From: Pseudomonadota bacterium
GTDB taxonomy: Bacteria > Pseudomonadota > Alphaproteobacteria > SHVZ01
Direction: 5' to 3'
DNA: 64,000 nt
Assembly (NCBI GenBank): GCA_016195085.1
Contig: JACQAG010000008.1
Span: 1-64,000 of the forward strand
In this document: piece after piece, positions 1 through 64,000 of the stretch
Position numbering within the stretch: position 1 is the stretch's first letter
Layout: every line of letters begins with the position of its first letter
The notes under the pieces: generated by a model
Databases searched by the model: none
Seen by the model: the letters and a program-made list of their open reading frames with translations, nothing else
Told to the model about the DNA's origin: nothing
Position numbers and translations under genes: made by a program

Positions 1-116
1 CGCACCCCCTCCCCGGCCCTCCCTGGGCGGGAGAGGGGCTTAATGCGGAATCTCCTAACCCCTCGCCCGCATCGCGGGAGAGGGTGGCGAGCGCAGCGAG
101 CCGGGTGAGGGTCTTA
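1..116. repeat. Palindromic intergenic repeat (CCCTCTCCC family), partial
   Basis: Contains GGGAGAGGGG, CGGGAGAGGG and a terminal GGGTGAGGGTCTTA block. The same pieces recur around 2880-2977 and 33696-33811. It lies just downstream of the methyltransferase stop. The left end is cut by the window, so the outer arm is incomplete. Confidence 0.6.
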
Positions 117-118
117 TC

Positions 119-877
119 CTATCTGGGCGGCGATCGGTCGAGGCGCTCGGTGGCACTCACCGCACGGCTCGGCAGCGGCACCAGGAGCCGGCGGCGGCGT
201 GGTGTCGCCCGGACGGCGCTGGCGGCATAAACCTGCTTGGCCGCTTCCAGCAGCACCACGCCGGCGAAGGTTCTGAACCAGCGTTCGCCGATCTCGTCGA
301 CGGCCCCGGCCGAGCGGCTGATCAGCCGGATCCCCCAGGGCGGCGAATAGAGCGCGCCCGCTCCCTGCACCGGGGTGAACATGGTATCCCGCAGCAACCG
401 GGAGAGCTGTCCTTGCGAATAGGGCTGGCCATGGCCGAAGGGCGAGCGGTCGCTGCGCGCCCACAGCCCGCGACGGTTGGGCACGACCACCAGCAGCCTG
501 CCGTTGCCGGCGAGCACCCGCCAGATCTCGCGCAGCATCGGCCGGAGCTGCTCGGCCCCTTCGATCGCGTGCACCAGCAGCACCCGGTCGAAGGAGAGGT
601 CGGGCAAGGGCAGCTCGCTTTCGTCGGCGAGCGCCACCTGGTTGACGCCGTCGCTGGGCCAGGCCAGCACGCCCTGGGTCGCCGGCATCAGCGCCACCAC
701 CCGCTCGGCTTCGCTGCGGAACGGGCCCAAGAATGGCGTGGCGTAGCCCAGGCCCAACAGGCTCTGGCCTTTCAGATCCGGCCAAACCCGGCGGATCCGC
801 TTGCCAATGAGGCGCCGTGCCATTTGGCCGCGCCTGGAGGCATAGAAGGTCCGGAGATCGACGACGTCGGTAAACAT
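119..877 (-). CDS. Class I SAM-dependent methyltransferase (methyltransf_11 type)
   Basis: A 252-residue protein read from ATG at 877; in-frame codons further upstream run into the gloB promoter region and look like non-coding sequence. The fold is suggested by a glycine-rich SAM loop (GLGYATPF, about residue 36), a later DRVLLVHAIE segment and a hydrophobic GRLLVVVPN strand typical of methyltransferase type 11 proteins. Substrate unknown. It is divergent from gloB, a pairing I recall in alphaproteobacteria but cannot verify here. The C-terminus is Arg/Pro rich and has no recognisable domain. Confidence 0.8.
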   Translation of the reverse strand: MFTDVVDLRTFYASRRGQMARRLIGKRIRRVWPDLKGQSLLGLGYATPFLGPFRSEAERVVALMPATQGVLAWPSDGVNQVALADESELPLPDLSFDRVLLVHAIEGAEQLRPMLREIWRVLAGNGRLLVVVPNRRGLWARSDRSPFGHGQPYSQGQLSRLLRDTMFTPVQGAGALYSPPWGIRLISRSAGAVDEIGERWFRTFAGVVLLEAAKQVYAASAVRATPRRRRLLVPLPSRAVSATERLDRSPPR

Positions 878-1030
878 CGGCTCAAATCCTAGCACGAAGC
901 GCCGGCCGGCGCCGACGGTGCTTAAAGCTGGCTCCCGCCTCTCTAAATGTAGATAGTGAGCGCCGGCCGGATGCGCGAGCCCAGGGATCCGCGACCCGGG
1001 CCGACACCCATTCTCTTCGGGGCCCTCGCC

Positions 1031-1795
1031 ATGGCCAAGCTCGAAATCGTACAGCTCCCGGTGTTGAGGGACAATTACGTCTACCTCGTGCGCGAGCCGG
1101 AGACGAACCAGGTGGGCGTGGTCGATCCCTCTGTGGCCGCCCCGGTCCTGGACCGGCTCCGTGAGCTCGGCTGGACCTTGACCCACATCATCAACACCCA
1201 TCACCACAACGACCATACCGGCGGCAATCTCGAGCTCAAGGTCGCTACCGGCTCAACCATCGTCGGTCCCAAGGCCGACCGGGACCGCATTCCCGGCATC
1301 GACGTGGCGCTGGCCGATGGCGAGCGGTTCCGCTTCGGCAATGCCGAGGCGGCGATCTTCGACGTGCCCGGTCATACCCGTGGCCATATCGCCTACTGGT
1401 TTGCGGAATCGGATGCGCTGTTTTGCGGCGACACGCTGTTCCTCCTGGGCTGCGGCCGGCTGTTCGAAGGCACGCCGGCGCAAATGTGGCGCTCCTTGAG
1501 CAAGCTCAAGGCGCTGCCCGGCTCGGCGCGCGTCTTTTGCGCGCACGAGTACACCCAGGCCAATGCCCGCTTCGCGCTGACGGTGGATCCAGAGAACCAG
1601 ACGCTCAGGGCCCGCGCCCGGGAGATCGACAGGCTCAGAGCCGAGGGCCTGCCGACGGTGCCGGCGACCTTGGCAGAGGAACGCGCGACCAACCCGTTCC
1701 TGCGCGCCGACGATCCGGCACTCGCCGCCTATGCCAAGGCGAGCGACCCCGTTGCCGTGTTCGCGGCCGTACGCCTGGCCAAGGACAATTTTTAG
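1031..1795 (+). CDS. gloB: Hydroxyacylglutathione hydrolase (glyoxalase II)
   Basis: A 254-residue metallo-beta-lactamase-fold enzyme that hydrolyses S-lactoylglutathione to D-lactate and glutathione, the second step of methylglyoxal detoxification. The binuclear metal motif THHHNDHTGG is intact, followed by GHTRGHIAYW, FCGDTLF, and FCAHEYT, which carries a metal-binding histidine. The C-terminal glutathione-binding domain ends in the family pattern around ATNPFLR. Length matches the family. ATG at 1031 was chosen because the mature fold starts there (KLEIVQLPVL) and upstream in-frame residues are low-complexity. A cupin gene follows 32 bases downstream. Confidence 0.95.
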   Translation: MAKLEIVQLPVLRDNYVYLVREPETNQVGVVDPSVAAPVLDRLRELGWTLTHIINTHHHNDHTGGNLELKVATGSTIVGPKADRDRIPGIDVALADGERFRFGNAEAAIFDVPGHTRGHIAYWFAESDALFCGDTLFLLGCGRLFEGTPAQMWRSLSKLKALPGSARVFCAHEYTQANARFALTVDPENQTLRARAREIDRLRAEGLPTVPATLAEERATNPFLRADDPALAAYAKASDPVAVFAAVRLAKDNF

Positions 1796-1827
1796 CCCGG
1801 ACGCGGCCGCCAGCTTCGGTATCGGCA

Positions 1828-2262
1828 ATGGACGCCACCGATCTCATCCGGCATCTCGGGCTGATCCCGCATCCCGAAGGCGGGCATTACCGGGAGATGT
1901 ACCGCGACCAGCCGCGGGCGGGCGGGCGCGGGCAGCTCACTACGATCTGCTATCTGCTGCAGGCGGGCGAACGATCCGCCTGGCACCGGGTGACCGACGC
2001 GCTCGAGGTCTGGAACTTCCATGCCGGCGCGCCCTTGGTGCTGACCCTCTCGGCCGACGGCAGGAGCGTGGCGACGCACCGTCTCGGGCCCGATGTTGCC
2101 GTGGGTGAGCTGCCCCAGGTGACGGTGCCGGCCGGATGCTGGCAGGCGGCGCAAAGCCTCGGCGCCTGGACCCTGGTCGGCTGCGCAGTGGCGCCTGCCT
2201 TCAGCTTTGCAGGCTTCGAGATGGCCCCACCGGGCTGGCATCCAGGTCAGCGGCGGGGCTGA
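1828..2262 (+). CDS. DUF985-type cupin protein
   Basis: A 144-residue single-domain cupin. The start MDATDLIRHLGLIPHPEGG, the GHYREMYR segment, WHRVTDALEVWNFHAGAPL and VPAGCWQAA are the recognisable landmarks of the DUF985 cupin family, whose biochemical role is not established. The histidines and glutamate of WHRV...E...H would form the usual cupin metal site. It sits 32 bases after gloB on the same strand and may be co-transcribed. It is convergent with the Nudix gene. Confidence 0.85.
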   Translation: MDATDLIRHLGLIPHPEGGHYREMYRDQPRAGGRGQLTTICYLLQAGERSAWHRVTDALEVWNFHAGAPLVLTLSADGRSVATHRLGPDVAVGELPQVTVPAGCWQAAQSLGAWTLVGCAVAPAFSFAGFEMAPPGWHPGQRRG

Positions 2263-2325
2263 AATCGCGGGGCGTATCCAAGGCGGCGAGCGCGGCCCCG
2301 CCGATGAGGGTTGACTGGCCTCTGG

Positions 2326-2772
2326 TCATGGGAGCGTCCGCCGGAGGGATTGGGCCAGCCCGATCACCCGCACCGTCTCAGACCACATGCCGAGAGTCTC
2401 GATCGCATCCACAGTGACCCACTTCGCCGCCGCCGCGTCATCGCGTGCGGCCGCCTCGCCCGCGCGCCAATCCGCCACCACCTCGACAAGCGTGTAGTGG
2501 TAGCGGACCCGGCCGGCCTCGTCGCGGCTTATGGAATCGATCGCCGTCACGATCGCCTTCGGCTCGATCTCGACGCCCGTCTCCTCGAGGACCTCGCGGC
2601 TGGCCGCCTCGAACACCGTCTCGCCCACATGCTGCGCGCCGCCGGGCAAGCCCCACTGCCCGAGGCGCGGAGGCTTGCCGCGCTGGACCAGCAACACCTC
2701 CGATCGGCGCAGCACCACGACGCCGATGCCGACCCAAGGCCGGCTCGGATATTCGCGCTCGTCAATGGTCAT
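2326..2772 (-). CDS. Nudix hydrolase
   Basis: A 148-residue Nudix protein starting at ATG 2772 (MTIDEREYPSRPWVGIGVVV). The Nudix box is complete: GGAQHVGET followed by REVLEETGVE, matching GX5EX7REUXEEXGU, so it should be an active metal-dependent pyrophosphohydrolase. The WVTVDAIETLGMW tail resembles ADP-ribose or nucleotide-sugar Nudix enzymes, but substrate cannot be read from sequence. A further in-frame ATG lies 11 codons upstream. Confidence 0.88.
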   Translation of the reverse strand: MTIDEREYPSRPWVGIGVVVLRRSEVLLVQRGKPPRLGQWGLPGGAQHVGETVFEAASREVLEETGVEIEPKAIVTAIDSISRDEAGRVRYHYTLVEVVADWRAGEAAARDDAAAAKWVTVDAIETLGMWSETVRVIGLAQSLRRTLP

Positions 2773-2879
2773 GAGCTGCTGTCGGCCGACGCTATCTCGG
2801 CCCAATATGTCGCAATGCGCAAGCGTCGCCGCGCAACACGAATTGACGTTGAGGTTCGCAGCATTGCGGGCAGTTAAGA

Positions 2880-2977
2880 ACCCTCACCCTAACCCTCTCC
2901 CGCGGTGCGGGAGAGGGGACTCGACGCCTCTCTCATTCTCCCTCTCCCGCACCGCGGGAGAGGGTCGGGGTGAGGGT
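2880..2977. repeat. Palindromic element with 24-bp terminal inverted repeats (CCCTCTCCC family)
   Basis: The left arm at 2880-2903 and the right arm at 2954-2977 are inverted complements with two mismatches over 24 bases. Each arm is followed by its own inner hairpin (CTCCCGCGGTGCGGGAG and CTCCCGCACCGCGGGAG). It lies between the Nudix gene and phaB and is not coding. Confidence 0.85.
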
Positions 2978-3018
2978 CTTAGCAGACCGAATTCGGCGGA
3001 GCGGATCGCCGAAGAACG

Positions 3019-3744
3019 CTAATACATGTGCTGGCCGCCATTGACCGAGAGGGTCGAGCCGGTGATGAAGCCGGCATCGTCGGCGACCAGGAACAAGACC
3101 GTGCGGGCGATCTCCGAGGCCTTGCCGAGACGGCCAACGGGGATGCGGGCAACGATCTTCTCCAGCACATTGTGGGGCACGGCGCGCACCATCTCGGTGT
3201 CGATGTAGCCGGGCGCGATCGCATTCACGGTGATGCCCTTGGGGGCACCCTCCTGCGCCAGCGCCTTGGTGAAGCCGTGGATGCCGGACTTGGCGGCGGC
3301 GTAATTGACCTGCCCATACTGCCCCGCCTGGCCGTTGATCGAGCCGATATTGACGATGCGTCCGAAGCTGCGCTCGCGCATGCCGTCGATCACCGTCCGG
3401 CACATGTTGAAGCAGGAGGAGAGGTTCGTCTGGATGACGGAATTCCACTGCTCGAAGCTCATCTTGTGCATGGTGGCGTCGCGGGTGATGCCGGCATTGT
3501 TGACCAGCACCTCGACCGGCCCCAGATCCTTCTCGATGCGCGCCACCCCGGCCTTGCAGGCTTCAAAGTCGGACACATCGAAGCGGTAGACGGCGATGCC
3601 GGTCTCCTTGTTGAACGCCTGGGCCACGCCGTCATTGCTGCCATAGATCGCCGCGACGTTGTACCCGGCGTCCTTGAGCGCCGTGCAGATCGCCGCACCA
3701 ATGCCGCGCGTGCCACCGGTGATTGCCGCTACCCGAGCCATCAT
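3019..3744 (-). CDS. phaB: Acetoacetyl-CoA reductase (NADPH)
   Basis: A 241-residue short-chain dehydrogenase that reduces acetoacetyl-CoA to (R)-3-hydroxybutyryl-CoA, the monomer of polyhydroxybutyrate. Visible features are the nucleotide-binding GGTRGIG near the N-terminus, VNNAGITRD, the catalytic Ser region NIGSINGQ, and YAAAK carrying the Tyr/Lys pair. ATG at 3744 and ATG at 3741 are adjacent; either may be used. It lies 40 bases downstream of phaA, on the same strand, so the two are probably one transcript. Length is normal for PhaB. Confidence 0.95.
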   Translation of the reverse strand: MMARVAAITGGTRGIGAAICTALKDAGYNVAAIYGSNDGVAQAFNKETGIAVYRFDVSDFEACKAGVARIEKDLGPVEVLVNNAGITRDATMHKMSFEQWNSVIQTNLSSCFNMCRTVIDGMRERSFGRIVNIGSINGQAGQYGQVNYAAAKSGIHGFTKALAQEGAPKGITVNAIAPGYIDTEMVRAVPHNVLEKIVARIPVGRLGKASEIARTVLFLVADDAGFITGSTLSVNGGQHMY

Positions 3745-3784
3745 GCCTCCCCGTTCGTTCTTATTGTCGTTGCAGAGCCAGAGC

Positions 3785-4960
3785 CTAGCGCTCGACGCAC
3801 ATGGCGATGCCCATGCCGCCGCCGATGCAAAGCGTCGCCAAGCCTTTCTTGGCGCCGCGCTTCTTCATCTCATGCAAGAGCGTCACCAGGACGCGCGCAC
3901 CCGATGCGCCGATGGGATGGCCGAGCGCGATCGCGCCCCCATTTACGTTCACCTTCGCCGGATCCCAGCCGAGGTCCTTGTTGACCGCACAGGCCTGGGC
4001 GGCGAAGGCTTCGTTCGCCTCGATCAGATCCAGATCCTCGATCTTCCAGCCGGCCTTGGCCAAGGCCGCCCGGCTGGCCGGGATGGGCCCCGAGCCCATG
4101 ACCGCGGGATCGACGCCGCGCGTGGCCCAGCCGGCGATGCGCGCGATCGGCTCGAGGCCGCGCCGCTTGGCTTCGCTGGCGCTCATCAGCACATGCACGG
4201 CCGCACCGTCATTGATGCCCGACGCGTTCCCCGCCGTCACCGTGCCGTCCTTGGCGAAGGCGGGACGCAGCTTCGCCAGGATCTCGGCGGTGGTGCCGAA
4301 TTTCGGATACTCGTCGGTGTCCACCACCACGTCGCCCTTGCGGCCTTTGATGGTGATCGCGACGATCTCGTCCTTGAAGCGGCCGGACTTGACCGCGGCT
4401 TCGGCCTTGGCCTGGGAGGCGGCGGCGAAGGCGTCCTGCTCCTCGCGCTTGATCTGCCATTTCTCAGCGACGTTCTCGGCGGTGTTGCCCATGTGGTAGC
4501 CGTTGAAGGCATCCCACAGCCCGTCCTTGATCATGGAGTCGACGAGCTCAGTGTCGCCCATCTTGGTGCCGTTCCTGAGATGGATGCAGTGGGGCGACTG
4601 GCTCATGCTCTCCTGGCCGCCGGCGATCACGATCTTGCTGTCGCCGGCTTGGATGGCTTGCGAGCCGAGGGCGACCGCGCGCAGACCCGAGCCGCAGACC
4701 TGATTGATCCCATAGGCGGTGGTCTCGATCGGCAGCTTGGCGCCGATCGAGGCTTGCCGAGCGGGATTCATCCCGGACCCGGCGCCCAGCACCTGACCCA
4801 GGATCACCTCGCTTACATCTTTCGGCTCGAGCTTGGAACGCTTGAGGGCGTCTGCGATCACCGCTTGGCCGAGCTGGTAGGCCGGCAGCGCGCTCAAGGC
4901 CCCATTGAAGGCGCCGATCGGCGTGCGCACGGAGCTGACGATGACGACATCCTCGGCCAT
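3785..4960 (-). CDS. phaA: Acetyl-CoA acetyltransferase (beta-ketothiolase)
   Basis: A 391-residue thiolase that condenses two acetyl-CoA molecules to acetoacetyl-CoA. The acyl-accepting cysteine is in [10 protein letters not shown] (about residue 88), the histidine in [16 protein letters not shown], and the second cysteine in the C-terminal CIGGGMG motif. All three catalytic segments are intact and the length is typical. Position between phaC and phaB makes a role in polyhydroxybutyrate synthesis the likeliest one. Confidence 0.95.
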
Positions 4961-5085
4961 CGCTTGATCCTCCCGCTAGGATTTCGACCGGCGATCCCGA
5001 CGATCGCCCAAGTCCCCTTGCCGGCCACCATAGTTCCCGCTCCGAAGCCTGGCAACATGAGGGGGAATTCGCGGCCGGACGGTGC

Positions 5086-6357
5086 TCAGGCTTTGCCGAG
5101 ATGCCGAGCCAGCCATTGCGTGAGCGGGGTCCAGAGCCGCTCGGGCGCGCTGCCGCCGACGACCATGCCGATATGGCCCAAGGGCGGCTGCAGCCGCGTC
5201 GCCTGCTTCAGGCCATCGGCAAGCGCCAAGGCCGAGGCCGGCGGCACGATGCGATCGCGGCCGGGCACGACGACCAGCGACGGGCATTGGATCAGCTCCG
5301 GCAGCACGGCGCGGCCGGCGATCCGCCATTGGCCGGCGGCCGCGGTGTTGGCGCCATACCAGCCGAGCAGGCATTCGCGCGCCACCGGTCCGGCGAGCGG
5401 CACGCCGTCATTCAGCCAATCTTCGAGCGCGACGAAGGCCTCCGCCTCCGGCGAGGCCGGATCGAGACCGGCGAAGCGCTGGAATTTGCGGATCACCAGA
5501 AACGGATCCAGACCGTAGAACAGGCTTTGCAGCGCGTCGGTCGGAAGGCAGCCGAGGAACTCCAGCCACCAAGCGACCGCCGGCGCCATCAGCGGCATCG
5601 AGGCGGTGAGCGCCGAGCCGGCCGACCGGAAATCCCACGGTGTCGCCAGCAGTGCCAAGGCGCCCACCTCACGCCTGCGGCGCTGGGCAAGCGCCAAAGC
5701 CAGGAGCCCGCCCATGCAGTAGCCGATGACGCCGACTGGAGCGCCGACACTCTCGATCGCCGCCTCGAGCGCGCTTTCCAGACGACCGGCGATGTAGTCG
5801 GTCAGGGTGAAATCCCGCTCCAGCGCGCCCGGCCGATCCCAGTCGACGAGCAGGGTGCGGAAGCCCGCCTTTGCCAAATGGCGCAGCAGGCTCTGGCGCT
5901 CCGACAGATCGAGGATGTAGGCACGGTTGACAAGCGACGGGATGACGAGCAGCGGCGGACCGGCTCCGCCATAGTCGAGCAGCTGCGTGGTGCCCTCGCG
6001 CCACAGAATCGGCGGGTCGGTCAGGTTGCGGCGATAAGGATGCCGGCGATAGGCGCTGACACCGTCCATGAAGCGGCCGAGACGACGACCCAGCCGCCGC
6101 TCGAGGGCGCGCTCGAATTTCCTAGGATCGACGCCGGCGAGGCTTTGCCGGAGCGCGCTTGCTTCTTGGGCGAGCGCCGGCTTCCACACGGGCGAGCCGC
6201 TCCTCAAGAGCGGCAATGCGGCGCGCGAGCCGAGCCACTCCATCGTCGCCGTGGCCAGATGCAGCGGCAGCGGCCTTGGACCGAGACGTCGGGGCGGTGC
6301 CGTTGGCGGGCGGGCGCTCACCCGCACCTTCGGATCGTTGCTGGCCGGATCCTGCAT
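5086..6357 (-). CDS. phaC: Poly(3-hydroxyalkanoate) synthase, PhaC-like alpha/beta hydrolase
   Basis: A synthase-type alpha/beta hydrolase of up to 423 residues. The nucleophile elbow is GYCMGG, with the cysteine found in PHA synthases rather than the serine of lipases; PLLVIPSLVNRAYILDL, LLVDWDRPG, PSLVVVPGRDRIVP and LGHIGMVVG follow the PhaC pattern with catalytic Asp and His. It is shorter than class I PhaC and closer to class III size. The start is uncertain: ATG 6357 keeps a GPRPLPLHLA segment that looks conserved; ATG 6243 is the next choice. With 6357 it shares 236 bases with the upstream phaE-like gene in another frame. phaA and phaB follow on the same strand. Confidence 0.85.
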   Translation of the reverse strand: MQDPASNDPKVRVSARPPTAPPRRLGPRPLPLHLATATMEWLGSRAALPLLRSGSPVWKPALAQEASALRQSLAGVDPRKFERALERRLGRRLGRFMDGVSAYRRHPYRRNLTDPPILWREGTTQLLDYGGAGPPLLVIPSLVNRAYILDLSERQSLLRHLAKAGFRTLLVDWDRPGALERDFTLTDYIAGRLESALEAAIESVGAPVGVIGYCMGGLLALALAQRRRREVGALALLATPWDFRSAGSALTASMPLMAPAVAWWLEFLGCLPTDALQSLFYGLDPFLVIRKFQRFAGLDPASPEAEAFVALEDWLNDGVPLAGPVARECLLGWYGANTAAAGQWRIAGRAVLPELIQCPSLVVVPGRDRIVPPASALALADGLKQATRLQPPLGHIGMVVGGSAPERLWTPLTQWLARHLGKA

Positions 6358-6526
6358 GCTCTCCCGCCGGGCCGGAGGCCGTCCCCGGCACGCCTAAGCC
6401 CCATAATGCGAACAGCCGGCGCACGGCATCGGCAAGTTCCGGATCGCCCGCCATCGCGGCCATCTGATCCTGCCACAGATCGATGAAGCGGTCGGCGAGC
6501 GCGTCGAGATCGGGCGGCTCCGACAT
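6122..6526 (-). CDS. PhaE-like small subunit of the PHA synthase (candidate)
   Basis: A 134-residue acidic then basic protein from ATG 6526. The first 50 residues (DRFIDLWQDQMAAMAGDPEL) resemble the N-terminus of PhaE/phasin-type partners; the middle is Pro/Ser/Ala rich, and the end has a heptad-like segment, LARRIAALEERLARVEAG, that should form a short coiled coil before a basic tail. Class III synthases need such a partner. It lies directly upstream of phaC and overlaps its 5' end, so translational coupling is plausible. It is much shorter than classical PhaE, so the assignment rests on context and composition. Confidence 0.6.
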   Translation of the reverse strand: MSEPPDLDALADRFIDLWQDQMAAMAGDPELADAVRRLFALWGLGVPGTASGPAGEHAGSGQQRSEGAGERPPANGTAPTSRSKAAAAASGHGDDGVARLARRIAALEERLARVEAGARPRSKRAPAKPRRRRS

Positions 6527-6707
6527 GGCGGCGGAGTATAGCCAGGGGATCCGGCCCAGGCCAAGGACATACCGCGCTGCAGCACGAGGCAAGGGGTCGC
6601 GCCGGGAGCACTCCCGCGGCGCTGCCGCATGCATTTGTCCCGGCATCTGCTATTGTCGGCATCAGCCTCCACCGGACCTCGACCTCAGACCGCGAAAGCA
6701 AGGCTCC

Positions 6708-7301
6708 ATGGCAGAGAAAACCGAACTGCAGTCCGCCCCGGTCACGATCAAGAAATACGCGAACCGGCGGCTCTACAACACCGCCACCTCGAGCTATGTG
6801 ACCCTCGATCATCTCTGCCAGATGGTGAAGCAGGGCACCGATTTCGTGGTCTACGACGCCAAGACCGGCGATGACATCACCAGGAGCGTGCTCACCCAGA
6901 TCATCGTCGAGGAGGAAGGCAAGGTCGGCCAGAACCTGCTCCCGATCAGCTTCTTGCGCCAGCTCATCGGCTTCTACGGCGACAACATGCAGATGCTGGT
7001 GCCGGGCTATCTCGAATATGCCATGCGCTGGTTCGGCTCCAACCAGGAGCAGATGCGCAAATACATGACGGATGCCTTCGGCGGGCTGTTTCCCTTCGGC
7101 CAGCTGAATGAGATGGGCAAGCAGAACATGGCGATGTTCGAGCGCGCCATGAAGATGTTCTCGCCCTTCTCTTTCGATGCCAGCGGCCAGCCGACGGCCG
7201 AGCGGCCGGCCGATGCCGGCCTCGACACGCTCCGCTCGCAGCTGGAGCAGCTGCAGAAGCAGCTGGAGAGCCTGTCCAAGGTCACGAAGCCGAAGGAATA
7301 G
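6708..7301 (+). CDS. phaR: Polyhydroxyalkanoate synthesis repressor PhaR
   Basis: A 197-residue regulator that binds both DNA and PHB and represses phasin and PHB genes. The N-terminal PHB/PHA accumulation regulator DNA-binding domain is clear (IKKYANRRLYNT, residues about 13-24, then YVTLDHLCQMV). Two following regulatory repeats (LTQIIVEEE...SFLRQLI; GNMQMLVPGYLE-like) are present, and the C-terminus ends in a Leu/Gln coiled coil. ATG at 6708 was chosen because the conserved domain starts within 12 residues. It is divergent from the phaE-like/phaC/phaA/phaB group across 181 bases, where its targets may lie. Confidence 0.93.
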   Translation: MAEKTELQSAPVTIKKYANRRLYNTATSSYVTLDHLCQMVKQGTDFVVYDAKTGDDITRSVLTQIIVEEEGKVGQNLLPISFLRQLIGFYGDNMQMLVPGYLEYAMRWFGSNQEQMRKYMTDAFGGLFPFGQLNEMGKQNMAMFERAMKMFSPFSFDASGQPTAERPADAGLDTLRSQLEQLQKQLESLSKVTKPKE

Positions 7302-7308
7302 GGCGGGG

Positions 7309-8973
7309 CTATCCCGCCGCCTCGAGCCAGGGCTCGCCCAGGCGCGGCCGGCCGAAGAGATAGCCTTGCAGCTGGTGGATGCCTTCTTCCGCCAAGACCG
7401 CGGCGTCGGCTTCGCTTTCCACGCTTTCCGCGACCGTGATGAGGCCGAAGCCGTTGGCGAGCCCGGCCAGCATGCGGATGAAGAGGCGATTGTCGGGCTC
7501 GCTCGCAATCCCGCGCACGAATGAGCCGTCGATCTTGACGAAGTCGACGCCGAGCTGGCGCAAATGGCGGAACGAGGTGTAGCCGGCGCCGAAATCATCG
7601 AGCGCCACCTTGCCGCCGAGCGCGTGCACCGCCGAGACGAAGCGCTGGGTCTCGTCCACGTCGACGAGCGCCACGGTCTCGGTGATCTCGACGATGAGCC
7701 GGCGGGCGATGTCGGGGTGCTGCCGCAGACGCTCGTGCAGCATGGTGAGCCAGGTGCCCTGGCCGGCATTGAGCCCGGAGACGTTGACGGCGAGGCTAAC
7801 GCCGGGGTGGCCCGCCAGCGTGTTCAGGACCGATTCCAGCACGACGCGGTCGAGCTGGTGCATGAGGCCAAGCGCCTCGGCGACAGGGATGAGGCTGCCG
7901 GCATTGATCATCTCGCCCACATCGTCGCGCATGCGCAGCAAGCTCTCATAGTGGCAGATCCGGCGCCCCACCGTCGCCACCACCGGTTGGTAGGCCATGT
8001 GGATGCGGCTCTGCCGGACGCCGCGCTCGATTAGCTCGGCGATGGCGAGATTGACCCGCATCGAGCGCCGCTCGCGTTCGGTGCGGCGATAGGCGAGCCA
8101 GCAATTGCGCCCGGCGCGTTTGGCGTCCGCGAGTGCCGCTTCGGCCTTGACCATGGCGTCCGCGGCGGAGCGTGTCGTCTCCGGAACATCGACGAGGCCG
8201 ATGGAGACGGTGACGCGCAGATCCCCGGCCGGCGTCTCGATCACACTCGAATCCACCGCACGCAGCAGGCGCTGCGCCGTCTCGCGTGCGACCTCGGGCC
8301 CGAGACCGGCGAGGATCACCCCGAAGGTGTCGCCGTCGACCCGGCCGATGATGCCGGCGGCACCGACCGCATGGGCGAGCCTCTCCCCGACTATTCGAAT
8401 GACTGCGTCGGCGCTGGGCGCGCCGAAGAGCTCGTTGACGGTTCGCAGCGTATCGATTCCGACCGCAAGATAGACGCCGGCGCGCAACTGTCCCTGCGCG
8501 ATCTCGTCCTCGAGCATCCGCCTGAGCTCGGTCCGGTTGCGGTGCCCGGAGAGCTCGTCATATTCGGCCAGGCGCTTGAGGTGCGCCTCGTTCCGCTTGT
8601 AGGCGTCGATCTGCCTGAGCGCGCCGAACATGCGGATCGGCCTGCCCTCGGCGTCGAATTCGGCCGCCCCGCGATCGCTCATCCACACGAATCCGCCCGC
8701 CGCCGTCGCCACGCGGTAGTCGCAGGCATAGGGCGAAGCCTCGTGGAAATGCGCATCGAGGGCGAGGCCTCGCCGTTCCCGATCCTCCGGGTGGATCGCC
8801 TCGACTAGTCCTTTGGCGCTGGCGATCAGCCGCGCCGTGCGGGCACCGAGGACCGACTCGGGCAGGCCGAACCACCGGAACGTCCCGGTCTCGAAATCCC
8901 ACTCATAGGCGAGATCGCCGGCGGCGGTGACGGCACGGTCGAGGTGCTCTCGGGCGGTCTCGCTCGTCGGCAT
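7309..8973 (-). CDS. PAS-GGDEF-EAL protein, cyclic-di-GMP phosphodiesterase candidate
   Basis: A 554-residue cytosolic protein from ATG 8973 (MPTSETAREH). Residues about 15-120 look like a PAS_3 domain (FVWMSDRGAAEFDAEGRP). The middle GGDEF domain is degenerate: the expected GG(D/E)EF signature reads VDGDTF, so cyclase activity is unlikely. The EAL domain looks competent: YQPVV, YESLLRM in place of EAL, NVSG, EITET, DDFGAGYTS, KIDGSF, ESVES and QGYLFGRP. Degradation of c-di-GMP with an allosteric GGDEF is the reasonable inference. It is convergent with phaR, stopping 7 bases after it. An in-frame ATG at 9057 gives a longer form. Confidence 0.85.
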   Translation of the reverse strand: MPTSETAREHLDRAVTAAGDLAYEWDFETGTFRWFGLPESVLGARTARLIASAKGLVEAIHPEDRERRGLALDAHFHEASPYACDYRVATAAGGFVWMSDRGAAEFDAEGRPIRMFGALRQIDAYKRNEAHLKRLAEYDELSGHRNRTELRRMLEDEIAQGQLRAGVYLAVGIDTLRTVNELFGAPSADAVIRIVGERLAHAVGAAGIIGRVDGDTFGVILAGLGPEVARETAQRLLRAVDSSVIETPAGDLRVTVSIGLVDVPETTRSAADAMVKAEAALADAKRAGRNCWLAYRRTERERRSMRVNLAIAELIERGVRQSRIHMAYQPVVATVGRRICHYESLLRMRDDVGEMINAGSLIPVAEALGLMHQLDRVVLESVLNTLAGHPGVSLAVNVSGLNAGQGTWLTMLHERLRQHPDIARRLIVEITETVALVDVDETQRFVSAVHALGGKVALDDFGAGYTSFRHLRQLGVDFVKIDGSFVRGIASEPDNRLFIRMLAGLANGFGLITVAESVESEADAAVLAEEGIHQLQGYLFGRPRLGEPWLEAAG

Positions 8974-9151
8974 GGAGGCTCGGGCTGGAAAATGCGCGGA
9001 AAATGCGCCGGGATAATGCGTCACGACCGGGATTTTAAGCAAGCCGCGCCGGGACAATCCTACCCTGCTGCAGTGCAGCGGGGGCGGATTTCATCCCGCT
9101 GTGGCTTGCCTACCTACAATAATTGGCGTATTTATATAAAGATTAGATAAA

Positions 9152-9583
9152 ATGCCTACTATTCCATCCGCCACCCTTCTCCCCTTTGCCGTGCCCGGCC
9201 AGTCCGTCGCCCTGCGGCCGGACGTCACGCGCGAGAACGATGCCGCCCGGCTTCGCGGCAGGGACCCGCGGGTCGCCGCCTTCTCCGAGCGCCTGCAGCG
9301 CTCCCGGATCGACCCAGGTGCGGGCGACGGGTCCGGCGCCGACACCAGGCTCGGCTCCCCGGATCTGGCCTCGGAGCGCCGATCCCGCTCCCAGGCGAGC
9401 GACGACAACAGCGGCGGTGCTTCCGCACCCTTCCTCGCCCAAGCCATCGGTCAAGAGCTGGGGCAGACAGAGGAGATGCCGGTCGATCCCTTCGGCCAGG
9501 CGACCGCCGCCTATGGCCGGCTGCAGGCCAAGCCCGGCAGCCTGGTCATCGATTTCCCCGCCCGCGTCGACATCAGCGTCTGA
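9152..9583 (+). CDS. Conserved-looking hypothetical protein
   Basis: A 143-residue protein with no domain I recognise. It starts directly after an AT-rich patch (about 9110-9150) that stands out from the GC-rich surroundings and could hold a promoter. The middle is rich in charged residues, Ser and Gly and looks disordered; the C-terminal third (VDPFGQATAAYGRL, GSLVIDFPARVDI) looks more structured. No signal peptide or membrane segment is seen. No strong ribosome binding site was found. Confidence 0.55.
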   Translation: MPTIPSATLLPFAVPGQSVALRPDVTRENDAARLRGRDPRVAAFSERLQRSRIDPGAGDGSGADTRLGSPDLASERRSRSQASDDNSGGASAPFLAQAIGQELGQTEEMPVDPFGQATAAYGRLQAKPGSLVIDFPARVDISV

Positions 9584-9629
9584 TCGCCCGCCACGAGTCT
9601 TGTCCAGACGCGCTATCGTCTCTCTTTTT

Positions 9630-9845
9630 CATTCGTCATGCGCGGGCTTGACTCGCGCAACCAGTCCTACAGTGGAACAAACGCCCCGATCGCCTTCATA
9701 GAGCGTGCCGATCCGTCGACTCGCCATGATGTAGACGTAATACGGCATTGGGGTCGGCGGACTGGATGCCCAGGGGAGGGTCGGGGAGGGGGTGATCTCA
9801 CCCCCTCCCAAAGTCCACCCCCGAGGTCAAGCCTTCGCATGACAA
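9630..9845. repeat. Intergenic repeat-rich block around the GIY-YIG remnant
   Basis: The 280-base gap between the hypothetical gene and the ureidoglycolate lyase gene contains CGTCATGCGCGGGCTTGAC at its left end and GAGGTCAAGCCTTCGCATGAC at its right, an inverted pair, plus a GGGGGTGATCTCACCCCC hairpin in the middle. No intact gene was found in this block. Confidence 0.6.
9690..9748 (-). pseudogene. GIY-YIG nuclease N-terminal remnant
   Basis: Reading left from ATG 9748 gives MPYYVYIMASRRIGTLYEG, which matches the conserved opening of small GIY-YIG endonuclease-like proteins (YVYIMAS...GTLYIG). The frame then runs into unrelated sequence (DRGVCSTVG) and repeat DNA, and the rest of the domain is absent. 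A fragment of about 19 codons, not a functional gene. Confidence 0.6.
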
Positions 9846-9863
9846 AGAAAAATGAGCGCTTCG

Positions 9864-10547
9864 TTAGGGTATCGCCGTCGGCAGCTCCACGCTCAACAGC
9901 ACGCCGAATTCCTTCGCCAGATTGCAGCTGACGCGCGCATGCACGCGGCCCTGCTTGTCGAAGAAGCGGCCGGTGGGGGCCGTCGGAAACACGCCCTCGT
10001 GCCAGATCTCGGGATGGATGTAGAGGCCCTGGCTGCCGTCGAACCAGAACGCCTTGAAGTGCTCGGGGCGAATGTCGTCGCCGGGACGCGCCAGCGGGAC
10101 GACGAAGGGTCCGGGCTCCAAGGGATGAAACAGCTGCCCGCCATCGGGGTGGTAGTTGACGTGCCAGAGGAGCACGTGGGAGCGCCGGGCGGCGGCACGC
10201 ACGCTTCTCGCAGGTGCTCCCGGCGGCTCGCTGAAGCCCAGAACATAGTGGCCGTTCACCGCTTCGTTGCGGCCCATGAGGCGGCTTCCTTCCCACCAGC
10301 ACTGGAACACGCCCTCGGTGGTGCCGCCCTCATCGCCGCTGTCGCTGTCGATCGCGCGCCAACCCTTGGCGGGCCAGCGGACGATCTCGATCGCTTGCGC
10401 CTCGGGCTGGCTCACCAGCCTGCCGTAGCCGGCGAGCGAGGCCTCGGTCGCCCGCACCAGCGGCAGGGCGAAGGACGCGATACCCGGCGGGATCTCCGGG
10501 TCGAGGTAGTCGGGGGGAGCTGTCTCGATTCGTCTTTGCCCGGTCAT
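9864..10547 (-). CDS. Ureidoglycolate lyase family protein
   Basis: A 227-residue protein from ATG 10547 (MTGQRRIETAPPDY). The core has GVFQCWWEG, LWHVNYHPDGGQLFHPLE, FVVPLARPGDDI, FWFDGSQGLYIHPEIWHEGVFP and a VHARVSCNLAKEFG end, the cupin-like signature of AllA-type ureidoglycolate lyases that release urea from ureidoglycolate in purine/allantoin breakdown. It is longer than the enterobacterial AllA of about 160 residues. No other allantoin genes are nearby in the window, so substrate assignment is by family only. Confidence 0.8.
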   Translation of the reverse strand: MTGQRRIETAPPDYLDPEIPPGIASFALPLVRATEASLAGYGRLVSQPEAQAIEIVRWPAKGWRAIDSDSGDEGGTTEGVFQCWWEGSRLMGRNEAVNGHYVLGFSEPPGAPARSVRAAARRSHVLLWHVNYHPDGGQLFHPLEPGPFVVPLARPGDDIRPEHFKAFWFDGSQGLYIHPEIWHEGVFPTAPTGRFFDKQGRVHARVSCNLAKEFGVLLSVELPTAIP

Positions 10548-10807
10548 GAGCCCGTTCGCCCTAGAAGCGGCTGAGCTTGTCAGCCGCATTCCTCGAACGC
10601 AAATCCGGCGTCCGCAAGATGCCCAAACCTGAGCGCGAGCTAGCCTAAAACACGCTCTAGGAAGCAGAAATATCTATTGCATATCAATCAATTAGCATGA
10701 GACGCACGCCTATACGTTCATTTAGAACCGTTGCATTCAGGCAAGACCCTCTGTATGACCTTGGGGGCGCGGCAGAGGCGTCGCGCGTTTCGAGGTCACG
10801 CGACGAT

Positions 10808-11188
10808 ATGAAGAAGACCACCGCCCGCACCCAAGAAATCGATCGTCATGTCGGCGGCCGCGTCCGCGAGCGCCGCATCATGCTGGGGCTGACCCAGCAG
10901 CAATTGGCCGACATGATCGGCGTCACCTACCAGCAGGCGCATAAATACGAGCGCGGCATCAACCGGGTTTCCGCTGGCCGCCTGTTCGAGATCGGCCGGG
11001 TGCTGGGCGTGCCCGTGGCCTTCTTCTACGACGGCATCGACGGCAGCGCGCCGCCGCAGGTGACCGATCGCCAGCGCATGTGCCTGGAGCTGGCGCGCAA
11101 CTTCACCTCGATCACCAATGAGCGCCATCAAGAGGCGCTGACGCAGTTGGCGCGCGCCCTTGCCAGCACCGCGGTCCCGGCCGAGTAA
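10808..11188 (+). CDS. XRE-family HTH transcriptional regulator
   Basis: A 126-residue protein from ATG 10808 (MKKTTARTQEIDRHVGGRVRE). The helix-turn-helix covers about residues 20-75 with LGLTQQQLADMIGVTYQQAHKYERG, a pattern very common in alphaproteobacterial XRE regulators. No sensor domain follows. The 260 bases upstream hold an AT-rich patch (about 10660-10700) that may be its promoter and no other gene I can support. A double stem-loop repeat starts 2 bases after its stop. Confidence 0.85.
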   Translation: MKKTTARTQEIDRHVGGRVRERRIMLGLTQQQLADMIGVTYQQAHKYERGINRVSAGRLFEIGRVLGVPVAFFYDGIDGSAPPQVTDRQRMCLELARNFTSITNERHQEALTQLARALASTAVPAE

Positions 11189-11190
11189 GC

Positions 11191-11330
11191 GCTAGTGTCG
11201 TGAATCTGAAATTCGTAGCCACGAATTTCAGATTCAGGTCGAGACGAGCTCATTGAATAAGCGGTGCGCCGACCGTTCCGAAGTTCGCCGGCGATACCGG
11301 CGAACTTCGGAACCGGCACACCGGCACGCT
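11191..11330. repeat. Double stem-loop element, copy 1
   Basis: The first stem-loop (11191-11249) has an imperfect outer stem (GCTAGTGTCG with CGAGACGAGC, 8 of 10) and a perfect 16-bp inner stem at 11201-11216 and 11221-11236. After CATTGAATAA a second stem-loop follows with outer arms at 11261-11270 and 11315-11324 and a perfect 17-bp inner stem (11275-11291 with 11297-11313). It starts 2 bases after a stop codon, so it could also act as a terminator. Confidence 0.85.
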
Positions 11331-11353
11331 TGCGCGCCGCCAGTCCTGTCGAT

Positions 11354-12178
11354 ATGACGGCCGGCGGGATGACATTGCTTCTATCGATCGCAGCGGGCTG
11401 GACCATGGTCGCCGGCGCCATGTTTTTCGGCCAGCGGGCACTGCTCTACCACCCCGATCCGCGCGCGCCGGAGCCCGGACCGCTCGCCGCTTCCGGATTG
11501 GCGCCGCTCCCGGTCAAGACCGCCGACGGTCTCGAGCTCGATTGCTGGGCGAAGCCGCCGGCTGCCCCGGGCGGCTTGACCGTGGCGCTGTTCCACGGCA
11601 ATGCCGGACATCACGGCCATCGCCTCTTCGCCGTCATGCCGCTCATCGCCGCCGGCTACGGCGTGGCGCTTGCCTCCTATCGCGGCTATGGCGGCAATCC
11701 CGGCAAACCCAGCGAGGACGGTCTTTACGAAGACGGGCGGGCGACGCTCGACGCCTTGGCCCGAGCCGGGATCGAGGCCGACCGGATCGTGCTTTGGGGC
11801 GAGAGCCTCGGCACCGGTGTCGCCACCAAGCTCGCCAGCGAGCAGGAAGTGGCCGGCGTGGTGCTGCAGTCGCCCTATACCTCGATCGCCAACCGCGCTC
11901 AGGAGCTCTACCCGTTTTTGCCGGCGCAATTCCTGGTGATCGACCGCTTCGAGAACGAGGCGCGCATCGGCCGCCTCGCCGCACCTCTCCTCATCGTCCA
12001 TGGCGAGGAGGACGGGGTCGTGCCGATCGCCCATGGCAGGCGGCTCTTCGCCGCCGCCCATCAGCCGAAGCGGGCCGCGTTCATCGCCGCCGCCGATCAC
12101 AACGATCTGGTTGAGCACGGCCTGATGGATCACATCCTCGAATTCCTGGCCGGCATCGAGGCCGCGGGGCCGCGCTAG
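11354..12178 (+). CDS. Alpha/beta hydrolase with N-terminal membrane anchor
   Basis: A 274-residue serine hydrolase of the BEM46/YfhR-like type. Residues about 6-24 are hydrophobic and probably a signal anchor. The oxyanion segment FHGNAGHHGHR, the nucleophile elbow GESLGTG, the acid HGEEDGVVP and the histidine in DHNDL make a complete triad. Substrate unknown. ATG 11354 was chosen over upstream codons because the earlier sequence is the repeat element. It is convergent with the ABC transporter operon. Confidence 0.85.
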   Translation: MTAGGMTLLLSIAAGWTMVAGAMFFGQRALLYHPDPRAPEPGPLAASGLAPLPVKTADGLELDCWAKPPAAPGGLTVALFHGNAGHHGHRLFAVMPLIAAGYGVALASYRGYGGNPGKPSEDGLYEDGRATLDALARAGIEADRIVLWGESLGTGVATKLASEQEVAGVVLQSPYTSIANRAQELYPFLPAQFLVIDRFENEARIGRLAAPLLIVHGEEDGVVPIAHGRRLFAAAHQPKRAAFIAAADHNDLVEHGLMDHILEFLAGIEAAGPR

Positions 12179-12227
12179 CCCTCTATCTCACCGGGATCGG
12201 GACAGCCCTACCGATGCAGGCGGCCGT

Positions 12228-13199
12228 CTACACGGCGTGACAGGCAACGGTTCGACCGTCGCCGACATCGCGCAGGATCGGTGCTTCGAGGCGGCAGCGC
12301 TCCATCGCCAGCGGACATCGGGGGTGAAAATGGCAGCCGCGCGGCGGATCGATCGGGCTTGGGACCTCGCCCAGCGGCACGGCGCGGGCGGTGCGCCGCC
12401 GCGCCGGGTCGGGCACGGGAACGGCGGCAAGCAAGGCCCGGGTGTAGGGATGCAACGGCGCGGAAAATAGCGCCTCCGCAGGGGCAATTTCGACGATACG
12501 GCCGAGATACATGACCGCGACCCGCCGGCTGATATGGCGCACCACCGCCAGATCGTGGGCGATGAAGAGATAGGAGAGGCCGCGCTCCTCCTGGAGATCG
12601 GCGAGGAGATTGACCACCTGCGCCTGCGTCGACACATCGAGCGCCGAGACAGGCTCGTCGGCGACGATGATTCCGGGGTCGAGCACGAGCGCGCGCGCAA
12701 TCGCCAGCCGCTGGCGCTGACCGCCCGAGAATTGCGCCGGATAGTTCACCATCTGGTCGGCTCGCAGACCGACGCGCTTGAACAAGGATGCGACGCGGGC
12801 TTCGAGCTCGCTCCCGCGCGCGAGCCCATGAACGCTGAGCGGCTCGCCGACGATGTCCCCCGCCGTCTGGCGCGGGTTGAGCGAGGCATAGGGATCCTGA
12901 AAGACCATCTGGAGCTTGCGGCGGCGCGGGCGCATCCGGGCGCGCGTGACGTGCGTGATGTCCTCGCCATCGAGCTCGATGCGTCCGGAGGTCGTATCGA
13001 CCAGCCGCGTGATCAGCCGAGCGATGGTCGATTTGCCGCAGCCCGACTCGCCGACGAGGCCCAGGGTTTCTCCGCGGCCGATTGCGAAGGAGACCCCGTC
13101 GACCGCGTGCACCACCGGCCGCGGGCCGCGGAGCCCGCTGCGCGGCAGCTCGAAGCGTTTGACGAGATCGGCGACGACGAGGATCGGCACGGCGTCCAT
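12228..13199 (-). CDS. Oligo/dipeptide ABC transporter ATP-binding protein (DppF/OppF type)
   Basis: A 323-residue ATPase from ATG 13199. Walker A is GESGCGKS, the signature is FSGGQRQR, Walker B is IIVADEP followed by SALD and an AHDLAVV switch. The C-terminal oligopeptide-transporter extension with [15 protein letters not shown] (possible Fe-S or metal cysteines seen in this family) is present. It is the last gene of the leftward operon and lies 8 bases after its DppD/OppD partner. Confidence 0.92.
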
Positions 13200-13207
13200 G
13201 CGCGCCT

Positions 13208-14203
13208 TCACAGGCGATCGCTGTGCCAGCACGCGGCCAAGTGCCCGGCCGCTTTCGCTGTGAGCGGCGGCCGCTCGGCGCGGCAATGCGCGTCGGCAAG
13301 GGGACAGCGCGGCGCGAAGGCGCAGCCCGCCGGCAGCTCCCAGGGCGCCGGGACGGCGCCGGCAATCTCGACGAGCCGCGGCCCCGGCGCGGCGTCGAGC
13401 CGCGGCACGGAGGCGAGCAGCCCGCGCGTATAGGGATGGCGCGGCCGCCCGAACAGAGCCTCGACCGGCGCCTCCTCCACCTTGCGCCCGGCATACATGA
13501 CCACGATCCGATCCGCGGTCTCCGCCACCACACCCAGATCGTGGGTGATCAGCACCACAGCCGAGCCCAGCCGGGCCTGCAAGTCCCGCAGCAATTCCAG
13601 GATCTGCGCCTGAATCGTCACATCGAGCGCCGTCGTCGGCTCGTCGGCGATCAACACGTCCGGCTCGCAGGCGAGCGCCATCGCGATCATCACGCGCTGC
13701 CGCATTCCGCCCGACAGGCGATGCGGGTACTCGCGCGCACGGCGCGCCGGCTCGGCGATGCGCACGAGCGCCAGCAGCTCCTCCGTCCTCGCCGCCGCCG
13801 CCGCAGTCGACAGGCCCCGGTGCAGCTCCAAGGCCTCGGCTATCTGTCGGCCAACCGTCATCGATGGATTGAGCGAGGTCATCGGCTCCTGGAAGATCAT
13901 CGAGATCCGATTGCCGCGGAGACGACGCATGGCCGGCTCGTCCGCCTGGGCTAGATCGCTCCCTCCGAAGCGGATCGAGCCGGCGACGATCCGCGCCGGC
14001 GGAGACGGCAGCAGGCGCAGCACCGAGAGTGCCTGGACGGATTTGCCGCAGCCGGACTCACCGACGATGGCGAGCGTCTCGCCGCGGCCGAGCGAGTAGG
14101 AAAGGTCGGCAACGGCATCGAAGACGCCATTCTGCGTCTCGAAGCGCGTGGTCAGACCCTCGACGGCAAGAATCGGCGCCGATACGTCGGGCACGGGCGG
14201 CAC
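13208..14203 (-). CDS. Oligo/dipeptide ABC transporter ATP-binding protein (DppD/OppD type)
   Basis: A 331-residue ATPase. Walker A GESGCGKS, signature LSGGMRQRV, Walker B VLIADEP, D-loop TALD and the [10 protein letters not shown] switch are intact, followed by the [16 protein letters not shown]-terminal motif. The chosen start is GTG at 14203, 5 bases after the upstream amidohydrolase stop; GTG at 14194 is an alternative. An ATG farther upstream exists in frame but lies deep inside the amidohydrolase gene. Confidence 0.9.
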
Positions 14204-14208
14204 CCGCC

Positions 14209-15345
14209 TTAGTCGGCGGCCGCCCGACCCGAGGCCGCGATGCCCGGAAACAGCCCGAGCGTATTGTCGCGGAATATGCGGCGCCGGTCCTCCGCGCTCA
14301 GAAAGTCGCAATGATCCCAGACATAGCTCAGCGCCTGGCGATAGGTGCAGTAGCGAGCGACATTGGGCATGTCCGAGCCCCAGATCAGCTTTCCCGGTCC
14401 GAAGCGATCGTAGATCTGGCGGATATGCGTGCGGGCCCGGGCGTAGGGATAGTCCATCTTGCCGCCCCAGGCGATCGGATACAGCACCTCCGACCAGACC
14501 GGATATTGATCGAGAACGTCAGCGATCTCATCCGGCCAGGTAATTCGGTCCTCGGCGTCGGCATAGAGGCTGGTCGGCACGCCATGGATGAGAACGTGCC
14601 GGATCCCCGGATGGCGATCCAGGATGCGACGCAGGCGGCGCATTTCGTCGACATAGCTGCCGGCCGGCGACTTCGCCGCGTGAACCCAGAACACCGGCAG
14701 ATCGAGCCGCTTCACCAGTCGCCACAGAGGGTCATAGGTCGGGTCGTCGCACAGCATCCGGTAGCCGTTGCGGAAATAGGCGGTCATGGTGAAATACAAG
14801 CCGCGCATGCCGAGGCGCGAGACCTGGTCCTCCAGTGCCGCCAGCTGATCGTCCTGGTAGGCGGTGGCCTCGTCGACCTGCGCCAAACCGATGAAGCGCC
14901 CGGGCCAGCGGCGTATGGCATCGGCGAAGTATTCTGCCAGGTTGCCGTAGATATGATCGTTCTGCAGCACCACCGTGCCAATGCCGGCATAGGTCATCTC
15001 GACCGCCATGCCCTCGGGCGGCGCGTGCAGATCATGCATATGCGGCGGCAGGAACTGCACATAGCAGCCCTCCCCGGCCCGCTCCCATTCGAAGCGGCCG
15101 AAGCGGCCGACTCGAAAGCCGACATCCGTGGCCCGCCCCGCCTCGGACGGATCGTCCGCCTGCCACAGATCGCGCTGGGTGACGGCCGCGTGATCGCTGC
15201 GCCGGCGATATGGCTGGTTGCCGTGCACGTGCATAGCACGTTGCTGATGCAGCAGATGCGTCGCCGCATCGGGAAAGCCGCAGGCGCCTGCGAGCGGCGG
15301 GAATATATGGCCGTGGCAGTCGACGATCTCGTATTCCAGCGTCAT
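14209..15345 (-). CDS. Amidohydrolase-2 family metal-dependent hydrolase
   Basis: A 378-residue TIM-barrel hydrolase/decarboxylase of the PF04909 type. The N-terminal metal motif reads DCHGHIF, later landmarks are FWVHAAKSP, HVLIHGVP and the C-terminal GSDMPN aspartate motif. Members include 2-amino-3-carboxymuconate semialdehyde decarboxylase-like and lactone-hydrolysing enzymes; substrate here is unknown. It is embedded between the permease and ATPase genes of a dipeptide-type ABC transporter, so it probably acts on the imported compound or a derivative. Confidence 0.85.
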   Translation of the reverse strand: MTLEYEIVDCHGHIFPPLAGACGFPDAATHLLHQQRAMHVHGNQPYRRRSDHAAVTQRDLWQADDPSEAGRATDVGFRVGRFGRFEWERAGEGCYVQFLPPHMHDLHAPPEGMAVEMTYAGIGTVVLQNDHIYGNLAEYFADAIRRWPGRFIGLAQVDEATAYQDDQLAALEDQVSRLGMRGLYFTMTAYFRNGYRMLCDDPTYDPLWRLVKRLDLPVFWVHAAKSPAGSYVDEMRRLRRILDRHPGIRHVLIHGVPTSLYADAEDRITWPDEIADVLDQYPVWSEVLYPIAWGGKMDYPYARARTHIRQIYDRFGPGKLIWGSDMPNVARYCTYRQALSYVWDHCDFLSAEDRRRIFRDNTLGLFPGIAASGRAAAD

Positions 15346-15352
15346 GTTGACC

Positions 15353-16216
15353 TCAGGCGCGGTAGTTAGGGTCGAGACGGTCGCGCAATCCGTCGCCGAA
15401 CAGGTTGAAGGAGAAGACGAGCAGCGAGATGGCGATGCCTGGCGCGACGACGAGGTGCGGCGCCACCTCGAGGAACTCGCGGCCGCCGCTCAGCATGGTG
15501 CCCCATTCCGGCGCCGGCGGCTGCACGCCGAGGCCGAGAAAACCGAGCGCCGAGCCGACGAGCACTGCCTGTCCCGCCAGCAGGCTCGTCTCGATCACGA
15601 TCACGGTGAGGGCGTTGGGCAGCACGTGGCGGACGATGATGCGCACATCGCCCATACCGACGGTGATCGCCGCCTGGACGAAGTCCTCTTGACGGATCTC
15701 CATGACCCGCCCGCGGATCAAACGTGCCAGCGGCGGCACGAAGCTGGTGGTCGTGGCCGCGATCAACCCGGTCATCCCGGCGCCGATGACGCTCGCGATC
15801 GCGATGGCCAAGATCAGGTTCGGCACCGTGAGCAGCAGGTCGACGAGGCCGGTGATGGCCGCATCGATACGGCTGCCGAAATAGCCCGCCGCGACGCCGA
15901 GGCTCACTCCGAATGTCGCGGCAATGGCGACCGAGGCGATCGCCACGGTGAGGGTGAAGCGCGTGCCCAGAATCAGCCGCGACAATAGGTCGCGTCCGAT
16001 CTGGTCGGTCCCGAGCAGATGGCTAGCCGACGGCGGAGACAGAATGCCGAGGAGATCCTGATCGTTGCCGCCATAGGGAACGAGCCAGGCGCCAAACGCC
16101 GCGACTCCGACATAGGCCGCGAGCATTGCCGCCCCAATGGTGAGATAGACGTTGCGCCGACCGCGCCGTCGGGCCATCGCCGGCACGGCCGCGACCGAGG
16201 CGGTTCCATCAGGCAT
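15353..16216 (-). CDS. Dipeptide-type ABC transporter permease (DppC/OppC)
   Basis: A 287-residue inner-membrane permease with one N-terminal hydrophobic segment, a periplasmic loop containing LLGTDQIGRDLLSRL (family hallmark), then five more hydrophobic segments. The EAA loop that contacts the ATPases is GMGDVRIIVRHVLPN. It overlaps the DppB-like gene by 8 bases and precedes the amidohydrolase by 7, consistent with one transcript. Confidence 0.92.
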   Translation of the reverse strand: MPDGTASVAAVPAMARRRGRRNVYLTIGAAMLAAYVGVAAFGAWLVPYGGNDQDLLGILSPPSASHLLGTDQIGRDLLSRLILGTRFTLTVAIASVAIAATFGVSLGVAAGYFGSRIDAAITGLVDLLLTVPNLILAIAIASVIGAGMTGLIAATTTSFVPPLARLIRGRVMEIRQEDFVQAAITVGMGDVRIIVRHVLPNALTVIVIETSLLAGQAVLVGSALGFLGLGVQPPAPEWGTMLSGGREFLEVAPHLVVAPGIAISLLVFSFNLFGDGLRDRLDPNYRA

Positions 16217-17129
16217 GGCGGAGCCGCGGATTGATGACCACGTAGAGCATCTCCACGGCGAGATTGATCAGCAGAAATCCGAGGACGAACAGCAGCGTGA
16301 TGCCCTGCACCAGCGTGTAGTCGCGGGCCCCGATCGCGTTGATCATGAGATCGCCGATGCCGGGCCAGGCGAAGAGCCGTTCGACGACGACCGATCCGCC
16401 GAGCAGGTAGCCGGTTTGCAAGCCGATGACGGTCACGGTCGGGATCAGGGCGTTGCGTAGGACGTGCCGAACGACGACGGTTCGTCCGTCGAGCCCCTTG
16501 GCGCGCGCCGTGCGGACGTAGTCCTTGCGCAGCTCCTCGAGCATGACGCCGCGGGTCATGCGTGCGACCAGCGCGATGAGCCGGGCAGCGAGTGCGGCCG
16601 TCGGCATGACGAGCGACAGCCAGCCGGTGAAGCCGAAGCTCGGCAACCATCCCCAGTCGACCGAAAGAACGACGATCAGCATCATGCCGAGCCAGAAATT
16701 CGGCACCGCGAGGAGGGCCACGACGAAGGCCGAAAGCGCGTAATCCGGCCAGCGATTCTGGTAGACGGCGGCGATCACGCCCGCCGGCAGCCCGAGGGCG
16801 ACGGTGGTGAGGATGGATGTCGTCATCAGCGCCAATGTCGCAGGCAGGCGACCGATGATGTGCGGCAGCGGGTTGCCGCGGAACGTCGATGAGAAACCGA
16901 GATCGCCCTGCAGAATTCCGAAGATATGGGCGAGGTACTGCTGGAGGATCGGGCGGTCGAGGCCGAGGCGCACACGCAAGAGATCGATCTCGGCCTGGCT
17001 CGCCGACGCGCCGGCCATCAGCGTCGCCTCGTCGCCGGGAATCATCTTGAAGATGAAGAAGATGATGGTCACGACGCCAAGCGCGATCGGCAGGATGCGG
17101 ACGAGGCGCAACGGCACGAAGGAAAGCAT
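16209..17129 (-). CDS. Dipeptide-type ABC transporter permease (DppB/OppB)
   Basis: A 306-residue permease with six hydrophobic segments. The EAA loop reads ARAKGLDGRTVVVRHVLRN, and VVERLFAWPGIGDLM is the standard DppB landmark. ATG at 17129 gives a normal length. It pairs with the DppC-like gene downstream and lies 63 bases after the substrate-binding protein. Confidence 0.92.
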   Translation of the reverse strand: MLSFVPLRLVRILPIALGVVTIIFFIFKMIPGDEATLMAGASASQAEIDLLRVRLGLDRPILQQYLAHIFGILQGDLGFSSTFRGNPLPHIIGRLPATLALMTTSILTTVALGLPAGVIAAVYQNRWPDYALSAFVVALLAVPNFWLGMMLIVVLSVDWGWLPSFGFTGWLSLVMPTAALAARLIALVARMTRGVMLEELRKDYVRTARAKGLDGRTVVVRHVLRNALIPTVTVIGLQTGYLLGGSVVVERLFAWPGIGDLMINAIGARDYTLVQGITLLFVLGFLLINLAVEMLYVVINPRLRHA

Positions 17130-17192
17130 GGCGCGATCAGCAGCCCGCCGCCGGCGCGCCGCCGCGCCGCTCCACCCCCCTGCCTTGAGGGC

Positions 17193-18809
17193 TCACGCCT
17201 CGAGGCGGGCGCGGCGCGGGATGGTGAAGACGATCGGCCAAAGCTCGACTCCCTTGAGGCCTTTGCGGAAGGCGGTCGCATTCTCGTTGACGTGGAGCCA
17301 GACATAGGGAGCATCGTCCCACACGATCTTCTGCACCTCGCCCAGAAGCTCGCCCTGCTTCGCAGGATCGGGGTTGGCATTCGCCTGTCGAAGGAGATCC
17401 TCGACGCGCGCGTTCCGGTAGCGCCCGATGTTCCACACGGTCGGCCGTCCGGCATCGTCGATGTTGGCCTTGAACAGCGATTCCAGATGGTAGAGCCCGG
17501 AAGCGTTCGACGGATTGAAGCCGAAGATCGCCAAATCGAAATTCAGCGACGCACGCTCCTGGCGGAGCGCATCGTAGTATGAGCCGCGCTCGATCTTGGT
17601 GATCGACACCTCGATGCCGACCTGCTCGAACGAGCGCGCGCAAATCTCGGCGATGCTGACGTCGCCGGGGAAGAGGCCATCCGAGGCCAGCAGCGACATT
17701 TTGAGCGGCTGGCCGCCGCGCTGCAGCTTGCCGTCGGCGCCGGGCGCGAAACCCGCCTCCTTCAACAGCGCCTTGGCGTTGTCGAGCGAGTATTCGTAGG
17801 TACCGGCCTTGCGATAGCCCTGGGTGTCGAACGCGAGCGGCGAGTCCGACGGCTTGGCGAAGCCGAAAAACACCCGCTCGGCGAGCGCCTTCACCGGCAC
17901 CGCGTGATTGAGCGCCTTGCGCACCCGGGGATCGTCATAGGGCGGTCGCGTCAAATTGATCACCAGGCCCATCGGGCGCAGGCCCGGGCGGGTCATCACC
18001 TCGATATTGGGCTCGCGACGCAGGCCGGCGATCAGTTGCACGGGAACCGAGTCGATCAAGTCAACCGCGCCGCTGCGCAGCGCGGCGACGCGGGTCGCCG
18101 CCTCCAGAATGTATTTGAAGACGATGCGGTCGGTCGCCGGCTTCCCGCCCCAATAGCCCTCGAAGGCGCGGAGCACCACCTCCTGGCCCGGCGTGAAGGA
18201 TTCGAGCTGGAACGGACCGGCGCCAACGGGGTTCTGCGCGATCGCCTTCTCGCCGTACTTCTCCACCGCCGCGGGCGAGACCTGCGAGCCTGACCCGTGG
18301 GCGAACGAGTTGAGGATCGCCGAATAGGGCTCCGTGGTCCGGACCACCACGGTGTAGTCGTCGACGACGTCGACGCCGCTGAGCGGATCCCATAGCGGCC
18401 GGTTGGTGACCGTGCGGGTCTTGTCCATCATCCGCTCGATGTTGAACTTCACGGTCTGCGCATTGAACGGTGTGCCGTCGTGGAAGCGCACGTTACGGCG
18501 CAAACGAAAGCGCACCGACTTGAGGTCGGCGGCGATCTCCCAGCTCTCCGCCAGCTGCGGCACGAATTTCAGGTTCTCGTCGAAGTCGACGAGGCGGTCG
18601 TAGAGGCAGTAGCCGACCTCGTAGCCCGCCGGATAGGTGGCAAACGATCCCTGCGAGGGATCGAGGGCGGTGACGCCGCCGCTCTGGCCGTAGGTGAGCG
18701 TACGTCCCGGTGCTGCCTGCGCCAGCACGCGGCGCGCCAGACCGAATGCGAGCGGCGCGGTCGCCGCGCCGGTCATCAGCGCAAGTGCCATACGACGATC
18801 CATGATCAA
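17193..18809 (-). CDS. Dipeptide-type ABC transporter substrate-binding protein
   Basis: A 538-residue SBP_bac_5 protein with a signal peptide (residues about 1-31, ending near RRVLAQAAPG). Landmarks include LTYGQSGGVTALDPS, LAESWEI, FRLRRNVRFHDGTPFNAQTV and DDPRVRKALNHAV. It should capture a peptide or peptide-like solute in the periplasm for the DppBC-type permease. Known relatives bind peptides, glutathione, nickel complexes or opines, so the ligand is open. ATG 18803 is an alternative start. Confidence 0.92.
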   Translation of the reverse strand: MIMDRRMALALMTGAATAPLAFGLARRVLAQAAPGRTLTYGQSGGVTALDPSQGSFATYPAGYEVGYCLYDRLVDFDENLKFVPQLAESWEIAADLKSVRFRLRRNVRFHDGTPFNAQTVKFNIERMMDKTRTVTNRPLWDPLSGVDVVDDYTVVVRTTEPYSAILNSFAHGSGSQVSPAAVEKYGEKAIAQNPVGAGPFQLESFTPGQEVVLRAFEGYWGGKPATDRIVFKYILEAATRVAALRSGAVDLIDSVPVQLIAGLRREPNIEVMTRPGLRPMGLVINLTRPPYDDPRVRKALNHAVPVKALAERVFFGFAKPSDSPLAFDTQGYRKAGTYEYSLDNAKALLKEAGFAPGADGKLQRGGQPLKMSLLASDGLFPGDVSIAEICARSFEQVGIEVSITKIERGSYYDALRQERASLNFDLAIFGFNPSNASGLYHLESLFKANIDDAGRPTVWNIGRYRNARVEDLLRQANANPDPAKQGELLGEVQKIVWDDAPYVWLHVNENATAFRKGLKGVELWPIVFTIPRRARLEA

Positions 18810-18848
18810 CCTCCCGTACTCGATGTTCTTCTGGGGTCGCCGGCTCGA

Positions 18849-19886
18849 CTAGCCGGTCCATAGCTGATTCCAGGTGAAGATAGCGGGTCCACCGCCGGTG
18901 TGCACGAAGACCACGGTGTCGTCCTTGCCGAAGCGACCGTCGCGAATATGGGCGATCATGCCGGCAGCGCATTTGCCGGTGTAGACAGGGTCGAGGATGA
19001 TGCCCTCCATGCGCGCAACCAGGCGCACCGCCTCGATGCCGTCCGGGCTCGGCCTGCCGTAGCCTTCGCCCACGAATCCGTCGAAATTGACGATTTCGTC
19101 GGCGCGGATCTCGAGGTCGAGGCCGAGCGTGCGCGCGGTTTCGTTGGCGATCGCGGCGGTTCGCTTCGGCACGTCGTATTCGCGGGTCGCGGTGACGCCG
19201 TGAATGGCAAAGCCATGCCACAGCTTCCGGGCGATCTCCAGACCGGCCTGCCCCTTGCCGCTCGACGACATGTAGAGCGCGGTCGGCGTTACGGCCATGG
19301 CGTCGAGCTGCTCCAATATCTCCATCGTCGTCTCGAGATAGGCGATGGCGGACGCCACATCGAACATCGGGTTGTCGTTGAGGATGTGCGGCCGCCGTCC
19401 CTTGCGTCGGCATGCTTCCGCCAGCGAGTCGAGCATGGCCCGCTGCTCCTGCCGCGTGGCGGCGAAATGCACCTCTGCGCCGAGAAGATAATCGACCAGC
19501 AGGTTGCCCTGCACCTCGTTGGGCCGGGCGCCCTCGAGGACGAGAATGGTATCGAGCCCGAGCTTGTTGCAGGCGCCGACGGTCTGGCGCGCCGAGTTGG
19601 ACTGGAGATCGAGCCCGACGATGACGACGTCCGGCTTCTCGGCCATTGTGCGGGCAAGCCGGAACTCGAGGTTGCGCAGCTTGTTACCGCCGAATGCCAC
19701 GCCTGTCAGATCGTCGCGCTTGAAGAAGATGCGCGGTCCGCCGAGCGCCTTGGCGAGATTCGGCGCCTCCACCATGGGCGTCGGCGTGCAGGCCAGCTTG
19801 ACGCGCGGAATACGAGCGATGAGCGCGCGAATGTCGGCGAAGGACGGACTCGGCTGTTCGACGGCTCGACTTGCTACCAAGATCAT
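18849..19886 (-). CDS. PLP enzyme of the ACC deaminase / D-cysteine desulfhydrase family
   Basis: A 345-residue tryptophan-synthase-beta-fold enzyme. The PLP lysine lies in FGGNKLRN, preceded by IFFKRDDLTG; NSARQTVGA and MSSSGKGQAG (phosphate loop) follow. The family includes 1-aminocyclopropane-1-carboxylate deaminase, D-cysteine desulfhydrase and L-cysteate sulfo-lyase; sequence alone does not separate them here. It is 39 bases upstream of the substrate-binding protein gene and 127 bases downstream of the diaminopropionate ammonia-lyase. A close paralogue with a frameshift lies at 58519-59543. Confidence 0.85.
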   Translation of the reverse strand: MILVASRAVEQPSPSFADIRALIARIPRVKLACTPTPMVEAPNLAKALGGPRIFFKRDDLTGVAFGGNKLRNLEFRLARTMAEKPDVVIVGLDLQSNSARQTVGACNKLGLDTILVLEGARPNEVQGNLLVDYLLGAEVHFAATRQEQRAMLDSLAEACRRKGRRPHILNDNPMFDVASAIAYLETTMEILEQLDAMAVTPTALYMSSSGKGQAGLEIARKLWHGFAIHGVTATREYDVPKRTAAIANETARTLGLDLEIRADEIVNFDGFVGEGYGRPSPDGIEAVRLVARMEGIILDPVYTGKCAAGMIAHIRDGRFGKDDTVVFVHTGGGPAIFTWNQLWTG

Positions 19887-20013
19887 TCTCCTTCGGGACC
19901 GGGGCGGCTTCTCTCCGACGGTCCGGCCGCCGCCATCTGCGTAGTCATATTACATCCCTCGCGCGCCATCATGGCGATCCGGAATTTCACCGGAGACCGC
20001 CGGCGCTCCCGCC

Positions 20014-21234
20014 TCAGCCGACGGCCTGCGGCGACCGGCCGACGATGCGGCGATAGAGCTCGGGGTCCGTCGCCCCCTCGCTGCCGAAGACCATGACCCT
20101 GGATGCGCCATCGAGGCCGATCGCCTCGCGTGTCGGATGATCGGCGGCGGCGGCCAGCACTCCGGCGAGGCCGCCCACCCCCGCCTCGCCGCCCACGACC
20201 GGCGCGTCGCCGCCAACGCCGGCGGCCAGAAGCCGCATCGCCGCCACCGCCGCGGCATCGGGAATGATCATGAAGAATTCCGCGCCGCGCTTCAGGATGT
20301 CCCATGCCAAGAGCGACACTTCGCCGGCGGCAAGCCCGGCCATCAGCGTCTCCAAATCGCCCTCCGACTTGGTCGGACGGCCGGCAAGGGCGCTCTGGTA
20401 GAGGCAGTCGGCGCGCTCCGGCTCGACCACGATGAAGCGCGGCCGATCCTTGCCCCAGGCCTCCCACAGCTCCGCCACGACCGCGGCGGCGAGCCCGCCG
20501 ACCCCGCCCTGTAGGAAGACGTGGCTCGGCTTGATACCGGCGCCGAGCTCATCGACCGCCTCCGCCGCCATCACCGAGTAGCCCTGCATCACCATGCGCG
20601 GCACGTCGCGGTAGCCTTCATAGGAGGTGTCCGAGACCACCTGCCATCCCCGGCGCACCGCCTCCGCCGCGCAGTGATGCACCGAGTCGTCGTAGTTGCC
20701 GGCGATGCGCACCACCTCGGCGCCATAGCCGGCAATCGCCCGGCACCTTCCCTCGCTCACCGTGGCGTGGATGTAGATGACGGCGCGGCAGCCGAATTGC
20801 TGGGCACCCCAGGCGACGGAACGGCCGTGATTGCCGTCGGTGGCGCTGGTCACCACGATGTCGCCGGTCATGGCCCGGTACTGCCCGGACAGGAGCTCGG
20901 CGGCGCTCGGAATGCGACCGATCCCATCCGCGATCTTGGCGGCAAGCAGGCGATAGACGGCATAGGCGCCGCCGAGCGCCTTGAAGCTGCCGAGACCGAA
21001 GCGGCCGGCCTCGTCCTTGTACCAGAGCTCAGCGATGCCGATGGCCGCCGCCAATCCCGGGAGAGAATAGAGCGGCGTTGCCCGGTAGCCGGGCCAGGCC
21101 TCGATGATGCGGCGCGCCGCAGCCCCTTCGGCACGGTTGAGGATCGCCCGCTCCGCCTCGCCATAAGCCGAACCCGGCGCTGCCCGCGTGTTGCGGCAGA
21201 GCCCGACCGGGAATTGCTGAAGCACCCGGCTCAT
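20014..21234 (-). CDS. dpaL: Diaminopropionate ammonia-lyase
   Basis: A 406-residue fold-II PLP enzyme that would convert 2,3-diaminopropionate to pyruvate and ammonia. The PLP lysine is in FGLGSFKALGGAYAV; TSATDGNHGRSVAWGA and the glycine-rich loop LQGGVGGLAAAV are family landmarks. Its ATG overlaps the stop of a truncated GNAT reading frame (ATGA). Together with the second PLP enzyme and the peptide-type ABC transporter it suggests breakdown of a nonproteinogenic amino acid or a conjugate of one. Confidence 0.88.
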   Translation of the reverse strand: MSRVLQQFPVGLCRNTRAAPGSAYGEAERAILNRAEGAAARRIIEAWPGYRATPLYSLPGLAAAIGIAELWYKDEAGRFGLGSFKALGGAYAVYRLLAAKIADGIGRIPSAAELLSGQYRAMTGDIVVTSATDGNHGRSVAWGAQQFGCRAVIYIHATVSEGRCRAIAGYGAEVVRIAGNYDDSVHHCAAEAVRRGWQVVSDTSYEGYRDVPRMVMQGYSVMAAEAVDELGAGIKPSHVFLQGGVGGLAAAVVAELWEAWGKDRPRFIVVEPERADCLYQSALAGRPTKSEGDLETLMAGLAAGEVSLLAWDILKRGAEFFMIIPDAAAVAAMRLLAAGVGGDAPVVGGEAGVGGLAGVLAAAADHPTREAIGLDGASRVMVFGSEGATDPELYRRIVGRSPQAVG

Positions 21235-21362
21235 GGGAGCGCGCTATCGCCGTCATAGAGGTAGGGCCATTCGCGGAACACCTCGATCCGGAGCCGTGCC
21301 AGATCGGCAATGCGGCGCTCGAGTTCCGTCCCGGTCACGCGCTCGACGGTGATGCCGGTCAA
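21231..21362 (-). pseudogene. Truncated GNAT N-acetyltransferase, N-terminal 43 codons
   Basis: Reading left from TTG at 21362 (overlapping the SnoaL stop as TTGA) gives a 43-residue frame containing RIADLARLRIEVFREW then PYLYDGD, the conserved N-terminus of a GNAT acetyltransferase family. It stops after SALP at a TGA that overlaps the ATG of dpaL. The acetyl-CoA-binding part is missing, so this is a remnant. The break falls exactly at the start of the catabolic operon. Confidence 0.7.
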
Positions 21363-21763
21363 GCGATCTGACGCAACCATTCCTGCAGATTGTAGTAGTT
21401 GGCGATGCGGGCGATACGGCCCTTGGCCAGATCGAAGAAGGCGCCGCCGGGCAAGCGATAGGTCTGCCCCCTTGCCGGCGGCAAGCCGGTATCGGTCGCG
21501 ACATAGGCGCCGCTCACCACGTACTCAACGCCCACGTGCCTGCCCTTGGGCTCGGTCATGACCACGAGCTCCCCCACCTGTTCGCGATAGGAGCGGGCCA
21601 TGCGCTCGAGAAAGCGCCGGAAGGCATCGCGCCCGATCTCGCGGCCGCCCTGGTTGATGTCGTGGGCCACGTCCTCGGCCATCAGCCCAATCATGCCGTC
21701 CCAGTCGCCGGCATTGAAGCGGTTGTAGTATTGACGAATCAATGTCGCGGCCGCGTCCGCCAT
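21359..21763 (-). CDS. SnoaL-like (NTF2-fold) ketosteroid-isomerase-related protein
   Basis: A 134-residue single-domain protein. The pattern LIRQYYNRFNAGDWDGMIGLMAEDVAHDIN at the start and ARGQTYRLPGGAFF, IARIANYYNLQEWL later fit the NTF2-like SnoaL family; enzymatic role unknown. In relatives that I recall it is followed by a GNAT acetyltransferase, which here is truncated (21231-21362). It heads the leftward operon. Confidence 0.82.
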   Translation of the reverse strand: MADAAATLIRQYYNRFNAGDWDGMIGLMAEDVAHDINQGGREIGRDAFRRFLERMARSYREQVGELVVMTEPKGRHVGVEYVVSGAYVATDTGLPPARGQTYRLPGGAFFDLAKGRIARIANYYNLQEWLRQIA

Positions 21764-21925
21764 GACGATCCTCTGCTGCGAGTTCCAGATAGACGCATTC
21801 CGGCATCGAAGCCAAGGCCGAATAAGTCTTTACCCGCGGTCTTTCACGCGGTGCCGCATGCTTAGAGTGCAGGCCGGGCCTTTAGTGTAGGCGAGAGCTA
21901 CATCCGTGACCCAATCATAACCTTA

Positions 21926-22483
21926 TCAGCGCTGATCCATACCCACACGCCATTGACTGATGAATTCAAGACAATCGTGGGTAACTGTTTGAAGATCACC
22001 ACGCGCATCGATGATCGCATCCGCTACCGCCGGAAGGGAACCTTGCAGCTCCGCCTCGACGCGATGTGCATCAGCCCTTACGAAATCACTGCTGCCACCT
22101 GCGCGAGCTTCTACTCGCTTCAACCTCTGGGTATCGTCGGCCGCCAAAAAGATAAGCTTCACTATTGAAGGTGCGGCCATCGCAACAAGGATGTTTTGGA
22201 CACTGACATGCCGGATGCCATCGACAAGAAGGTATTCTCCTGGTCTGAAGTGACCGCTATCAAGAACAGCGCGGCAGAATGGTTCGCTGCCTGTGGCGAC
22301 TAGCGCCTGACCAAGATCCTGTAACGCCTCACGGGATTCTGGGTTCTGACCACGCCTCACGAGTTCAGCACGAAGATAGTCGCCGAAGCTTACGCGAGGC
22401 CACTCGAGCATCTCAGCCAAGGTCTGGCTAACAGACGATTTGCCGCTACCAATGCGCCCTGCGAAAGAGACCACTAGCCCCAT
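21926..22483 (-). CDS. P-loop nucleoside/nucleotide kinase-like protein
   Basis: A 185-residue P-loop protein from ATG 22483, which overlaps the stop of the ASCH-like gene as TAATG, so translation is probably coupled. Walker A is GRIGSGKSS (residues about 9-17). The segment FGDYLRAELVRRG after it resembles the nucleotide-binding region of adenylate/cytidylate or dephospho-CoA kinase-type enzymes; VDGIRHVSV could include the Walker B-like aspartate, and RLKRVEAR a lid arginine region. Exact substrate unknown. Last gene of the seven-gene island operon. Confidence 0.75.
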   Translation of the reverse strand: MGLVVSFAGRIGSGKSSVSQTLAEMLEWPRVSFGDYLRAELVRRGQNPESREALQDLGQALVATGSEPFCRAVLDSGHFRPGEYLLVDGIRHVSVQNILVAMAAPSIVKLIFLAADDTQRLKRVEARAGGSSDFVRADAHRVEAELQGSLPAVADAIIDARGDLQTVTHDCLEFISQWRVGMDQR

Positions 22484-22983
22484 TAGAACCGAAATGCTGA
22501 TTGACGAGAACGTAACGACACCCATCCGCGTCGATCTCTTTTGCGCCATTCAAGTGGATCTATCGTGGCGGTCTCCGCAAGTTCTATTAGCGTCACATAT
22601 GTAGCATCGCGTTGAGTTTCCCAGAACGCATCATCAGCGCATATCATATCGCCATATCGTTTTCTGATTTGCTCGAACTGCCCGTCCGAGAGGTCATGAA
22701 ACCACGCGCGTTTTGCGAGCGTAAGGCCCCGCACAGGGCCAGAAATTTCCTTAACGAGAATGACATCACCTTCCGCCACCTCACCGAATGGTGCGCAGCG
22801 CCTTCGACTGAATCGTGACTCCACAGTCTTTCGGCCGCTCAAAACCAGGGATAGGAACGGCTCTGCAAACACTGCGAGATGTATGCCAACTGGGCTCCCG
22901 GGTAGGGATATCGTATGCAAGTAGCTTAACCAGAAGCTATGCTTGACGACCCGACCCAAGAGTTCGTTGATTCCGGCTGCCAC
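22483..22983 (-). CDS. ASCH/PUA-like domain protein
   Basis: A protein of up to 166 residues. The core from about residue 33 reads GIHLAVFAEPFLSLVLSGRK, then TVESRFSRRR, GDVILVKEISGPVRG and a C-terminal ATYVTLIEL strand, matching the ASCH fold (GxKxxExR motif) that binds RNA or modified nucleotides. The only ATG (22983) lies 58 bases inside the upstream methyltransferase-like gene; a TTG nearer the domain is possible. The C-terminus ends at the kinase start. Confidence 0.7.
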   Translation of the reverse strand: MAAGINELLGRVVKHSFWLSYLHTISLPGSPVGIHLAVFAEPFLSLVLSGRKTVESRFSRRRCAPFGEVAEGDVILVKEISGPVRGLTLAKRAWFHDLSDGQFEQIRKRYGDMICADDAFWETQRDATYVTLIELAETATIDPLEWRKRDRRGWVSLRSRQSAFRF

Positions 22984-24263
22984 TTTTCGCTCCGTCCAGC
23001 GCTGTTTCCAAATCGACTGGATCGCTCCTCTGACGACTCCAGACGGGCGAGAGAGCGCAAATAATCCTTCAGCCGCCTCACCTCATCACGCTCCTCAATC
23101 GTGGCCCAAAGGAGCGGGAGAGTGCCAGAGTCTTCTTCGTTGCTAGAGAGAGCTAAAGCCACTGTGATGACCAATTCCGGATTGTTAGTGGCGAAGATCC
23201 GATTTCCCGAAGTCCACAGCTGGGCTCGCTTCCGGCGGGGATCTTTGCGACTGACCGTAGGCAAAATATCGCCATCGACAAGCGAAATAATAGGGCATCC
23301 GCTCTGCAAAGGGACACTGCGACGACGTACGTATAGACGCATCCGACCAATCATCACTTCGTACCAGTAGTTCCTTTGGTCGCTGGCTGTTGGTACAGCG
23401 CGGCTCAGTGTTTCGGCCTTTCGGAAGACCACAAGATCACCACGACGCCACGAGTGTGGGGCTTGTAAGCCTGCAGCTGCGAGGGCATTCGCCTCAAAAA
23501 ACGGCGTTTCATAGGTGAGAGCAAAAGTGCGTGTATCGAGATGCACGAGGCCGATGTGCGCCGCAAATGTCATTACCTTGGCCCGGTCATCTGCTGCTTT
23601 TGATCGCGCTCCTTCGGGAGGCAAGCTGATAAGGACATACCCTCCTATGCGACATGCGGCCACTGCAGAAGCCAACATCGGCCGGACGTAGTCGAGGTAC
23701 CATGGAGGATCAAGGATGATGACCGAGGCGGTATTGCAGTAGGACATCGCGGGATTGCAAAACTCAATCGTTAGAGGAGCGCCGCTGGCCTGGTTGAGTG
23801 CCGTTAGACGATGCGTCACCGTGTTGGGTTCGCCAAGGAATATCACGGGCCTTTGGAGGGGCCGAGATAGTGCTTCGATTGCTACGCCGGGTGTACCGAA
23901 CAGCAATATAGGTTGCCCCACCTCGCAAATGTCGTCGGCCAGGTCGAGTAACAAGCGCGCGGCATCCGGCGTGAACCGCCATTCATAGTTTATAGGATGC
24001 GGTAGCGGCAGCAACGAACGAGGGCGCGGCGTGAGTATTGGTTGGATGTGGGCCTCGCGCTCGATTGCGCGGGCTGTGTGAGCTGCGATTTGACCCCGCG
24101 CGGCAAGGCGCCTAACTGCGTCGAGCGCGATCGTGGGATACACTGACGGCAGGCGTTCCAAGAGATGGGCGTAGCTGGTGTAGCCTGCGCTCAACTGTGC
24201 AGCGACCCAAGTCTCAACCATTCTCTCGAAGACCAGAGATCCCTGATTCATCGCTCTGGCCAT
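22926..24263 (-). CDS. DPPW-motif methyltransferase-like protein
   Basis: A 445-residue protein that I do not recognise as a named family. Residues about 115-215 look like a Rossmann methyltransferase core: PILLFGTPGVAIEAL, PVIFLGEPN, then VIILDPPWYLDYV, where DPPW(Y) (185-189) is the catalytic signature of amino-group (N6-adenine-type) SAM methyltransferases, and CRIGGYVLISLPPEG. The N-terminal 110 residues are helical, and about 230 C-terminal residues are unassigned. The order of motifs suggests a circularly permuted or divergent group. It starts 5 bases after the radical SAM gene. Confidence 0.65.
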   Translation of the reverse strand: MARAMNQGSLVFERMVETWVAAQLSAGYTSYAHLLERLPSVYPTIALDAVRRLAARGQIAAHTARAIEREAHIQPILTPRPRSLLPLPHPINYEWRFTPDAARLLLDLADDICEVGQPILLFGTPGVAIEALSRPLQRPVIFLGEPNTVTHRLTALNQASGAPLTIEFCNPAMSYCNTASVIILDPPWYLDYVRPMLASAVAACRIGGYVLISLPPEGARSKAADDRAKVMTFAAHIGLVHLDTRTFALTYETPFFEANALAAAGLQAPHSWRRGDLVVFRKAETLSRAVPTASDQRNYWYEVMIGRMRLYVRRRSVPLQSGCPIISLVDGDILPTVSRKDPRRKRAQLWTSGNRIFATNNPELVITVALALSSNEEDSGTLPLLWATIEERDEVRRLKDYLRSLARLESSEERSSRFGNSAGRSEKWQPESTNSWVGSSSIASG

Positions 24264-24268
24264 TAGTG

Positions 24269-25291
24269 CTACTGAACTCCGGTGATAGGCACGTTGGCGA
24301 CGTCTAACGCGCGGGCGGTGGGTTCAAAGCGACGATCAAGTTCGGATTCCCAGGCAGCAATCGCTTCCTCTTGAACGGCAAGACTTCGCTCTCGGTCAGC
24401 TGTGAGGCGGCTGTTAACTGGCGAGAAGACCCTGATCTGCAATGGCGTGACGCGAAGCGGAAGGTTCGGGTTTAGGTTTTGAAGTCGATCGACGAAATTA
24501 GCGACGCTCGCCGCCACTCCTTCAGAGTAGGGTGATGTCAGCGTGACATAGCCATAGAGGTCGATGTCTAACGTCAACAGCCGACGCATAATCACAAACT
24601 GATTATCAAAGTCCTCCTCTGCGGCTCGTGTGTTGAACGCGAATGAACGCGCGTCATAGCCCTTAAAACAACAAACTCGGCCATAATTTTTGTATTCTTG
24701 CATGATATCGAGCTGTGTTTGGTCGAGTTTGTCGAACAAATATGTTGTGCTGAGGTTGTCGTCAGTCCACAGGTAGGTAGTCTGGTCGAGCCCAACATTC
24801 TTCAGCGCACTCATCATCCATGGCGTCCACTCAGGGATGAGATCGGGTGATCCACCAGACAAGTCAATGATTCGCGGTCGATCAGGTTCAGCCTGGTACA
24901 TGCTGACGAGCTCTTCCGGTGTCAGCCAAGCCGAAAGAGACTGATTCGCACTGAGAAGGTTGTAGGGCACGAAGCAATACCAGCAACGCCATGCACAGGC
25001 CGCATTCTGAAATACCTGGGCGCGCATCATTTGTGGGGGCGGATTTATACCCAGGGCCTTGCTCGCAGGAACTATCGGCAATGGATTGATTGGCCAACCC
25101 GAAGATGTCGTTTGCTTGAAATGGCGAACGCGACCGTAACCTCTGCAGTTAGTCGGGGCGCTCAGATCTACTTCTTGCTCGGAGCCTGCCAATCGGGAGA
25201 CCAGAAGGCGCCGTCCCGCTACGTCAATGGCACGCGCGCGTAAAGTCTCGGAAAGCTTCGCCGTATCGATTGGCTTAGTGAGGGCGCTCAT
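24269..25291 (-). CDS. Radical SAM enzyme, unassigned subfamily
   Basis: A 340-residue protein with a canonical CX3CX2C cluster motif: cysteines at residues 99, 103 and 106 in CAWRCWYCF, for a 4Fe-4S cluster that cleaves SAM. GGSPD (146-150) corresponds to the glycine motif that contacts SAM. A further region with YLWTDDNLST and CCFKGYDARSF continues the TIM-barrel. About 95 residues precede the cluster motif, with NCRGYGRVRHFKQ. No SPASM-type extra cluster is obvious. Its start overlaps the stop of the zinc-ribbon gene (ATGA). Confidence 0.8.
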   Translation of the reverse strand: MSALTKPIDTAKLSETLRARAIDVAGRRLLVSRLAGSEQEVDLSAPTNCRGYGRVRHFKQTTSSGWPINPLPIVPASKALGINPPPQMMRAQVFQNAACAWRCWYCFVPYNLLSANQSLSAWLTPEELVSMYQAEPDRPRIIDLSGGSPDLIPEWTPWMMSALKNVGLDQTTYLWTDDNLSTTYLFDKLDQTQLDIMQEYKNYGRVCCFKGYDARSFAFNTRAAEEDFDNQFVIMRRLLTLDIDLYGYVTLTSPYSEGVAASVANFVDRLQNLNPNLPLRVTPLQIRVFSPVNSRLTADRERSLAVQEEAIAAWESELDRRFEPTARALDVANVPITGVQ

Positions 25292-25896
25292 CGGGGTATC
25301 GCGCCTGCATCGGGCAGTTGTGCATGTTGACGTCGTGGAACCTTGATTGGATCATCCAAGAGATCGGGGACTCGCTCATCGAGGAAGAGATCAATCAGCT
25401 TGGCGCAGTACTCAAATTCCTCCCGCGTTAGCGATCGCCCTTTAGGGATTGAGTGCCAGTATTCTAAGCAGGTACGACAGCAGCAGGCGGTGGCGTGTTG
25501 GGCGTAATAAATAGCATTGCCATGCAGCGGCGTTTGGCGTCCGTCTCGTGGCGGGTTGGCCGACGCGAGATATTTCGCTAGGCGGTCACGTGCTGCAACC
25601 TTCAGTTTGATCCGCCCCTTGCGTTGTGCATGACGAATTGCCGTTTCGTCGATCTCTTTGTGGAAGAAGTGATGGCGGATTAGCTCGTGTTGAAGCGCTC
25701 GGAAGGTGTGCTGTGCATCCCTAAGATCACGCAAATGTACGCGCTGCCAATTAATAAGATCTGCCCCACAAGCTCTACATCTGCCCCGCTCCTCGGATGT
25801 CATCCTTTTGAGCTGCTTGAAACAATGTAAGCCGTTGTCACAATCGGTTGATGTGCACTTGATCTCAAGCGGGGGAGGTTTTTGAAAGCCAGTCAT
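25288..25896 (-). CDS. Cys-rich zinc-ribbon protein with DUF4186-like C-terminus
   Basis: A 202-residue protein. Cys14, Cys19, Cys25, Cys40 and Cys43 could make an N-terminal zinc ribbon. Residues 121-155 (QTPLHGNAIYYAQHATACCC then RTCLEYWHSIPKGR) match what I recall of DUF4186, a small family with an unknown role. The end (VPRRQHAQLPDAG) overlaps the radical SAM start by 4 bases. The tight link suggests the two proteins act together, for example as substrate adaptor and enzyme. Confidence 0.65.
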   Translation of the reverse strand: MTGFQKPPPLEIKCTSTDCDNGLHCFKQLKRMTSEERGRCRACGADLINWQRVHLRDLRDAQHTFRALQHELIRHHFFHKEIDETAIRHAQRKGRIKLKVAARDRLAKYLASANPPRDGRQTPLHGNAIYYAQHATACCCRTCLEYWHSIPKGRSLTREEFEYCAKLIDLFLDERVPDLLDDPIKVPRRQHAQLPDAGAIPR

Positions 25897-25903
25897 GGCA
25901 CCC

Positions 25904-27352
25904 TCAGTGCAAGGAGCGTTCGAGAAGTTGACGATCTAAGTCGCTATCGATCGCGAAGGGAAAGCGTTCAAAAAAGACATCACGGGCGATGGTCCATGGA
26001 TCTGTATCGCCAGTCTGGAGATTAGCGGCAGCACCCCACCAATTGATGTTCTGCCAGGAAAGGCGGAACGCCAGATAATTGGCGAGTGCTCCGATGTCGA
26101 CGCCCTCGCGTTTGGCGACAGTAGGGACAACACGCTTAAGACGCTCCACGGAGTTCCGTGCCGCGGCTACGCAAGCCTGCGCCAATTCTTCCGCTCGACC
26201 ATCCAACACCACGTCACCAGCGAATTGGCTGGCTGCAACCTCTTCATCAGATTTGCGACGCTCGGGCGAAGTTTCGTCGGCTTCGATAACTTCCATCGTC
26301 TCCGCCTCAGGCCGCTGCGCAGCGTGGAATAGCTCGTGGAGTAGATCGAATAGCCAGCGCGCTTCATGCTTGGAGGATTGCTTCAAGACGACAACATTGC
26401 GTCCCTGATAGCGCCAGCAGGCGCCATGGAACGTCCCCCGGTTCTTAAGCGGCAGCACTGGCACCCCGATATCCCAGGCGTAGCGTAAGGTTGAGCTGAG
26501 TGTCAGGACAGCATAGCGCTCGACAATTGCGTACCGCATTGTGCGGGCTGCAGTCGGAATAAGCGTCTTCGGCAGATTGCTCGAACCCTTGAGAACTACG
26601 ACAGAAAGATAATTCGCGTACGCCGCATAAAGGGTTGTATCGGCCAGGTTACGACCGGCCGGAATCTTGAACCGCGCCTCTGCGGCTGCGAATCGGGGCG
26701 CGGCCAACGGCTGTGCACCGAAGAGGTTATCAGGAGTCCATCCGAACACGCGCCCAAGTGCCGCCGTCGCTTTCGCCGACAATGCTCCATCGTCCTCAGT
26801 GGGCACCTCTCCCGCAGCTCGAGCCGCATCGATGGACGACAATAGGTGCGTGACCAGAAAATCACGATCAAGGCCGACCTGCCGGAGTTTGCTTACGAGA
26901 CCATTGAAACTGTCGGGAGCAACCGGAAGAAGAATGTCATTTCTAATGCGTACACCGATAGCATCCGCGACTTTGCGCAGTCTCTCAAAGCTCGTCGAGG
27001 CGTAGCGCTCGGCCTCATATCGCTGAATCTGCTGTTCCTTCATCCCGAGACGGTCAGCCAAGGCTTTTTGGCTGAGACCGGCGACAATTCGAGCCTTGAT
27101 TAGGCCCTCCGCCAGTTCATCAAACGAGTTAATGGAAATGACGGCCATATCCGCTGCCTTTAACCGTTCATACTCCGACAGTTCGGCACGCAGATCTTCG
27201 AGTTGACTCTCAAGAGCTTCTCGTTCTGCTTGAATCAGACGCGGATGGACGCCTTCCCTCGCGCCACCTTCCGCAGCGAGGTCGGCGAGGGCGCGACGAA
27301 AGTTGTCGGCTTCAGCTCTGGTGATCTTGTACTGACGTTCGTTGGTGATCAT
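25904..27352 (-). CDS. XRE helix-turn-helix / ImmA-IrrE-type metalloprotease
   Basis: A 482-residue protein. Residues about 10-68 form a charged coiled coil; about 83-135 an XRE helix-turn-helix (AGLSQKALADRLGMKEQQIQ then RYEAERY); a zinc-protease motif, HELFH, lies at residues 339-343 in LFDLLHELFHAAQRPE, as in ImmA/IrrE proteins that cleave repressors or antitoxins. The end has an EEVAASQFAGD segment typical of such HTH-ImmA fusions. It overlaps the DUF6932-like start/stop by 4 bases and probably regulates the island operon. Confidence 0.85.
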   Translation of the reverse strand: MITNERQYKITRAEADNFRRALADLAAEGGAREGVHPRLIQAEREALESQLEDLRAELSEYERLKAADMAVISINSFDELAEGLIKARIVAGLSQKALADRLGMKEQQIQRYEAERYASTSFERLRKVADAIGVRIRNDILLPVAPDSFNGLVSKLRQVGLDRDFLVTHLLSSIDAARAAGEVPTEDDGALSAKATAALGRVFGWTPDNLFGAQPLAAPRFAAAEARFKIPAGRNLADTTLYAAYANYLSVVVLKGSSNLPKTLIPTAARTMRYAIVERYAVLTLSSTLRYAWDIGVPVLPLKNRGTFHGACWRYQGRNVVVLKQSSKHEARWLFDLLHELFHAAQRPEAETMEVIEADETSPERRKSDEEVAASQFAGDVVLDGRAEELAQACVAAARNSVERLKRVVPTVAKREGVDIGALANYLAFRLSWQNINWWGAAANLQTGDTDPWTIARDVFFERFPFAIDSDLDRQLLERSLH

Positions 27353-27786
27353 GGGAGACTCTTAAGATTGATCTGTAGGATTCCTTTGGGTACGCCATCG
27401 CGGTCTTTAAGAAAGAACTCACGGTAGCGAATTCCGGCCGCGGCCAGGGCAGTGGCGGGAAAGAGTTCACCGCCAAACTTGGCTTTCATGGCGGCACGCT
27501 TGTTGGAGAAGTCGAGTAGGACCGGATCAAGAAGGCTCGGATCCACTCCTCGGGGGTCCCATGCCCCGTCATAGTCGTCCGGCAGGTCTTTTACAGAGAT
27601 GAAGCTGCCGTTAAGAAGGACAGACTCGCATCCTGCTCCCGCGAGGCTTTTCGCCGCTCCGAGCAGTCCGCCAACGAGACCCGTTCGGTGCGAATTTCCC
27701 GAGAAGCGAGCCACCATTTCGGTCCACGAGCTGTCATGGACGCCGGGCGGCAAATAGCCAGTCGCTGCATCAAATGCGGGGATCAT
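27349..27786 (-). CDS. DUF6932-like protein (nucleotidyltransferase-related)
   Basis: A 145-residue protein from ATG 27786 (MIPAFDAATGYLPPGVH). Landmarks GYLPPGVHDSSWTEMVARF, GCESVLLNGSFIS, DYDGAWDP and KFGGELFPAT match what I recall of DUF6932, which has a nucleotidyltransferase-like GSFxxxKxxPxDxD pattern. This family is often next to XRE proteins, as here. It is the first gene of the island operon, and its start codon sits inside a large palindrome (27782-27815). Confidence 0.65.
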   Translation of the reverse strand: MIPAFDAATGYLPPGVHDSSWTEMVARFSGNSHRTGLVGGLLGAAKSLAGAGCESVLLNGSFISVKDLPDDYDGAWDPRGVDPSLLDPVLLDFSNKRAAMKAKFGGELFPATALAAAGIRYREFFLKDRDGVPKGILQINLKSLP

Positions 27787-27815
27787 CAACACAACAATAT
27801 CGTTGTGTTGATGAT
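27782..27815. promoter_or_regulatory. Perfect 14-bp inverted repeat over the island operon start (operator candidate)
   Basis: Arms at 27782-27795 and 27802-27815 are exact inverted complements around a 6-base AATATC centre. The ATG of the DUF6932-like gene (27784-27786) lies within the left arm. Such a site fits autoregulation by the XRE/ImmA protein encoded next in the operon, or an mRNA hairpin at the ribosome site. About 250 further bases to 28065 hold an AT-rich patch (27890-27940) but no gene I can support. Confidence 0.7.
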
Positions 27816-28065
27816 GATGTCAAGGTTCATAGACGTACGCGGCTCGGCACGGGCTTAAACAGCGCGACACCAACCCGCGGCGGATTGGATATGTCTGCTC
27901 AATCAATAAATTAACTAGAGATGAACATAGCTTGCGCCACTCTTACGCAACAAGCCAGGGGCACGATTACGCGCTTCCGGGCCCATCTCTTGCGCGGCTG
28001 GAAGGGTGATTCTCACCCCTACCGGGCGTCACATTGAAGGAGAGAGTCGGGGTTGGGGCGCCTTC

Positions 28066-28713
28066 CTATTCGATGCGCACCAGGATGCGGTCGTAGTCGA
28101 CCGGGCCCTTCGGGCTTTCGAAGGCGATGCCGAAATGCTCCAGCCGCCAGCCATACTCGTCGAAATCATGCCAGCGGGCGTCGAGCTCGGCGCGCGGAAT
28201 GTAGCCGATGCCGAAGGTCGCGGGGTCCTCGAAGTAGAAATTCCTCTCGTCATAGCCGGTGGCGACGATGTAGTGCCCATCCTCGGTGCGCCGCTCCCAA
28301 TCCGCGGGCACGCCGGAAGGTCCGTCGACCCAGGCTTGCAGCGCGATGATGACGGGAATGCCGCGGTCGATGAAGGCTTGCAGATCCTGCGTGCTCATAT
28401 GCTCGAAGTCGGCGGTCTTGAGGCCGTACTCGCCGGCGACCCGTTCGATCTCCCACCAGCGCGTTCCGATCTTGCGATCGGTGCCGAGCTTGGCCATCAG
28501 CGTGTCCTGGCGCGAGTCGATACCGTAATAGGCAAGCACCGCCTGGAGCGCCGCCGCTCCGCAGGCATAGACCGTGTGCTGGCGCACATCGGGCATGGCC
28601 AGCATGCGGGGCCCGCCCGCCGCGGCCGCGGCCGGGACGAGGAGGAGCGCCAGGCCGAAGGCCAGAACCGCCAGCGCACGCCGCCCGCCGATACACCATG
28701 GACGCCGCATCAT
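28066..28713 (-). CDS. Exported C39-like cysteine peptidase family protein
   Basis: About 215 residues from the adjacent ATGs at 28713/28710. A signal peptide is clear (ALAVLAFGLALLLVPAAAAA). The papain-like C39 core has its cysteine in VYACGAAALQAVLAYYG, histidine in DGHYIVATGYDE and aspartate in FEDPAT, so the triad is complete. Function in the periplasm or outside is unknown. It follows the racemase-family gene by 17 bases. Confidence 0.82.
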   Translation of the reverse strand: MMRRPWCIGGRRALAVLAFGLALLLVPAAAAAGGPRMLAMPDVRQHTVYACGAAALQAVLAYYGIDSRQDTLMAKLGTDRKIGTRWWEIERVAGEYGLKTADFEHMSTQDLQAFIDRGIPVIIALQAWVDGPSGVPADWERRTEDGHYIVATGYDERNFYFEDPATFGIGYIPRAELDARWHDFDEYGWRLEHFGIAFESPKGPVDYDRILVRIE

Positions 28714-28730
28714 TTGCCGCCCCGCTTGAC

Positions 28731-29528
28731 TCAAACGTGGAACAGCCGCCCGAGCCCCGGCAGCGTGTCCTTGACCCCGGCCAAGCGCAGCGCGTGCCAG
28801 GCCATCGCATGGTTGCTGGAGGTGACCGGCTTGCCGAGGGCGGCCTCGAGCGCCGCCACATGCTCGGCTACGCGCAGGCTGGTGCAGGCGACGAAGACCG
28901 CATCCACCGCCTCGTGCCGGCCGAGCTCGGCGACGGCGCTTCGGATCGACTCACCGGAGATCCTGGCGACCTCGTCGTCGTTCTCGTGATTGTAGGAGCC
29001 CATTACCGGCACGGCGAGCCCTCGCTCCTGGAGGAAGTCGCGCATCATGTGGTTGATACGCGCGATGTAGGGGGTGAGGAGCGCCACCCGTCGTGCTCCC
29101 AAGGCTTGCAAGCCGGCGACCGCTGCGGTGATCGGGCTGGTGCAGGCGATGCCTGGTCTGGCCTGGCGGATGCGCTGCCACACCTTTTCCTCGCCGATCA
29201 CCATGGCCCCCGAGGTGCAGCCATAGGCGATAACGTCGAGATGCTGGCCGGGGCGGATCACCGCCGTGGCTTCGGTCAAGTCCTGCTCCATCGCCGCCAG
29301 CGTCTCCGGCGTAATGGTGCTCGAATTCATGATCCGGCTCTCGTAGAAGGCGATGCCGTCCTGGCTCAGCATGCGGCGCCACTCATATTCGATGGTGTGA
29401 TCGGTGGCGAGCACGATGAGCCCGATGGCGGCGCGGTGGGCGATGCCCCGGTCGAGGGTGAAGGCAAGCTTGGTCCGGTCGACCAGGAGCCCGGCATCCT
29501 CTCGCTTACGCTCTTGCAACGCGGTCAT
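28731..29528 (-). CDS. Asp/Glu racemase / arylmalonate decarboxylase family enzyme
   Basis: A 265-residue protein with the two cysteine positions of this superfamily: YGCTSGAMVIGEE (about residue 103) and VFVACTSLRVAE (about 214). The order and spacing fit maleate isomerase, EutA-like or arylmalonate-decarboxylase-type enzymes; substrate is not decidable. It lies 40 bases downstream of the DadA-like gene on the same strand, so it may supply or remove D-amino acids. Confidence 0.8.
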   Translation of the reverse strand: MTALQERKREDAGLLVDRTKLAFTLDRGIAHRAAIGLIVLATDHTIEYEWRRMLSQDGIAFYESRIMNSSTITPETLAAMEQDLTEATAVIRPGQHLDVIAYGCTSGAMVIGEEKVWQRIRQARPGIACTSPITAAVAGLQALGARRVALLTPYIARINHMMRDFLQERGLAVPVMGSYNHENDDEVARISGESIRSAVAELGRHEAVDAVFVACTSLRVAEHVAALEAALGKPVTSSNHAMAWHALRLAGVKDTLPGLGRLFHV

Positions 29529-29568
29529 GGCGAATACTCCGTCATCCAGACGATCGACGCCGCAAACA

Positions 29569-30819
29569 TCACGCGGCCGCCGGCATGATGCCAGCGAGAT
29601 CGAGCTCGGGCTTCAGCCCACCCACGAGATCGGCCAGCACCCGGCCCGAGCCGCAGGACATGGTCCAGCCCATATGGCCATGGCCGGTGTTGAGCCAAAG
29701 GTTCCGGTAGCGGGTCGGGCCGATGATCGGCGTGCCCTCCGGCGTCATCGGCCTCAGGCCCGCCCAATAGTTGGGCTGGTCGCAGTCGGCGGCCTCGGGA
29801 AAGAGGTCGCGGGCGGATGCCAGCATGGTACGGAAATCGCCGGGGGTGTGGCTGGTGTCGTAGCCGGCGAAGTCCGCGGTCGCGGTCAAGCGCAGGCGAT
29901 CTCCGAAGCGGGCATAGGCGACGAGCTTGTCCTCGTCTACGCCGCCGATCGCCGGCGCCCGGTTGCTGCCCCGGATCGGCAGGGTCAAGGAATAGCCCTT
30001 GATCGGATAGATCGGGATCTTGATGCCGAGCGGGCGCGCCATGATCGGCGAATAGCAGCCGAGCGCCATCACATAGGCATCGGCGGTGAGCCGGCCTCGG
30101 CGCGTCTCCAGGCCGGTGATGCGATCACCCTCCCTCGAAATGCGCTCGATCGGTGTCTCGAAAGCGAAGCTGACGCCCGCTTCCTTGCAAATATCCGCCA
30201 GGTTGCGGGTGAACAGGTTGGCATCGCCGCTCTCATCCGTGGGCGCGTAGATGGCGCCGGCGAGCTTGGCAGTGGCGCCCGCGAGGGCGGGATCGATCCG
30301 AGGAATCTCGCCGGGCTCGATCAGTCTCAGATCGAGGCCGTTGTCCTGGAGGATGCGCATCGTGGCCGCGCCGCGGGCGAACGACTCCTGGCTGCGATAG
30401 AGGTAGAGCAGCCCGCCTTTGAGCCCGTCATAGGCGATCTTGGTCTCCGCCACCAGCTGATGCAGCGCTGCTTGGGAATAGAGGCAGAACCTGACCTTGC
30501 GCGTGGTGTTGAGCCGCGCCTTGGCGCTCGTGCAGTTGGCGAGGAATTTGAGGCACCAGGACCACATGCGCGGATCGGCACGAAGGTGCAAGCGCAACGC
30601 TTGGTCGTCGCGGAACAGCGACTTCAGGAGGATCTTCGGCGCCCGTGGGCTGGCCCAGGTATAGGAGTGGCCCGGCGCCACCAGCCCGGCATTGGCGAAG
30701 CTGGTCTCGTTCGCCGGCAGCGCCTGGCGATCGACCACGGTCACCTGATGGCCGGCCTTGGCGAGGTAATAGGCGCTGGTGACGCCGATCACGCCGGCGC
30801 CCATGACCAGGATCCTCAT
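29569..30819 (-). CDS. FAD-dependent D-amino acid dehydrogenase (DadA type)
   Basis: A 416-residue flavoprotein from ATG 30819. It opens with the FAD-binding GAGVIGVTSAYYLAKAGH and VTVVDRQ, and later has AGLVAPGH, YPIKGYSLTLPI, GLRPMTPEGTPIIGPT and the C-terminal NTGHGHMGWTMSCGSG, all DadA landmarks. It would deaminate D-amino acids oxidatively, passing electrons to the membrane chain. The gene is divergent from the acyl-CoA ligase gene across 156 bases and co-directional with the racemase-family gene. Confidence 0.9.
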   Translation of the reverse strand: MRILVMGAGVIGVTSAYYLAKAGHQVTVVDRQALPANETSFANAGLVAPGHSYTWASPRAPKILLKSLFRDDQALRLHLRADPRMWSWCLKFLANCTSAKARLNTTRKVRFCLYSQAALHQLVAETKIAYDGLKGGLLYLYRSQESFARGAATMRILQDNGLDLRLIEPGEIPRIDPALAGATAKLAGAIYAPTDESGDANLFTRNLADICKEAGVSFAFETPIERISREGDRITGLETRRGRLTADAYVMALGCYSPIMARPLGIKIPIYPIKGYSLTLPIRGSNRAPAIGGVDEDKLVAYARFGDRLRLTATADFAGYDTSHTPGDFRTMLASARDLFPEAADCDQPNYWAGLRPMTPEGTPIIGPTRYRNLWLNTGHGHMGWTMSCGSGRVLADLVGGLKPELDLAGIMPAAA

Positions 30820-30975
30820 GGCGAAAGGATGGACCCGGGCTGAGCCAGGCGCAAGGCCGGGAGGCCCGCCGCGAGGCCGGTGGCGAGAGGCAGGCGCGAT
30901 CGCCGTCCCCGATGGACCGGGGCGGGCCACCTCCGCTATCGTCCGCGATAACGATAAAGCATCTGGGAGGCGCCT

Positions 30976-32610
30976 ATGCGCGGCATGATGATGGACCGGC
31001 CGCTCCTGATCCAATCCCTTCTCGAGCACGCCGCCACCCGCCACGCCGACACCGAGATCGTCTCGCGCACGGTCGAGGGACCGATCCACCGCCACGGCTA
31101 TGCCGATGCCGAGCGCCGCGCCAAGCGGCTGGCGAACGCGCTGACCAGGCTCGGCATCGGCCACGGCGACCGGGTGGCGACGCTCGCCTGGAACGGCTAC
31201 CGGCATTTCGAGCTGTATTTCGCCGTTTCCGGCATGGGGGCGGTGTGCCACACCATCAATCCCAGGCTCTCCCCGACCCAGCTCGAATACATCGTGAACC
31301 ACGCCGAGGACCGCTTGCTGTTTCTCGATGCGAGCTTCCTGCCTTTGGTGGAGAAGCTCGCCCAGGCGTTCCCGTCCATCCGCTACTTCGTGGTGATGAC
31401 CGACCAGGAGCACATGCCGAAGACCAGCATCAAGCAAGTGCTCTGCTACGAGGAGCTGCTGGCGGTGGAGACGGATCACTTCGTCTGGCCGAGCTTCGAT
31501 GAAAACACCGCCGCCTCGCTCTGCTACACTTCGGGCACCACCGGCAATCCCAAGGGCACGCTCTACAGCCACCGCTCGACCGTGCTGCACTCCTACGCGG
31601 TGTGCATGGCCGACACCGTCGGTCTCTCCTCGGTCGACAGCGTCTGCCCGATCGTGCCGATGTTCCATGTGAATGCCTGGGGCATGCCCTATGCCGCGCC
31701 GATGACCGGGGCGAAGCTGGTCTTTCCCGGCCCCAATCTGGACGGGGCGAGCCTGCACAAGCTGTTCGAGGCCGAGCGGGTCACCTTGACCCTGGGCGTG
31801 CCCACCGTGTGGCTGGCGCTGTTGAAGCACATGGACGACAGCGCCAGCCGGTTCTCCACCCTCAACCGCACCGTGATCGGCGGCTCGGCGGTGCCGCGGG
31901 CGATGATCGAGGCCTTCGAGAACCGCTACGGTGTTGCCGTGGTGCAAGGCTGGGGCATGACCGAGATGAGCCCGGTCGGCACCGTTGGCACCTTGAAGGC
32001 GAAGCATCGGGCGCTGCCGGCCGATCGGCAGGTCGACTACAAGGTGAAGCAAGGGCGCTTCCTCTACGGCGTCGAAGCCCGCATCCTCGATGCCGACGAC
32101 CATGTGCTCCCCAATAACGGCGTGAGCGTGGGCGAGATGGTGGTGCGCGGCCCTTGGATCGCGTCGGGCTACTTCAACGACGAGAAGGCGAGCCGCGAAG
32201 CCGTCACCGCCGATGGCTGGTTCCGCACCGGCGACGTCTGCACCATCGATGCCGACGGCTACGTGCAGATCACCGACCGGCGGAAGGACGTGATCAAATC
32301 CGGCGGCGAATGGATCAGCTCGATCGATCTCGAAAACTTGGCGGTCGGCCACCCCGATGTGATGGAGGCCGGCGCCATCGGCATCCCCCATCCGAAATGG
32401 GGCGAGCGGCCGCTCCTGGTCGTCGTGCCGAAATCGGGAAGAGCGCCGACGGCGGAATCCATTCTCGCCTATATGGCCGACCGGATGCCGAAATGGATGC
32501 TGCCGGATGCGGTGGTGAGCGTGGCCGAGCTGCCGCACACAGCCACCGGCAAGATTCTCAAGACCAAGCTGCGCGAGCAGTTCCGCGAGTATCGGTTGCC
32601 GACGGCATGA
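30976..32610 (+). CDS. AMP-binding acyl-CoA ligase
   Basis: A 544-residue ANL-superfamily ligase; GGGAGG lies 7 bases upstream of the ATG. The P-loop is [12 protein letters not shown], followed by [11 protein letters not shown] (A5), GWFRTGDVC (A7), [15 protein letters not shown] (A8) and the C-terminal lysine in [11 protein letters not shown]. It is of the medium-chain or 3-(methylthio)propionyl-CoA ligase size and style. It lies 56 bases before a TRAP binding-protein gene, so the imported carboxylate may be its substrate. Confidence 0.9.
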
Positions 32611-32666
32611 GGACTATGGTTCGCTCGACACCGCATAACGTTGCAATGAACCGGGGAGGAGACGAC

Positions 32667-33668
32667 ATGCTGAAGCTCAGTCTGACCAAGCGGCAATTCA
32701 TCGCCGGAGCGGCGGCCGTCGGCACCAGCACCTTCATGCCGGCGATCCTGAAGGCGCAGAGCGCCATGGTGCTGCGCTGGGGCGACGTGGTGGCGCCAAC
32801 CCATCCCTCGCCGCAGTCGGCCGAGCGCGCCGGCAAGGAAGTGAAGGAGAAGACCGGCGGGCGCATCGAGATCCAGAGCTTCCCCTCGGGCCAGCTCGGC
32901 GGCTCGCGCGACATGGTGGAGGCGGTCGCCTCGGGCGCGCTCACCATGGTGACCGAGGGTGCGGCCATCATCGGGCAATACCTGCCGCAGATCTCCATCA
33001 TCGAGGCGCCCTATATCTGGAACGACGCCCAGCACATGGCCCGGGCGCTCTCCTCGCCCTTGATCGACGAGCTCAACAAGACCCTGATCGAGAAGCGCGG
33101 CATCCGTATCGTCGCTGTTACCTATTACGGCAAGCGTCACCTCACCACCGGCAAGCGCGAGGTGCGCAGCGTTGCCGACATGCAGGGATTCAAGCTGCGC
33201 GTGCCCGAGGTCGACACCTTTACCGCCATGGCCGAGGCGTGGGGCGCGAAGCCGACGCCGATGAATTTCGGCGAGCTCTATCTCGCGCTGTCGCAAGGAG
33301 CCGTCGACGGCCAGGAGAACCCGCTGCCGACCATCCAGTCCGGCAAGTTCTACGAGGTGCAGAAATACCTGGTGCTCACCGGCCACATCATCACGCCCCG
33401 CCTGGTGATGGTGAACGATGCGCAATGGCAGAAGCTCGCCGACGGCGACCGGGCCATCGTGCAAGCCGCCATCCGCAGCGCCTCGTCCTGGAACGACGGC
33501 GAAATCCTGAGCCAGGAGGCGGGTCTGGCCGAAATCTTCAAGAAGGGCGGCATGACCGTGATCGAGCCGGACGTGGAGAGCTTCAAGAAGCCGGTCCTGG
33601 CAAAGCTGCCTGCCATGTTCGAGGCGAAATGGGGCAAAGGCCTCTGGGACCGCATCCGCGCGCTTTAG
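32667..33668 (+). CDS. dctP: TRAP transporter substrate-binding protein (DctP family)
   Basis: A 333-residue periplasmic protein from ATG 32667, preceded by GGGGAGGA. A signal sequence (KRQFIAGAAAVGTSTFMPAI) ends near ILKAQS. The DctP core has LRWGDVVAPTHP, SGQLGGSRDMVEAV, FKLRVPEV (arginine that pairs with the ligand carboxylate) and GAVDGQENPL. It should bind an organic acid for the DctQM pair downstream. A palindromic repeat separates it from dctQ. Confidence 0.92.
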   Translation: MLKLSLTKRQFIAGAAAVGTSTFMPAILKAQSAMVLRWGDVVAPTHPSPQSAERAGKEVKEKTGGRIEIQSFPSGQLGGSRDMVEAVASGALTMVTEGAAIIGQYLPQISIIEAPYIWNDAQHMARALSSPLIDELNKTLIEKRGIRIVAVTYYGKRHLTTGKREVRSVADMQGFKLRVPEVDTFTAMAEAWGAKPTPMNFGELYLALSQGAVDGQENPLPTIQSGKFYEVQKYLVLTGHIITPRLVMVNDAQWQKLADGDRAIVQAAIRSASSWNDGEILSQEAGLAEIFKKGGMTVIEPDVESFKKPVLAKLPAMFEAKWGKGLWDRIRAL

Positions 33669-33695
33669 GGTCGGGTCCTCTCCAATAACCCGATA

Positions 33696-33811
33696 AGACC
33701 CTCACCCCCACCCTCTCCCGCAATGCGGGAGAGGGAGCATGAGGATGCTCCGGAGCCCCTCTCCCGCACCGCGGGAGAGGGTGCCGAGCGAAGCGAGGTG
33801 GGTGAGGGTCT
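33696..33811. repeat. Palindromic element (CCCTCTCCC family) inside the TRAP operon
   Basis: Outer ends AGACCCTCACCC and GGGTGAGGGTCT are inverted complements. Two inner hairpins follow the pattern CTCTCCCGCAATGCGGGAGAG and CTCTCCCGCACCGCGGGAGAG. It occupies most of the 173-base gap between dctP and dctQ, where it may set relative expression of the binding protein and permease. Confidence 0.85.
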
Positions 33812-33841
33812 GGGGACGTCGATGCTCGCTGTGCGCTTTCC

Positions 33842-34333
33842 GTGAAAGCCTTGATCCTCGCACGCGCCAGCGCCTGGTCCGACTGCGCCGCCAGGCTCTT
33901 GGCGATCGGGCTCATGCTGGCGCTGTTGACCAGCGTCATGCTGGGCGTGGTGACGAGGGCGCTCGGCGACCCGCTCATCTGGACCGACGAGGCCTCGCGC
34001 TTTCTCATGGTCTGGCTCGCGGTCATCGGCTGGTGGCTCGCCAGCCGCAGCCGCGTGCACATCCGCATCCGCTTCTTCATCGACTTTCTACCGGCGGCGT
34101 GGCGCCGCCGGGGCGAGCTGGTGATCCAGCTCGCCGTGGCACTCTTCGGTGTCCTCGTCGCCTGGTACGGTGTCAGCCTGGTCACCCGCAACTACGACGT
34201 GACCGCGACCTCGCTGCCGATCTCCATGTCGCTGCTCTATCTCCCGGTGGTCATCGCCGGCCTCGTCACCTTCGTGCAGGCGCTGGCCGAGGCTCGGGAA
34301 AGCCTCGGCCGCGCGCGGGGTGCCAGCGAATGA
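33842..34333 (+). CDS. dctQ: TRAP transporter small permease (DctQ)
   Basis: A 163-residue protein starting at GTG 33842 with four hydrophobic segments. WTDEASRFLMVWLAVIGWW is the DctQ family signature, followed by the HIRIRFF and SRVH region. Its stop overlaps the dctM start (ATGA), so the two permease subunits are translated together. The start is in the family-typical position. Confidence 0.88.
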   Translation: MKALILARASAWSDCAARLLAIGLMLALLTSVMLGVVTRALGDPLIWTDEASRFLMVWLAVIGWWLASRSRVHIRIRFFIDFLPAAWRRRGELVIQLAVALFGVLVAWYGVSLVTRNYDVTATSLPISMSLLYLPVVIAGLVTFVQALAEARESLGRARGASE

Positions 34334-35619
34334 CCCAGCTCATGCTGGAGATCGCCGGCGTCTGGCTCCTGGCGGTGCTGGCGGGGCTGCCGCTCTTCGC
34401 CTCCATGGGGTTGGCAGCCTTCGCCTTCGTGCACGTGGCCGGCCTTTCGGATTCGATCGTCCCGCAGAAGATGGCGCAGGCGATGAACTCGTTTCCGATC
34501 ATCGCGGCACCGCTTTTCATCCTCATGGGCAACATCCTGGCCGCGGCCCGGATCACCGACAAGATCGTCGCCTTCGCCACCGCCCTCATCGGCTCTGTGC
34601 GCGGCGGCTATGCCCATGCCAGCATCTTGGCCAGCATGATCTTCGCCGGCATGGTCGGATCGGCGGTGGCGGATGCGGCCGGCACCGGGGCCATCGAGAT
34701 CCGGGCCATGCGGCGGGCCGGCTACCGGGCCGAGGTCGCCGCCTCGATCAATGCGGCCGCCGCCACCATCGGCCCGATCATTCCGCCCAGCCTGCCGATG
34801 GTGATCTATGGCGTGACTGCGGATGTCTCCATCGGCCGGCTGTTTCTGGCCGGCTTCCTGCCGGGCATCCTCATGGGTGTGAGCCTGATGGCGCGGGTGG
34901 CCTGGATCGCCAGACGCGAGGGCTTCGCGCCGCGCCCCTTCGGCGGCCTTGCCAATCTCTGGCAGGCGTTTGGCGACGGCATCTGGGCCTTGCTGGCGCC
35001 GGTGTTGCTGCTGGGCGGCATGTTCAGCGGCCTCTTTACGCCGACCGAAGCCGCGGCGGTGGCCACGCTCTATGCCTTGTTCCTGGGCCTGGTCGTCTAT
35101 CGCACCCTCGAAGTGAAGGCGCTTCCGGGCATCCTCGCCGACAGCGCCGAAACCACCGGCCTGGTCATGGCGCTGGTCATGGTCGCGGGCGCGCTCGGCT
35201 GGTGCATGTCGATCTCGCGCCTGGCGCAGTCGGCCACACCCGCGGTCGTCGCCGCCATTCACGATCCCTTGTTGTTCTTGCTCACCTGCAACCTCGTGCT
35301 CTTGCTGATCGGCTGCTTCATGGAGACCCTGGCGGCACTCCTGCTGCTGATCCCGATCATGGTGCCGGCGGCACAAGGCTTCGGCATCGATCCGGTGCAG
35401 TTCGGGCTCATCATGATCTTCAACCTGATCCTCGGCACCATCCACCCGCCGGTGGGCGTGGTGCTGTTCGTCACCTCCCGCATCGCCGAGATCAGCTATG
35501 AGCGCCTGTCCAGGGCGATCCTGCCCTGGCTGGTGCCGCTCCTCGTGGTGCTGCTGCTGATCACCGTGTGGCCGCCCCTGACCCTGTGGCTGCCGAATCT
35601 GGTGCTGCCGGTGAAGTGA
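34330..35619 (+). CDS. dctM: TRAP transporter large permease (DctM)
   Basis: A 429-residue, very hydrophobic protein with about 12 membrane segments. PLFILMGNILAAARI, GMVGSAVADAAGTGAIEI, IIPPSLPMVIYG, GLFTPTEAAAVA and TIHPPVGVVLFV are the standard DctM landmarks. It uses the ion gradient to import the solute delivered by DctP. Its last 59 bases overlap the 3' end of ogt on the other strand. Confidence 0.93.
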   Translation: MTQLMLEIAGVWLLAVLAGLPLFASMGLAAFAFVHVAGLSDSIVPQKMAQAMNSFPIIAAPLFILMGNILAAARITDKIVAFATALIGSVRGGYAHASILASMIFAGMVGSAVADAAGTGAIEIRAMRRAGYRAEVAASINAAAATIGPIIPPSLPMVIYGVTADVSIGRLFLAGFLPGILMGVSLMARVAWIARREGFAPRPFGGLANLWQAFGDGIWALLAPVLLLGGMFSGLFTPTEAAAVATLYALFLGLVVYRTLEVKALPGILADSAETTGLVMALVMVAGALGWCMSISRLAQSATPAVVAAIHDPLLFLLTCNLVLLLIGCFMETLAALLLLIPIMVPAAQGFGIDPVQFGLIMIFNLILGTIHPPVGVVLFVTSRIAEISYERLSRAILPWLVPLLVVLLLITVWPPLTLWLPNLVLPVK

Positions 35620-36226
35620 GCGGCAGCGCGGGCTCGCGCGCGTCGTCCATCCGAGCCCCGGCTTCGCGCTCCAAGAGGGCGCGCTTGCGCTTCACGCCCC
35701 ATCGATACCCGGCCAGGGTTCCGTCCTTGCGCACCACGCGATGACAGGGAATGGCGACGGCGATCGGGTTCGCGGCGCACGCGTCGGCGACCGCGTAGGG
35801 CTCCTTCGGGGCACCGACGCGACGGGCGATTTCCGAATAGCTTGCGGTCGAGCCCGACGGGATCCCACGGAGGGTTTGCCAGACGCGCTGTTGGAACTCC
35901 GAGCCTCGCGCGTCCAGCGGCAGATCGAGCGCACCCGCGGGGGCTTCGAGGAATTCCAGAACCTTCGTTAACAGCAGGCCGAGCTCCGCACCCCCATCAA
36001 CCAGCACCGCCGCCGGCCAACGGGCTCTGAGATCGCGCCGCAGCGATTGCGCGTTGGACCCCAGCAGAATCGATGCGATGCCTTTGTCGCTCGTCGCAGC
36101 CAGGACCGTACCCAGCCAGCACGCGCCCACTGCGAACCGGATGGGCTCGCCGGCAGGACCTGCGTGGGTGGGGCACGAGGCTGTTTCGAACCGATTGCCG
36201 TCGGTAGGCAATGTCGACCAATCCAT
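35561..36226 (-). CDS. ogt: Methylated-DNA-[protein]-cysteine S-methyltransferase
   Basis: A 221-residue suicide DNA-repair protein that removes alkyl groups from O6-alkylguanine. The acceptor cysteine is in IPCHRVVRKDG; FQQRVWQTLRGIPSG, YSEIARRVG and the PYAVADACAANP asparagine/arginine-finger region are intact. The N-terminal 50 residues are an extension; the C-terminal 25, Pro/Ala rich, are encoded antisense to the dctM end. No AlkA or Ada DNA-binding domain is attached. Confidence 0.92.
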   Translation of the reverse strand: MDWSTLPTDGNRFETASCPTHAGPAGEPIRFAVGACWLGTVLAATSDKGIASILLGSNAQSLRRDLRARWPAAVLVDGGAELGLLLTKVLEFLEAPAGALDLPLDARGSEFQQRVWQTLRGIPSGSTASYSEIARRVGAPKEPYAVADACAANPIAVAIPCHRVVRKDGTLAGYRWGVKRKRALLEREAGARMDDAREPALPLTSPAAPDSAATGSGAATR

Positions 36227-36358
36227 GTCAGCTCCTCCTCGGAATCGGCAGACCGTCTCGGTCCCCGCCTGTCATGGACAATTGGCGATCACCGCGCCCG
36301 GGCCACTCCGCTTCTTGCGTTGCAATTCTTCTTCAGTGTCGATCCGCCCGCATGGAAG

Positions 36359-37414
36359 CTATGCCGGCAGCGCCAGCCGGTAGACCCTTGCCGCCGTCAG
36401 CGAGAATAGGTCGGCCTTTTCCGCAGCGCTGGCTCCCGATGCGAGCTTCTTGCAGGCGTTCCAGAACACAGGATAGCTGTAGGACCCCTTGTCGACGGGA
36501 AAGTTGCTCTCGAACATGGCGCGCCCGGCGCCGAAGGCCGCGATGCAGGTGTCGATATAGGGCCGCCATGCGGCAACGAGATCGTCCGAAGACGGCGGAT
36601 CGGGCTTGTCCTCGAAGCCGAAGCCATTGAGCCGCATGCCGAGTCCGCCCAGCTTCACGCTCACATTCGGGCATCGGGCGAGTCCGCGGATGGCCCCAGA
36701 CCAGACTTTGAAGACCTCATCGCGCCGTCCGGCATAGGGGCCAAGCCCCAAGGGCCCGCCGACATGGTTGAGCACGATGCGCGTCTCCGGAAACGCCCGG
36801 GCCAGCGCCGTCAGCTCGTCGATCTGCGGATGATAGAGCCAGGCATCGAAGGAGAGCCCCAGGGGCGCCAGACAAGCGAAGCCCTGGCGGAAGGCCGGAT
36901 CGGCCATCAGGCCTGCGGGCATCTCGTAGGCCGGATTCCGCAATCCGGCGTAGGCATCCCATGCGGTCGAGTGGCGCATGCCGCGGAAGCGGTCGGGAGC
37001 GACGCCCAGATGCGCCTCCAGGACCGGCTTCGCCAGCGAGCCTAAGCGGAGATCGGCATGGCCGACGATGCCGGCGCAGATTTGGCTCAGGCCGTAGCCG
37101 CCGCTGGCGCTCATCGCCGCCACGCCGTTGACGAATTCCGTCTCGCCCACCGGCTTCATCGCTTCCGGCCCCTGGGCGCGGTGCATGGCGCGGCACTGCA
37201 GGAACACGGTGGCGACGATGTTATGGCCGCTGTTCAGATCCTCCAGCAGCTCCGGCAACAAGTAACGCCAATCCGGCCGCTCCCAGAGATGATGGTGCGG
37301 GTCCACGATCGGCAACGCCGGCTCCAGGATCGCTTCCTGCCGCCGGTCGAGCCACTCCTGACGGACCTTGAGAAAGATGCTGGGCGCGGCAGGCGGCTTG
37401 CTGGCGACACTCAT
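36359..37414 (-). CDS. Amidohydrolase-2 family (2-pyrone-4,6-dicarbaxylate-hydrolase-like) hydrolase
   Basis: A 351-residue TIM-barrel hydrolase. DPHHHLWE at residues about 38-45, FLQCRAM, MRHSTAWD, VLNHVGGP and the C-terminal ESNFPVDKG are typical of PF04909 enzymes related to pyrone-dicarboxylate lactonase and L-fuconolactonase. Substrate unknown. It is transcribed leftward, divergent from the ArsR-type operon, and no neighbour indicates its pathway. Confidence 0.82.
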   Translation of the reverse strand: MSVASKPPAAPSIFLKVRQEWLDRRQEAILEPALPIVDPHHHLWERPDWRYLLPELLEDLNSGHNIVATVFLQCRAMHRAQGPEAMKPVGETEFVNGVAAMSASGGYGLSQICAGIVGHADLRLGSLAKPVLEAHLGVAPDRFRGMRHSTAWDAYAGLRNPAYEMPAGLMADPAFRQGFACLAPLGLSFDAWLYHPQIDELTALARAFPETRIVLNHVGGPLGLGPYAGRRDEVFKVWSGAIRGLARCPNVSVKLGGLGMRLNGFGFEDKPDPPSSDDLVAAWRPYIDTCIAAFGAGRAMFESNFPVDKGSYSYPVFWNACKKLASGASAAEKADLFSLTAARVYRLALPA

Positions 37415-37517
37415 AGGCGCGGCTCCTCCCCTTGGACTAGGCGGCGATGGTAGGCCGGATCGCCGCGTCCACGCACGCCCGTTCGCTTCGGGGTTGACAG
37501 AGGCGGCTCCGATCCCA

Positions 37518-37541
37518 ATACTTAACTTCGTGGTTAAGTAT
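37518..37541. promoter_or_regulatory. Operator of the ArsR-type regulator
   Basis: A perfect inverted repeat, ATACTTAAC (37518-37526) and GTTAAGTAT (37533-37541), with a 6-base centre containing the GTG start at 37530. A -35-like TTGACA lies at 37494-37499, and the left arm overlaps the expected -10 position (AATACT). ArsR-family repressors with SRPBCC partners often use CTTAACC-type sites, so autorepression is likely. Transcripts would be leaderless or nearly so. Confidence 0.75.
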
Positions 37542-37967
37542 CAACAAGCCGCTCTCGACCGCACCTTCGCCGCGCTCGCCGATCCGACGCGGCGCACGCT
37601 CCTGGCGCAGCTCAGCCAAGATGAGAGCCGGTCGGTGAGCGAGCTGGCGCGGCCGTTTGCGATGTCGTTGCCGGCGGTCATGAAGCATCTCGATGTGCTG
37701 TCGGAAGCCGGACTCATCCAGCGGGTGAAGAGCGGCCGCACGGTCGCCTGCCAGTTAACCGCCCGACCCATGGAGGACGCGGTGAACTGGCTCAATCGCT
37801 ACGCCCGCTTCTGGTCCGAGCAGCTCGATCGCCTTGCCGCCTACGTGGAGAACGAAGCATGTCGACCCAGCCCAACCTCACCTTCAAGCCCAGCCTCACA
37901 CTCAAGCGCCGCCTCAACGCGCCGCCGGCGAAAGTCTACGGCGCCTGGACGGTGCCGCAGAAAATAA
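37530..37967 (+). CDS. ArsR-family HTH regulator
   Basis: A 145-residue frame from GTG 37530 (VVKYQQAALDRTFAALADPT). The winged helix is clear: RRTLLAQLSQDESRSVSELA, FAMSLPAVMKHLDVLSEAGL and QRVKSGRTVACQL. The normal domain ends near AAYVENE; the last 36 residues are Ser/Pro/Arg low-complexity and are read in another frame over the first 109 bases of the SRPBCC gene. This looks like read-through after loss of the ancestral stop. Probably represses its own operon. Confidence 0.85.
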   Translation: MVKYQQAALDRTFAALADPTRRTLLAQLSQDESRSVSELARPFAMSLPAVMKHLDVLSEAGLIQRVKSGRTVACQLTARPMEDAVNWLNRYARFWSEQLDRLAAYVENEACRPSPTSPSSPASHSSAASTRRRRKSTAPGRCRRK

Positions 37968-38305
37968 TGGGCTGGTTTGGGCCGACCGGGGCCCGGACCA
38001 TCAGCGCCGAGACCGATCCGCGCACCGGCGGCGGCTTTCGCGTGGTCTTCGTCACGCCCGACGGCGAGGAGCATGACGTGAGCGGCATCTACCGCGAGGT
38101 GGTGGCGAACGAGAAGCTGGTGTTCACCTGGGTCTGGCGCAGCATGCCGGAGCGCCAGTCGCAGGTGACGATCCTCATCAAGCCGGACGGCGCGGGCAGC
38201 CTGCTGACGCTCACCCATGAGCAATTCTTCGACGAAGCCGCGCGCGACCGCCATCGCGATGGCTGGACTGGAATACTCGACAAGCTCGAGCGCTTTATCA
38301 CCTGA
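37859..38305 (+). CDS. SRPBCC (Aha1-like) domain protein
   Basis: A 148-residue protein of the START/Bet v1-like fold. LKRRLNAPPAKVYGAWTVP, MGWFGPTGART, GGGFRVVF, VSGIYREVV and DGWTGILDKLERFI are standard landmarks of Aha1-type SRPBCC proteins, which commonly pair with ArsR regulators. Likely a small-molecule-binding protein; ligand unknown. DUF899 gene follows 19 bases downstream. Confidence 0.9.
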   Translation: MSTQPNLTFKPSLTLKRRLNAPPAKVYGAWTVPQKIMGWFGPTGARTISAETDPRTGGGFRVVFVTPDGEEHDVSGIYREVVANEKLVFTWVWRSMPERQSQVTILIKPDGAGSLLTLTHEQFFDEAARDRHRDGWTGILDKLERFIT

Positions 38306-38324
38306 AGACCAGGAGGACGAGGAC

Positions 38325-39092
38325 ATGGAACCGCACAAGATCGTCTCTCGCGAGGAGTGGCTGGCGCTCCGCAAGCAGCATTTGGTCAAGGAAAAGGCCT
38401 TCACGCGGCTCAGGGATCATTTGAGCCGGGAGCGGCGCGAACTGCCCTGGGTCAAGATCGACAAGACCTATGTGTTCGACGGACCTACCGGCAGGGTGAC
38501 GCTGGCCGAGCTCTTCGAGCACCGCAGCCAGCTGATTGTCTATCACTTCATGTTCGCGCCGGATTGGGAGGAAGGTTGCCCCGGCTGCTCCTTCCTTTCC
38601 GACCACATCGACGGCGCCAATCTGCATCTGGCGCACCACGACGTGTCTCTGGTCGCGGTCTCGAGAGCCCCCTATCACGAGTTCCAGGCGTTCAAGAAAC
38701 GCATGGGCTGGCGCTTCGACTGGGTGTCTTCCTACGAGAGCGACTTCAACTACGACTTTCACGTGTCATTCACGGAGGCAGACGCCGCCAAGGGCAAGGC
38801 CTCCTACAACTACGACGTCGTCGATGGCGGCGGTGGAGAGATGCCCGGCATCAGCGTGTTCTACAAGGACGAAGCCGGCACCGTCTTCCACACCTACTCT
38901 TCCTATGCACGCGGCGGCGATCTCCTGATCGGCGCCTACAACTACCTCGACTTGACGCCGAAGGGCCGCAACGAGACCACCATTATGGATTGGATGCGGC
39001 ACCACGACCGCTATGAGGCCGATGGCGGCGTCGATCCGACCGGGCTGTCCGTCGCTCACCAGGAGGAGGCCGCCTGCTGCCGTTCGGATTGA
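38325..39092 (+). CDS. DUF899 thioredoxin-like protein
   Basis: A 255-residue protein from ATG 38325, with an AGGAGGACGAGG ribosome site. KIVSREEWLALRKQHLVKEK, LPWVKIDKTYVFDG, PDWEEGCPGCSFLSDHIDG (a CxxC-type GCPGC in a thioredoxin-like fold) and GWRFDWVSSYESDFNYDF are DUF899 hallmarks. The function of the family is not established; a redox role is likely from the motif. It is the last gene in the ArsR operon. Confidence 0.9.
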   Translation: MEPHKIVSREEWLALRKQHLVKEKAFTRLRDHLSRERRELPWVKIDKTYVFDGPTGRVTLAELFEHRSQLIVYHFMFAPDWEEGCPGCSFLSDHIDGANLHLAHHDVSLVAVSRAPYHEFQAFKKRMGWRFDWVSSYESDFNYDFHVSFTEADAAKGKASYNYDVVDGGGGEMPGISVFYKDEAGTVFHTYSSYARGGDLLIGAYNYLDLTPKGRNETTIMDWMRHHDRYEADGGVDPTGLSVAHQEEAACCRSD

Positions 39093-39100
39093 CGCCCTTA

Positions 39101-39178
39101 TTCGAGCGCTACGGCAAGGAATTCGACCCGAAGACCGGAACGGGCCTGGTCGAGATCTGGATCCCAACCAAGGCATGA
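39101..39178 (+). pseudogene. GyrI-like effector-binding domain, C-terminal remnant
   Basis: The frame FERYGKEFDP then KTGTGLVEIWIPTKA and a TGA at 39176-39178 matches the end of GyrI-like/AraC effector-binding domains (GxxFDPxTGxGxxEIWIP). No start or upstream part exists; the frame runs back into the DUF899 gene end. A 25-residue relic of a deleted gene. Confidence 0.6.
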
Positions 39179-39205
39179 GCGGCGAGGGCCGGTCGCCGAT
39201 GCCGC

Positions 39206-39427
39206 TCAGGCCGCCAGGAGCTGGCGCACCCGTGCCCTCACTGCAGCGGCGATGTCGGCGCGGTAGGCGGCGTCGAGCTCCTCGAAGGCGGCCTGGGCCA
39301 GCATGAGGTCGAGCGGGTCCTCGGAGCGGACCGCCTTCGCCAAATAGCGTGCCACATCGGTATCGGGGCCGATGATGTCCTCGATCACCTCGAGCAGGAC
39401 GCGAACGGGATCCGGCGGCTGGGCCAT
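39206..39427 (-). CDS. Small hypothetical protein
   Basis: A 73-residue, largely helical and acidic-to-basic protein (PVRVLLEVIEDIIGPDTDVA, ARYLAKAVRSEDPLDLMLAQ). No signal peptide or membrane segment. Composition looks coding, but no family is recognised. It lies alone between the DUF899 gene and the aspartoacylase-like gene on the minus strand. Confidence 0.5.
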   Translation of the reverse strand: MAQPPDPVRVLLEVIEDIIGPDTDVARYLAKAVRSEDPLDLMLAQAAFEELDAAYRADIAAAVRARVRQLLAA

Positions 39428-39522
39428 TGGCCCTTAGAGTCCATGGCGGCGGGGATGGTTCGGGTGAGCTAACACCTCCAGGGCCGGATTTATTCCCCGA
39501 GTCGGACCCGAGCCTCGCCCCC

Positions 39523-40545
39523 TCACCTCACATCGGTCGCCAGATGGGCCACACAGTCGCCGGGCTGCACGCGGCCGAAATGGCGCTGGCAGATGAGGAA
39601 ACCGGCCCGCTTGAAATGGACGGGGATGCCCTTGCGGCCGGGATTGTCGATGAAGTGCACATGGCCGGCGAGCTGCCCCTTCTTCACCACGTCGCCGAGC
39701 CGCGCCGCCGGCTCGAACAGCCCGGTCTCGGGCGCATAGACGTAATAATCCTGGCCGCCCAGCTCCATGAGCCTTGTCTCCGTCGCCGCCGGCACCTTGA
39801 AGCGGCCGATGTCCTTCAGCACGCCCAAATGCTTCAGCACGCGCAAGACGCCGTTCCGTGTCATGGCGACGCCGTCGGGATTGACCGAGCCGCCGCCGCC
39901 GAACTCGCCGCCGAGATAGGGGATCTTGCGGTGATGCGCCGCGGCCGCGGCCAGGCGCGGATCGGGTGCCGCGGTCACGCGGATGCTCCTGGGTGCGGCG
40001 AAGGCCTGCATGATGCCTTCGGTCCGGGCGTCCAGCTTCTTATTGTGGCCGGTCTGGTAGAAGGCAGCGAAGGGGAGGTAGGCGAGCGAGCTGCCGCCGG
40101 AATGGAGATCGAGCCAGGCCTCCGCCATCGGCACCAGCACCCGATCGATGTAATGGGCGATCTGCCAGGTGGGTGTGGTCTCCGGATGGCCGGGAAAGGC
40201 CCGGTTGAGATTGCCGGCATCGAGCGGAGAGACCCGGGCGCCGGCCATCGCGGCGGGCAGATTCGCCGCCGGCATGACGATGATCCGCCCCTTCACGTCC
40301 CTGGGCTCGATCTCCTGGATGAGGCGCACCAGGGTCACCTGGCCCTCATACTCATCGCCGTGATTGCCGGCCATCAGCAGCACGGTCGGCCCGTCGCCAT
40401 TGCCGATGACGGCGAGCGGGATGTCGATCATGCCGTAGGCCGAGCGGGTGACCGAGTAGGGCAGATGCAAGACGCCGATCTGCTTGCCCTTCTTCTTGAA
40501 GTCCAGCTCGGTCCAGATCAGGGTGGGCTTGTCGTTGGCGGGCAT
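39523..40545 (-). CDS. Succinylglutamate desuccinylase/aspartoacylase family amidohydrolase
   Basis: A 340-residue M14-like zinc deacylase. Zinc ligands are in AGNHGDEYEGQ (His and Glu) and DLHSGG (His), and LNRAFPGHP is the arginine loop. The C-terminal beta domain (LGDVVKKGQLAGHVHFID) is present. Its closest style is DoeB, which deacetylates N-alpha-acetyl-2,4-diaminobutyrate in ectoine breakdown, but this is not proven. It is divergent from the gamma-glutamyltransferase-like gene. Confidence 0.85.
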   Translation of the reverse strand: MPANDKPTLIWTELDFKKKGKQIGVLHLPYSVTRSAYGMIDIPLAVIGNGDGPTVLLMAGNHGDEYEGQVTLVRLIQEIEPRDVKGRIIVMPAANLPAAMAGARVSPLDAGNLNRAFPGHPETTPTWQIAHYIDRVLVPMAEAWLDLHSGGSSLAYLPFAAFYQTGHNKKLDARTEGIMQAFAAPRSIRVTAAPDPRLAAAAAHHRKIPYLGGEFGGGGSVNPDGVAMTRNGVLRVLKHLGVLKDIGRFKVPAATETRLMELGGQDYYVYAPETGLFEPAARLGDVVKKGQLAGHVHFIDNPGRKGIPVHFKRAGFLICQRHFGRVQPGDCVAHLATDVR

Positions 40546-40705
40546 TGGGGGCGCACCTCCACAGCTTGTCGTTGAGTACTCCTTTGCTCGCCAGCATACG
40601 ACAGGGGGCGTCCGGCTTGGCTATAGTCGCCGGCAAAGCAGCCTTTGACCGGCGGTCCGGGGCGCAAACGGCGGCGCGGCCGCCTTGGGGGGAGGATCAG
40701 CGAGC

Positions 40706-42304
40706 ATGTATGGACGGCGTCCGACGATTGCCTCGGTCAACGGCATGGTGGCCGCGGCCCATCCGCTGGCGGCCCAAGCCGGAGCCCGGCTCTTGGCCGA
40801 GGGCGGCAGCGCCTTCGATGCGGCCGCCGCCACGGCAGCCGCCCTCAACGTGGTCGAGCCCTACATGTCGAGCCTGGGCGGCATGGGCTTGGCGATCTGC
40901 TATGTCGCGGCCGAGAAGCGCATCAAGACCCTCGATTTCGTCCCCTGCATTCCCAATACGTTTCCGGCCGGGCGCTTCACCCGGCGCGAGGAGCTGGCGC
41001 GGGGCGCCTCTGCGGTCGGCACGCCCGGCAATCTCGCCGGCTGGGCCGAGTTGGTCGGCGCCCATGGCAAGAAGCCGTTCAAGCAAGCCCTCCAGCCGGC
41101 CATCCGGCTTGCCCGCGACGGCTTTCCCCTGATCGAGTTCAATATGGCGATGATGAACGAGGTGGTGCCGGAGCTCAGGCGCCATCCCCCGCTCTTCAAG
41201 GAGTGGTCGCGCGTGTTCCAACCCGGTGGCGGGTGGGCGACGCCAGGCCAAGTCCTGAAGCAGCCGGATCTCGCCCGGACCTACGAGGCCATCGCCGAGG
41301 AAGGCCCCGACCATCTCTACAAGGGCAAGCTCGGCCGCGCCGTGGTGGCGCATTTGCAGAAGCTCGGCGGCACCTTGAACATGGACGACCTCGCCTCGAT
41401 GCGGCCCGAATGGCGCGATCCGATCAAGGCGAGCTATCGCGGGCTCGTGGTGCACACCGTCTCGCCGCCTTGCGAAGGCTTCCAGATGCTGCTGGCGCTC
41501 CGCATCCTCGACGGCTTCGATCTAGCCCGGCTCGAGCGGAACGGGGTCGAGCATCTGGACCTGGTCTATCGCGCCATCCGGCTCGCCGCCGGGCTGCGCC
41601 TGGCGTTCAACAACCCGAAGCCGAAGAAGCTGGCGGAGCTATTGTTGGACGCGCATATCGAAGCGCTGCGCAGCCGTGTCCGAGACGGGCGCCCGATCAG
41701 CCGGCCGACCGAGCAATGGACTGAGCCCGCGCCCGGTGAAGATCCCGGGCACACCACCTCCTTCTCGATCGCCGACCGCGACGGCAATCTCGTCTGCGTG
41801 ACCCAGAGCATCGGCGCGCCCTTCGGCAGCGGCATCGTCGTCCCCGGCACCGGCGTCACCCTCAACAATTTTCTCTTCTGGGCCGATGTCAATCCAAAGA
41901 GCCCGAACTTGAGCAAGCCCGGCGACGCCTTGCCCATGTGCATGGCGCCGACCTTGTCGCTCAAAGGCCGGAAGCCGGTGCTGGCGCTGGGCACGCCCGG
42001 CAGCTACGGCATCCTGCAGACGCAGGTGCAGGCCCTGGTGCAGCATCTGGATTACGGCCTGCCGATCCAGGCGGCGATCGAGGCCCCTAGGGCGCGGCTC
42101 TGGGACGGACGCAGAATCCAAGTCGAGGGAAGGATCGACGGCAGCACCATCTACGCGCTCCGCACCCGCGGCCACGACATTGAGCCCTTCGATCCCTGGA
42201 CCTACAAGGTGGGGGGCATGCAGGCGATCCAAGTCGATCCCGCGACCGGCACCTTCACCGGCGCCGCCGACCCGCGCCGGGACGGCTACGTGGTGCCGGT
42301 GTGA
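40706..42304 (+). CDS. Gamma-glutamyltransferase family protein
   Basis: A 532-residue Ntn-hydrolase precursor from ATG 40706, with GGGGGGAGG upstream. LAEGGSAFDAAAATAAALNVVEPYMSSLGGMGL begins the large subunit; the new N-terminus after autocleavage would be a threonine in PGHTTSFSIADRDGN, and the C-terminal VTGS-type oxyanion region reads GTPGSYGIL. No signal peptide is evident, unlike many exported GGTs, so it may be a cytosolic acylase or hydrolase. It may cleave gamma-glutamyl or acyl amides. Confidence 0.88.
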   Translation: MYGRRPTIASVNGMVAAAHPLAAQAGARLLAEGGSAFDAAAATAAALNVVEPYMSSLGGMGLAICYVAAEKRIKTLDFVPCIPNTFPAGRFTRREELARGASAVGTPGNLAGWAELVGAHGKKPFKQALQPAIRLARDGFPLIEFNMAMMNEVVPELRRHPPLFKEWSRVFQPGGGWATPGQVLKQPDLARTYEAIAEEGPDHLYKGKLGRAVVAHLQKLGGTLNMDDLASMRPEWRDPIKASYRGLVVHTVSPPCEGFQMLLALRILDGFDLARLERNGVEHLDLVYRAIRLAAGLRLAFNNPKPKKLAELLLDAHIEALRSRVRDGRPISRPTEQWTEPAPGEDPGHTTSFSIADRDGNLVCVTQSIGAPFGSGIVVPGTGVTLNNFLFWADVNPKSPNLSKPGDALPMCMAPTLSLKGRKPVLALGTPGSYGILQTQVQALVQHLDYGLPIQAAIEAPRARLWDGRRIQVEGRIDGSTIYALRTRGHDIEPFDPWTYKVGGMQAIQVDPATGTFTGAADPRRDGYVVPV

Positions 42305-42375
42305 GGCGCAGACCCGCTGCACGCTTGAAGTCGTGGGTGGCTGGGCTCGACCCAGCCATCACGATTTAGGAATTT

Positions 42376-42490
42376 CACCACAGAGGTCGGACCGCGAAGC
42401 GGTCGACGAGGACACGGAGAGGATTCGATTCGTGCCGCGCTGCGCGCGAATGATTTGTTTCTTCTCCGCGCTCTCTGTGTCTCTGTGGTG
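42376..42490. repeat. MITE-like palindromic element
   Basis: Ends CACCACAGAG (42376-42385) and CTCTGTGGTG (42481-42490) are exact inverted complements; further inside GACACGGAGA pairs imperfectly with TCTCTGTGTC. Between lie small hairpins (GACCGCGAAGCGGTC). It fills the gap between the gamma-glutamyltransferase-like gene and the anti-sigma gene, where no coding frame is supported. Confidence 0.75.
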
Positions 42491-42540
42491 CGTCTCTCTT
42501 TTCCGTCCTGTCGGTGTTCAGGAGCACTGTAAGAGAAGGC

Positions 42541-43311
42541 TCACGCCTGGCTCTTCAGCAGCTCGGCGAAGCGTTGCAGGTCTTCGGCGTTGATGTCGGA
42601 GACCGCCCAGAACACCGTGCCCTTCAAGGTCCAGCCGAGCGCGTTGTAGCCGCGCCGGGAGAGATGGCGGGCAGCACCGTCGCCGGCGCTGCCATCGACC
42701 CAGACATAAAGCGTGATCGGGTGCTGGCGGTGCCGGTAGACCAGGGCCGCCACCGGATGCCCATCCACATAGTCGAGCCTGCCGCCCACCAGCGGAAACT
42801 CCTCCCGGGCGAGATCAACCACCGGCGGCGACAGGTCGAGCTTGCCGTTGAACCAGGGCTTGACCGTGTGCTGGTCCGAGGAAGCGACGTCGGTCATGTG
42901 ATTGGCGACAAGGGCGCGCACATGGCCGGAGATCACCTCTTCGCCCTGACGGTCGGTCTCGCCCGGCACGGAGAAGCGGAAGGTCAAGGCCGAGGAGATG
43001 ACCGCCACCAACAGAAAGGAAGCGGCGAGGCCGAGCTGGCGCCAGCTGACGGCATGCTCTCTCGAAGCCGGCTTCGCTGCCATCTCCAAGGCAGCACCGA
43101 TGCGCTGGCCGAGATCGGCCGGGGCGGTGAAGCGCTCGGCCGCTTGGCGGAGCGACGCGCTCATCTGCCGCTCGCGCTCGTAAAGCCGCCGACACTGGGC
43201 GCAGCCGCGGATATGCGCGTCGACCCTGGCCGCCGCCGCGCGGTCGAGCTCGCCGTCGACATAGCCATGCACCGCCTCCTCGGCTTCCTTGCAGTCCATT
43301 CCAGGGTTCAT
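42541..43311 (-). CDS. Anti-sigma factor with zinc-binding ZAS domain
   Basis: A 256-residue protein with a HxxxCxxC ZAS motif at the N-terminus (HIRGCAQCRR, about residues 33-42), one hydrophobic segment (LGLAASFLLVAVISSAL, about 92-110) and a periplasmic domain (EEVISGHVRALVANHMTDV, YVDGHPVAALVYRHRQHPI). It should hold the ECF sigma factor inactive at the membrane until a signal is sensed outside. It is encoded directly after the sigma gene. ATG 43299 is an alternative start. Confidence 0.9.
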   Translation of the reverse strand: MNPGMDCKEAEEAVHGYVDGELDRAAAARVDAHIRGCAQCRRLYERERQMSASLRQAAERFTAPADLGQRIGAALEMAAKPASREHAVSWRQLGLAASFLLVAVISSALTFRFSVPGETDRQGEEVISGHVRALVANHMTDVASSDQHTVKPWFNGKLDLSPPVVDLAREEFPLVGGRLDYVDGHPVAALVYRHRQHPITLYVWVDGSAGDGAARHLSRRGYNALGWTLKGTVFWAVSDINAEDLQRFAELLKSQA

Positions 43312-43341
43312 GGGCCAGGGTTCATGGGAGAGTTGCTCGCT

Positions 43342-43905
43342 TCATGCGCCGTTGATGGCTTCTCTGGGCGGGCGCCGCGTGAGGGCCTCCTTGAGGAGGC
43401 GGCGGGCGCGCGCCAGACGCGACATGACGGTGCCGATCGGGATGGCAGCGATGTCGGCGATGTCCTTGTAGGAGAGCTCATGCAGCTCGCGCAGCACCAG
43501 GATCTCGCGAAACTGCGTCGGCAGATCGGCGATCGCCTGGTTGAGCTCTCTCAGCTCGGTGGCGCGCAAGAGATGCGCCTCCGGATCCAGGGGCTGCACG
43601 GCGGCGCTCGAGCTGGCCGGCTCCGGCTCGCCGTCGCGGAAGGCCTCGTCCAGGCGCACGACCGTGCTCGGCCGGTTGCGCTCGAGCCAGTCATAGGCGA
43701 CCCGTCTGACGATGCTGAGCAGCCATGGCCGGGCCTTGTCGCCCTTGAAGCCGTCAAAATAGCGGAATGCCCGCAGATAAGCCTCCTGCACCACGTCGTC
43801 GGCATCCTGAGCGTCGCGGGTCAACCATCTGGCGAGGTTGTAGGCGTCGTTCAGGTGCGGCAGCGCCAGCCGCTCGAAACGCTTCACCCGGTCTTGCTCG
43901 CTCAC
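43342..43905 (-). CDS. ECF RNA polymerase sigma factor
   Basis: A 187-residue sigma-70 family factor. Region 2 has DAYNLARWLTRDAQDADDVV and QEAYLRAFRYFDGFKG; region 4 has LPTQFREILVLRELHELSYKDIADIAAIPIGTVMSRLARARRLL (-35 recognition helix). It lies 30 bases upstream of its anti-sigma gene and is divergent from a phosphoesterase gene, with mirrored promoter-like motifs between them (43954-44027). Confidence 0.93.
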   Translation of the reverse strand: MSEQDRVKRFERLALPHLNDAYNLARWLTRDAQDADDVVQEAYLRAFRYFDGFKGDKARPWLLSIVRRVAYDWLERNRPSTVVRLDEAFRDGEPEPASSSAAVQPLDPEAHLLRATELRELNQAIADLPTQFREILVLRELHELSYKDIADIAAIPIGTVMSRLARARRLLKEALTRRPPREAINGA

Positions 43906-43953
43906 CCGTGAGCTCCCATTGCGAGGGCCGGCGACCTCGACATTACCCCTACT

Positions 43954-44027
43954 GCCGGCATGACACGTTTATTCCCGCCAGGCTGCAAAAAGATGGCGGG
44001 AATAAGCGGCGGACGCGGCCGGTACTG
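43954..44027. promoter_or_regulatory. Divergent pair of ECF-type promoters
   Basis: A perfect 12-bp inverted repeat (43969-43980 and 43994-44005, 13-base loop) places GGGAATAA facing outward on each strand. Sixteen bases further out both sides have GTA (GTACTG toward the phosphoesterase, GTAGGG toward the sigma gene). The same motif at the same spacing on both strands suggests both transcripts are driven by the local ECF factor. Confidence 0.65.
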
Positions 44028-44073
44028 CCTGGTGACGTCGCATGCTTCGCACATACCCCAAGGGAGACGCTCT

Positions 44074-44973
44074 ATGCTAGACGACCTGGATCGCCGTGGC
44101 TTTCTCAAACTGGCGGGCCTCGGTGCCGGTGTCACCTTCGCCTCGGGCCTCGGCTTCAAGGCGGACCCGGCGCTGGCCGCGGATTCCGACTTCTACTTCG
44201 TGCAGCTGACCGACACCCATTGGGGCTTCAGCGGCCCCAAGGTCAATCCCGAGGCGTTGAACACGCTGCCGAAGGCGGTGGCCGCGGTGAACGCGCTGGC
44301 CACACCGCCGGATTTCATCGTGTTCACCGGCGATTTGACCCACACCACCGACGATCCCCTGGAGCGGCGCAAGCGCATGGCGCAGTTCAAAGCGATCGTC
44401 GGCGAGCTCAAGGTCAAGACCATCCGCTACCTGGCAGGCGAGCATGACGCCTCCCTCGACAAGGGCGAGGCCTTCCGCGAGTTCTTCGGCGAGATGCACT
44501 ACGCCTTCGACCACAAGGGCGTGCACTTCATCGCCCTCGACAACGTCTCCGATCCCGGCGCCAAGCTGGGCGAGGCGCAGCTCGATTGGCTGAAGGCGGA
44601 TCTGGCGAAGCAGAAGCCCGAGCAGTCGATCGTGGTGCTGACGCACCGGCCGCTGTTCGATCTCTATCCGGATTGGGACTGGGCCACCCAGGACGGCGCC
44701 AAGGCAATCGACCTGTTGATGCCCTACAAGAACGTCGCGGTGCTCTACGGACACATCCACCAGGAGCACCACAAAATGACCCAGCACATCGCCCATCATG
44801 CGGCGACGTCGCTGATCTTCCCGCAGCCGGCGCCGGGCTCGCAGCCCAAGCGCACCCCCCCGGTCGAGTGGGATCCGGCGCATCCCTTCCGCGGCCTGGG
44901 TTTCCGCGAGATCGCGGCCAAGGCGAAGGTGCCCGCCGTGACGCTGGCGGAAGTCCCCTTGGTCAAGGCCTGA
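44074..44973 (+). CDS. Tat-exported calcineurin-like metallophosphoesterase
   Basis: A 299-residue protein from ATG 44074. The Tat signal is RRGFLKLAGLGAG, with cleavage near DPALAADS. Metal motifs are complete: LTDTHWG, FTGDLTH, LAGEHDAS (in place of GNHD), THRPLF and GHIHQEHH. It would act in the periplasm, on an unknown phosphoester. Unusual are the E for N in GNHD and several extra histidines near GHIH. The cupredoxin gene follows 3 bases later. Confidence 0.88.
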   Translation: MLDDLDRRGFLKLAGLGAGVTFASGLGFKADPALAADSDFYFVQLTDTHWGFSGPKVNPEALNTLPKAVAAVNALATPPDFIVFTGDLTHTTDDPLERRKRMAQFKAIVGELKVKTIRYLAGEHDASLDKGEAFREFFGEMHYAFDHKGVHFIALDNVSDPGAKLGEAQLDWLKADLAKQKPEQSIVVLTHRPLFDLYPDWDWATQDGAKAIDLLMPYKNVAVLYGHIHQEHHKMTQHIAHHAATSLIFPQPAPGSQPKRTPPVEWDPAHPFRGLGFREIAAKAKVPAVTLAEVPLVKA

Positions 44974-44976
44974 TCG

Positions 44977-45339
44977 ATGCCGATCCCTCGGCGCCGCTGC
45001 GCGCTCTTCCTCCTCATGGGGATCCTCGGCTTGGGCCTCCTTGGCCGAAGCGGCGCCGAGGAGCGGCCGATCGTGCACATCACCGCCAAGCGCTTCGAGT
45101 ATGAGCCGCCGGTGGTCAAGCTGAAGAAAGGCGTGCCGGTCACCATCGAGCTCACCGCGCTCGATCGCCAGCACGGCTTCAAGGTGCCGCAGCTGGGCTT
45201 GCGCGTCGATGCCTGGCCGGGGGAGACGACGCGGGTCGAGCTCATCCCCGACAAGTCCGGCACCTTCGAATTCGTCTGCGATGTGTTCTGCGGCTCCGGC
45301 CATGAGGACATGGACGGTAAGATCATCGTCGAGGAGTGA
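44977..45339 (+). CDS. Cupredoxin with CuA-type site
   Basis: A 120-residue exported protein; residues about 9-27 are hydrophobic and form a signal peptide or anchor. The binuclear CuA ligands known from cytochrome oxidase subunit II are visible as FVCDVFCGSGHEDM (C-x3-C-x3-H-x2-M) with an upstream histidine in RQHGF. No transmembrane helices of subunit II are attached. It is 3 bases after the metallophosphoesterase gene and is probably co-regulated by the ECF factor. Confidence 0.88.
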   Translation: MPIPRRRCALFLLMGILGLGLLGRSGAEERPIVHITAKRFEYEPPVVKLKKGVPVTIELTALDRQHGFKVPQLGLRVDAWPGETTRVELIPDKSGTFEFVCDVFCGSGHEDMDGKIIVEE

Positions 45340-45410
45340 GCGGATGGTGGAGGGGGGAGGACGACGGCCGATGCAGCCCGATCGCTAAAGCAAATTGCGA
45401 TGACGAGGAA

Positions 45411-45502
45411 TCCCCCTCACCCAGCTACGGCTAGGCTCGGCTTCGCCTCTCCAAGCCTTCGCAACCCTCTCCCCCACTGGGGGAGAGGGCAGGGTGAGAG
45501 GG
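45411..45502. repeat. Palindromic element (CCCTCTCCC family)
   Basis: CCCTCACCC at the left and GGGTGAGAGGG at the right are inverted complements, with an inner hairpin CCCTCTCCCCCACTGGGGGAGAGGG. It lies between the convergent cupredoxin and livM genes and may serve as a bidirectional terminator. Confidence 0.75.
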
Positions 45503-45527
45503 TGACGCCATCTCACAGGAACGTACT

Positions 45528-46496
45528 CTACAGCGGCCGCTTCAGGATCCGGCCGAGCTCGCCGACGATGCCGCGGCGGAAGGTGAGCACGCAGAGGACG
45601 AAGATGGCCCCCTGCACGACGGTGACCCAGGCGCCGAGCTGAGCCAGATAGTTCTGCAGCGCCACGACTACGAAAGCGCCGACCACCGGCCCGAAGATGG
45701 TCCCGAGACCGCCCAACAGCGTCATCAGCACGACCTCGCCCGACATGCTCCAATGGACGTCGGTCAAGGAGGCGAGCTGGAAGACGATCGCCTTGGTACC
45801 GCCGGCCAGACCCGCCAAGGTCGCCGACAGCACGAAGGCCAGGAGCTTGTAGTGGTCGGCCCGGTAGCCAAGCGAGATGGCGCGCGGCTCGTTATCGCGG
45901 ATCGCCTTCAACACCTGTCCGAAGGGCGAGTGGATGATGCGGTAGATGAATAGGAACGCCGCCAAGAAAATCACCAGCACGACGCTATAGAGCGTCATCG
46001 TGCCGCGAAGGTCGAGGACGCCCAGCATGACCCCGCGCGGCACGGATTGGATGCCGTCTTCGCCGCCGGTGAACTTCGTCTGGAGGGCGAAGAAGTACAC
46101 CATCTGCGCGAAGGCCAGCGTGATCATGGCGAAATAGATGCCCTGCCGGCGAATGGCCAAGAGCCCGAAGATGAGGCCCAAGAGCCCGGCGGCGATTGTG
46201 CCGGCGAGTATCGCCAGCTCCGGCGGCAGCCCCCACACCTTGGCCGCGTGCGCGCTCACATAGCCGGCGGTGCCGAGAAATGCCGCATGGCCGAAGGACA
46301 GGAGCCCGGCATAGCCGATCAAGAGGTTGAAGGCGAGGGCGAAGAGCGCAAAGCACAGCGCGTTCATGAGAAAGATGGGATAGATGAAGAACGGAGCGAC
46401 CACGAAGAACGTCGTCATCACCGCGAAGGCGATGACCTGATGCGAGGGCACGCCCGGCGCGGCCATGGTCGCCGGAAGCTCGCGCTGGACCGCCAT
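45528..46496 (-). CDS. livM: Branched-chain amino acid ABC transporter permease (LivM)
   Basis: A 322-residue permease with about nine hydrophobic segments. LLIGYAGLLSFGHAAFLGTAGYV is the LivM signature, and FTGGEDGIQSVP and LGYRADHYKLLAFVLSATLAGLAGG (EAA-like loop) follow. It starts one base after the livH stop. Last gene of the leftward HAAT operon begun by the CoA-transferase. Confidence 0.92.
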   Translation of the reverse strand: MAVQRELPATMAAPGVPSHQVIAFAVMTTFFVVAPFFIYPIFLMNALCFALFALAFNLLIGYAGLLSFGHAAFLGTAGYVSAHAAKVWGLPPELAILAGTIAAGLLGLIFGLLAIRRQGIYFAMITLAFAQMVYFFALQTKFTGGEDGIQSVPRGVMLGVLDLRGTMTLYSVVLVIFLAAFLFIYRIIHSPFGQVLKAIRDNEPRAISLGYRADHYKLLAFVLSATLAGLAGGTKAIVFQLASLTDVHWSMSGEVVLMTLLGGLGTIFGPVVGAFVVVALQNYLAQLGAWVTVVQGAIFVLCVLTFRRGIVGELGRILKRPL

Positions 46497-47384
46497 CTAC
46501 TGGACCCTCCCGAACAGGCCGGCAGGCTTGATCAGGAGCACGATGGTCATGATGACGAAGATGACGGTGTTCGAGGCCTCGGGATAGAACACCTTGGTCA
46601 ATCCCTCGATCACGCCCAAGCCGAAGCCGGTGAGGATCGAGCCCATGATCGAGCCCATGCCGCCGATCACCACCACGGCGAAGACGACGATGATGAGATC
46701 GGCGCCCATCAGCGGCCTGACCTGGTAGATGGGTGCCGCGAGCACGCCGGCGAAGGCGGCCAGCGCCACGCCGAAGCCGTAGGTGAGGGTGATCATCCTG
46801 GGCACGTTGATGCCGAAGGCCTGCACGATCGTCGGATTCTCGGTCGCCGCTCTCAGATAGCTGCCGAGCTTGGTGCGCTCGATCGCCCACCAGGTCGACA
46901 GGCAGACAGCGAGCGAGATGACGATGACCCAGGCGCGGTAATTCGGCAGGAACATGAAGCCGAGATTCTGCCCGCCGACCAGCGCCGGCGGAACCGCGTA
47001 AGGCAGACCCGAAGACCCGAACTCGTTCTGGAATACGCCTTGGATCACCAGGGCCAGACCGAAGGTCAGAAGCAAGCCGTAGAGGTGATCGATCTGGCGG
47101 AGCTGCCGCAGCATGGTGCGCTCCAGCAGCATGCCGAAGAGGCCGACGACGAGCGGCGCCACGATGAGCGCCGACCAATAGCCGAGGCCCAGGCCCTGCA
47201 GCAGGAAATAGGCGACGAAGGCGCCCAGCATGTAAAGCGCGCCATGGGCGAAGTTGATGATGTTGAGGAGCCCGAAAATGACCGCCAGCCCCAGGCTCAG
47301 TATGGCGTAGAAGGCCCCGTTGATGAGCCCGACCAGCACTTGGCTGAACAGCGCCTGGGGCGCCACGCCGATGAGTTGAAACAT
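46497..47384 (-). CDS. livH: Branched-chain amino acid ABC transporter permease (LivH)
   Basis: A 295-residue permease from ATG 47384 (MFQLIGVAPQALFSQ). INGAFYAILSLGLAVIFGLLNIINFAHG is the LivH signature; TENPTIVQAFGINVPRMITLTYG is the EAA-like loop. It directly precedes livM. An upstream ATG in frame would lie within a palindromic repeat and is rejected. Confidence 0.92.
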   Translation of the reverse strand: MFQLIGVAPQALFSQVLVGLINGAFYAILSLGLAVIFGLLNIINFAHGALYMLGAFVAYFLLQGLGLGYWSALIVAPLVVGLFGMLLERTMLRQLRQIDHLYGLLLTFGLALVIQGVFQNEFGSSGLPYAVPPALVGGQNLGFMFLPNYRAWVIVISLAVCLSTWWAIERTKLGSYLRAATENPTIVQAFGINVPRMITLTYGFGVALAAFAGVLAAPIYQVRPLMGADLIIVVFAVVVIGGMGSIMGSILTGFGLGVIEGLTKVFYPEASNTVIFVIMTIVLLIKPAGLFGRVQ

Positions 47385-47421
47385 CTCCAGCCCCTCGCTT
47401 AGTGCGTTCCAGCCGCGAGCA

Positions 47422-47521
47422 AGCCCCCACCCCAACCCTCCCCCACGCTCCGCGCGGGGGAGGGAGACGATCGCGCCGGCCCCCTCCCCCGCGACCGCGG
47501 GGGAGGGGTGAGGTGGGGGCT
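47422..47521. repeat. Palindromic element (CCCCCACCCC family)
   Basis: AGCCCCCAC and GTGGGGGCT are the inverted outer ends. Two inner hairpins, CCCTCCCCCACGC...GCGGGGGAGGG and CCCTCCCCCGC...GCGGGGGAGGG, lie between. It is located inside the liv operon between the binding-protein gene and livH. Confidence 0.85.
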
Positions 47522-47544
47522 CATCGCAGCACGATCTGCGATGC

Positions 47545-48753
47545 TCAGCCCTTCTTCACCAGCGGGCACTCGCCTTGGTCCAAGGGACGGAAGGCTTCGG
47601 CCGCGGGAATGGTCGCCTTCAGCTTGTAGTAGTCCCAGGCCGCCTTCGACTCCGCCGGCTTCTTCACCTCGAAAAGATACATGTCGTGGATCTTGCGGCC
47701 GTCTGCACGGATGGTGCCCTTGCCGAAGAGCGGATCGTCGGTGGGCATGGCTTTCATCGCTTCGACGATCTTCGCGCCGTCGCGGGTCTTGGTGGCGGCG
47801 ACCGCCTTCAGATAATGCGTGACGGCGCTGTAGACGCCGGCATGGATCATGGTCGGATGGATGCCCTTGTCCAACGGCGTGAACCGTTTGGCGAAGGCGC
47901 GGCTCTGGTCGTTCAAGTCCCAGTAGAACGACTCGGTCATGACCAGGCCCTGGGCGGTCTGCAGTCCGAGCGAATGCACATCGGTGATGAACACCAACAG
48001 CCCGGCGAGACTTTGCCCGCCCTGGACGATACCGAACTCGGCCGCCTGCTTGATGGCGTTGGTGGTGTCGCCGCCGGCATTGGCGAGCCCGATGACCTTC
48101 GCCTTCGATGCCTGGGCCTGCAGCAGGAATGAGGAGAAGTCGGAGGAGTTGAGCGGATGGCGCACCTGGCCCAGCACCTTGCCGCCATTCGCCTTCACCA
48201 CCTCGGCGGTATCGCGCTCGAGCGCCAGGCCGAAGGCGTAGTCGGCGGTGAGGAAGTACCAGCTGTCGCCGCCGGTCTTGACCAAGGCCTTGCCGGTGCC
48301 GTTGGCGAGCGCCCAGGTATCGTAGGTCCAGTGCACGGTGTTCGGCGAGCAGGCCTTGCCGGTCAAATCCGAGGCCGCCGCGCCGGAGACGAGGAAGACC
48401 TTGTTCTTCTCTTTGATCACCTGGTTGACGGCGAGCGCCACGGCCGAGTTCGGCACGTCGACGATGGCATCGACCTTGTCGACGTCGAGCCATTGGCGGG
48501 CGAGGTTGGAGCCGACATCGGCCTTGTTCTGGTGATCGGCGAAGATGATGTCGACCTTGAGGCCCTTGGCGGCGGCGCCGAAGTCCTCGACCGCCAGGCG
48601 CGCGGCCACCACCGAGCCCTGGCCGGTCAGATCGGCATAGAGGCTCGACTGGTCATTGAGGATGCCGAGCTTGACGGTGAAATCCTGGGCCGCGGCCGAG
48701 CCCGCGACGAGGCCGGCAATCGCCGCCGTCGCCAACAAACGCGAGAGTTTCAT
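47545..48753 (-). CDS. HAAT-family ABC transporter substrate-binding protein
   Basis: A 402-residue periplasmic protein with a signal peptide (LLATAAIAGLVAGSAAAQ). The Peripla_BP_6 core has VKLGILNDQSSLYADLTGQG, ADHQNKADVG, VDVPNSAVALAVNQV and TADYAFGLALERD. The ligand may be an amino acid or an aromatic/organic acid; the CoA-transferase in the same operon favours a carboxylic acid. It lies 40 bases after livF. Confidence 0.92.
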   Translation of the reverse strand: MKLSRLLATAAIAGLVAGSAAAQDFTVKLGILNDQSSLYADLTGQGSVVAARLAVEDFGAAAKGLKVDIIFADHQNKADVGSNLARQWLDVDKVDAIVDVPNSAVALAVNQVIKEKNKVFLVSGAAASDLTGKACSPNTVHWTYDTWALANGTGKALVKTGGDSWYFLTADYAFGLALERDTAEVVKANGGKVLGQVRHPLNSSDFSSFLLQAQASKAKVIGLANAGGDTTNAIKQAAEFGIVQGGQSLAGLLVFITDVHSLGLQTAQGLVMTESFYWDLNDQSRAFAKRFTPLDKGIHPTMIHAGVYSAVTHYLKAVAATKTRDGAKIVEAMKAMPTDDPLFGKGTIRADGRKIHDMYLFEVKKPAESKAAWDYYKLKATIPAAEAFRPLDQGECPLVKKG

Positions 48754-48793
48754 GACCTATCCTCCATCTTTCCCTTGTTGCGAGAATCCGAGC

Positions 48794-49537
48794 TCAAACC
48801 CCGAGATATTCGTGCAGCTTCGCCATGTTCGCCTCGAGCGCCGCGTTCGGGATCATGTCAACGACGCGGCCATGCTCCATGAGGTAGTGCCGATCGGCCA
48901 CGGTCGCGGCAAAGCGGAAATTCTGCTCGACCAGGAGAATGGTGAAGCCGTTGGCTTTCAGCTTCTGGATGGTGCGGCCGATCTGCTGGATGATGACCGG
49001 GGCCAAGCCTTCGGTCGGCTCATCGAAGAGCAGCAGGCGCGCGCCGGTCCTGAGGATCCGCCCGATCGCCAGCATCTGCTGCTCGCCCCCCGACAGCTTG
49101 GTGCCCTGGCTGGTCAGCCGTTCCTTCAGGTTGGGAAACAGCTCGAAGATCGCCTCGAGGCTGAGCCCGCCGGGGCGCACAACCGGCGGCAACATGAGGT
49201 TCTCGCGAACATCCAGGCTGGCGAAGATCGCCCGCTCTTCCGGGCAGATGGCGATGCCGCGCCGGGCGATCGCGTTGGAGGCGAGCCCGATCAGCTCCTC
49301 GCCTTCGTAGACGATCGACCCCTTGCGCTGGCGCACGATGCCCATGATCGACTTGATCGTGGTGGTCTTGCCGGCGCCGTTGCGGCCTAGCAAGGTCACC
49401 ACCTCGCCGGGATTGATCTCAAAATCGACGCCGTGCAGCACATGCGACTCGCCATACCAGGCGTTGAGCCCGCTCACTCGAAGCAAGGGGGCTTGGGCGG
49501 CGGCCGCTTGCGGCCCGATCTCGATCGCCTCACGCAT
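48794..49537 (-). CDS. livF: HAAT ABC transporter ATP-binding protein (LivF)
   Basis: A 247-residue ATPase from ATG 49537, overlapping the livG stop by 8 bases. Walker A GRNGAGKTT, signature LSGGEQQML, Walker B LLLFDEPTEGLAP and H-loop-region LVEQNFRFA are typical of LivF, which has a Gln in place of the switch His. Residues about 1-20 precede the ABC domain. Confidence 0.92.
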   Translation of the reverse strand: MREAIEIGPQAAAAQAPLLRVSGLNAWYGESHVLHGVDFEINPGEVVTLLGRNGAGKTTTIKSIMGIVRQRKGSIVYEGEELIGLASNAIARRGIAICPEERAIFASLDVRENLMLPPVVRPGGLSLEAIFELFPNLKERLTSQGTKLSGGEQQMLAIGRILRTGARLLLFDEPTEGLAPVIIQQIGRTIQKLKANGFTILLVEQNFRFAATVADRHYLMEHGRVVDMIPNAALEANMAKLHEYLGV

Positions 49538-50285
49538 GGCCGGCGCCCATATAGGCTTGCACCACGTCGGGATTCTTCGACACGCTCGCGTAATCTCCTT
49601 CCGCCAGGATCTCGCCCCGCGCCAGCACCGTAATAGTGTGCGACAGGTCGGCAACGACCGAAAGATTGTGCTCCACCATCAAGACCGTGCGGTTCGCCGA
49701 CACGCGCTTGATCAGCGCGGCGATGCGGCCGACGTCCTCGTGGCCCATGCCGGCGGTCGGCTCATCCAAGAGCATCATCTCCGGCTCGAGCGCCAGCGTG
49801 GTGGCGATCTCCAGGGCGCGCTTGCGCCCATAGGAGAGCTCGACCGCCGTCGTGTCGATATAGTCGGCAAGGCCGACGGCCTCGATCAGCTCGATCGCGC
49901 GGTCGTTGAAGGCTTCCAGCATCCGTTCGGAGCGCCAGAAATCGAAGGACCCGCCGCGCTGGCGCTGGAGCGCGATGCGCACATTCTCCAAAACCGAGAG
50001 ATGGCCGAACACGGCGGAGATCTGGAAGGACCTGACCAGGCCTTGGCGGGCGATGTCGGCGGGCTTCGCATGGGTGATCTCGCGGCCGTTGTAGACGATG
50101 CTGCCGCGGGTCGGCGTCAGGAATTTGGTCAAGAGATTGAAGCAGGTGGTCTTGCCGGCCCCGTTCGGGCCGATGAGGGCGTGGATGGTGCCGCGCCGCA
50201 CCCTGAGGCCGACATCCTTGACTGCGACGAAGCCGCGGAACTCCTTGGTGAGCCCGCTGGTTTCGAGGATGACGTCATCTGCCAT
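49530..50285 (-). CDS. livG: HAAT ABC transporter ATP-binding protein (LivG)
   Basis: A 251-residue ATPase. Walker A is GPNGAGKTT, the signature region LSYGRKRALEIATTL, Walker B MMLLDEP followed by TAGM, and the switch VEHNLSVV. LVRSFQISAVFGHLSVLENV is a LivG marker. It starts 11 bases after the CoA-transferase stop. Confidence 0.92.
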   Translation of the reverse strand: MADDVILETSGLTKEFRGFVAVKDVGLRVRRGTIHALIGPNGAGKTTCFNLLTKFLTPTRGSIVYNGREITHAKPADIARQGLVRSFQISAVFGHLSVLENVRIALQRQRGGSFDFWRSERMLEAFNDRAIELIEAVGLADYIDTTAVELSYGRKRALEIATTLALEPEMMLLDEPTAGMGHEDVGRIAALIKRVSANRTVLMVEHNLSVVADLSHTITVLARGEILAEGDYASVSKNPDVVQAYMGAGHA

Positions 50286-50296
50286 GCGGAGCCTCC

Positions 50297-51961
50297 CTAG
50301 ACGCTGGCCAGCGGCCGCTCGAAGAGCCCGTGATCGCCCAAGCCCGCCGGCGCCGGCTGCAGCCGATCATGGGCCAATCCCATGCGCGCCGCCTCGAAGA
50401 TGCGCCCATCCATGAGCCGTAGGTTCGGCGCGATCCGCGGCTCGAACTCCATCTGCTGCAGGATGTGGCGATCGAGCTGCACGCCGGGCGCGATCTCGAC
50501 CAGCTCCAAGCCCTGCTCGGTCAGCCGAAGCATGCAACGTTCGGTAATGTAGAACACTGTCTGGCCGCGCTCCAAGGCATAGCGGCCGCTGAAGGTCAGA
50601 TGCTGCACCGAGCTCACGAATTTGGTGTGGGCGCCCTCCTGATCGATGCCGAGCACGCCGTCTTCGATATGGAACCGCTGGTCGCCGGAGGTAAAGGTGC
50701 CGAGGAAGTACACGGCCTTGGCGCTTTGGCTGATATTGATGAAGCCGCCGGCGCCAGCCATCTTGGCGCCAAAGCGGCTGACGTTGACATTGCCCAGGCG
50801 ATCCACCTGCGCCATCCCCAGAAAGGCCTGGTCCAGGCCGCCGCCATCATAGAAGTCGAACTGGGCCGGCTGATCGATGATGGCCTCCGCGTCGGCGACC
50901 GCGCCAAAGCTCAATCCACCCGCCGGTACGCCGCCGATGCCGCCGGGCTCGACCGTGAGCGTGATGCGATCGAGGATGCCTTCTTCATTGGCGATCGAGG
51001 CGACGGTCTCCGGCATGCCGATGCCGAGATTGACCACCGCGCCGTCCTCGAGCGCGATGGTCGCGCGGCGGCCGATCACCTTGCGCTCGGACATGGCCAA
51101 GGCGCCGATGGTCGAGCGCGGCAGGACGATCTCGCCCGTATAGGCCGGGTTATAGGCCTCGGCGAAGGTCTGCCGATGCTGGCTCGGCTCCGCCACCACC
51201 ACATGATCCACGAGAATCCCGGGAATGCGCACGAGGTGCGGGCTCAGCACGTGGCGGACGGTGATGCGCTCAACCTGCACGATCACCACGCCGCCGGAAT
51301 TCTTGACCGCCTGGGCGATCGCCAGGCATTCGAGCGGCAGCGCCTCGCGCTCCATGGTGATGTTGCCGTTCTCATCCCCGGTGGTGCCGCGCAAGAGGGC
51401 GACGTTGATCGGGAACGCCTTGTAGAGGAGGTAGTCGCGACCGCCGATGGCGATGAGCTCGACCACATCTTCCGTCGTGCGGGCATTCATCTTGCCGCCT
51501 TCGATGCGCGGATCGACGAAGGTGTGGAGGCCCACCTGGGTGATGGCACCTGGCCGTCCCGCGGCAATGTCGCGGTAGAGATGCGTGATCACGCCTTGAG
51601 GCAGATTGTAGGCTTCGATCTTGTTCTGGTGGGCGAGCTCGCCCAGCTTCGGCACCAGGCCCCAATGCCCCCCGATCACCCGCTTGATCATGCCTTCATG
51701 GCCGAAATGATTGAGGCCCGCGCTGTGTCCGTCGCCCTGGCCGGCGGCGTAGACGAGCGTCAGATCGCGAGGCTTGTTGGTCGCAAGGAAACGCCGTTCG
51801 AGAGCGACCGCCAGCGCCTCGGCGAAGCCGATGCCGACGAAGCCGGCGGTGGCGACCGTGTCGCCGTCGCGCACATGCGCCAAGGCATCAGCGGCCGAAA
51901 TGACCTTGTTCCGCCGCATCCGGCGCCAGCTAGGCTTCGAGCCGGTCTTGCGACCGGGCAT
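50297..51961 (-). CDS. Acyl-CoA:acetate / 3-ketoacid CoA-transferase (fused alpha-beta)
   Basis: A 554-residue family I CoA-transferase from ATG 51961 (51919 is an alternative). The alpha half has [26 protein letters not shown] and [10 protein letters not shown]; the beta half has [26 protein letters not shown] with the catalytic glutamate, and [17 protein letters not shown]. The single-chain form resembles YdiF-type acetate CoA-transferase. It likely activates the acid imported by the downstream HAAT transporter. A sigma54 promoter lies about 110 bases upstream. Confidence 0.92.
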
Positions 51962-52071
51962 GGCACGAGCCGATGATCGGGATGCGCGTGTCTGCACCCA
52001 AGGGATCCTCCCGCTTCGCCTGGTCTTCAGCGGTCGAAGGACCGCACGCCGGCGTTTTCCATCAGCCTCTA

Positions 52072-52087
52072 AGCAGACAGCGTGCCA
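52072..52087 (-). promoter_or_regulatory. Sigma54 (-24/-12) promoter upstream of the CoA-transferase operon
   Basis: On the minus strand the site reads TGGCACGCTGTCTGCT. It matches the sigma54 consensus TGGCAC-N5-TTGCW at all fixed positions except one (C for T at position 12), with the essential GG and GC correctly spaced. It is 110 bases before the CoA-transferase start and downstream of a sigma54-activator gene on the same strand. Confidence 0.8.
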
Positions 52088-52243
52088 ATTGGACAAGCTA
52101 TTGAAATTGCTTGCACTTGAGCGATCGATTCCATCCGGGGAGCAAAATTTCCAAATCGTCTGTACGGAATTCAAGACAGAAATCGCTTCCGTTGGTTAAA
52201 TCTGCGGTTCGCACTTCTGTATATCTGTGCTGATTCCAAGACA

Positions 52244-53683
52244 TTATGTCGGATTATCAGACAGTTCACCGAGACGGGCGAGGCGATCATAGAGCTTGGC
52301 GCGGGAGATTCCGAGGAGCTTCGCCGCTCCGGCCTTGCGGCCGCTGGTCGCCGCGAGCGCGGCCCGGATGGTCTCGCGCTCGGCCGTCCGCACCGCATCG
52401 GCGAGCGGGCGGACCAGAGCAGCCGCCTCGCCCGTGGATCCGGGCCGGGCGGGACCCGGCTCAGGCAGGATGCGGGCGAAATCCTCCGCGCCGAGCCGCG
52501 GCCGATCGGAGACCGCCACCGCGCGTTCGAGGGTGTTGGCGAGCTCGCGCACATTGCCCGGCCAGTCGTGTCGTGCCAGCGCCGCCACGCCGGAAGCCGT
52601 GATTTCCCGCGGCGTCCCGCCACCGGCCCGCTGGATCCGCTCCAGGAACGCCTCGGCCAGGATCTCGATGTCGCTCAACCGCTCGCGCAAGGGCGGCAGG
52701 GTGATCGGCAGCACATTCAGCCGGTAGTAAAGATCGGCGCGAAACTGGCCGTTGTCGACCAGCTGCTTCAGCGCGCGGCTGGTGGCCGCGATCACCCGCA
52801 CATCCACCTTGATCAGCCGGTTCGATCCGAGCGGCTCGATCTCCTGCTCCTGCAGCGCGCGCAAGAGCTTCGCCTGCACGGCCAAGGGCATCTCGCCGAC
52901 CTCGTCCAGGAACAGCGTGCCGCCATCGGCGATCTTGAACTTGCCGTCGCGCTCCCGGCGATCGGCGCCGGTATAGGCGCCGGGCGCCACGCCGAAGAAG
53001 TCGGCTTCCAGCAACGTCTCCGGCACGGCCGCCAGATTGACGCCGACGAAGGGCCTATTGGCGCGCGGGGAGGCGGCGTGGATGGCGTGCGCCAGCAGCT
53101 CCTTGCCGGTCCCGGTCTCGCCCAACAGCAGAACCGTGGTGTCGAGCTGGGCGGCGCGGCGGGCTTGGCGCTTCACCTCGAGAATGCGGGGATGGGCGCC
53201 GAGGAACTGCGAGAAGCTGTACTTCGCGCGGCGGTGCTGCGCCAGCTCCCGCTCGGCCCGCAGCAAGCTCGACTGCAGCTCGGTGAAGCGCGCGACCAGC
53301 GGCTTCAGATAGTTGAGCCGGTCATAAAGCACGAAGCCGACCGCACCGATGGTGACGCCGGCCTCGTCATTGATCGGCATTCGCGTGACCACGAACCATT
53401 TTTCGCCAAACTGCATGATGTCGAGGAGGATCGGTCGGCCGGATTCCGCCACCTCCCGCATTCGGCTGTGCGGCAGCACGGATTCGATGTCGCGGCCGAT
53501 GACCGCATCGGCCGCACCGATACCCAGAAGGTTGCGGTACTTGTCGTTGATCCACGCGATCCGGGCGCGGCTGTCGACGGCGATCGCGCCCTCGCATAAG
53601 CTCTCGAACAGCGCGAACAGCGAGCTCACCGCCTGCGAATGCACGAGTTCCGGGTCTGCGGGAAAAGGGCTCGGCAAGTTCAT
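52244..53683 (-). CDS. Sigma54-dependent transcriptional activator (PAS-AAA+-Fis)
   Basis: A 479-residue bacterial enhancer-binding protein from ATG 53683. An N-terminal PAS-like sensor (residues about 20-130: GAIAVDSRARIAWINDKYRN) is followed by an AAA+ domain with Walker A GETGTGKE, the sigma54-contact loop GAYTGA (variant of GAFTGA), Walker B TLFLDEVGE and RALKQLVDNGQFRADLYYRL. A Fis-type helix-turn-helix ends the protein (GAAKLLGISRAKLYDRLARL). It very probably activates the CoA-transferase-liv operon, whose promoter lies just downstream. Confidence 0.93.
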   Translation of the reverse strand: MNLPSPFPADPELVHSQAVSSLFALFESLCEGAIAVDSRARIAWINDKYRNLLGIGAADAVIGRDIESVLPHSRMREVAESGRPILLDIMQFGEKWFVVTRMPINDEAGVTIGAVGFVLYDRLNYLKPLVARFTELQSSLLRAERELAQHRRAKYSFSQFLGAHPRILEVKRQARRAAQLDTTVLLLGETGTGKELLAHAIHAASPRANRPFVGVNLAAVPETLLEADFFGVAPGAYTGADRRERDGKFKIADGGTLFLDEVGEMPLAVQAKLLRALQEQEIEPLGSNRLIKVDVRVIAATSRALKQLVDNGQFRADLYYRLNVLPITLPPLRERLSDIEILAEAFLERIQRAGGGTPREITASGVAALARHDWPGNVRELANTLERAVAVSDRPRLGAEDFARILPEPGPARPGSTGEAAALVRPLADAVRTAERETIRAALAATSGRKAGAAKLLGISRAKLYDRLARLGELSDNPT

Positions 53684-53737
53684 GCGGGGCCTCACGCGCC
53701 AATTGCGGCTCGGATGCATATTGCCCAGCGCCGGCCG

Positions 53738-53753
53738 TGGCAGCAATGAGGCA
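53738..53753 (+). promoter_or_regulatory. Weak sigma54 promoter candidate for the rightward HAAT operon
   Basis: TGGCAGCAATGAGGCA keeps GG at -24 and GC at -12 with the correct spacing but has AGGCA in place of TTGCA. It lies 80 bases upstream of the binding-protein gene and 55 bases from the activator start. Suggestive only. Confidence 0.35.
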
Positions 53754-53833
53754 GCTCGAGATTGGCGCATTTGCGCTGGTCGTCTTGGCGAGCAATGGTC
53801 TATTGGATGCCTGCAGCATGCGGAGGCTTGTCG

Positions 53834-54964
53834 ATGAATCGCCTCTTTCTCGCCGGCCTTGCGGCCGTGGCCGCAAGCGCCGCAGCCCTGGCCGAGCCAG
53901 CGGAGGTGAATATGCCGGTGCTGGTGCCCTTGACCGGTCCGGTGGCGCTTGAAGGCACCAGCCAGCAGAACGGCGCCTTGCTTGCGCTCCGCAACGCGCC
54001 TGCGGGCGTCAAGGCGCACTATCTGGTCATGGACGTCGACGGCTCGCCCGAGCAAGCGGTCAACGGCTTGGAGCGGGTCTTGAGCCGCGGACCGGTGAGC
54101 GCCGTCACCGCCTCGATCTTCGGGCCGCAGATGCTGGCGATGCTGCCGATCGCGCTCGAGCGCAAGGTGCCCTTGATCACCATCTCGGGCACCACCGACA
54201 TCACCGAGCGGGGCAATCCCTATGTCTTCCGCTTCTTCCCGACGGACGCAGTCGCCAAGGTCGCCCATGCGCGCTACGCCGTCGAGATCTTGGGCAAAGG
54301 GCGGCCGGCGCTGATCTACCAGACTACCGCCTATGGGCAATCCGGGGCGACGCAGCTGCGTGCGAATTTGCAGCGGCTCGGCGTCGAGCTGGTCTTCGAA
54401 GAGGCCCTCGACCCCACCGTCAAGGACATGCTGCCGGTGCTGGCGAAGGCGCGGGACGCCAAGCCCGACGTGCTGCTCTTGCATCTGCACCAGGCGCCGA
54501 CTGCTCTCGTCATTCGCCAAGCCGCCGCGATGCGCCTCGGGCTGCCGATCGTGGCGGGATCGGCCGCGCATTCGCCGGCGACCGCGGCACTCCTGGACCC
54601 GGCCGAGCTTGCCGGCGTGTGCACCGAGACCAATGCCGCGCCGGCCGCCGGCGGCTCGCCGGCGCTCGAGCGCTTCCTTGCGCAATACCGCGAGGCCTTC
54701 GGCAGCGAGCCCGACGGCTATGCGCTCGGCCAGTATGACGGCGTCATGATGGTGCTGGATGCCGCCCAGCACGGCGCCGGCAATGCGGCGGAAATCGCCG
54801 CCGCGCTGTCGCGCTCGACCTATCAGGGCCTGGCTCAGACCTATCGCTCCGACGGCAAGGGCAACATGGCCCATGGCGCCATCATCATGTGCTATGACGG
54901 CACCGGCCGGGTTCCCCGCATCGTGAAAAGCTATGAGAACGTGACCGGCGTGCTCGCCCGCTAG
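53834..54964 (+). CDS. HAAT-family ABC transporter substrate-binding protein, second system
   Basis: A 376-residue periplasmic protein from ATG 53834, with a signal peptide (NRLFLAGLAAVAASAAALAE). Peripla_BP_6 landmarks are VLVPLTGPVALEGTSQQNGA, ITISGTTDITERGNPYVFR, AYGQSGATQL and DGYALGQYDGVMM. It begins the rightward operon of four genes. It is divergent in sequence from the binding protein at 47545-48753, so the ligands are probably different. Confidence 0.9.
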   Translation: MNRLFLAGLAAVAASAAALAEPAEVNMPVLVPLTGPVALEGTSQQNGALLALRNAPAGVKAHYLVMDVDGSPEQAVNGLERVLSRGPVSAVTASIFGPQMLAMLPIALERKVPLITISGTTDITERGNPYVFRFFPTDAVAKVAHARYAVEILGKGRPALIYQTTAYGQSGATQLRANLQRLGVELVFEEALDPTVKDMLPVLAKARDAKPDVLLLHLHQAPTALVIRQAAAMRLGLPIVAGSAAHSPATAALLDPAELAGVCTETNAAPAAGGSPALERFLAQYREAFGSEPDGYALGQYDGVMMVLDAAQHGAGNAAEIAAALSRSTYQGLAQTYRSDGKGNMAHGAIIMCYDGTGRVPRIVKSYENVTGVLAR

Positions 54965-54994
54965 CGGACCGGCCTGAGCCGAAGCCTCTTTCCG

Positions 54995-55912
54995 ATGATG
55001 GCCCTGCAGCTCTTCGCAAATGCCCTGGCGCTGGGTGCGGCCTATGCCTTGGTGGCGTTCGGCTTCGTGCTGGTGCTGAACGCGACCACGGCCGTCAACT
55101 TCGCCCAAGGCGATCTGGTGGTCGCCGGCGGCTTCGCCGCCGTGGCGCTGGCCGCTTCCCTCAAGCTGCCGGGTATCGCACTCCTGCCCCTGGTCATGCT
55201 GCTGATGGCGGTTCTCGGCCTCGGCCTCTCGCTGGCGGCGTATTTCCCGCTCAAATCCCGATCGCCGGTGCCGGTGTTCTTGAGCACGATCGCCGCCGGG
55301 GTGATGCTGCAGAACGCGATCAACATCGGCTTCGGGCCCGAGCCGCGCACCGGCCCGCCGCTCATCGCCAGCGGGGCCTTCGAGCTCATGGGCGTCGTCA
55401 TCGGTCGCCAGGCGCTCGCCGTCATCCTCGTTGCCGTTCTGCTCTATGCCGGCCTCCACCTGCTGCTTCGCCACACCCGGATCGGCCGCCGGATCCGAGC
55501 GACGGCGGAGGACCGGGAGATGGCGGCGGCCCTCGGCATTCGCGTCGACGCCATGGTGGCACTCGCCTTCGCGCTCGCCGCCGCCTCCGCCGGGGCCGCG
55601 GGGCTGCTGCTCGCCAATAGCTTCTTCGTGACCCCCACCGACGGCGGCAACTACATGATCAAGGCCTATATCGCCGCTGCCATCGGCGGTTGGGGCCGCA
55701 TCGGCGGCGCGGCGATCGGGGCGGTCCTGATCGCCATGTTCGAGGTGCTGTTCCCGGCCTTGCCGACATTGCTGCCGATGGGCTGGCTTACGGGTTTCGG
55801 ATGGCTGTTCTCGCAAACCGCTTCTGCGATCATCCTCTATGCCGTGCTCTTGGGCATCCTCGCCGTCAAGCCTCGCGGCTTGTTCGGCGAGCGCGCCGAG
55901 CAACGGGCATGA
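54995..55912 (+). CDS. HAAT ABC transporter permease (LivH type), second system
   Basis: A 305-residue permease. ALGAAYALVAFGFVLVLNAT and VNFAQGDLV are LivH landmarks; TAEDREMAAALGIRVDAMVALAFA is the EAA-like loop. Its stop overlaps the start of the LivM-LivG fusion (ATGA). Confidence 0.9.
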   Translation: MMALQLFANALALGAAYALVAFGFVLVLNATTAVNFAQGDLVVAGGFAAVALAASLKLPGIALLPLVMLLMAVLGLGLSLAAYFPLKSRSPVPVFLSTIAAGVMLQNAINIGFGPEPRTGPPLIASGAFELMGVVIGRQALAVILVAVLLYAGLHLLLRHTRIGRRIRATAEDREMAAALGIRVDAMVALAFALAAASAGAAGLLLANSFFVTPTDGGNYMIKAYIAAAIGGWGRIGGAAIGAVLIAMFEVLFPALPTLLPMGWLTGFGWLFSQTASAIILYAVLLGILAVKPRGLFGERAEQRA

Positions 55913-57692
55913 GAGGCTGGCTCGCGGCCAGGCTCAACCTGCCGCTCGTTCTCGGCGCGGCGCTCCTCGCCCTTTGGCCGCTTCTCCTCGACAGCTCCTA
56001 TGAGCGGCGCGTATTCACCCTGGCCGGCATCTACGCGATCATGGCCATCGGCTACCAGTTCATCTTCGGTCATGCCGGCCAGCTGGCGCTGACCCAGGGC
56101 ACTTTCTTCGGCCTCGGCGCCTATGTCACGGGCGTGCTCGCCACCCGCCTCGGCTGGACGGCGGAGGCGACCTTGCCGCTGTCGGTCATGGTGCCTGTCC
56201 TGCTCGCGGCCGCCGTGGCGCTTCCGGTCGTGCGCCTGCAATCCCACTATTTCGCCTTGGCCACGCTCGGGATTGCCCAGATCGCGCTGCTGGTCGCCAC
56301 CGATTGGCAATCGCTCACCGGCGGCGCCAACGGCATCGCCGGCGTACCGGGTGTGAGCCTGTTCGGCTGGGTCTTGCCCTCGGGCCTGGCGATCGCGGCC
56401 ACGGTGTGGATCGCGGTGGCGCTCGTCGGCCTCCTTGCCTGGCAGCTGCTGCGCGGTCGCCTCGGCCTCGCCTTCCACCTGGCGCGCGTAGACGAGATGG
56501 CGGCTGCCAGCATCGGCCTCGATACGCACCGCCTGCGCTTCGTGGCCTTTCTCGCGAGTGCGGCCTTCGCCGGTCTCGCCGGCGCCTTCTATGCCCATGC
56601 GAACCGGGTGATCTCCCCGGAGGCGCTCGGCCTGCCGGTGATGATCGCCTGCCTGGCCATCGTGGTCATCGGCGGTCGCACCCGCATCGCCGGCGCCATC
56701 CTCGGCGCCGTGCTCGTCGTGCACCTGCCGGAATGGCTGCGTTTCCTCAAGGACTACTATCTCCTCGTCTATGGCGGCTGCATCCTCGCCGCCGTGGTGC
56801 TGGCGCCCGAAGGCCTCGTGGGCTGGGCCGAGGCCCTCAGAGACCGCTTGTACCCCGAACCTCCGCCGGATCCCCCGGAGCCGAAGGCGTCGCCGCACCG
56901 CGCGGGATGGCACGAGCCGCCGCGAGCGGCGCCGCTGCTTGAGCTCGTCGGCGTCAGCAAGCGCTTCGGCGGCGTGCAGGCGCTCGAGCATGTGTCGCTC
57001 AGGCTCAAGGCGGGAGAGATCGTCGGCCTCATCGGACCCAATGGCTCGGGCAAGAGCACGCTCATCAATCTCGTGAGCGGCATCCACCGGCCGGAAGCCG
57101 GGCGCATCATCTTCGCCGGCCATGACGTGACCCACCTCGCGCCGTTCGAGATCGCTCGGCTCGGCATCGCCCGCACCTTCCAGGCGATCAAGCTCGCCGG
57201 CGAGATGACCGTGCTCGACAACGTCGCGGTCGCGCGCAGCGTGCTGGCCGGCCCCAACATCATCGGGGCACTCGCCGCCGGCCGACAGGATCCGGGGCTG
57301 GCCCGCTCCCGCAGCGAGGCCATGCATTGCCTCATGCGGCTGGGCCTCGGCGATGTGGCGCTTGCGCCGGCGGCGAGGCTAGCCCATGGCCAGCGTCGCC
57401 TCGCGGAGATCGCCCGCGCGATCGCCACTGAGCCGCGCCTCCTTCTCCTCGATGAGCCGGCCGCGGGCTTGAGCGAGCGCGAACAGGCGGAGCTCGGCCA
57501 GATTCTGACGCAGCTTGCCGAGACCGGCATGACGCTTCTCGTCATCGAGCACAACATGCCGTTCCTGATGGGTCTCGCCCGACGCATCATCTGCCTCGAC
57601 CGCGGCCGCATCGTCGCTTCGGGCACGCCGATGGAGATTCGGGCCAATCGCCGGGCGATGACGGCTTATCTCGGCTTGAGCGAGCCCGGATC

Positions 57693-57696
<4 letters not shown>
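55909..57696 (+). CDS. LivM-LivG fusion: HAAT permease and ATP-binding protein in one chain
   Basis: A 595-residue protein from ATG 55909. Residues 1 to about 310 are a LivM permease (FIFGHAGQLALTQGTFFGLG; ASIGLDTHRLRFVAFLASAAFAG). A Pro-rich linker at about 323-345 (PEPPPDPPEPKASP) leads to a LivG ATPase with Walker A GPNGSGKST, signature variant LAHGQRRLAEIARA, Walker B LLLLDEPAAGL and switch VIEHNMPFL. The fusion fixes permease and ATPase 1:1. Its stop overlaps the livF-type start (GTGA). Confidence 0.92.
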
Positions 57697-58397
<701 letters not shown>

Positions 58398-58400
58398 AGC

Positions 58401-58520
58401 GCTCGTGTGATGATTCCGAAGTTCGCAGGCGAACTTCGGAATCTGAATCACACGAGCTTCAATTGATTAGCGGCCCGCTTGTCCCTGAAATTCGCGGACG
58501 AATTTCAGGAGCGGGACGCT
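58401..58520. repeat. Double stem-loop element, copy 2
   Basis: The first stem-loop has a perfect 10-bp outer stem (58401-58410 with 58448-58457) and a perfect 14-bp inner stem (58412-58425 with 58430-58443). After TTCAATTGATTA a second stem-loop follows with outer arms ending at 58520 and an inner CCTGAAATTCG/CGAATTTCAGG stem. The outer arms and spacer match copy 1 at 11191-11330, but the inner stems are exchanged. Confidence 0.85.
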
Positions 58521-59543
58521 ACAGCCAGAGCTGGGAATGGGTGAAGATCGCCGGCGCGCCGCCGGTGTGCACGAAGACAAGGATGTCATCGGCCCCAAAC
58601 GCTCCTTGTCGGATGTGCTGGACCATCGCGGCCGCACATTTGCCGGTATAGACGGGATCGAGGATCACCCCTTCGGTGCGCGCGAACAGGCGCACCGCCT
58701 CGTTTCCAGCCTCGGTCGGCACGCCGTAGCGCTCGCCGACGAATTCGCCGAAATTCTGGATCTCGCCCGCATCTACGCGAAGGTCGAGGCGGAGCTCGAC
58801 CGCGGTGCGGTTGGCGATCTCGGCGGTGCGCGGCGCCACGTCGTGCTCCCTGGTGGCGGTGATGCCGCGGACCTGGAACCGCCCGGGAAACAGCTTTTGC
58901 GCCAGCACCAGCCCGGCCTGGCCCTTGCCGCTGGAGGACATGTAGAGGCAGCCGAGATCGAGCCCCAGCGCGTCCAGCTGCTCCATGATCTCCATCGTGC
59001 ATTCGATGTAGGCGACGGCGGAAGCGACATCGAACATCGGGTTGTCGTTGAGGATGTGCGGACGTCTGCCGTCCGCCCGGAGCCGGGACGCGGTCTCATC
59101 CATGATCCGGCGCTGCTCGGCGGATGAGGCGGCGAAAACCACCTCGGCGCCCAAGAGATAGTCGACGAGCAGATTGCCCTGCACCAGGTTCGGCCTCTCC
59201 CCCACCAGGACCAGGATGGTCTCGAGCCCGAGTCGGTTGCACGCACCCACCGTCTGGCGGGCGGAGTTGGATTGCAGATCGAGGCCGACGATCACCACGT
59301 CCGGCCGTTCCATCATGGTGCGAGCCAGGCGAAACTCGAGGTTGCGGGTCTTGTTGCCGCCGAAGGCGATGCCGGTCAAATCGTCGCGCTTGATGAAGAT
59401 GCGCGGGCCCCCAGCGCCTGGGCAAGCCGCGGCGCTTCCTCGAGCGGCGTGGGCGTCAGGGCAAGCTTGATCCGCGGCAGCGTGGCGATGCGGGCGCGGA
59501 TAGCGGCGAAGGCGTTGAGCGGCCGAGTGGAGTGGGCTTCCAT
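58519..59543 (-). pseudogene. ACC deaminase / D-cysteine desulfhydrase family gene with homopolymer frameshift
   Basis: The natural start is ATG 59543; the frame reads MEAHSTRPLNAFAAIRARIA, then LPRIKLALTPTPLEEAP and RLAQALG, close to the paralogue at 18849-19886. At 59408-59412 a run of five C (minus-strand G) replaces the six needed to continue as LGGPRIFIKRDD, so the frame shifts by one. Downstream, everything is intact to the stop at 58519: PLP lysine in FGGNKTRN, MSSSGKGQAG. Either a true frameshift or one miscounted base in the assembly. It neighbours the HAAT operon and a LysR regulator. Confidence 0.85.
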
Positions 59544-59565
59544 CGTGGCCCAAACCTAGCACATC

Positions 59566-59671
59566 GCCCCCACCCCAACCCTCCCCCGCCTTCGGCGAGG
59601 GAGGGGGAAAGATGCTTGCCTTTCTGCTCCCTCCCCCACGCGCAAGCGTGGGGGAGGGTTGGGGTGGGGGC
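59566..59671. repeat. 106-bp palindromic element with perfect 22-bp terminal inverted repeats
   Basis: The arms at 59566-59587 and 59650-59671 are perfect inverted complements (GCCCCCACCCCAACCCTCCC, then CC). Two inner hairpins (CCTTCGGCGAGG type and CACGCGCAAGCGTG) lie between. It separates the ACC-deaminase-like gene from the LysR gene. Same family as 47422-47521. Confidence 0.9.
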
Positions 59672-59688
59672 ATGCAACCGGTATCGGA

Positions 59689-60615
59689 TCAGGCTGCTTT
59701 CAGCTCGGCGCTGCGCTGGGCCTCGGAGTGGAGCCAATTGCGGAACAGGGTGATCTTCTGCTGGGAGGTCTTGCTCGGCGGATAGACGATGAAATACGCA
59801 AAGCCGAGGATGACGCTGCCGGCCTCGAAGGGGCGGATGAGGCGGCCGGATGCCAGATCGTCGGCGGCGAGCTGCGCCTTGGCCAGCGCCACGCCGCGGC
59901 CGCGGGTCGCCGCCTCCAAGACCAGGCTCGATTGGTTGAAGCGCGGGCCTCTCGCCCAGTCGACGCCCTCGACCTTGGCGGCTTTGAGCCACATGCGCCA
60001 GTCCGGGCAGGTCGCATCGTCCTCGGAGCTGTCGTCGTGGAGGAGCGTGTGAAAGCGAATGTCGGCGGGCGAGCGCAAGGGCTGCTGGCCCTGCAGCAGC
60101 TCGGGCGCGCACACCGGCAGCACCGTTTCCGGGAGCAGCCGCTCGACCACCAGATCGGGGTATTGCCCGGCGCCGTAGCGGATCGCCACATCGACGTCGT
60201 CGCGGGCGAAATCCACGAGCTGCATCGAGGCCGAGACCCGCACATCCAAATCCGGGTGCTCGTCCTGGAAGCGGTCGAGCCGCGGCACCAGCCATTTTGC
60301 GGCAAAGCTCGGCGCCACGCTGACGGTGAGCACGCCGGCGCGGCCGACCGCATCGATGCTCTCGATCGCCTCGCTCAGGCGCTGGAAGCCGTCGCGGATC
60401 CCGGGCAAGCAGGCCTGCCCGGCATCGGTCAACAACAGCGTGCGGTTGACCCGGCGAAAGAGCGGCGTGCCCAGGATCGCTTCCAGCTGGCGTACCTGAT
60501 GGCCGATCGCCGCTGGGGTCACATGCAGCTCGTTCGCCGCCTTGACGAAGCTCAGATGCCGCGCCGCGGCCTCGAAGGCCCTGAGCGCATTCAGCGGCGG
60601 CAGACGGCGGCTCAT
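59689..60615 (-). CDS. LysR-family transcriptional regulator (GcvA-like)
   Basis: A 308-residue regulator. The N-terminal helix-turn-helix reads LNALRAFEAAARHLSFVKAA, NELHVTPAAIGHQVRQLE, and the substrate domain begins LTVSVAPSFAAKWLVPRLDRF, typical of the GcvA branch. It is divergent from the sulfite reductase gene and convergent-tandem with the ACC-deaminase-like gene; either may be its target. Confidence 0.9.
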   Translation of the reverse strand: MSRRLPPLNALRAFEAAARHLSFVKAANELHVTPAAIGHQVRQLEAILGTPLFRRVNRTLLLTDAGQACLPGIRDGFQRLSEAIESIDAVGRAGVLTVSVAPSFAAKWLVPRLDRFQDEHPDLDVRVSASMQLVDFARDDVDVAIRYGAGQYPDLVVERLLPETVLPVCAPELLQGQQPLRSPADIRFHTLLHDDSSEDDATCPDWRMWLKAAKVEGVDWARGPRFNQSSLVLEAATRGRGVALAKAQLAADDLASGRLIRPFEAGSVILGFAYFIVYPPSKTSQQKITLFRNWLHSEAQRSAELKAA

Positions 60616-60970
60616 GACGGCCTGCTCCTCGTTGTCGCTGGAGCCGGAGACTCCAAACTTGCCCCATGGCCGGGTGTGGCCCGGCCGGTGGCGGCCTCCA
60701 TACGGACACTAAACTGACCGCTGGCACCATCTCCACGCAACTGGAAATATGTCGGTTCGATGGAAAAATATATTTTTTACATTTTACAAATGTAAATTAA
60801 GCAAAGGGTCTTTACCTGCCCCTTCCGCGATCACCGAGGCAGGCAAAGGAAATTTGGCAACCTGCCTAGTTAATCTCGCTCGACCGATGGAGGTCCAGCA
60901 TGGTTCCGTGCGATCTCCACCCTATATCTGTTGTGGATTATATTCCACGTCATTTTGTTGGGGAATACCC
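60616..60970. promoter_or_regulatory. 355-base divergent regulatory region, LysR / sulfite reductase
   Basis: This low-GC gap holds a perfect 9-bp inverted repeat at 60776-60796 (TTTACATTT and AAATGTAAA, 3-base centre) and a shorter dyad, GTGGA-TTATAT-TCCAC, near 60937. In-frame upstream codons of the reductase run through it but do not look coding. No known riboswitch was recognised. Confidence 0.6.
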
Positions 60971-62674
60971 GTGGCCGGTGCAGCCAAATCATCCAAGGCC
61001 GAAGAGACGAAGCGGCTGAGCCATGGGCTCCGCGGCGCCCTCACAGCCGAGCTCGCCGGCCCGGAAAGCCATTTCGCGGCCGCCGAGCAGCTTCTCCTCA
61101 AATTCCACGGCACCTATCAGGGCTATGACCGCGACAGCGCCACCGAGCTGAAGCAGCAAGGGCTGGAGAAGCAGTGGGAGTTCATGGTCCGGGCGAAGAT
61201 CCCGGGCGGACGGCTCACGCCCGAGCAGTATCTGGCGCTGGACGCGCTTGCCGAGCGCCATGGCGGAGGCAATCTGCGCATCACCACGCGCCAAGGCGTG
61301 CAGTTCCACGGCATCATCAAGCGCGACTTGAAGGCGACGATCGCCGCCATCAACCGGGCGCTGCTCACCACCTTCGCGGCGTGCGGGGATGTGGTCCGCA
61401 ACGTCACCGCCACGCCGGCGCCGATCGCGGACGCGGTGCATCGCCGCTTGCAGGCGGACGCCAAGATGCTCTCCGAGGAGCTGGCGCCGAAGACCAACGC
61501 CTATCACGAGATCTGGCTCGACGGCGAAGCGGTCGCGGGGGAGGTTGACGAGCCGCTCTACGGACCGAGCTATCTGCCGCGCAAATTCAAGATCGGGTTG
61601 GCCACGCCCGAGGACAATTCCATCGACGTGCTGACCAACGATCTCGGCATCATCGCCTTGTTCGAGGGCGAGCGTCTCGTGGGCTACAACCTTGCTCTCG
61701 GCGGCGGCCTCGGCATGACCCACAACAAGCCGAAGACCTATCCCAGGCTCGCCACACCGATCGCCTTCATCGAGCCGGACGGGCTGCTGGCGGGCGTCAA
61801 AGCCGTCATCCAGCTCCAGCGCGACCATGGCGACCGCGCCGACCGCAAGCATGCGCGGCTCAAATATCTGGTCCAAGAGAACGGCGTCGATTGGACGCGG
61901 GCGACGCTCGAAGGCATCTTCGGCCGCACGCTCGCCGATCCCAAGCCGATGCCGCCCTTCCGCGTCATCGACCACACGGGCTGGCACGAGCAGGGCGATG
62001 GACGCTGGTATTTCGGCCTCGCCATCGCCAATGGCAGGGTCAAGGACGAGGGCAGCTTGCGGCTGCGCACAGCACTCCGCACGGTGATCCAGCGTTTCCG
62101 CCCGACACCGATCCTGACGCCGGGCCAAGGCATCATCCTGGGCGACGTCGATGCCGCCGACAGGGCGGAAATCGAAGCAGTCCTCAGCCAGCATGGCGTG
62201 AGCCTGCCCCATGCGCTGAAGCCGATCGCGCGCTGGGCGCTCGCCTGCCCGGCCTTGCCGAGCTGCGGGCTGGCGCTCAATGAGGCCGAGCGCATCCGGG
62301 TACCGCTCATCGCCGAGATCGAGGCCGTCCTCGTTCGCCACGGTCTCGGCGATGAGGAGATCAGCGTGCGCATCACCGGCTGCCCGAATGGCTGCGCCCG
62401 ACCCTATGCGGGGGATATCGGCATCGTCGGCCGCACGCCCCGGGAATACGCACTCTATCTTGGCGGCGATTTCGCCGGGACCAGGCTCAACCGGTTGGTG
62501 TTCGAGCGGATCGACCTAGCCGAGATCGCCGCCACCTTGGAGCCGCTGTTCGAGGCTTTCGCCCGCGATCGGTGGCCCGGTGAAGGCTTCGGCGATTTCT
62601 GCCACCGGCGGAGCAATGCCGAGCTCATCGCGCTGGTGGACGCGGCGCGGCCGCCCGCGGCCCGGGTCGCCTGA
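60971..62674 (+). CDS. Assimilatory sulfite/nitrite reductase hemoprotein (CysI type)
   Basis: A 567-residue siroheme/4Fe-4S enzyme from GTG 60971 (AGAAKSSKAEETKRLSHG after the start). Two ferredoxin-like halves begin with KFHGTYQGYDRD and RRNVTATP-type regions; cluster cysteines are ACPALPSCGLA (C-x5-C) and TGCPNGCARPY (C-x3-C). It reduces sulfite to sulfide with six electrons; nitrite reductase is the alternative. The precorrin-2 dehydrogenase gene for siroheme overlaps its stop (TGATG), which supports the role. Confidence 0.9.
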   Translation: MAGAAKSSKAEETKRLSHGLRGALTAELAGPESHFAAAEQLLLKFHGTYQGYDRDSATELKQQGLEKQWEFMVRAKIPGGRLTPEQYLALDALAERHGGGNLRITTRQGVQFHGIIKRDLKATIAAINRALLTTFAACGDVVRNVTATPAPIADAVHRRLQADAKMLSEELAPKTNAYHEIWLDGEAVAGEVDEPLYGPSYLPRKFKIGLATPEDNSIDVLTNDLGIIALFEGERLVGYNLALGGGLGMTHNKPKTYPRLATPIAFIEPDGLLAGVKAVIQLQRDHGDRADRKHARLKYLVQENGVDWTRATLEGIFGRTLADPKPMPPFRVIDHTGWHEQGDGRWYFGLAIANGRVKDEGSLRLRTALRTVIQRFRPTPILTPGQGIILGDVDAADRAEIEAVLSQHGVSLPHALKPIARWALACPALPSCGLALNEAERIRVPLIAEIEAVLVRHGLGDEEISVRITGCPNGCARPYAGDIGIVGRTPREYALYLGGDFAGTRLNRLVFERIDLAEIAATLEPLFEAFARDRWPGEGFGDFCHRRSNAELIALVDAARPPAARVA

Positions 62675-63306
62675 TGTATCCGATCAGCCTCGATCTCAAA
62701 CAAATCCGCGTGGGCCTGGTCGGGCGCGGCTTTCGCGCCGTCCGCCGCTTGGCGTTGCTCGATGCCGAAGCCGCCGGCGATGTCCGGGTCTTCTCCGATG
62801 CGCCCTCGCCGGAGCTCCTCGGCCGGGCGGGCAAGCGGCTGACGCCGAGGCTGCCCTTCGTCGAAGATCTCAGGCGGCTCCAGGTGCTGTTCATTGCCGA
62901 TCTCGATTGGAAGACGGCGTCGCGCCTGGCCGAGCGTGCCGATCGCATCGGCCTCATCGTCAATGTCGAGGACGAGACGAAGCTCTCCACCTTCCATTCG
63001 GCCGCCGCCCTAAGGCGCGGCGATTTCACCGTTGCGATCTCGACCAACGGCAAGAGCCCGGCGATGGCGAGCCTTTTGCGCCGGCATCTCGAAGGCCTGT
63101 TCGGGCCGGATTGGGAGCGCCAGGCGGTAGCGGCGGCGGAGCGCCGGCAGCGCCTCAAGCGCGAGGGCGCCGACGGCCAGCGCATTCTGGCCGAGACGAG
63201 CCTGCTCCTGGGCCTGCCCGCTCCGCGGCATGCGCCGGCGCCCGTGGCGAACGACAACGCCATCCCCGCCGCAGCTGCGCAGGAAGAGCCGCGCCGCTTC
63301 TCCTGA
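62674..63306 (+). CDS. Precorrin-2 dehydrogenase / sirohydrochlorin ferrochelatase-like (CysG N-terminal domain)
   Basis: A 210-residue protein of the Met8/CysG-N family that makes siroheme precursors, here without the uroporphyrinogen methyltransferase domain. MYPISLDLKQIRVGLVGRGF keeps the Rossmann start, though GRGFRAVRR replaces the usual GGGxVAxRK. VLFIADLD, LIVNVEDETKLSTFHSAA and AISTNGKSPAMASLLRRHLE are typical. Its C-terminus is an Ala/Pro tail. ATG overlaps the reductase stop. Confidence 0.88.
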   Translation: MYPISLDLKQIRVGLVGRGFRAVRRLALLDAEAAGDVRVFSDAPSPELLGRAGKRLTPRLPFVEDLRRLQVLFIADLDWKTASRLAERADRIGLIVNVEDETKLSTFHSAAALRRGDFTVAISTNGKSPAMASLLRRHLEGLFGPDWERQAVAAAERRQRLKREGADGQRILAETSLLLGLPAPRHAPAPVANDNAIPAAAAQEEPRRFS

Positions 63307-63373
63307 GCCTCGCCGGTGCCGCACGAGCGAGCGATCTTCGTGCTTCGCCCGCGCGCAGCATCCTAAGAAGCGA

Positions 63374-64000
63374 TCAATCCACAGCGCTCTTGGCCTTCCC
63401 GGTTTCGGCGATGGCGTAATATTCCCTGGGACCGGTGCCGCGCACGGCCATGAACACCCGATAGAACTGCGAGTAGCTGCCGAAGCCGGCGTCCAGCGCG
63501 GCGGCGAGCAAGGGCGGCGCGATCGAGCGCGTCATCAGCGCATCGACGCGCTCGAGCCGTCTCTCGGTGCGAAACTGGGCGAGGCTGCGACCGGTGTCGG
63601 AGCGGAAGACCCTGCCCAAGCGGGACAGGCTGAGGCCGGCTTGCTTGGCGATCAGGGCGAGCGGCACTTCCGGATCGGCCCGCAGGATATCCGCCGCCCG
63701 GCGGACCGCCGGATGAATTTTGAGCCCGGCCTTTGCCGGTGCCTCCTGCCAGGCGATCCAAGCCCTCGCCATCCACCACCGGAGACCCGCGGCGATCAGC
63801 GCTGGATCGCCGGATCTGCGCAGCGTCGCCGCCACAAGGCCGAGCTCCGCAGCGGCGCCGTCGTCGATGCGGCGCGCGTCCGGGCTATGGCCCATTTCGG
63901 CCGCCAGCGGGGGCGGGTACAGCGTCCCCGGCCGCAAGACCGAGGGTGCCGAGACCAGCACCCACATGTCGAAATCAGGGCTCTCGGACAGAAGGAAGTG
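63374..64000 (-). CDS. AraC-family transcriptional regulator, 5' part cut by window end
   Basis: The frame is open to the right edge of the window (before the first internal ATG it reads HFLLSESPDFD), so the N-terminus is missing. The C-terminal AraC DNA-binding domain is complete: two helix-turn-helices, IAKQAGLSLSRLGRVFRSDTGRSLAQF and PLLAAALDAGFGSYSQFYRVFMAV, then GTGPREYYA. The N-terminal part resembles a cupin sensor. It is convergent with the siroheme gene. Confidence 0.88.
   Translation of the reverse strand, partial: HFLLSESPDFDMWVLVSAPSVLRPGTLYPPPLAAEMGHSPDARRIDDGAAAELGLVAATLRRSGDPALIAAGLRWWMARAWIAWQEAPAKAGLKIHPAVRRAADILRADPEVPLALIAKQAGLSLSRLGRVFRSDTGRSLAQFRTERRLERVDALMTRSIAPPLLAAALDAGFGSYSQFYRVFMAVRGTGPREYYAIAETGKAKSAVD

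Follow-up and report, generated by a model that had tools for sequence, protein, structure and literature searches.

A mobile seven-gene operon with a radical SAM enzyme and an HTH-ImmA repressor: a candidate immunity system

The seven genes and their products

The window, by which we mean the whole stretch of 64,000 nt that was analysed, carries seven genes on the minus strand between positions 21926 and 27786 (Table 1). The open reading frames lie where an earlier note on this DNA had placed seven leftward and tightly packed genes, and the junctions are ATGA overlaps (genes 1 and 2, genes 3 and 4), gaps of 7 nt (genes 2 and 3) and 5 nt (genes 4 and 5), an overlap of 58 nt (genes 5 and 6) and TAATG (genes 6 and 7). 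For gene 1 the likeliest start is the ATG at 27786 (MIPAFD), not the GTG at 27792, and the ATG at 22483 is the most likely start of gene 7, because conservation in the family begins there. The GC content per gene is 0.527-0.578 (53-58%), compared with 0.665-0.667 (66-67%) in the 7-kb flanks and 0.657 in the window, which agrees with the drop reported earlier; the single-line counts given with it were also correct (21/60 at 24661, 33/60 at 25741 and 44/60 at 20101). Most of the earlier domain names are backed by Pfam matches, that of ASCH being weak in the window copy.

Table 1. Features of the operon and its promoter in the window
Feature	Position	Strand	Basis
Gene 1, DUF6932	27349..27786	-	PF22014, E=1.3e-28
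Gene 2, HTH-ImmA/IrrE fused repressor and metallopeptidase	25904..27352	-	HTH_3 and Peptidase_M78 above cut-offs
Gene 3, zinc ribbon and DUF4186	25288..25896	-	PF13811, E=4e-33
Gene 4, radical SAM enzyme	24269..25291	-	CxxxCxxC in 86/86 relatives
Gene 5, winged-helix and Rossmann transferase, DPPWY	22926..24263	-	BpsA-like predicted fold
Gene 6, ASCH (PUA-like) domain	22483..22983	-	weak PF04266 match
Gene 7, P-loop nucleotide-kinase-like (AAA_17/18, UPF0200/adenylate-kinase-like)	21926..22483	-	AAA_18 and AAA_17 above cut-offs
Predicted -35 box TTGACA	27818..27823	-	10/12 consensus match together with second hexamer inside operator
Operator palindrome ACACAACGATATTGTTGTGT	27789..27808	strandless	core of a 34-nt inverted repeat

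The adjoining genes belong to ordinary metabolism (PLP enzymes, SnoaL, a C39 peptidase and Amdase), and there is no tRNA gene in the 64-kb window. Two relatives from the same family that lack the operon keep its left neighbours, SnoaL and a PLP enzyme, but they show no synteny on the right side, so the borders of the insertion cannot be fixed. The direct repeats at the borders were only short and imperfect, and we read them as chance.

Gene 4 is the most conserved gene of the operon, with 43-67% identity across phyla and about 60 invariant columns among 39 diverse sequences. The window copy scores 24.2 bits against Pfam PF04055, just under the cut-off of 29.5, and its only structural relatives were a SPASM-type protein and QueE, both below threshold. 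Prokaryotic viperins are radical SAM enzymes with a CxxxCxxC cluster, sometimes accompanied by a nucleotide kinase and located in islands, and in these traits the operon resembles them; there is also a weak local match to the PADLOC model pVip (E=2.5e-4), confined to residues 97-169 in the cluster region. Gene 4 is still not a viperin or pVip, as the NCBIfam viperin model gives 14.4 bits against a cut-off of 180, and viperin comes without the DUF4186, BpsA-like and ASCH proteins and the repressor that are all part of this seven-gene operon. A search of 50,697 phage records and of viral contigs gave no match to gene 4, and a phage or viral origin was rejected on these grounds.

The predicted structure of gene 5 (pLDDT 87) is closest to the branched-chain polyamine synthase BpsA, with which it shares the domain order. 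BpsA structures head the PDB matches (E about 2e-10, with a TM-score of about 0.6 to the target), and in Foldseek ranks 1-9 all go to BpsA or a relative of it from Pyrococcus, with probability 1.00; sequences from plasmid records were left out of the alignments for the structure models. In BpsA the motif GDDD, described as indispensable, places the aminopropyl group of dcSAM (PMC12979288). This motif is present in 0 of 71 gene-5 relatives, and an identity with BpsA polyamine synthase is thus rejected. What gene 5 has instead is DPPWY, of a type found in 69/71 relatives, and a conserved C-terminal WTSGNR motif. Enzymes with DPPW(Y) typically act on exocyclic amino groups. A DPP[WFY] motif marks the N6-adenine-type methyltransferases (PF10237 or MT-A70-like); 23 of 43 relatives match PF10237 at E of 0.1 or lower, 1.9e-8 being the best value, but the window protein does not match it. 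In the earlier label, DPPW methyltransferase-like, the methyltransferase part is unproven, as the predicted fold is nearest to the aminopropyltransferase BpsA, and judging from the model gene 5 does not look like a plain methyltransferase.

In gene 3 the motif CC[RK]xC is kept in 79/80 relatives; a fold search of the PDB with its predicted structure (pLDDT 91) gave no match, and papers on DUF4186 were found, none of them on this operon. Gene 6 of the window reaches 15.3 bits against the Pfam ASCH model (cut-off 21.2), its relatives in Rhizobium, Nostoc and Tolypothrix are annotated as ASCH, and a motif of the type K-x-x-E-x-R is found in 70 of 77 relatives. We rejected an ASCH amidohydrolase of the YqfB type for gene 6, as the triad Lys21-Thr24-Glu74 is not in place: in K51...E54...R56 a conserved Glu replaces the nucleophile Thr of YqfB, three residues past the conserved Lys. 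Sequence searches of the PDB with genes 3, 4, 5 and 6 gave no solid match, and gene 7 matches the UPF0200 protein SSO1041 (3h0k) over its full length (E=1.4e-5).

Regulator and operator

The pattern GSF-x(6-9)-DxD occurs in all 61 gene-1 relatives, and from its sequence the protein would seem to be nucleotidyltransferase-like; the literature search found no paper on DUF6932. The ImmA-type regulator proposed in the earlier note is supported by the two domains of gene 2 and by an operator palindrome at the operon promoter. HExxH is found in 69/79 gene-2 relatives, and the protein has the features of an HTH-ImmA autoregulator, i.e. an HTH, an HExxH peptidase and a palindrome at its own promoter to which binding is predicted. 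ImmA/ImmR, IrrE/DdrO and the HTH-ImmA regulators of mobile elements likewise combine an XRE-type HTH, an HExxH metallopeptidase and an autoregulatory promoter palindrome. Unlike ImmA/ImmR and IrrE/DdrO, a single protein here carries both the HTH and the peptidase, its partner is DUF6932 or, in some loci, DUF4160 in its place, and phyla far apart share the operator. The earlier note mentioned neither the palindrome nor the gene fusions described below, nor DUF4160 as an alternative front end.

The stretch scanned for promoters has 7 promoter-like sites versus 2.9 expected in shuffles. The operator, with the consensus ACACAAC-N6-GTTGTGT, overlaps the promoter immediately ahead of gene 1, covers the predicted -10 region (27794-27801) and ends 2 nt before the ATG of gene 1, which implies a leaderless transcript from this predicted promoter. 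The window holds an exact copy, where 0.04 are expected at two or fewer mismatches, and the ACACAACGATATTGTTGTGT site is the only one in its own genome at one mismatch or less. The palindrome stands before gene 1 in 57 of the 61 loci with this gene and in 0/15 without it (Fisher p=1.4e-12); across the loci there are 61 sites at one mismatch or less, always with a spacer of 6, and none in shuffles. In one locus both half-sites are altered together (ACCCAAC/GTTGGGT), and the HTH recognition segment of gene 2 tracks the operator class (KEQQIQRYE versus PQtisRIE; two classes). By comparison of these sequences the palindrome travels with the operon and is probably bound by the HTH of gene 2. At least 120 stretches of viral contigs hold the operator pattern, none of them with gene 1, 3, 4 or 5. 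This is by our own estimate about the chance level for 14 fixed bases in a collection that large, and a phage-carried operator was rejected.

A cassette on Agrobacterium and Rhizobium plasmids has relatives of genes 1 and 2 in the same order, and a related palindrome, TTACAACATTATTGTTGTAA, directly before the ATG, as in the operon. Its cargo differs, being a Beta_protein gene (PF14350) beside a reverse transcriptase, and the stretch read contains no radical SAM gene.

Linkage, mobility and neighbourhood

GTDB genomes and plasmids gave 85 further loci from about 15 phyla, one archaeal contig included, and all seven genes are found in the order and strand of the window in about 45 of 86 loci. 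Of the 68 loci with enough flanking sequence, 67 have gene 7 no farther than 8 kb from gene 4, 64 have gene 2, 64 gene 6, 63 gene 3, 62 gene 5 and 52 gene 1 within this distance. The earlier note had named scattered genes as what would speak against its proposal; linkage is conserved across distant genomes, and the proposal stands unrefuted. Six fusions join four gene pairs: 2 with 7 and 3 with 6 in one locus each, and 5 with 6 and 6 with 7 in two loci each, so that gene 6 is fused with gene 3, 5 or 7 in five loci. Gene 5 is missing in about 10 loci and ASCH in a few, and the chemistry thus does not depend on them everywhere.

The operon is rare: it is absent from six family relatives examined, present in 1 of 385 genomes of the class and in 2/299 of a sample of the phylum. 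Several copies are on conjugative plasmids and many are chromosomal; a Tolypothrix plasmid carries an 18.4-kb insertion (PMC9679502), and on the gene-4 tree several phyla show 2-6 changes. Together with the GC drop, these plasmids, the insertion, the patchy presence and the tree indicate, as far as genome comparison goes, a horizontally mobile unit that is often plasmid-borne.

Among the nearest neighbours across the loci are integrases, IS110, AbiEi, Abi_2, Bil, an Argonaute-associated nuclease and RES toxins, a list to be read with no baseline set for random island genes. The setting is thus mobile and defence-like, as the earlier note had suspected; its statement that no integrase is present is correct for the immediate flanks in the window but does not apply elsewhere, where integrases and defence genes occur near the operon copies. 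In five loci genes 3 and 4 are separated by a dCTP-deaminase-like gene, and five cyanobacterial loci have a dGTPase next to the operon; this dGTPase is lineage-restricted and may be a separate defence gene.

No single anti-phage system in PADLOC 2023 has models that match several of the operon proteins; the matches were gene 1 to the candidate PDC-M63A (E=1e-6) and weak ones to HTH, pVip and kinase models only. The (PIN)-GNAT-EVE operons are similar in that they combine ASCH, a P-loop protein of the AAA_17 type and an XRE regulator, in a toxin-antitoxin or defence setting (PMC7641849), but PIN, GNAT and EVE domains are found in none of the seven proteins, which rejects this identity, and radical SAM, DUF4186 and BpsA-like proteins take their place. 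The operon is not described in the literature and defence-gene library that were searched, preprints and subscription journals being outside the scope, and literature on radical SAM enzymes plus defence gave no match to it.

Genes 1 and 2 resemble a toxin-antitoxin cassette, and a plasmid-maintenance or stress module could therefore also fit, with genes 1-2 (or DUF4160-HTH) as the addictive part and the rest as cargo, for instance a toxic metabolite with its immunity. DUF6932-HTH and DUF6932-HTH-ImmA pairs do stand alone on many plasmids, the front end can be exchanged for DUF4160, and several operon copies are on conjugative plasmids, but the many chromosomal copies and a five-gene tail conserved far beyond the needs of a toxin, as seen in the invariant columns of gene 4, make this unlikely. 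An ordinary metabolic or stress operon, e.g. for polyamine or cofactor synthesis, that is mobile by chance seems to us quite improbable: the fold of gene 5 is closest to a polyamine synthase, and radical SAM enzymes and kinases are common in metabolism, but the patchy presence, the location in islands and on plasmids, the self-contained repressor and the absence of the essential BpsA motif in all 71 relatives speak against it.

Possible function

The reading that we favour, at about even odds (roughly 0.5), is that of a mobile inducible operon that most likely serves immunity to, or conflict with, foreign DNA. It is based on the linkage of the genes as a unit, the fusions, the operator, the mobility and the conflict genes among the neighbours, and the chemistry most likely yields a modified nucleotide or base, to which the dCTP-deaminase-like gene, the dGTPase and the kinase family of gene 7 point. 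The sequence strongly indicates that the HTH of gene 2 would bind over the -10 of the leaderless promoter and keep the operon off. By analogy with ImmA/ImmR and IrrE/DdrO, a signal would then activate the ImmA domain of the same protein and lift the repression, perhaps with the help of the gene-1 protein. The radical SAM enzyme could alter a nucleotide or base by a carbon-centred change, the DPPWY transferase with the BpsA-like fold could, in loci that have it, add a group at an amino or similar position, and the kinase-like gene 7 may phosphorylate the (deoxy)nucleotide product or a precursor of it. The ASCH protein would bind the modified product, with DUF4186 as a putative zinc-binding partner of the pair formed by the kinase-like and ASCH proteins, and the modified nucleotide might then poison or mark nucleic acid. 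We only tentatively go further and suggest a new class of immunity in bacteria and archaea, where an ImmA-type switch would start the synthesis of a novel modified nucleotide by the radical SAM enzyme and the BpsA-like transferase, with a kinase and an ASCH binder; the transferase may here add an aminopropyl, aminocarboxypropyl or methyl group.

A less likely alternative is that nucleic acid is modified in place, with the radical SAM and BpsA-like enzymes acting on bases of tRNA or DNA, as TYW1 and then TYW2 do in wyosine synthesis, or as in hypermodified DNA. The ASCH and zinc-ribbon proteins would then recognise the substrate, and the kinase would serve salvage or sensing. The preference of DPPW(Y) enzymes for exocyclic amino groups and the PF10237 matches agree with this, and so do the fusions 5+6 and 3+6, which join a reader domain to an enzyme and to the zinc protein. 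ASCH and PUA domains are also known to bind modified bases (PMC7641849). On the other hand, the nucleotide-kinase-like gene, so regularly linked to gene 4, would be unexpected, and the operon includes no nuclease to use the mark.

That operon and operator have been preserved together in about 15 phyla speaks for strong selection on a distinct biochemical function. The searches made turned up no relative of the radical SAM family or of the DUF4186 fold that is characterised or has a solved structure, gene 5 resembles a polyamine synthase whose active site has been rewired, and the operator allows a direct reporter test of what triggers the system. If the operon does make a new nucleotide, it would stand beside viperin as an example of chemical immunity, and be a possible source of new antivirals or enzymes.

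Conservation and spread of the operon

At the level of sequence comparison, the seven-gene operon is shown to be one inherited unit with one switch, and to be mobile. The seven minus-strand reading frames described in the earlier note are real, with overlaps or gaps of a few bases at their junctions, and the low GC content was borne out as well: it is 0.53-0.58 in the individual genes and 0.665-0.667 in the flanking DNA, which carries plain metabolic genes. A tblastn search with gene 4 against 72,556 plasmids gave seven matches, from Rhizobium, Roseovarius (two), Nostoc, Tolypothrix, Microchaete and Aulosira, and all seven genes stand in the same order in 5/5 plasmid regions read; an 18.4-kb insertion containing these genes has been reported from a Tolypothrix plasmid comparison (PMC9679502). 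When a single genome from each of 84,980 species was scanned with a gene-4 profile, 88 relatives were found, of which 80 were kept. Window, plasmids and scan together made 86 loci, which were compared using gene-family profiles built in this analysis. Among the 68 loci whose flanks are long enough, the gene most often found close to gene 4 is gene 7 (67 loci), followed by genes 2 and 6 (64 each), gene 3 (63), gene 5 (62) and gene 1 (52); the linkage across distant genomes that the earlier note had proposed to look for is conserved. The complete order is retained in about 45 of the 86 loci, some genes are fused (see table), and in L025 and L043 the blocks 1-2-3 and 4-5-6-7 lie on opposite strands. 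At least two kinase-like relatives of gene 7 are found near one operon in L053 (Chloroflexota), L065 and L086, and the L053 block also includes a TylF-like methyltransferase gene.

The system is rare, with carriers, the window's genome counted, at 1/385 in the class, 1/7 in the family and 2/299 in the phylum sample. Phyla are intermixed at several points of the gene-4 tree (15 labels; for example, four changes for Pseudomonadota and six for Chloroflexota), in line with horizontal transfer, although single labels, such as that of the Thaumarchaeota contig L038, may be wrong because some loci are metagenome bins. Two Methylobacterium loci, L082 and L084, hold a very divergent version on a long tree branch; the operator is not recognisable there, the ASCH match is absent, and a gene from a patatin-like-containing cluster follows 26-27 nt downstream.

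Integrases, IS110 transposases and RES toxins are encoded near the operon at various loci, as are AbiEi, Abi_2, Bil and Argonaute-associated nucleases; the apparent enrichment of defence genes is a qualitative reading of the neighbour lists. A dGTPase gene adjoins the operon in five cyanobacterial loci. The dCTP-deaminase-like protein encoded between genes 3 and 4 in five loci is about 250 aa long, and its L062 copy has a C-terminal hydrophobic stretch.

Features of the operon and of related loci (L-numbers are handles of the loci compared)
Feature	Location	Further loci or source
Proposed gene-1 start (ATG), minus strand	window 27786	
Proposed gene-7 start, minus strand	window 22483	
Small DUF4160 gene in DUF6932's place, before HTH-ImmA gene	L049:5621-5869	11 further loci
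DUF6932-HTH-ImmA-Beta_protein cassette	L087:2501-5317	Agrobacterium pAt1D1460
DUF6932-HTH-ImmA-Beta_protein cassette	L228:4001-6817	Rhizobium lentis p4
dCTP-deaminase-like gene, between genes 3 and 4	L062:7201-7968	L069, L078, L067, L073
DUF763 gene (function uncharacterised), immediately downstream of operon	L002:11330-12589	L012, L020 (with L002, three alphaproteobacteria)
Gene fusion 2+7		L036
Gene fusion 3+6		L053
Gene fusion 5+6		L054, L065
Gene fusion 6+7		L019, L058

The operator and its putative regulator

Upstream of gene 1 lies the inverted repeat ATCATCAACACAACGATATTGTTGTGTTGATGAT, with the core ACACAAC-N6-GTTGTGT. Across loci this core occurs in 37 exact and 24 one-mismatch copies, with a spacer of 6 in every one, and shuffles gave none at up to one mismatch. 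It was found in 57/61 loci with gene 1 against 0/15 without it, and the window's own genome has a single copy. That copy overlaps the predicted -10 and ends 2 bases before the ATG, and the message is therefore probably leaderless.

The recognition region of the gene-2 HTH, KEQQIQRYE, is strongly conserved among gene-1 loci and altered where a DUF4160 gene takes the place of gene 1. Those loci have different palindromes, TTAACAT-N2-ATGTTAA for the Bacteroidota/Ignavibacteriota and AACGTATACGTT for the Chloroflexota, and stand-alone DUF6932-HTH-ImmA pairs of Agrobacterium and Marinibacterium have TTACAACATTATTGTTGTAA at the corresponding position. The gene-2 protein is the putative binder of these palindromes. 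DUF6932 and HTH-ImmA seem to be a regulatory pair common to different mobile systems. A reverse transcriptase (RNA-directed DNA polymerase) gene adjoins the Beta_protein cassette, whose Agrobacterium copy has the palindrome TTACAAC-N6-GTTGTAA immediately 5' of the DUF6932 ATG.

The proteins and their possible action

The gene-1 protein (DUF6932) has GSF-x(6-9)-DxD in 61/61 and is by motif a putative nucleotidyltransferase-like protein, and gene 2 encodes an HTH with an ImmA peptidase. Gene 3 joins N-terminal zinc-ribbon cysteines to DUF4186, a domain whose protein listing includes E. coli YneG (PMC11502571); the confident model of the gene-3 protein (pLDDT 91) had no match in PDB. Against BFVD, the only significant viral fold match was an uncharacterised pithovirus LCPAC001 protein (A0A481Z275), and DUF4186-like proteins are also encoded in three phage records. 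Gene 4, a radical SAM protein, has about 60 invariant columns over 39 diverse sequences; an identity as viperin was ruled out.

The window's copy of gene 5 has no Pfam match, and its relatives match PF10237. Its model (pLDDT 87) is best matched by BpsA, the branched-chain polyamine synthase, but the likeness is one of fold, and gene 5 is not a BpsA, because the GDDD motif described as essential to that enzyme (PMC12979288) is present in 0/71 and DPPWY in 69/71. In the ASCH-like gene 6 the nucleophile Thr of YqfB is replaced by Glu, and the protein is therefore more likely a binder than an amidohydrolase. Gene 7 is adenylate-kinase/UPF0200-like.

Nothing in PADLOC 2023 or in the literature searched matched the system, which is new within the reach of that search, preprints and subscription papers being outside its scope. 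Induction would pass through ImmA, radical chemistry would act on a nucleotide or base, gene 5, where present, would transfer a group, gene 7 would phosphorylate and the ASCH protein would bind. Because the kinase is constant and deoxynucleotide enzymes are found as accessories, we tilt towards a chemistry of free nucleotides over modification in place, and a putative antiphage action of the operon is likely.

Follow-up and report, generated by a model that had tools for sequence, protein, structure and literature searches.

A mobile seven-gene cassette with a radical SAM protein, a Zn-ribbon-DUF4186 protein and a conserved palindromic operator, and its possible role in defence

Gene content of the locus

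We analyzed a 64,000-nucleotide stretch of an alphaproteobacterial genome (GenBank assembly GCA_016195085.1, contig JACQAG010000008.1, positions 1 to 64,000), referred to below as the window. Its minus strand contains a seven-gene operon at positions 21926-27786, with the transcription order G1 (DUF6932), G2 (XRE and M78), G3 (Zn-ribbon and DUF4186), G4 (radical SAM), G5 (DPPW transferase), G6 (ASCH) and G7 (P-loop nucleotide-kinase-like) (Table 1). The GC content of this island is 55.6%, compared with 66-67% in its surroundings. The original prediction described a pair formed by the radical SAM gene and the DUF4186 gene; both open reading frames are real and have a 4-base ATGA (25288-25291) in common, but the actual unit comprises seven genes. 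Most relatives also show a short overlap of G3 and G4, the value being -4 in 11 of the 20 loci and -1 in two others, and G1 and G2 overlap by -4 in 19 of 20 loci.

Table 1. Genes and promoter features of the cassette (positions in the window)
Feature	Position	Strand	Supporting matches and remarks
G1, DUF6932, nucleotidyltransferase-like (GSF...P.D.D)	27349..27786	-	PF22014 E=1e-28
G2, XRE helix-turn-helix fused to M78 (IrrE/ImmA) peptidase, HExxH	25904..27352	-	HTH_3 E=2e-10, Peptidase_M78 E=3e-5
G3, N-terminal Zn-ribbon-like domain fused to DUF4186, 202 aa	25288..25896	-	PF13811 E=4e-33
G4, radical SAM protein, 340 aa	24269..25291	-	motifs C99-X3-C103-X2-C106; WTDDNLS; GGSPDL; KGxD
G5, class I SAM-fold transferase, invariant DPPW, N-terminal helical domain	22926..24263	-	AF2 pLDDT 82
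G6, ASCH-domain protein	22483..22983	-	weak PF04266 match E=0.03 (sister copy E=0.0016)
G7, P-loop nucleoside-monophosphate-kinase-like protein	21926..22549	-	AAA_17/AAA_18 E=8e-8
Palindromic operator CACAAC-N6-GTTGTG	27790..27807	.	overlaps -10 TATTGT (27794-27799)
-35 element TTGACA	27818..27823	-	18 bp from -10; TTGAC[AG] conserved in proteobacterial copies

Distribution, co-inheritance and mobility of the cassette

Relatives of G4 were collected by a scan of the genome collection (16 relatives) and a search of 72,556 plasmids (7 records), and 20 loci (15 from genomes and 5 from plasmids) were examined for gene order. The order G1-G7 is identical in these 20 other loci, within about 5 to 6 kb, with the ASCH gene missing in three of them. 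The loci belong to Alphaproteobacteria, Burkholderiales and Nostocales. The sixteenth genome locus (L015) possesses a G4 relative alone, in another operon described below. Pairwise gene distances across the cassette co-vary (r 0.87-0.97, with 0 of 999 permutations reaching any of these values), so the cassette genes travel together; for G3 and G4 the correlation is 0.92. In the flanks, only a patatin gene recurs in three or more loci.

The same seven plasmid records hold full-length G3, the radical SAM gene, full-length G2 and a close G5, and six of the seven carriers are typed as conjugative. Among 385 genomes of the same class, the cassette is present in one, the window's own; the low-score matches in class- and phylum-wide genome searches are mostly partial and to other radical SAM proteins. 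G4 of the window is 52% identical to its counterpart in Nostoc, 49% in Paraburkholderia and 48% in Methylobacterium, the cyanobacterial copies being as close to the window as many proteobacterial ones. In Tolypothrix PCC 7712, an 18.4 kb insertion with the cassette separates two closely related strains (PMC9679502). The seven-gene unit is mobile. In an empty-site comparison within the window's own family, the best matches of the two cassette flanks lie on different contigs. At another locus (L009:3127-5339), the cassette is directly preceded by two ORFs recognized by eye, one for a tyrosine-integrase-like protein and one for a DusA-like tRNA-dihydrouridine synthase, which suggests dusA as the insertion site.

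A phage origin of the radical SAM gene was rejected, as it has no match in 50,697 phage records. A search of IMG/VR with two query sequences produced no confirmed match, and a BFVD search returned distant folds only.

The radical SAM protein G4

The cysteines C99, C103 and C106, originally proposed as a CX3CX2C motif, are correctly placed and invariant in 17 aligned copies. The YLWTDDNLST region singled out with them is also real, and its residues D177-D178-N179-L180-S181 are invariant in the same alignment. The impression that G4 matches no familiar subfamily was borne out by profile searches of Pfam, NCBIfam and PDB, all of which remained below threshold: G4 reaches 24.2 bits with Radical_SAM PF04055 (cut-off 29.5; the L015 relative scores 47.1 bits, above the cut-off), its best NCBIfam score is 14.4 bits with the viperin model NF038283 (cut-off 180), and its best PDB profile match has E=0.06.

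The AF2 model of G4 (pLDDT 90, pTM 0.90) places the CX3CX2C motif in a TIM-like barrel with fold Z scores up to 16.5, as in the radical SAM superfamily. Among solved folds, that of the PFL-activating enzyme is the closest, with Z 16.5 and an rmsd of 3.3 across 230 residues; QueE follows (Z 13.3), and viperin has a Z of about 11. The G4 profile was aligned by hhalign to a PflA with E=2e-9 over 143 columns, whereas only 26-71 columns were aligned to two real viperins; on the viperin model, by comparison, 52 bits are reached by two further radical SAM genes from this genome. Based on the order of the fold scores, the hhalign coverage and the viperin-model score, G4 is a new subfamily in a PflA-like branch, distinct from viperin. 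It is alignable with PflA and QueE around the CX3CX2C and GG motifs, and differs from them by an extra N-terminal region and by WTDDNLS in place of the DTNG/DTSG-type strand; the cassette also has no glycyl-radical enzyme and no 7-deazaguanine genes.

Two assignments of G4 to known families were rejected: viperin because the score is far under the cut-off and the alignments are partial, and PFL-activase because, despite the close fold, the operon has no glycyl-radical partner. Neither a glycyl-radical enzyme gene nor an RV[SAC]G[YFW] motif was found in the seven cassette proteins, TIGR02493 (PFL-activase) gave no match to G4 at E<=1 in the NCBIfam scan, and the G4 gene was not among the TIGR02493 matches in its own genome. 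A match in Nonomuraea was discarded as a real PflA adjoining a formate-acetyltransferase-like gene.

The Zn-ribbon-DUF4186 protein G3

G3, first described as DUF4186-like, is a genuine member of that family (114.1 bits with PF13811 against a cut-off of 25, covering positions 2-108 of 109). Its five N-terminal cysteines (C14, C19, C25, C40 and C43) are invariant in all 21 sequences, as are C139, C140, C143 and H134. The reported CCC run is particular to the window copy; the conserved motif is [TC]CCRxC. Judging from the invariant cysteines, G3 likely binds metal.

The original prediction also suggested that G3 is a dedicated partner of the radical SAM enzyme. The dedication holds for the fused form: at a coverage of at least 80%, the Zn-ribbon and DUF4186 combination occurs in 7 of 72,556 plasmids, the same seven that have the radical SAM gene. 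It does not hold for exclusivity, as G3 is one of six partners. DUF4186 alone is widespread (for example, E. coli yneG), thus the domain is not specific to radical SAM chemistry. E. coli YneG has the domain and its HATxxCC core in common with G3; the difference is the fusion to a five-cysteine Zn-ribbon-like domain, a form that in the plasmid set is found only with the cassette. We found no description of DUF4186 or DUF6932 in a defence role in the papers that we searched.

The transferase, ASCH and kinase-like proteins

The closest fold to the G5 model is the branched-chain polyamine synthase BpsA (Z 20.9 over 273 aligned residues), which has the fold including the N-terminal domain in common with G5, followed by N-methyltransferases (Z 16-17); TrmN, Trm14 and METTL5 are among the fold neighbours. 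Sequence identity to BpsA is 12-14%. G5 combines a Rossmann SAM fold with a [DNS]PP[YFW] motif, its DPPW is invariant in 16 cassette copies, and its fold resembles amino-group transferases with Z 15-21. The predicted fold and motif support an amino group as the acceptor, which could lie on a nucleotide or, alternatively, on a polyamine or on DNA or RNA. Sequence divergence is far more rapid in G5 than in G4 (29% versus 52% identity between Nostoc and the window), as might be expected of a part that contacts a changing target.

The G6 proteins are characterized by the motif GxKTxESRFS...APY..GD...K..GP. Among the 20 loci, G6 was not detected in L012, L013 and L014, where about 45-80 bp separate G5 and G7. 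The kinase-like G7 is present in all 20 cassette loci. It matches a PHROG deoxynucleoside monophosphate kinase (E=1e-6 over residues 23-186) and the adenylate-kinase family in PDB (E~1e-4 over the full domain).

The L015 operon (L015:402-5261) is a single cyanobacterial case at a contig end. It encodes, in order, a guanylate-kinase-methyltransferase fusion, a radical SAM protein 42% identical to G4, a thymidylate-synthase family protein, a 263-aa protein that matched no known family, and a Ham1 NTP-pyrophosphatase. Therefore, a radical SAM protein, a SAM transferase and a nucleotide kinase are common to two otherwise different operons, and the L015 operon is possibly a second nucleotide-modifying cassette. 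From the L015 neighbours, the kinase-like G7 and a kinase-adenylosuccinate-synthetase fusion next to a distant G5 relative (described below), we infer that the substrate of G4 may be a nucleotide.

The operator, the promoter and the proposed regulators G1 and G2

Directly upstream of G1 lies the palindrome CACAACGATATTGTTGTG, which fits the consensus CACAAC-N6-GTTGTG. The window has a single site with this pattern, against none in 100 shuffles, and that site is the only one in the genome of 4.8 Mb, in which a control pattern has 0 occurrences. In most relatives the operator is found at -19/-20. Its conservation extends from rhizobia to cyanobacteria, and two cyanobacterial copies have it in doubled form. 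Compensatory variants include CCCAAC..GTTGGG in L004 and TACAAC..GTTGTA in L014; no operator was recognized in L012 and L013, and that of L018 is imperfect.

Two start codons are available for G1, the ATG at 27786 and an upstream GTG at 27792 that lies inside the operator. Judging from the TTGACA box, the 18-bp spacer and TATTGT, transcription is predicted to start at the ATG or very close to it, and the ATG is thus a likelier G1 start than the listed GTG. The mRNA would then be leaderless, and probably repressed by G2, the probable regulator of the operon and presumed ligand of the operator. The HELFH residues H339, E340 and H343 of G2 are invariant, as are G62 S63 F64, D73 and D75 of G1.

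In Rhizobium lentis, the operator variant TTACAACATTATTGTTGTAA precedes a different unit, whose first genes are homologous to G1 and to the N-terminal portion of G2. With its matching palindrome, this locus (L028:4526-6263) has the G1/G2 module at the head of another set of genes, so the switch is portable between units.

Defence genes in the neighbourhood of the cassette

At least eight loci adjoin known defence genes in a PADLOC scan of selected flanking ORFs, which is strong evidence but no estimate of frequency, as the ORFs were chosen by eye. The neighbours are IetAS in L002 (3.5e-83), a type IIG RM with an LmuB-like protein in L005, AbiE in L010 and L011, NsnAB in L006 (1.7e-113), a type IIG methylase-like protein in L017, a dGTPase in L019 (2e-75) and an HNH family protein in L001. 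In five loci of a divergent group, a patatin-like phospholipase gene adjoins G7, on the same strand as the cassette in three loci and on the opposite strand in two; all three that were scanned match the PADLOC CBASS phospholipase effectors. The patatins of L011 (11275-13600), L012 (10752-12539) and L014 (10765-12534) have a conserved C-terminal region that matched no known family, and a second copy of the kinase gene comes next in L011 and L016.

The cassette itself fits no defined system in PADLOC-DB 2.0.0. The matches are weak and partial: PDC-M63A for G1, RmrA/CapH-type HTH among the cassette genes, pVip for G4 (E=2.5e-4; 2e-5 for the L015 copy) and VakA-like for G7 (E=4e-4). With CBASS (CapH/CapP and CapV-type patatin), the cassette has in common probable control by an HTH and an M78 peptidase, a nucleotidyltransferase-like protein and, in one subclade, an adjoining patatin effector gene. 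It differs in that the HTH and the peptidase form one protein, the patatin gene is found in only 5 of 20 cassette loci, and G1 belongs to DUF6932 and is not a CD-NTase; no cassette protein matches CD-NTase in Pfam or PADLOC. A paper on predicted defence systems mentions untested nucleotide-modifying domains in general terms (PMC13092281). We consider a role in defence or against mobile elements likely, against which it must be said that most copies have no known effector.

Proposed function and alternatives

The reading that we prefer, to which we assign somewhat less than an even chance, is an inducible, horizontally mobile defence cassette that makes a modified nucleotide; if defence is taken as given, such a product becomes fairly probable. 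G2, as an XRE repressor with an M78 peptidase, would together with G1 hold the single promoter shut at CACAAC-N6-GTTGTG until it is freed by infection or DNA stress. The genes G3-G7, as the effector module, would then produce a modified nucleotide: G7 would handle a (d)NMP-type substrate, G4 would perform radical chemistry on it with the metal protein G3, G5 would alkylate an amino group via its DPPW site, and the ASCH protein G6 would bind the product. The product may poison the replication of the invader, as viperin products do, or serve as a signal; its target in one subclade could be the neighbouring patatin phospholipase. Both the order of these steps and the target are conjectural. More specifically, it can be speculated, though with clear reservations, that the cassette is an undescribed immune system, in which G4, G3, a BpsA-like or methyltransferase-like G5 and the kinase build a hypermodified nucleotide, an antiviral poison or a second messenger (with the patatin as effector in one branch), and which is released by a one-protein HTH-peptidase switch at a leaderless promoter.

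Modification of nucleic acids is a rather unlikely alternative. G5 and G4 would modify DNA or tRNA/rRNA in place, the ASCH protein would read the mark and G7 would be a nucleic-acid or nucleotide kinase; the system would either label self or repair damage by a toxin (a G1-like nucleotidyltransferase), as a toxin-antitoxin or restriction-like unit. This accounts for the DPPW motif and for TrmN, Trm14 and METTL5 as fold neighbours of G5, and it agrees with the placement of G1 in a nucleotidyltransferase-like class that contains toxins. In addition, modified nucleic acids are bound by ASCH/PUA domains, which are found together with AAA_17 ATPases in operons proposed to serve in defence or as toxin-antitoxin systems (PMC7641849). 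However, the cassette has no nuclease and no recognized target-recognition domain, the ASCH gene is missing in three loci, and the L015 operon is of a nucleotide-pool type.

It is improbable that the target is a protein or peptide, with G4 acting in the manner of a peptide maturase or of an activase for a glycyl-radical enzyme, and G3 serving as its substrate or carrier. The PFL-activase fold of G4, its hhalign match to PflA and the tight coupling of G3 agree with such a role. The lack of a glycyl-radical enzyme and of its motif, and the failure of G4 to reach TIGR02493, argue against it, and the kinase and the DPPW transferase would be left unexplained. Furthermore, the cassette genes nearly abut or overlap, so that a precursor peptide could not be encoded between them.

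A module for plasmid or island maintenance or competition (toxin-antitoxin or plasmid incompatibility), acting in place of phage defence, would suit the tightly coupled and portable G1-G2 pair, the R. lentis unit with its matching operator and the many copies on conjugative plasmids. We regard it as quite improbable, as five enzymes of biosynthetic appearance are excessive for addiction and many copies lie in chromosomal defence islands.

Least of all do we expect a divergent viperin system, with G4 as a prokaryotic viperin, G7 as its kinase and a 3'-deoxy-3',4'-didehydro nucleotide as product: the pairing of a radical SAM protein with a kinase and the weak pVip and VakA-like matches point to it, but the viperin-model score (exceeded by other radical SAM genes of the genome), the short hhalign alignments and the lower fold Z all weigh against it. 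Like the cassette, prokaryotic viperins (pVip/SAND) occur in mobile defence settings and pair a radical SAM protein with one that resembles a nucleotide kinase; the cassette differs in that G4 fails the viperin model and is nearer to PFL-activase, and in having five further conserved genes and its own operator.

The cassette joins the orphan families DUF4186 and DUF6932, an unassigned radical SAM group and a DPPW transferase family in one transferable unit with a named operator, which makes each of them testable at once. Should its product be a modified nucleotide, as in our preferred reading, the cassette would be, after viperin, the second case in which radical SAM chemistry yields antiviral nucleotides, or else a source of immune messengers of a new class. 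The conserved operator is a ready handle for finding further units under the same switch.

Relatives of individual cassette proteins

A G5-like DPPW transferase and a metallophosphoesterase form a two-gene unit in four loci (L031:6680-9048, L032:742-3110, L026:7917-10324 and L027:7971-10348). One of the contigs also encodes a P4-type primase, another is prophage-like, and plasmids carry the unit as well; it is a candidate small defence unit. Stand-alone ASCH relatives of G6, 37-42% identical, are found in viral contigs (L053:7767-8291 and L054:8001-8393). Finally, near the distant G5 relative on a Rhizobium leguminosarum plasmid, a P-loop kinase is fused to an adenylosuccinate-synthetase domain (L027:5571-7172), an arrangement reminiscent of 2-aminoadenine (PurZ) chemistry.
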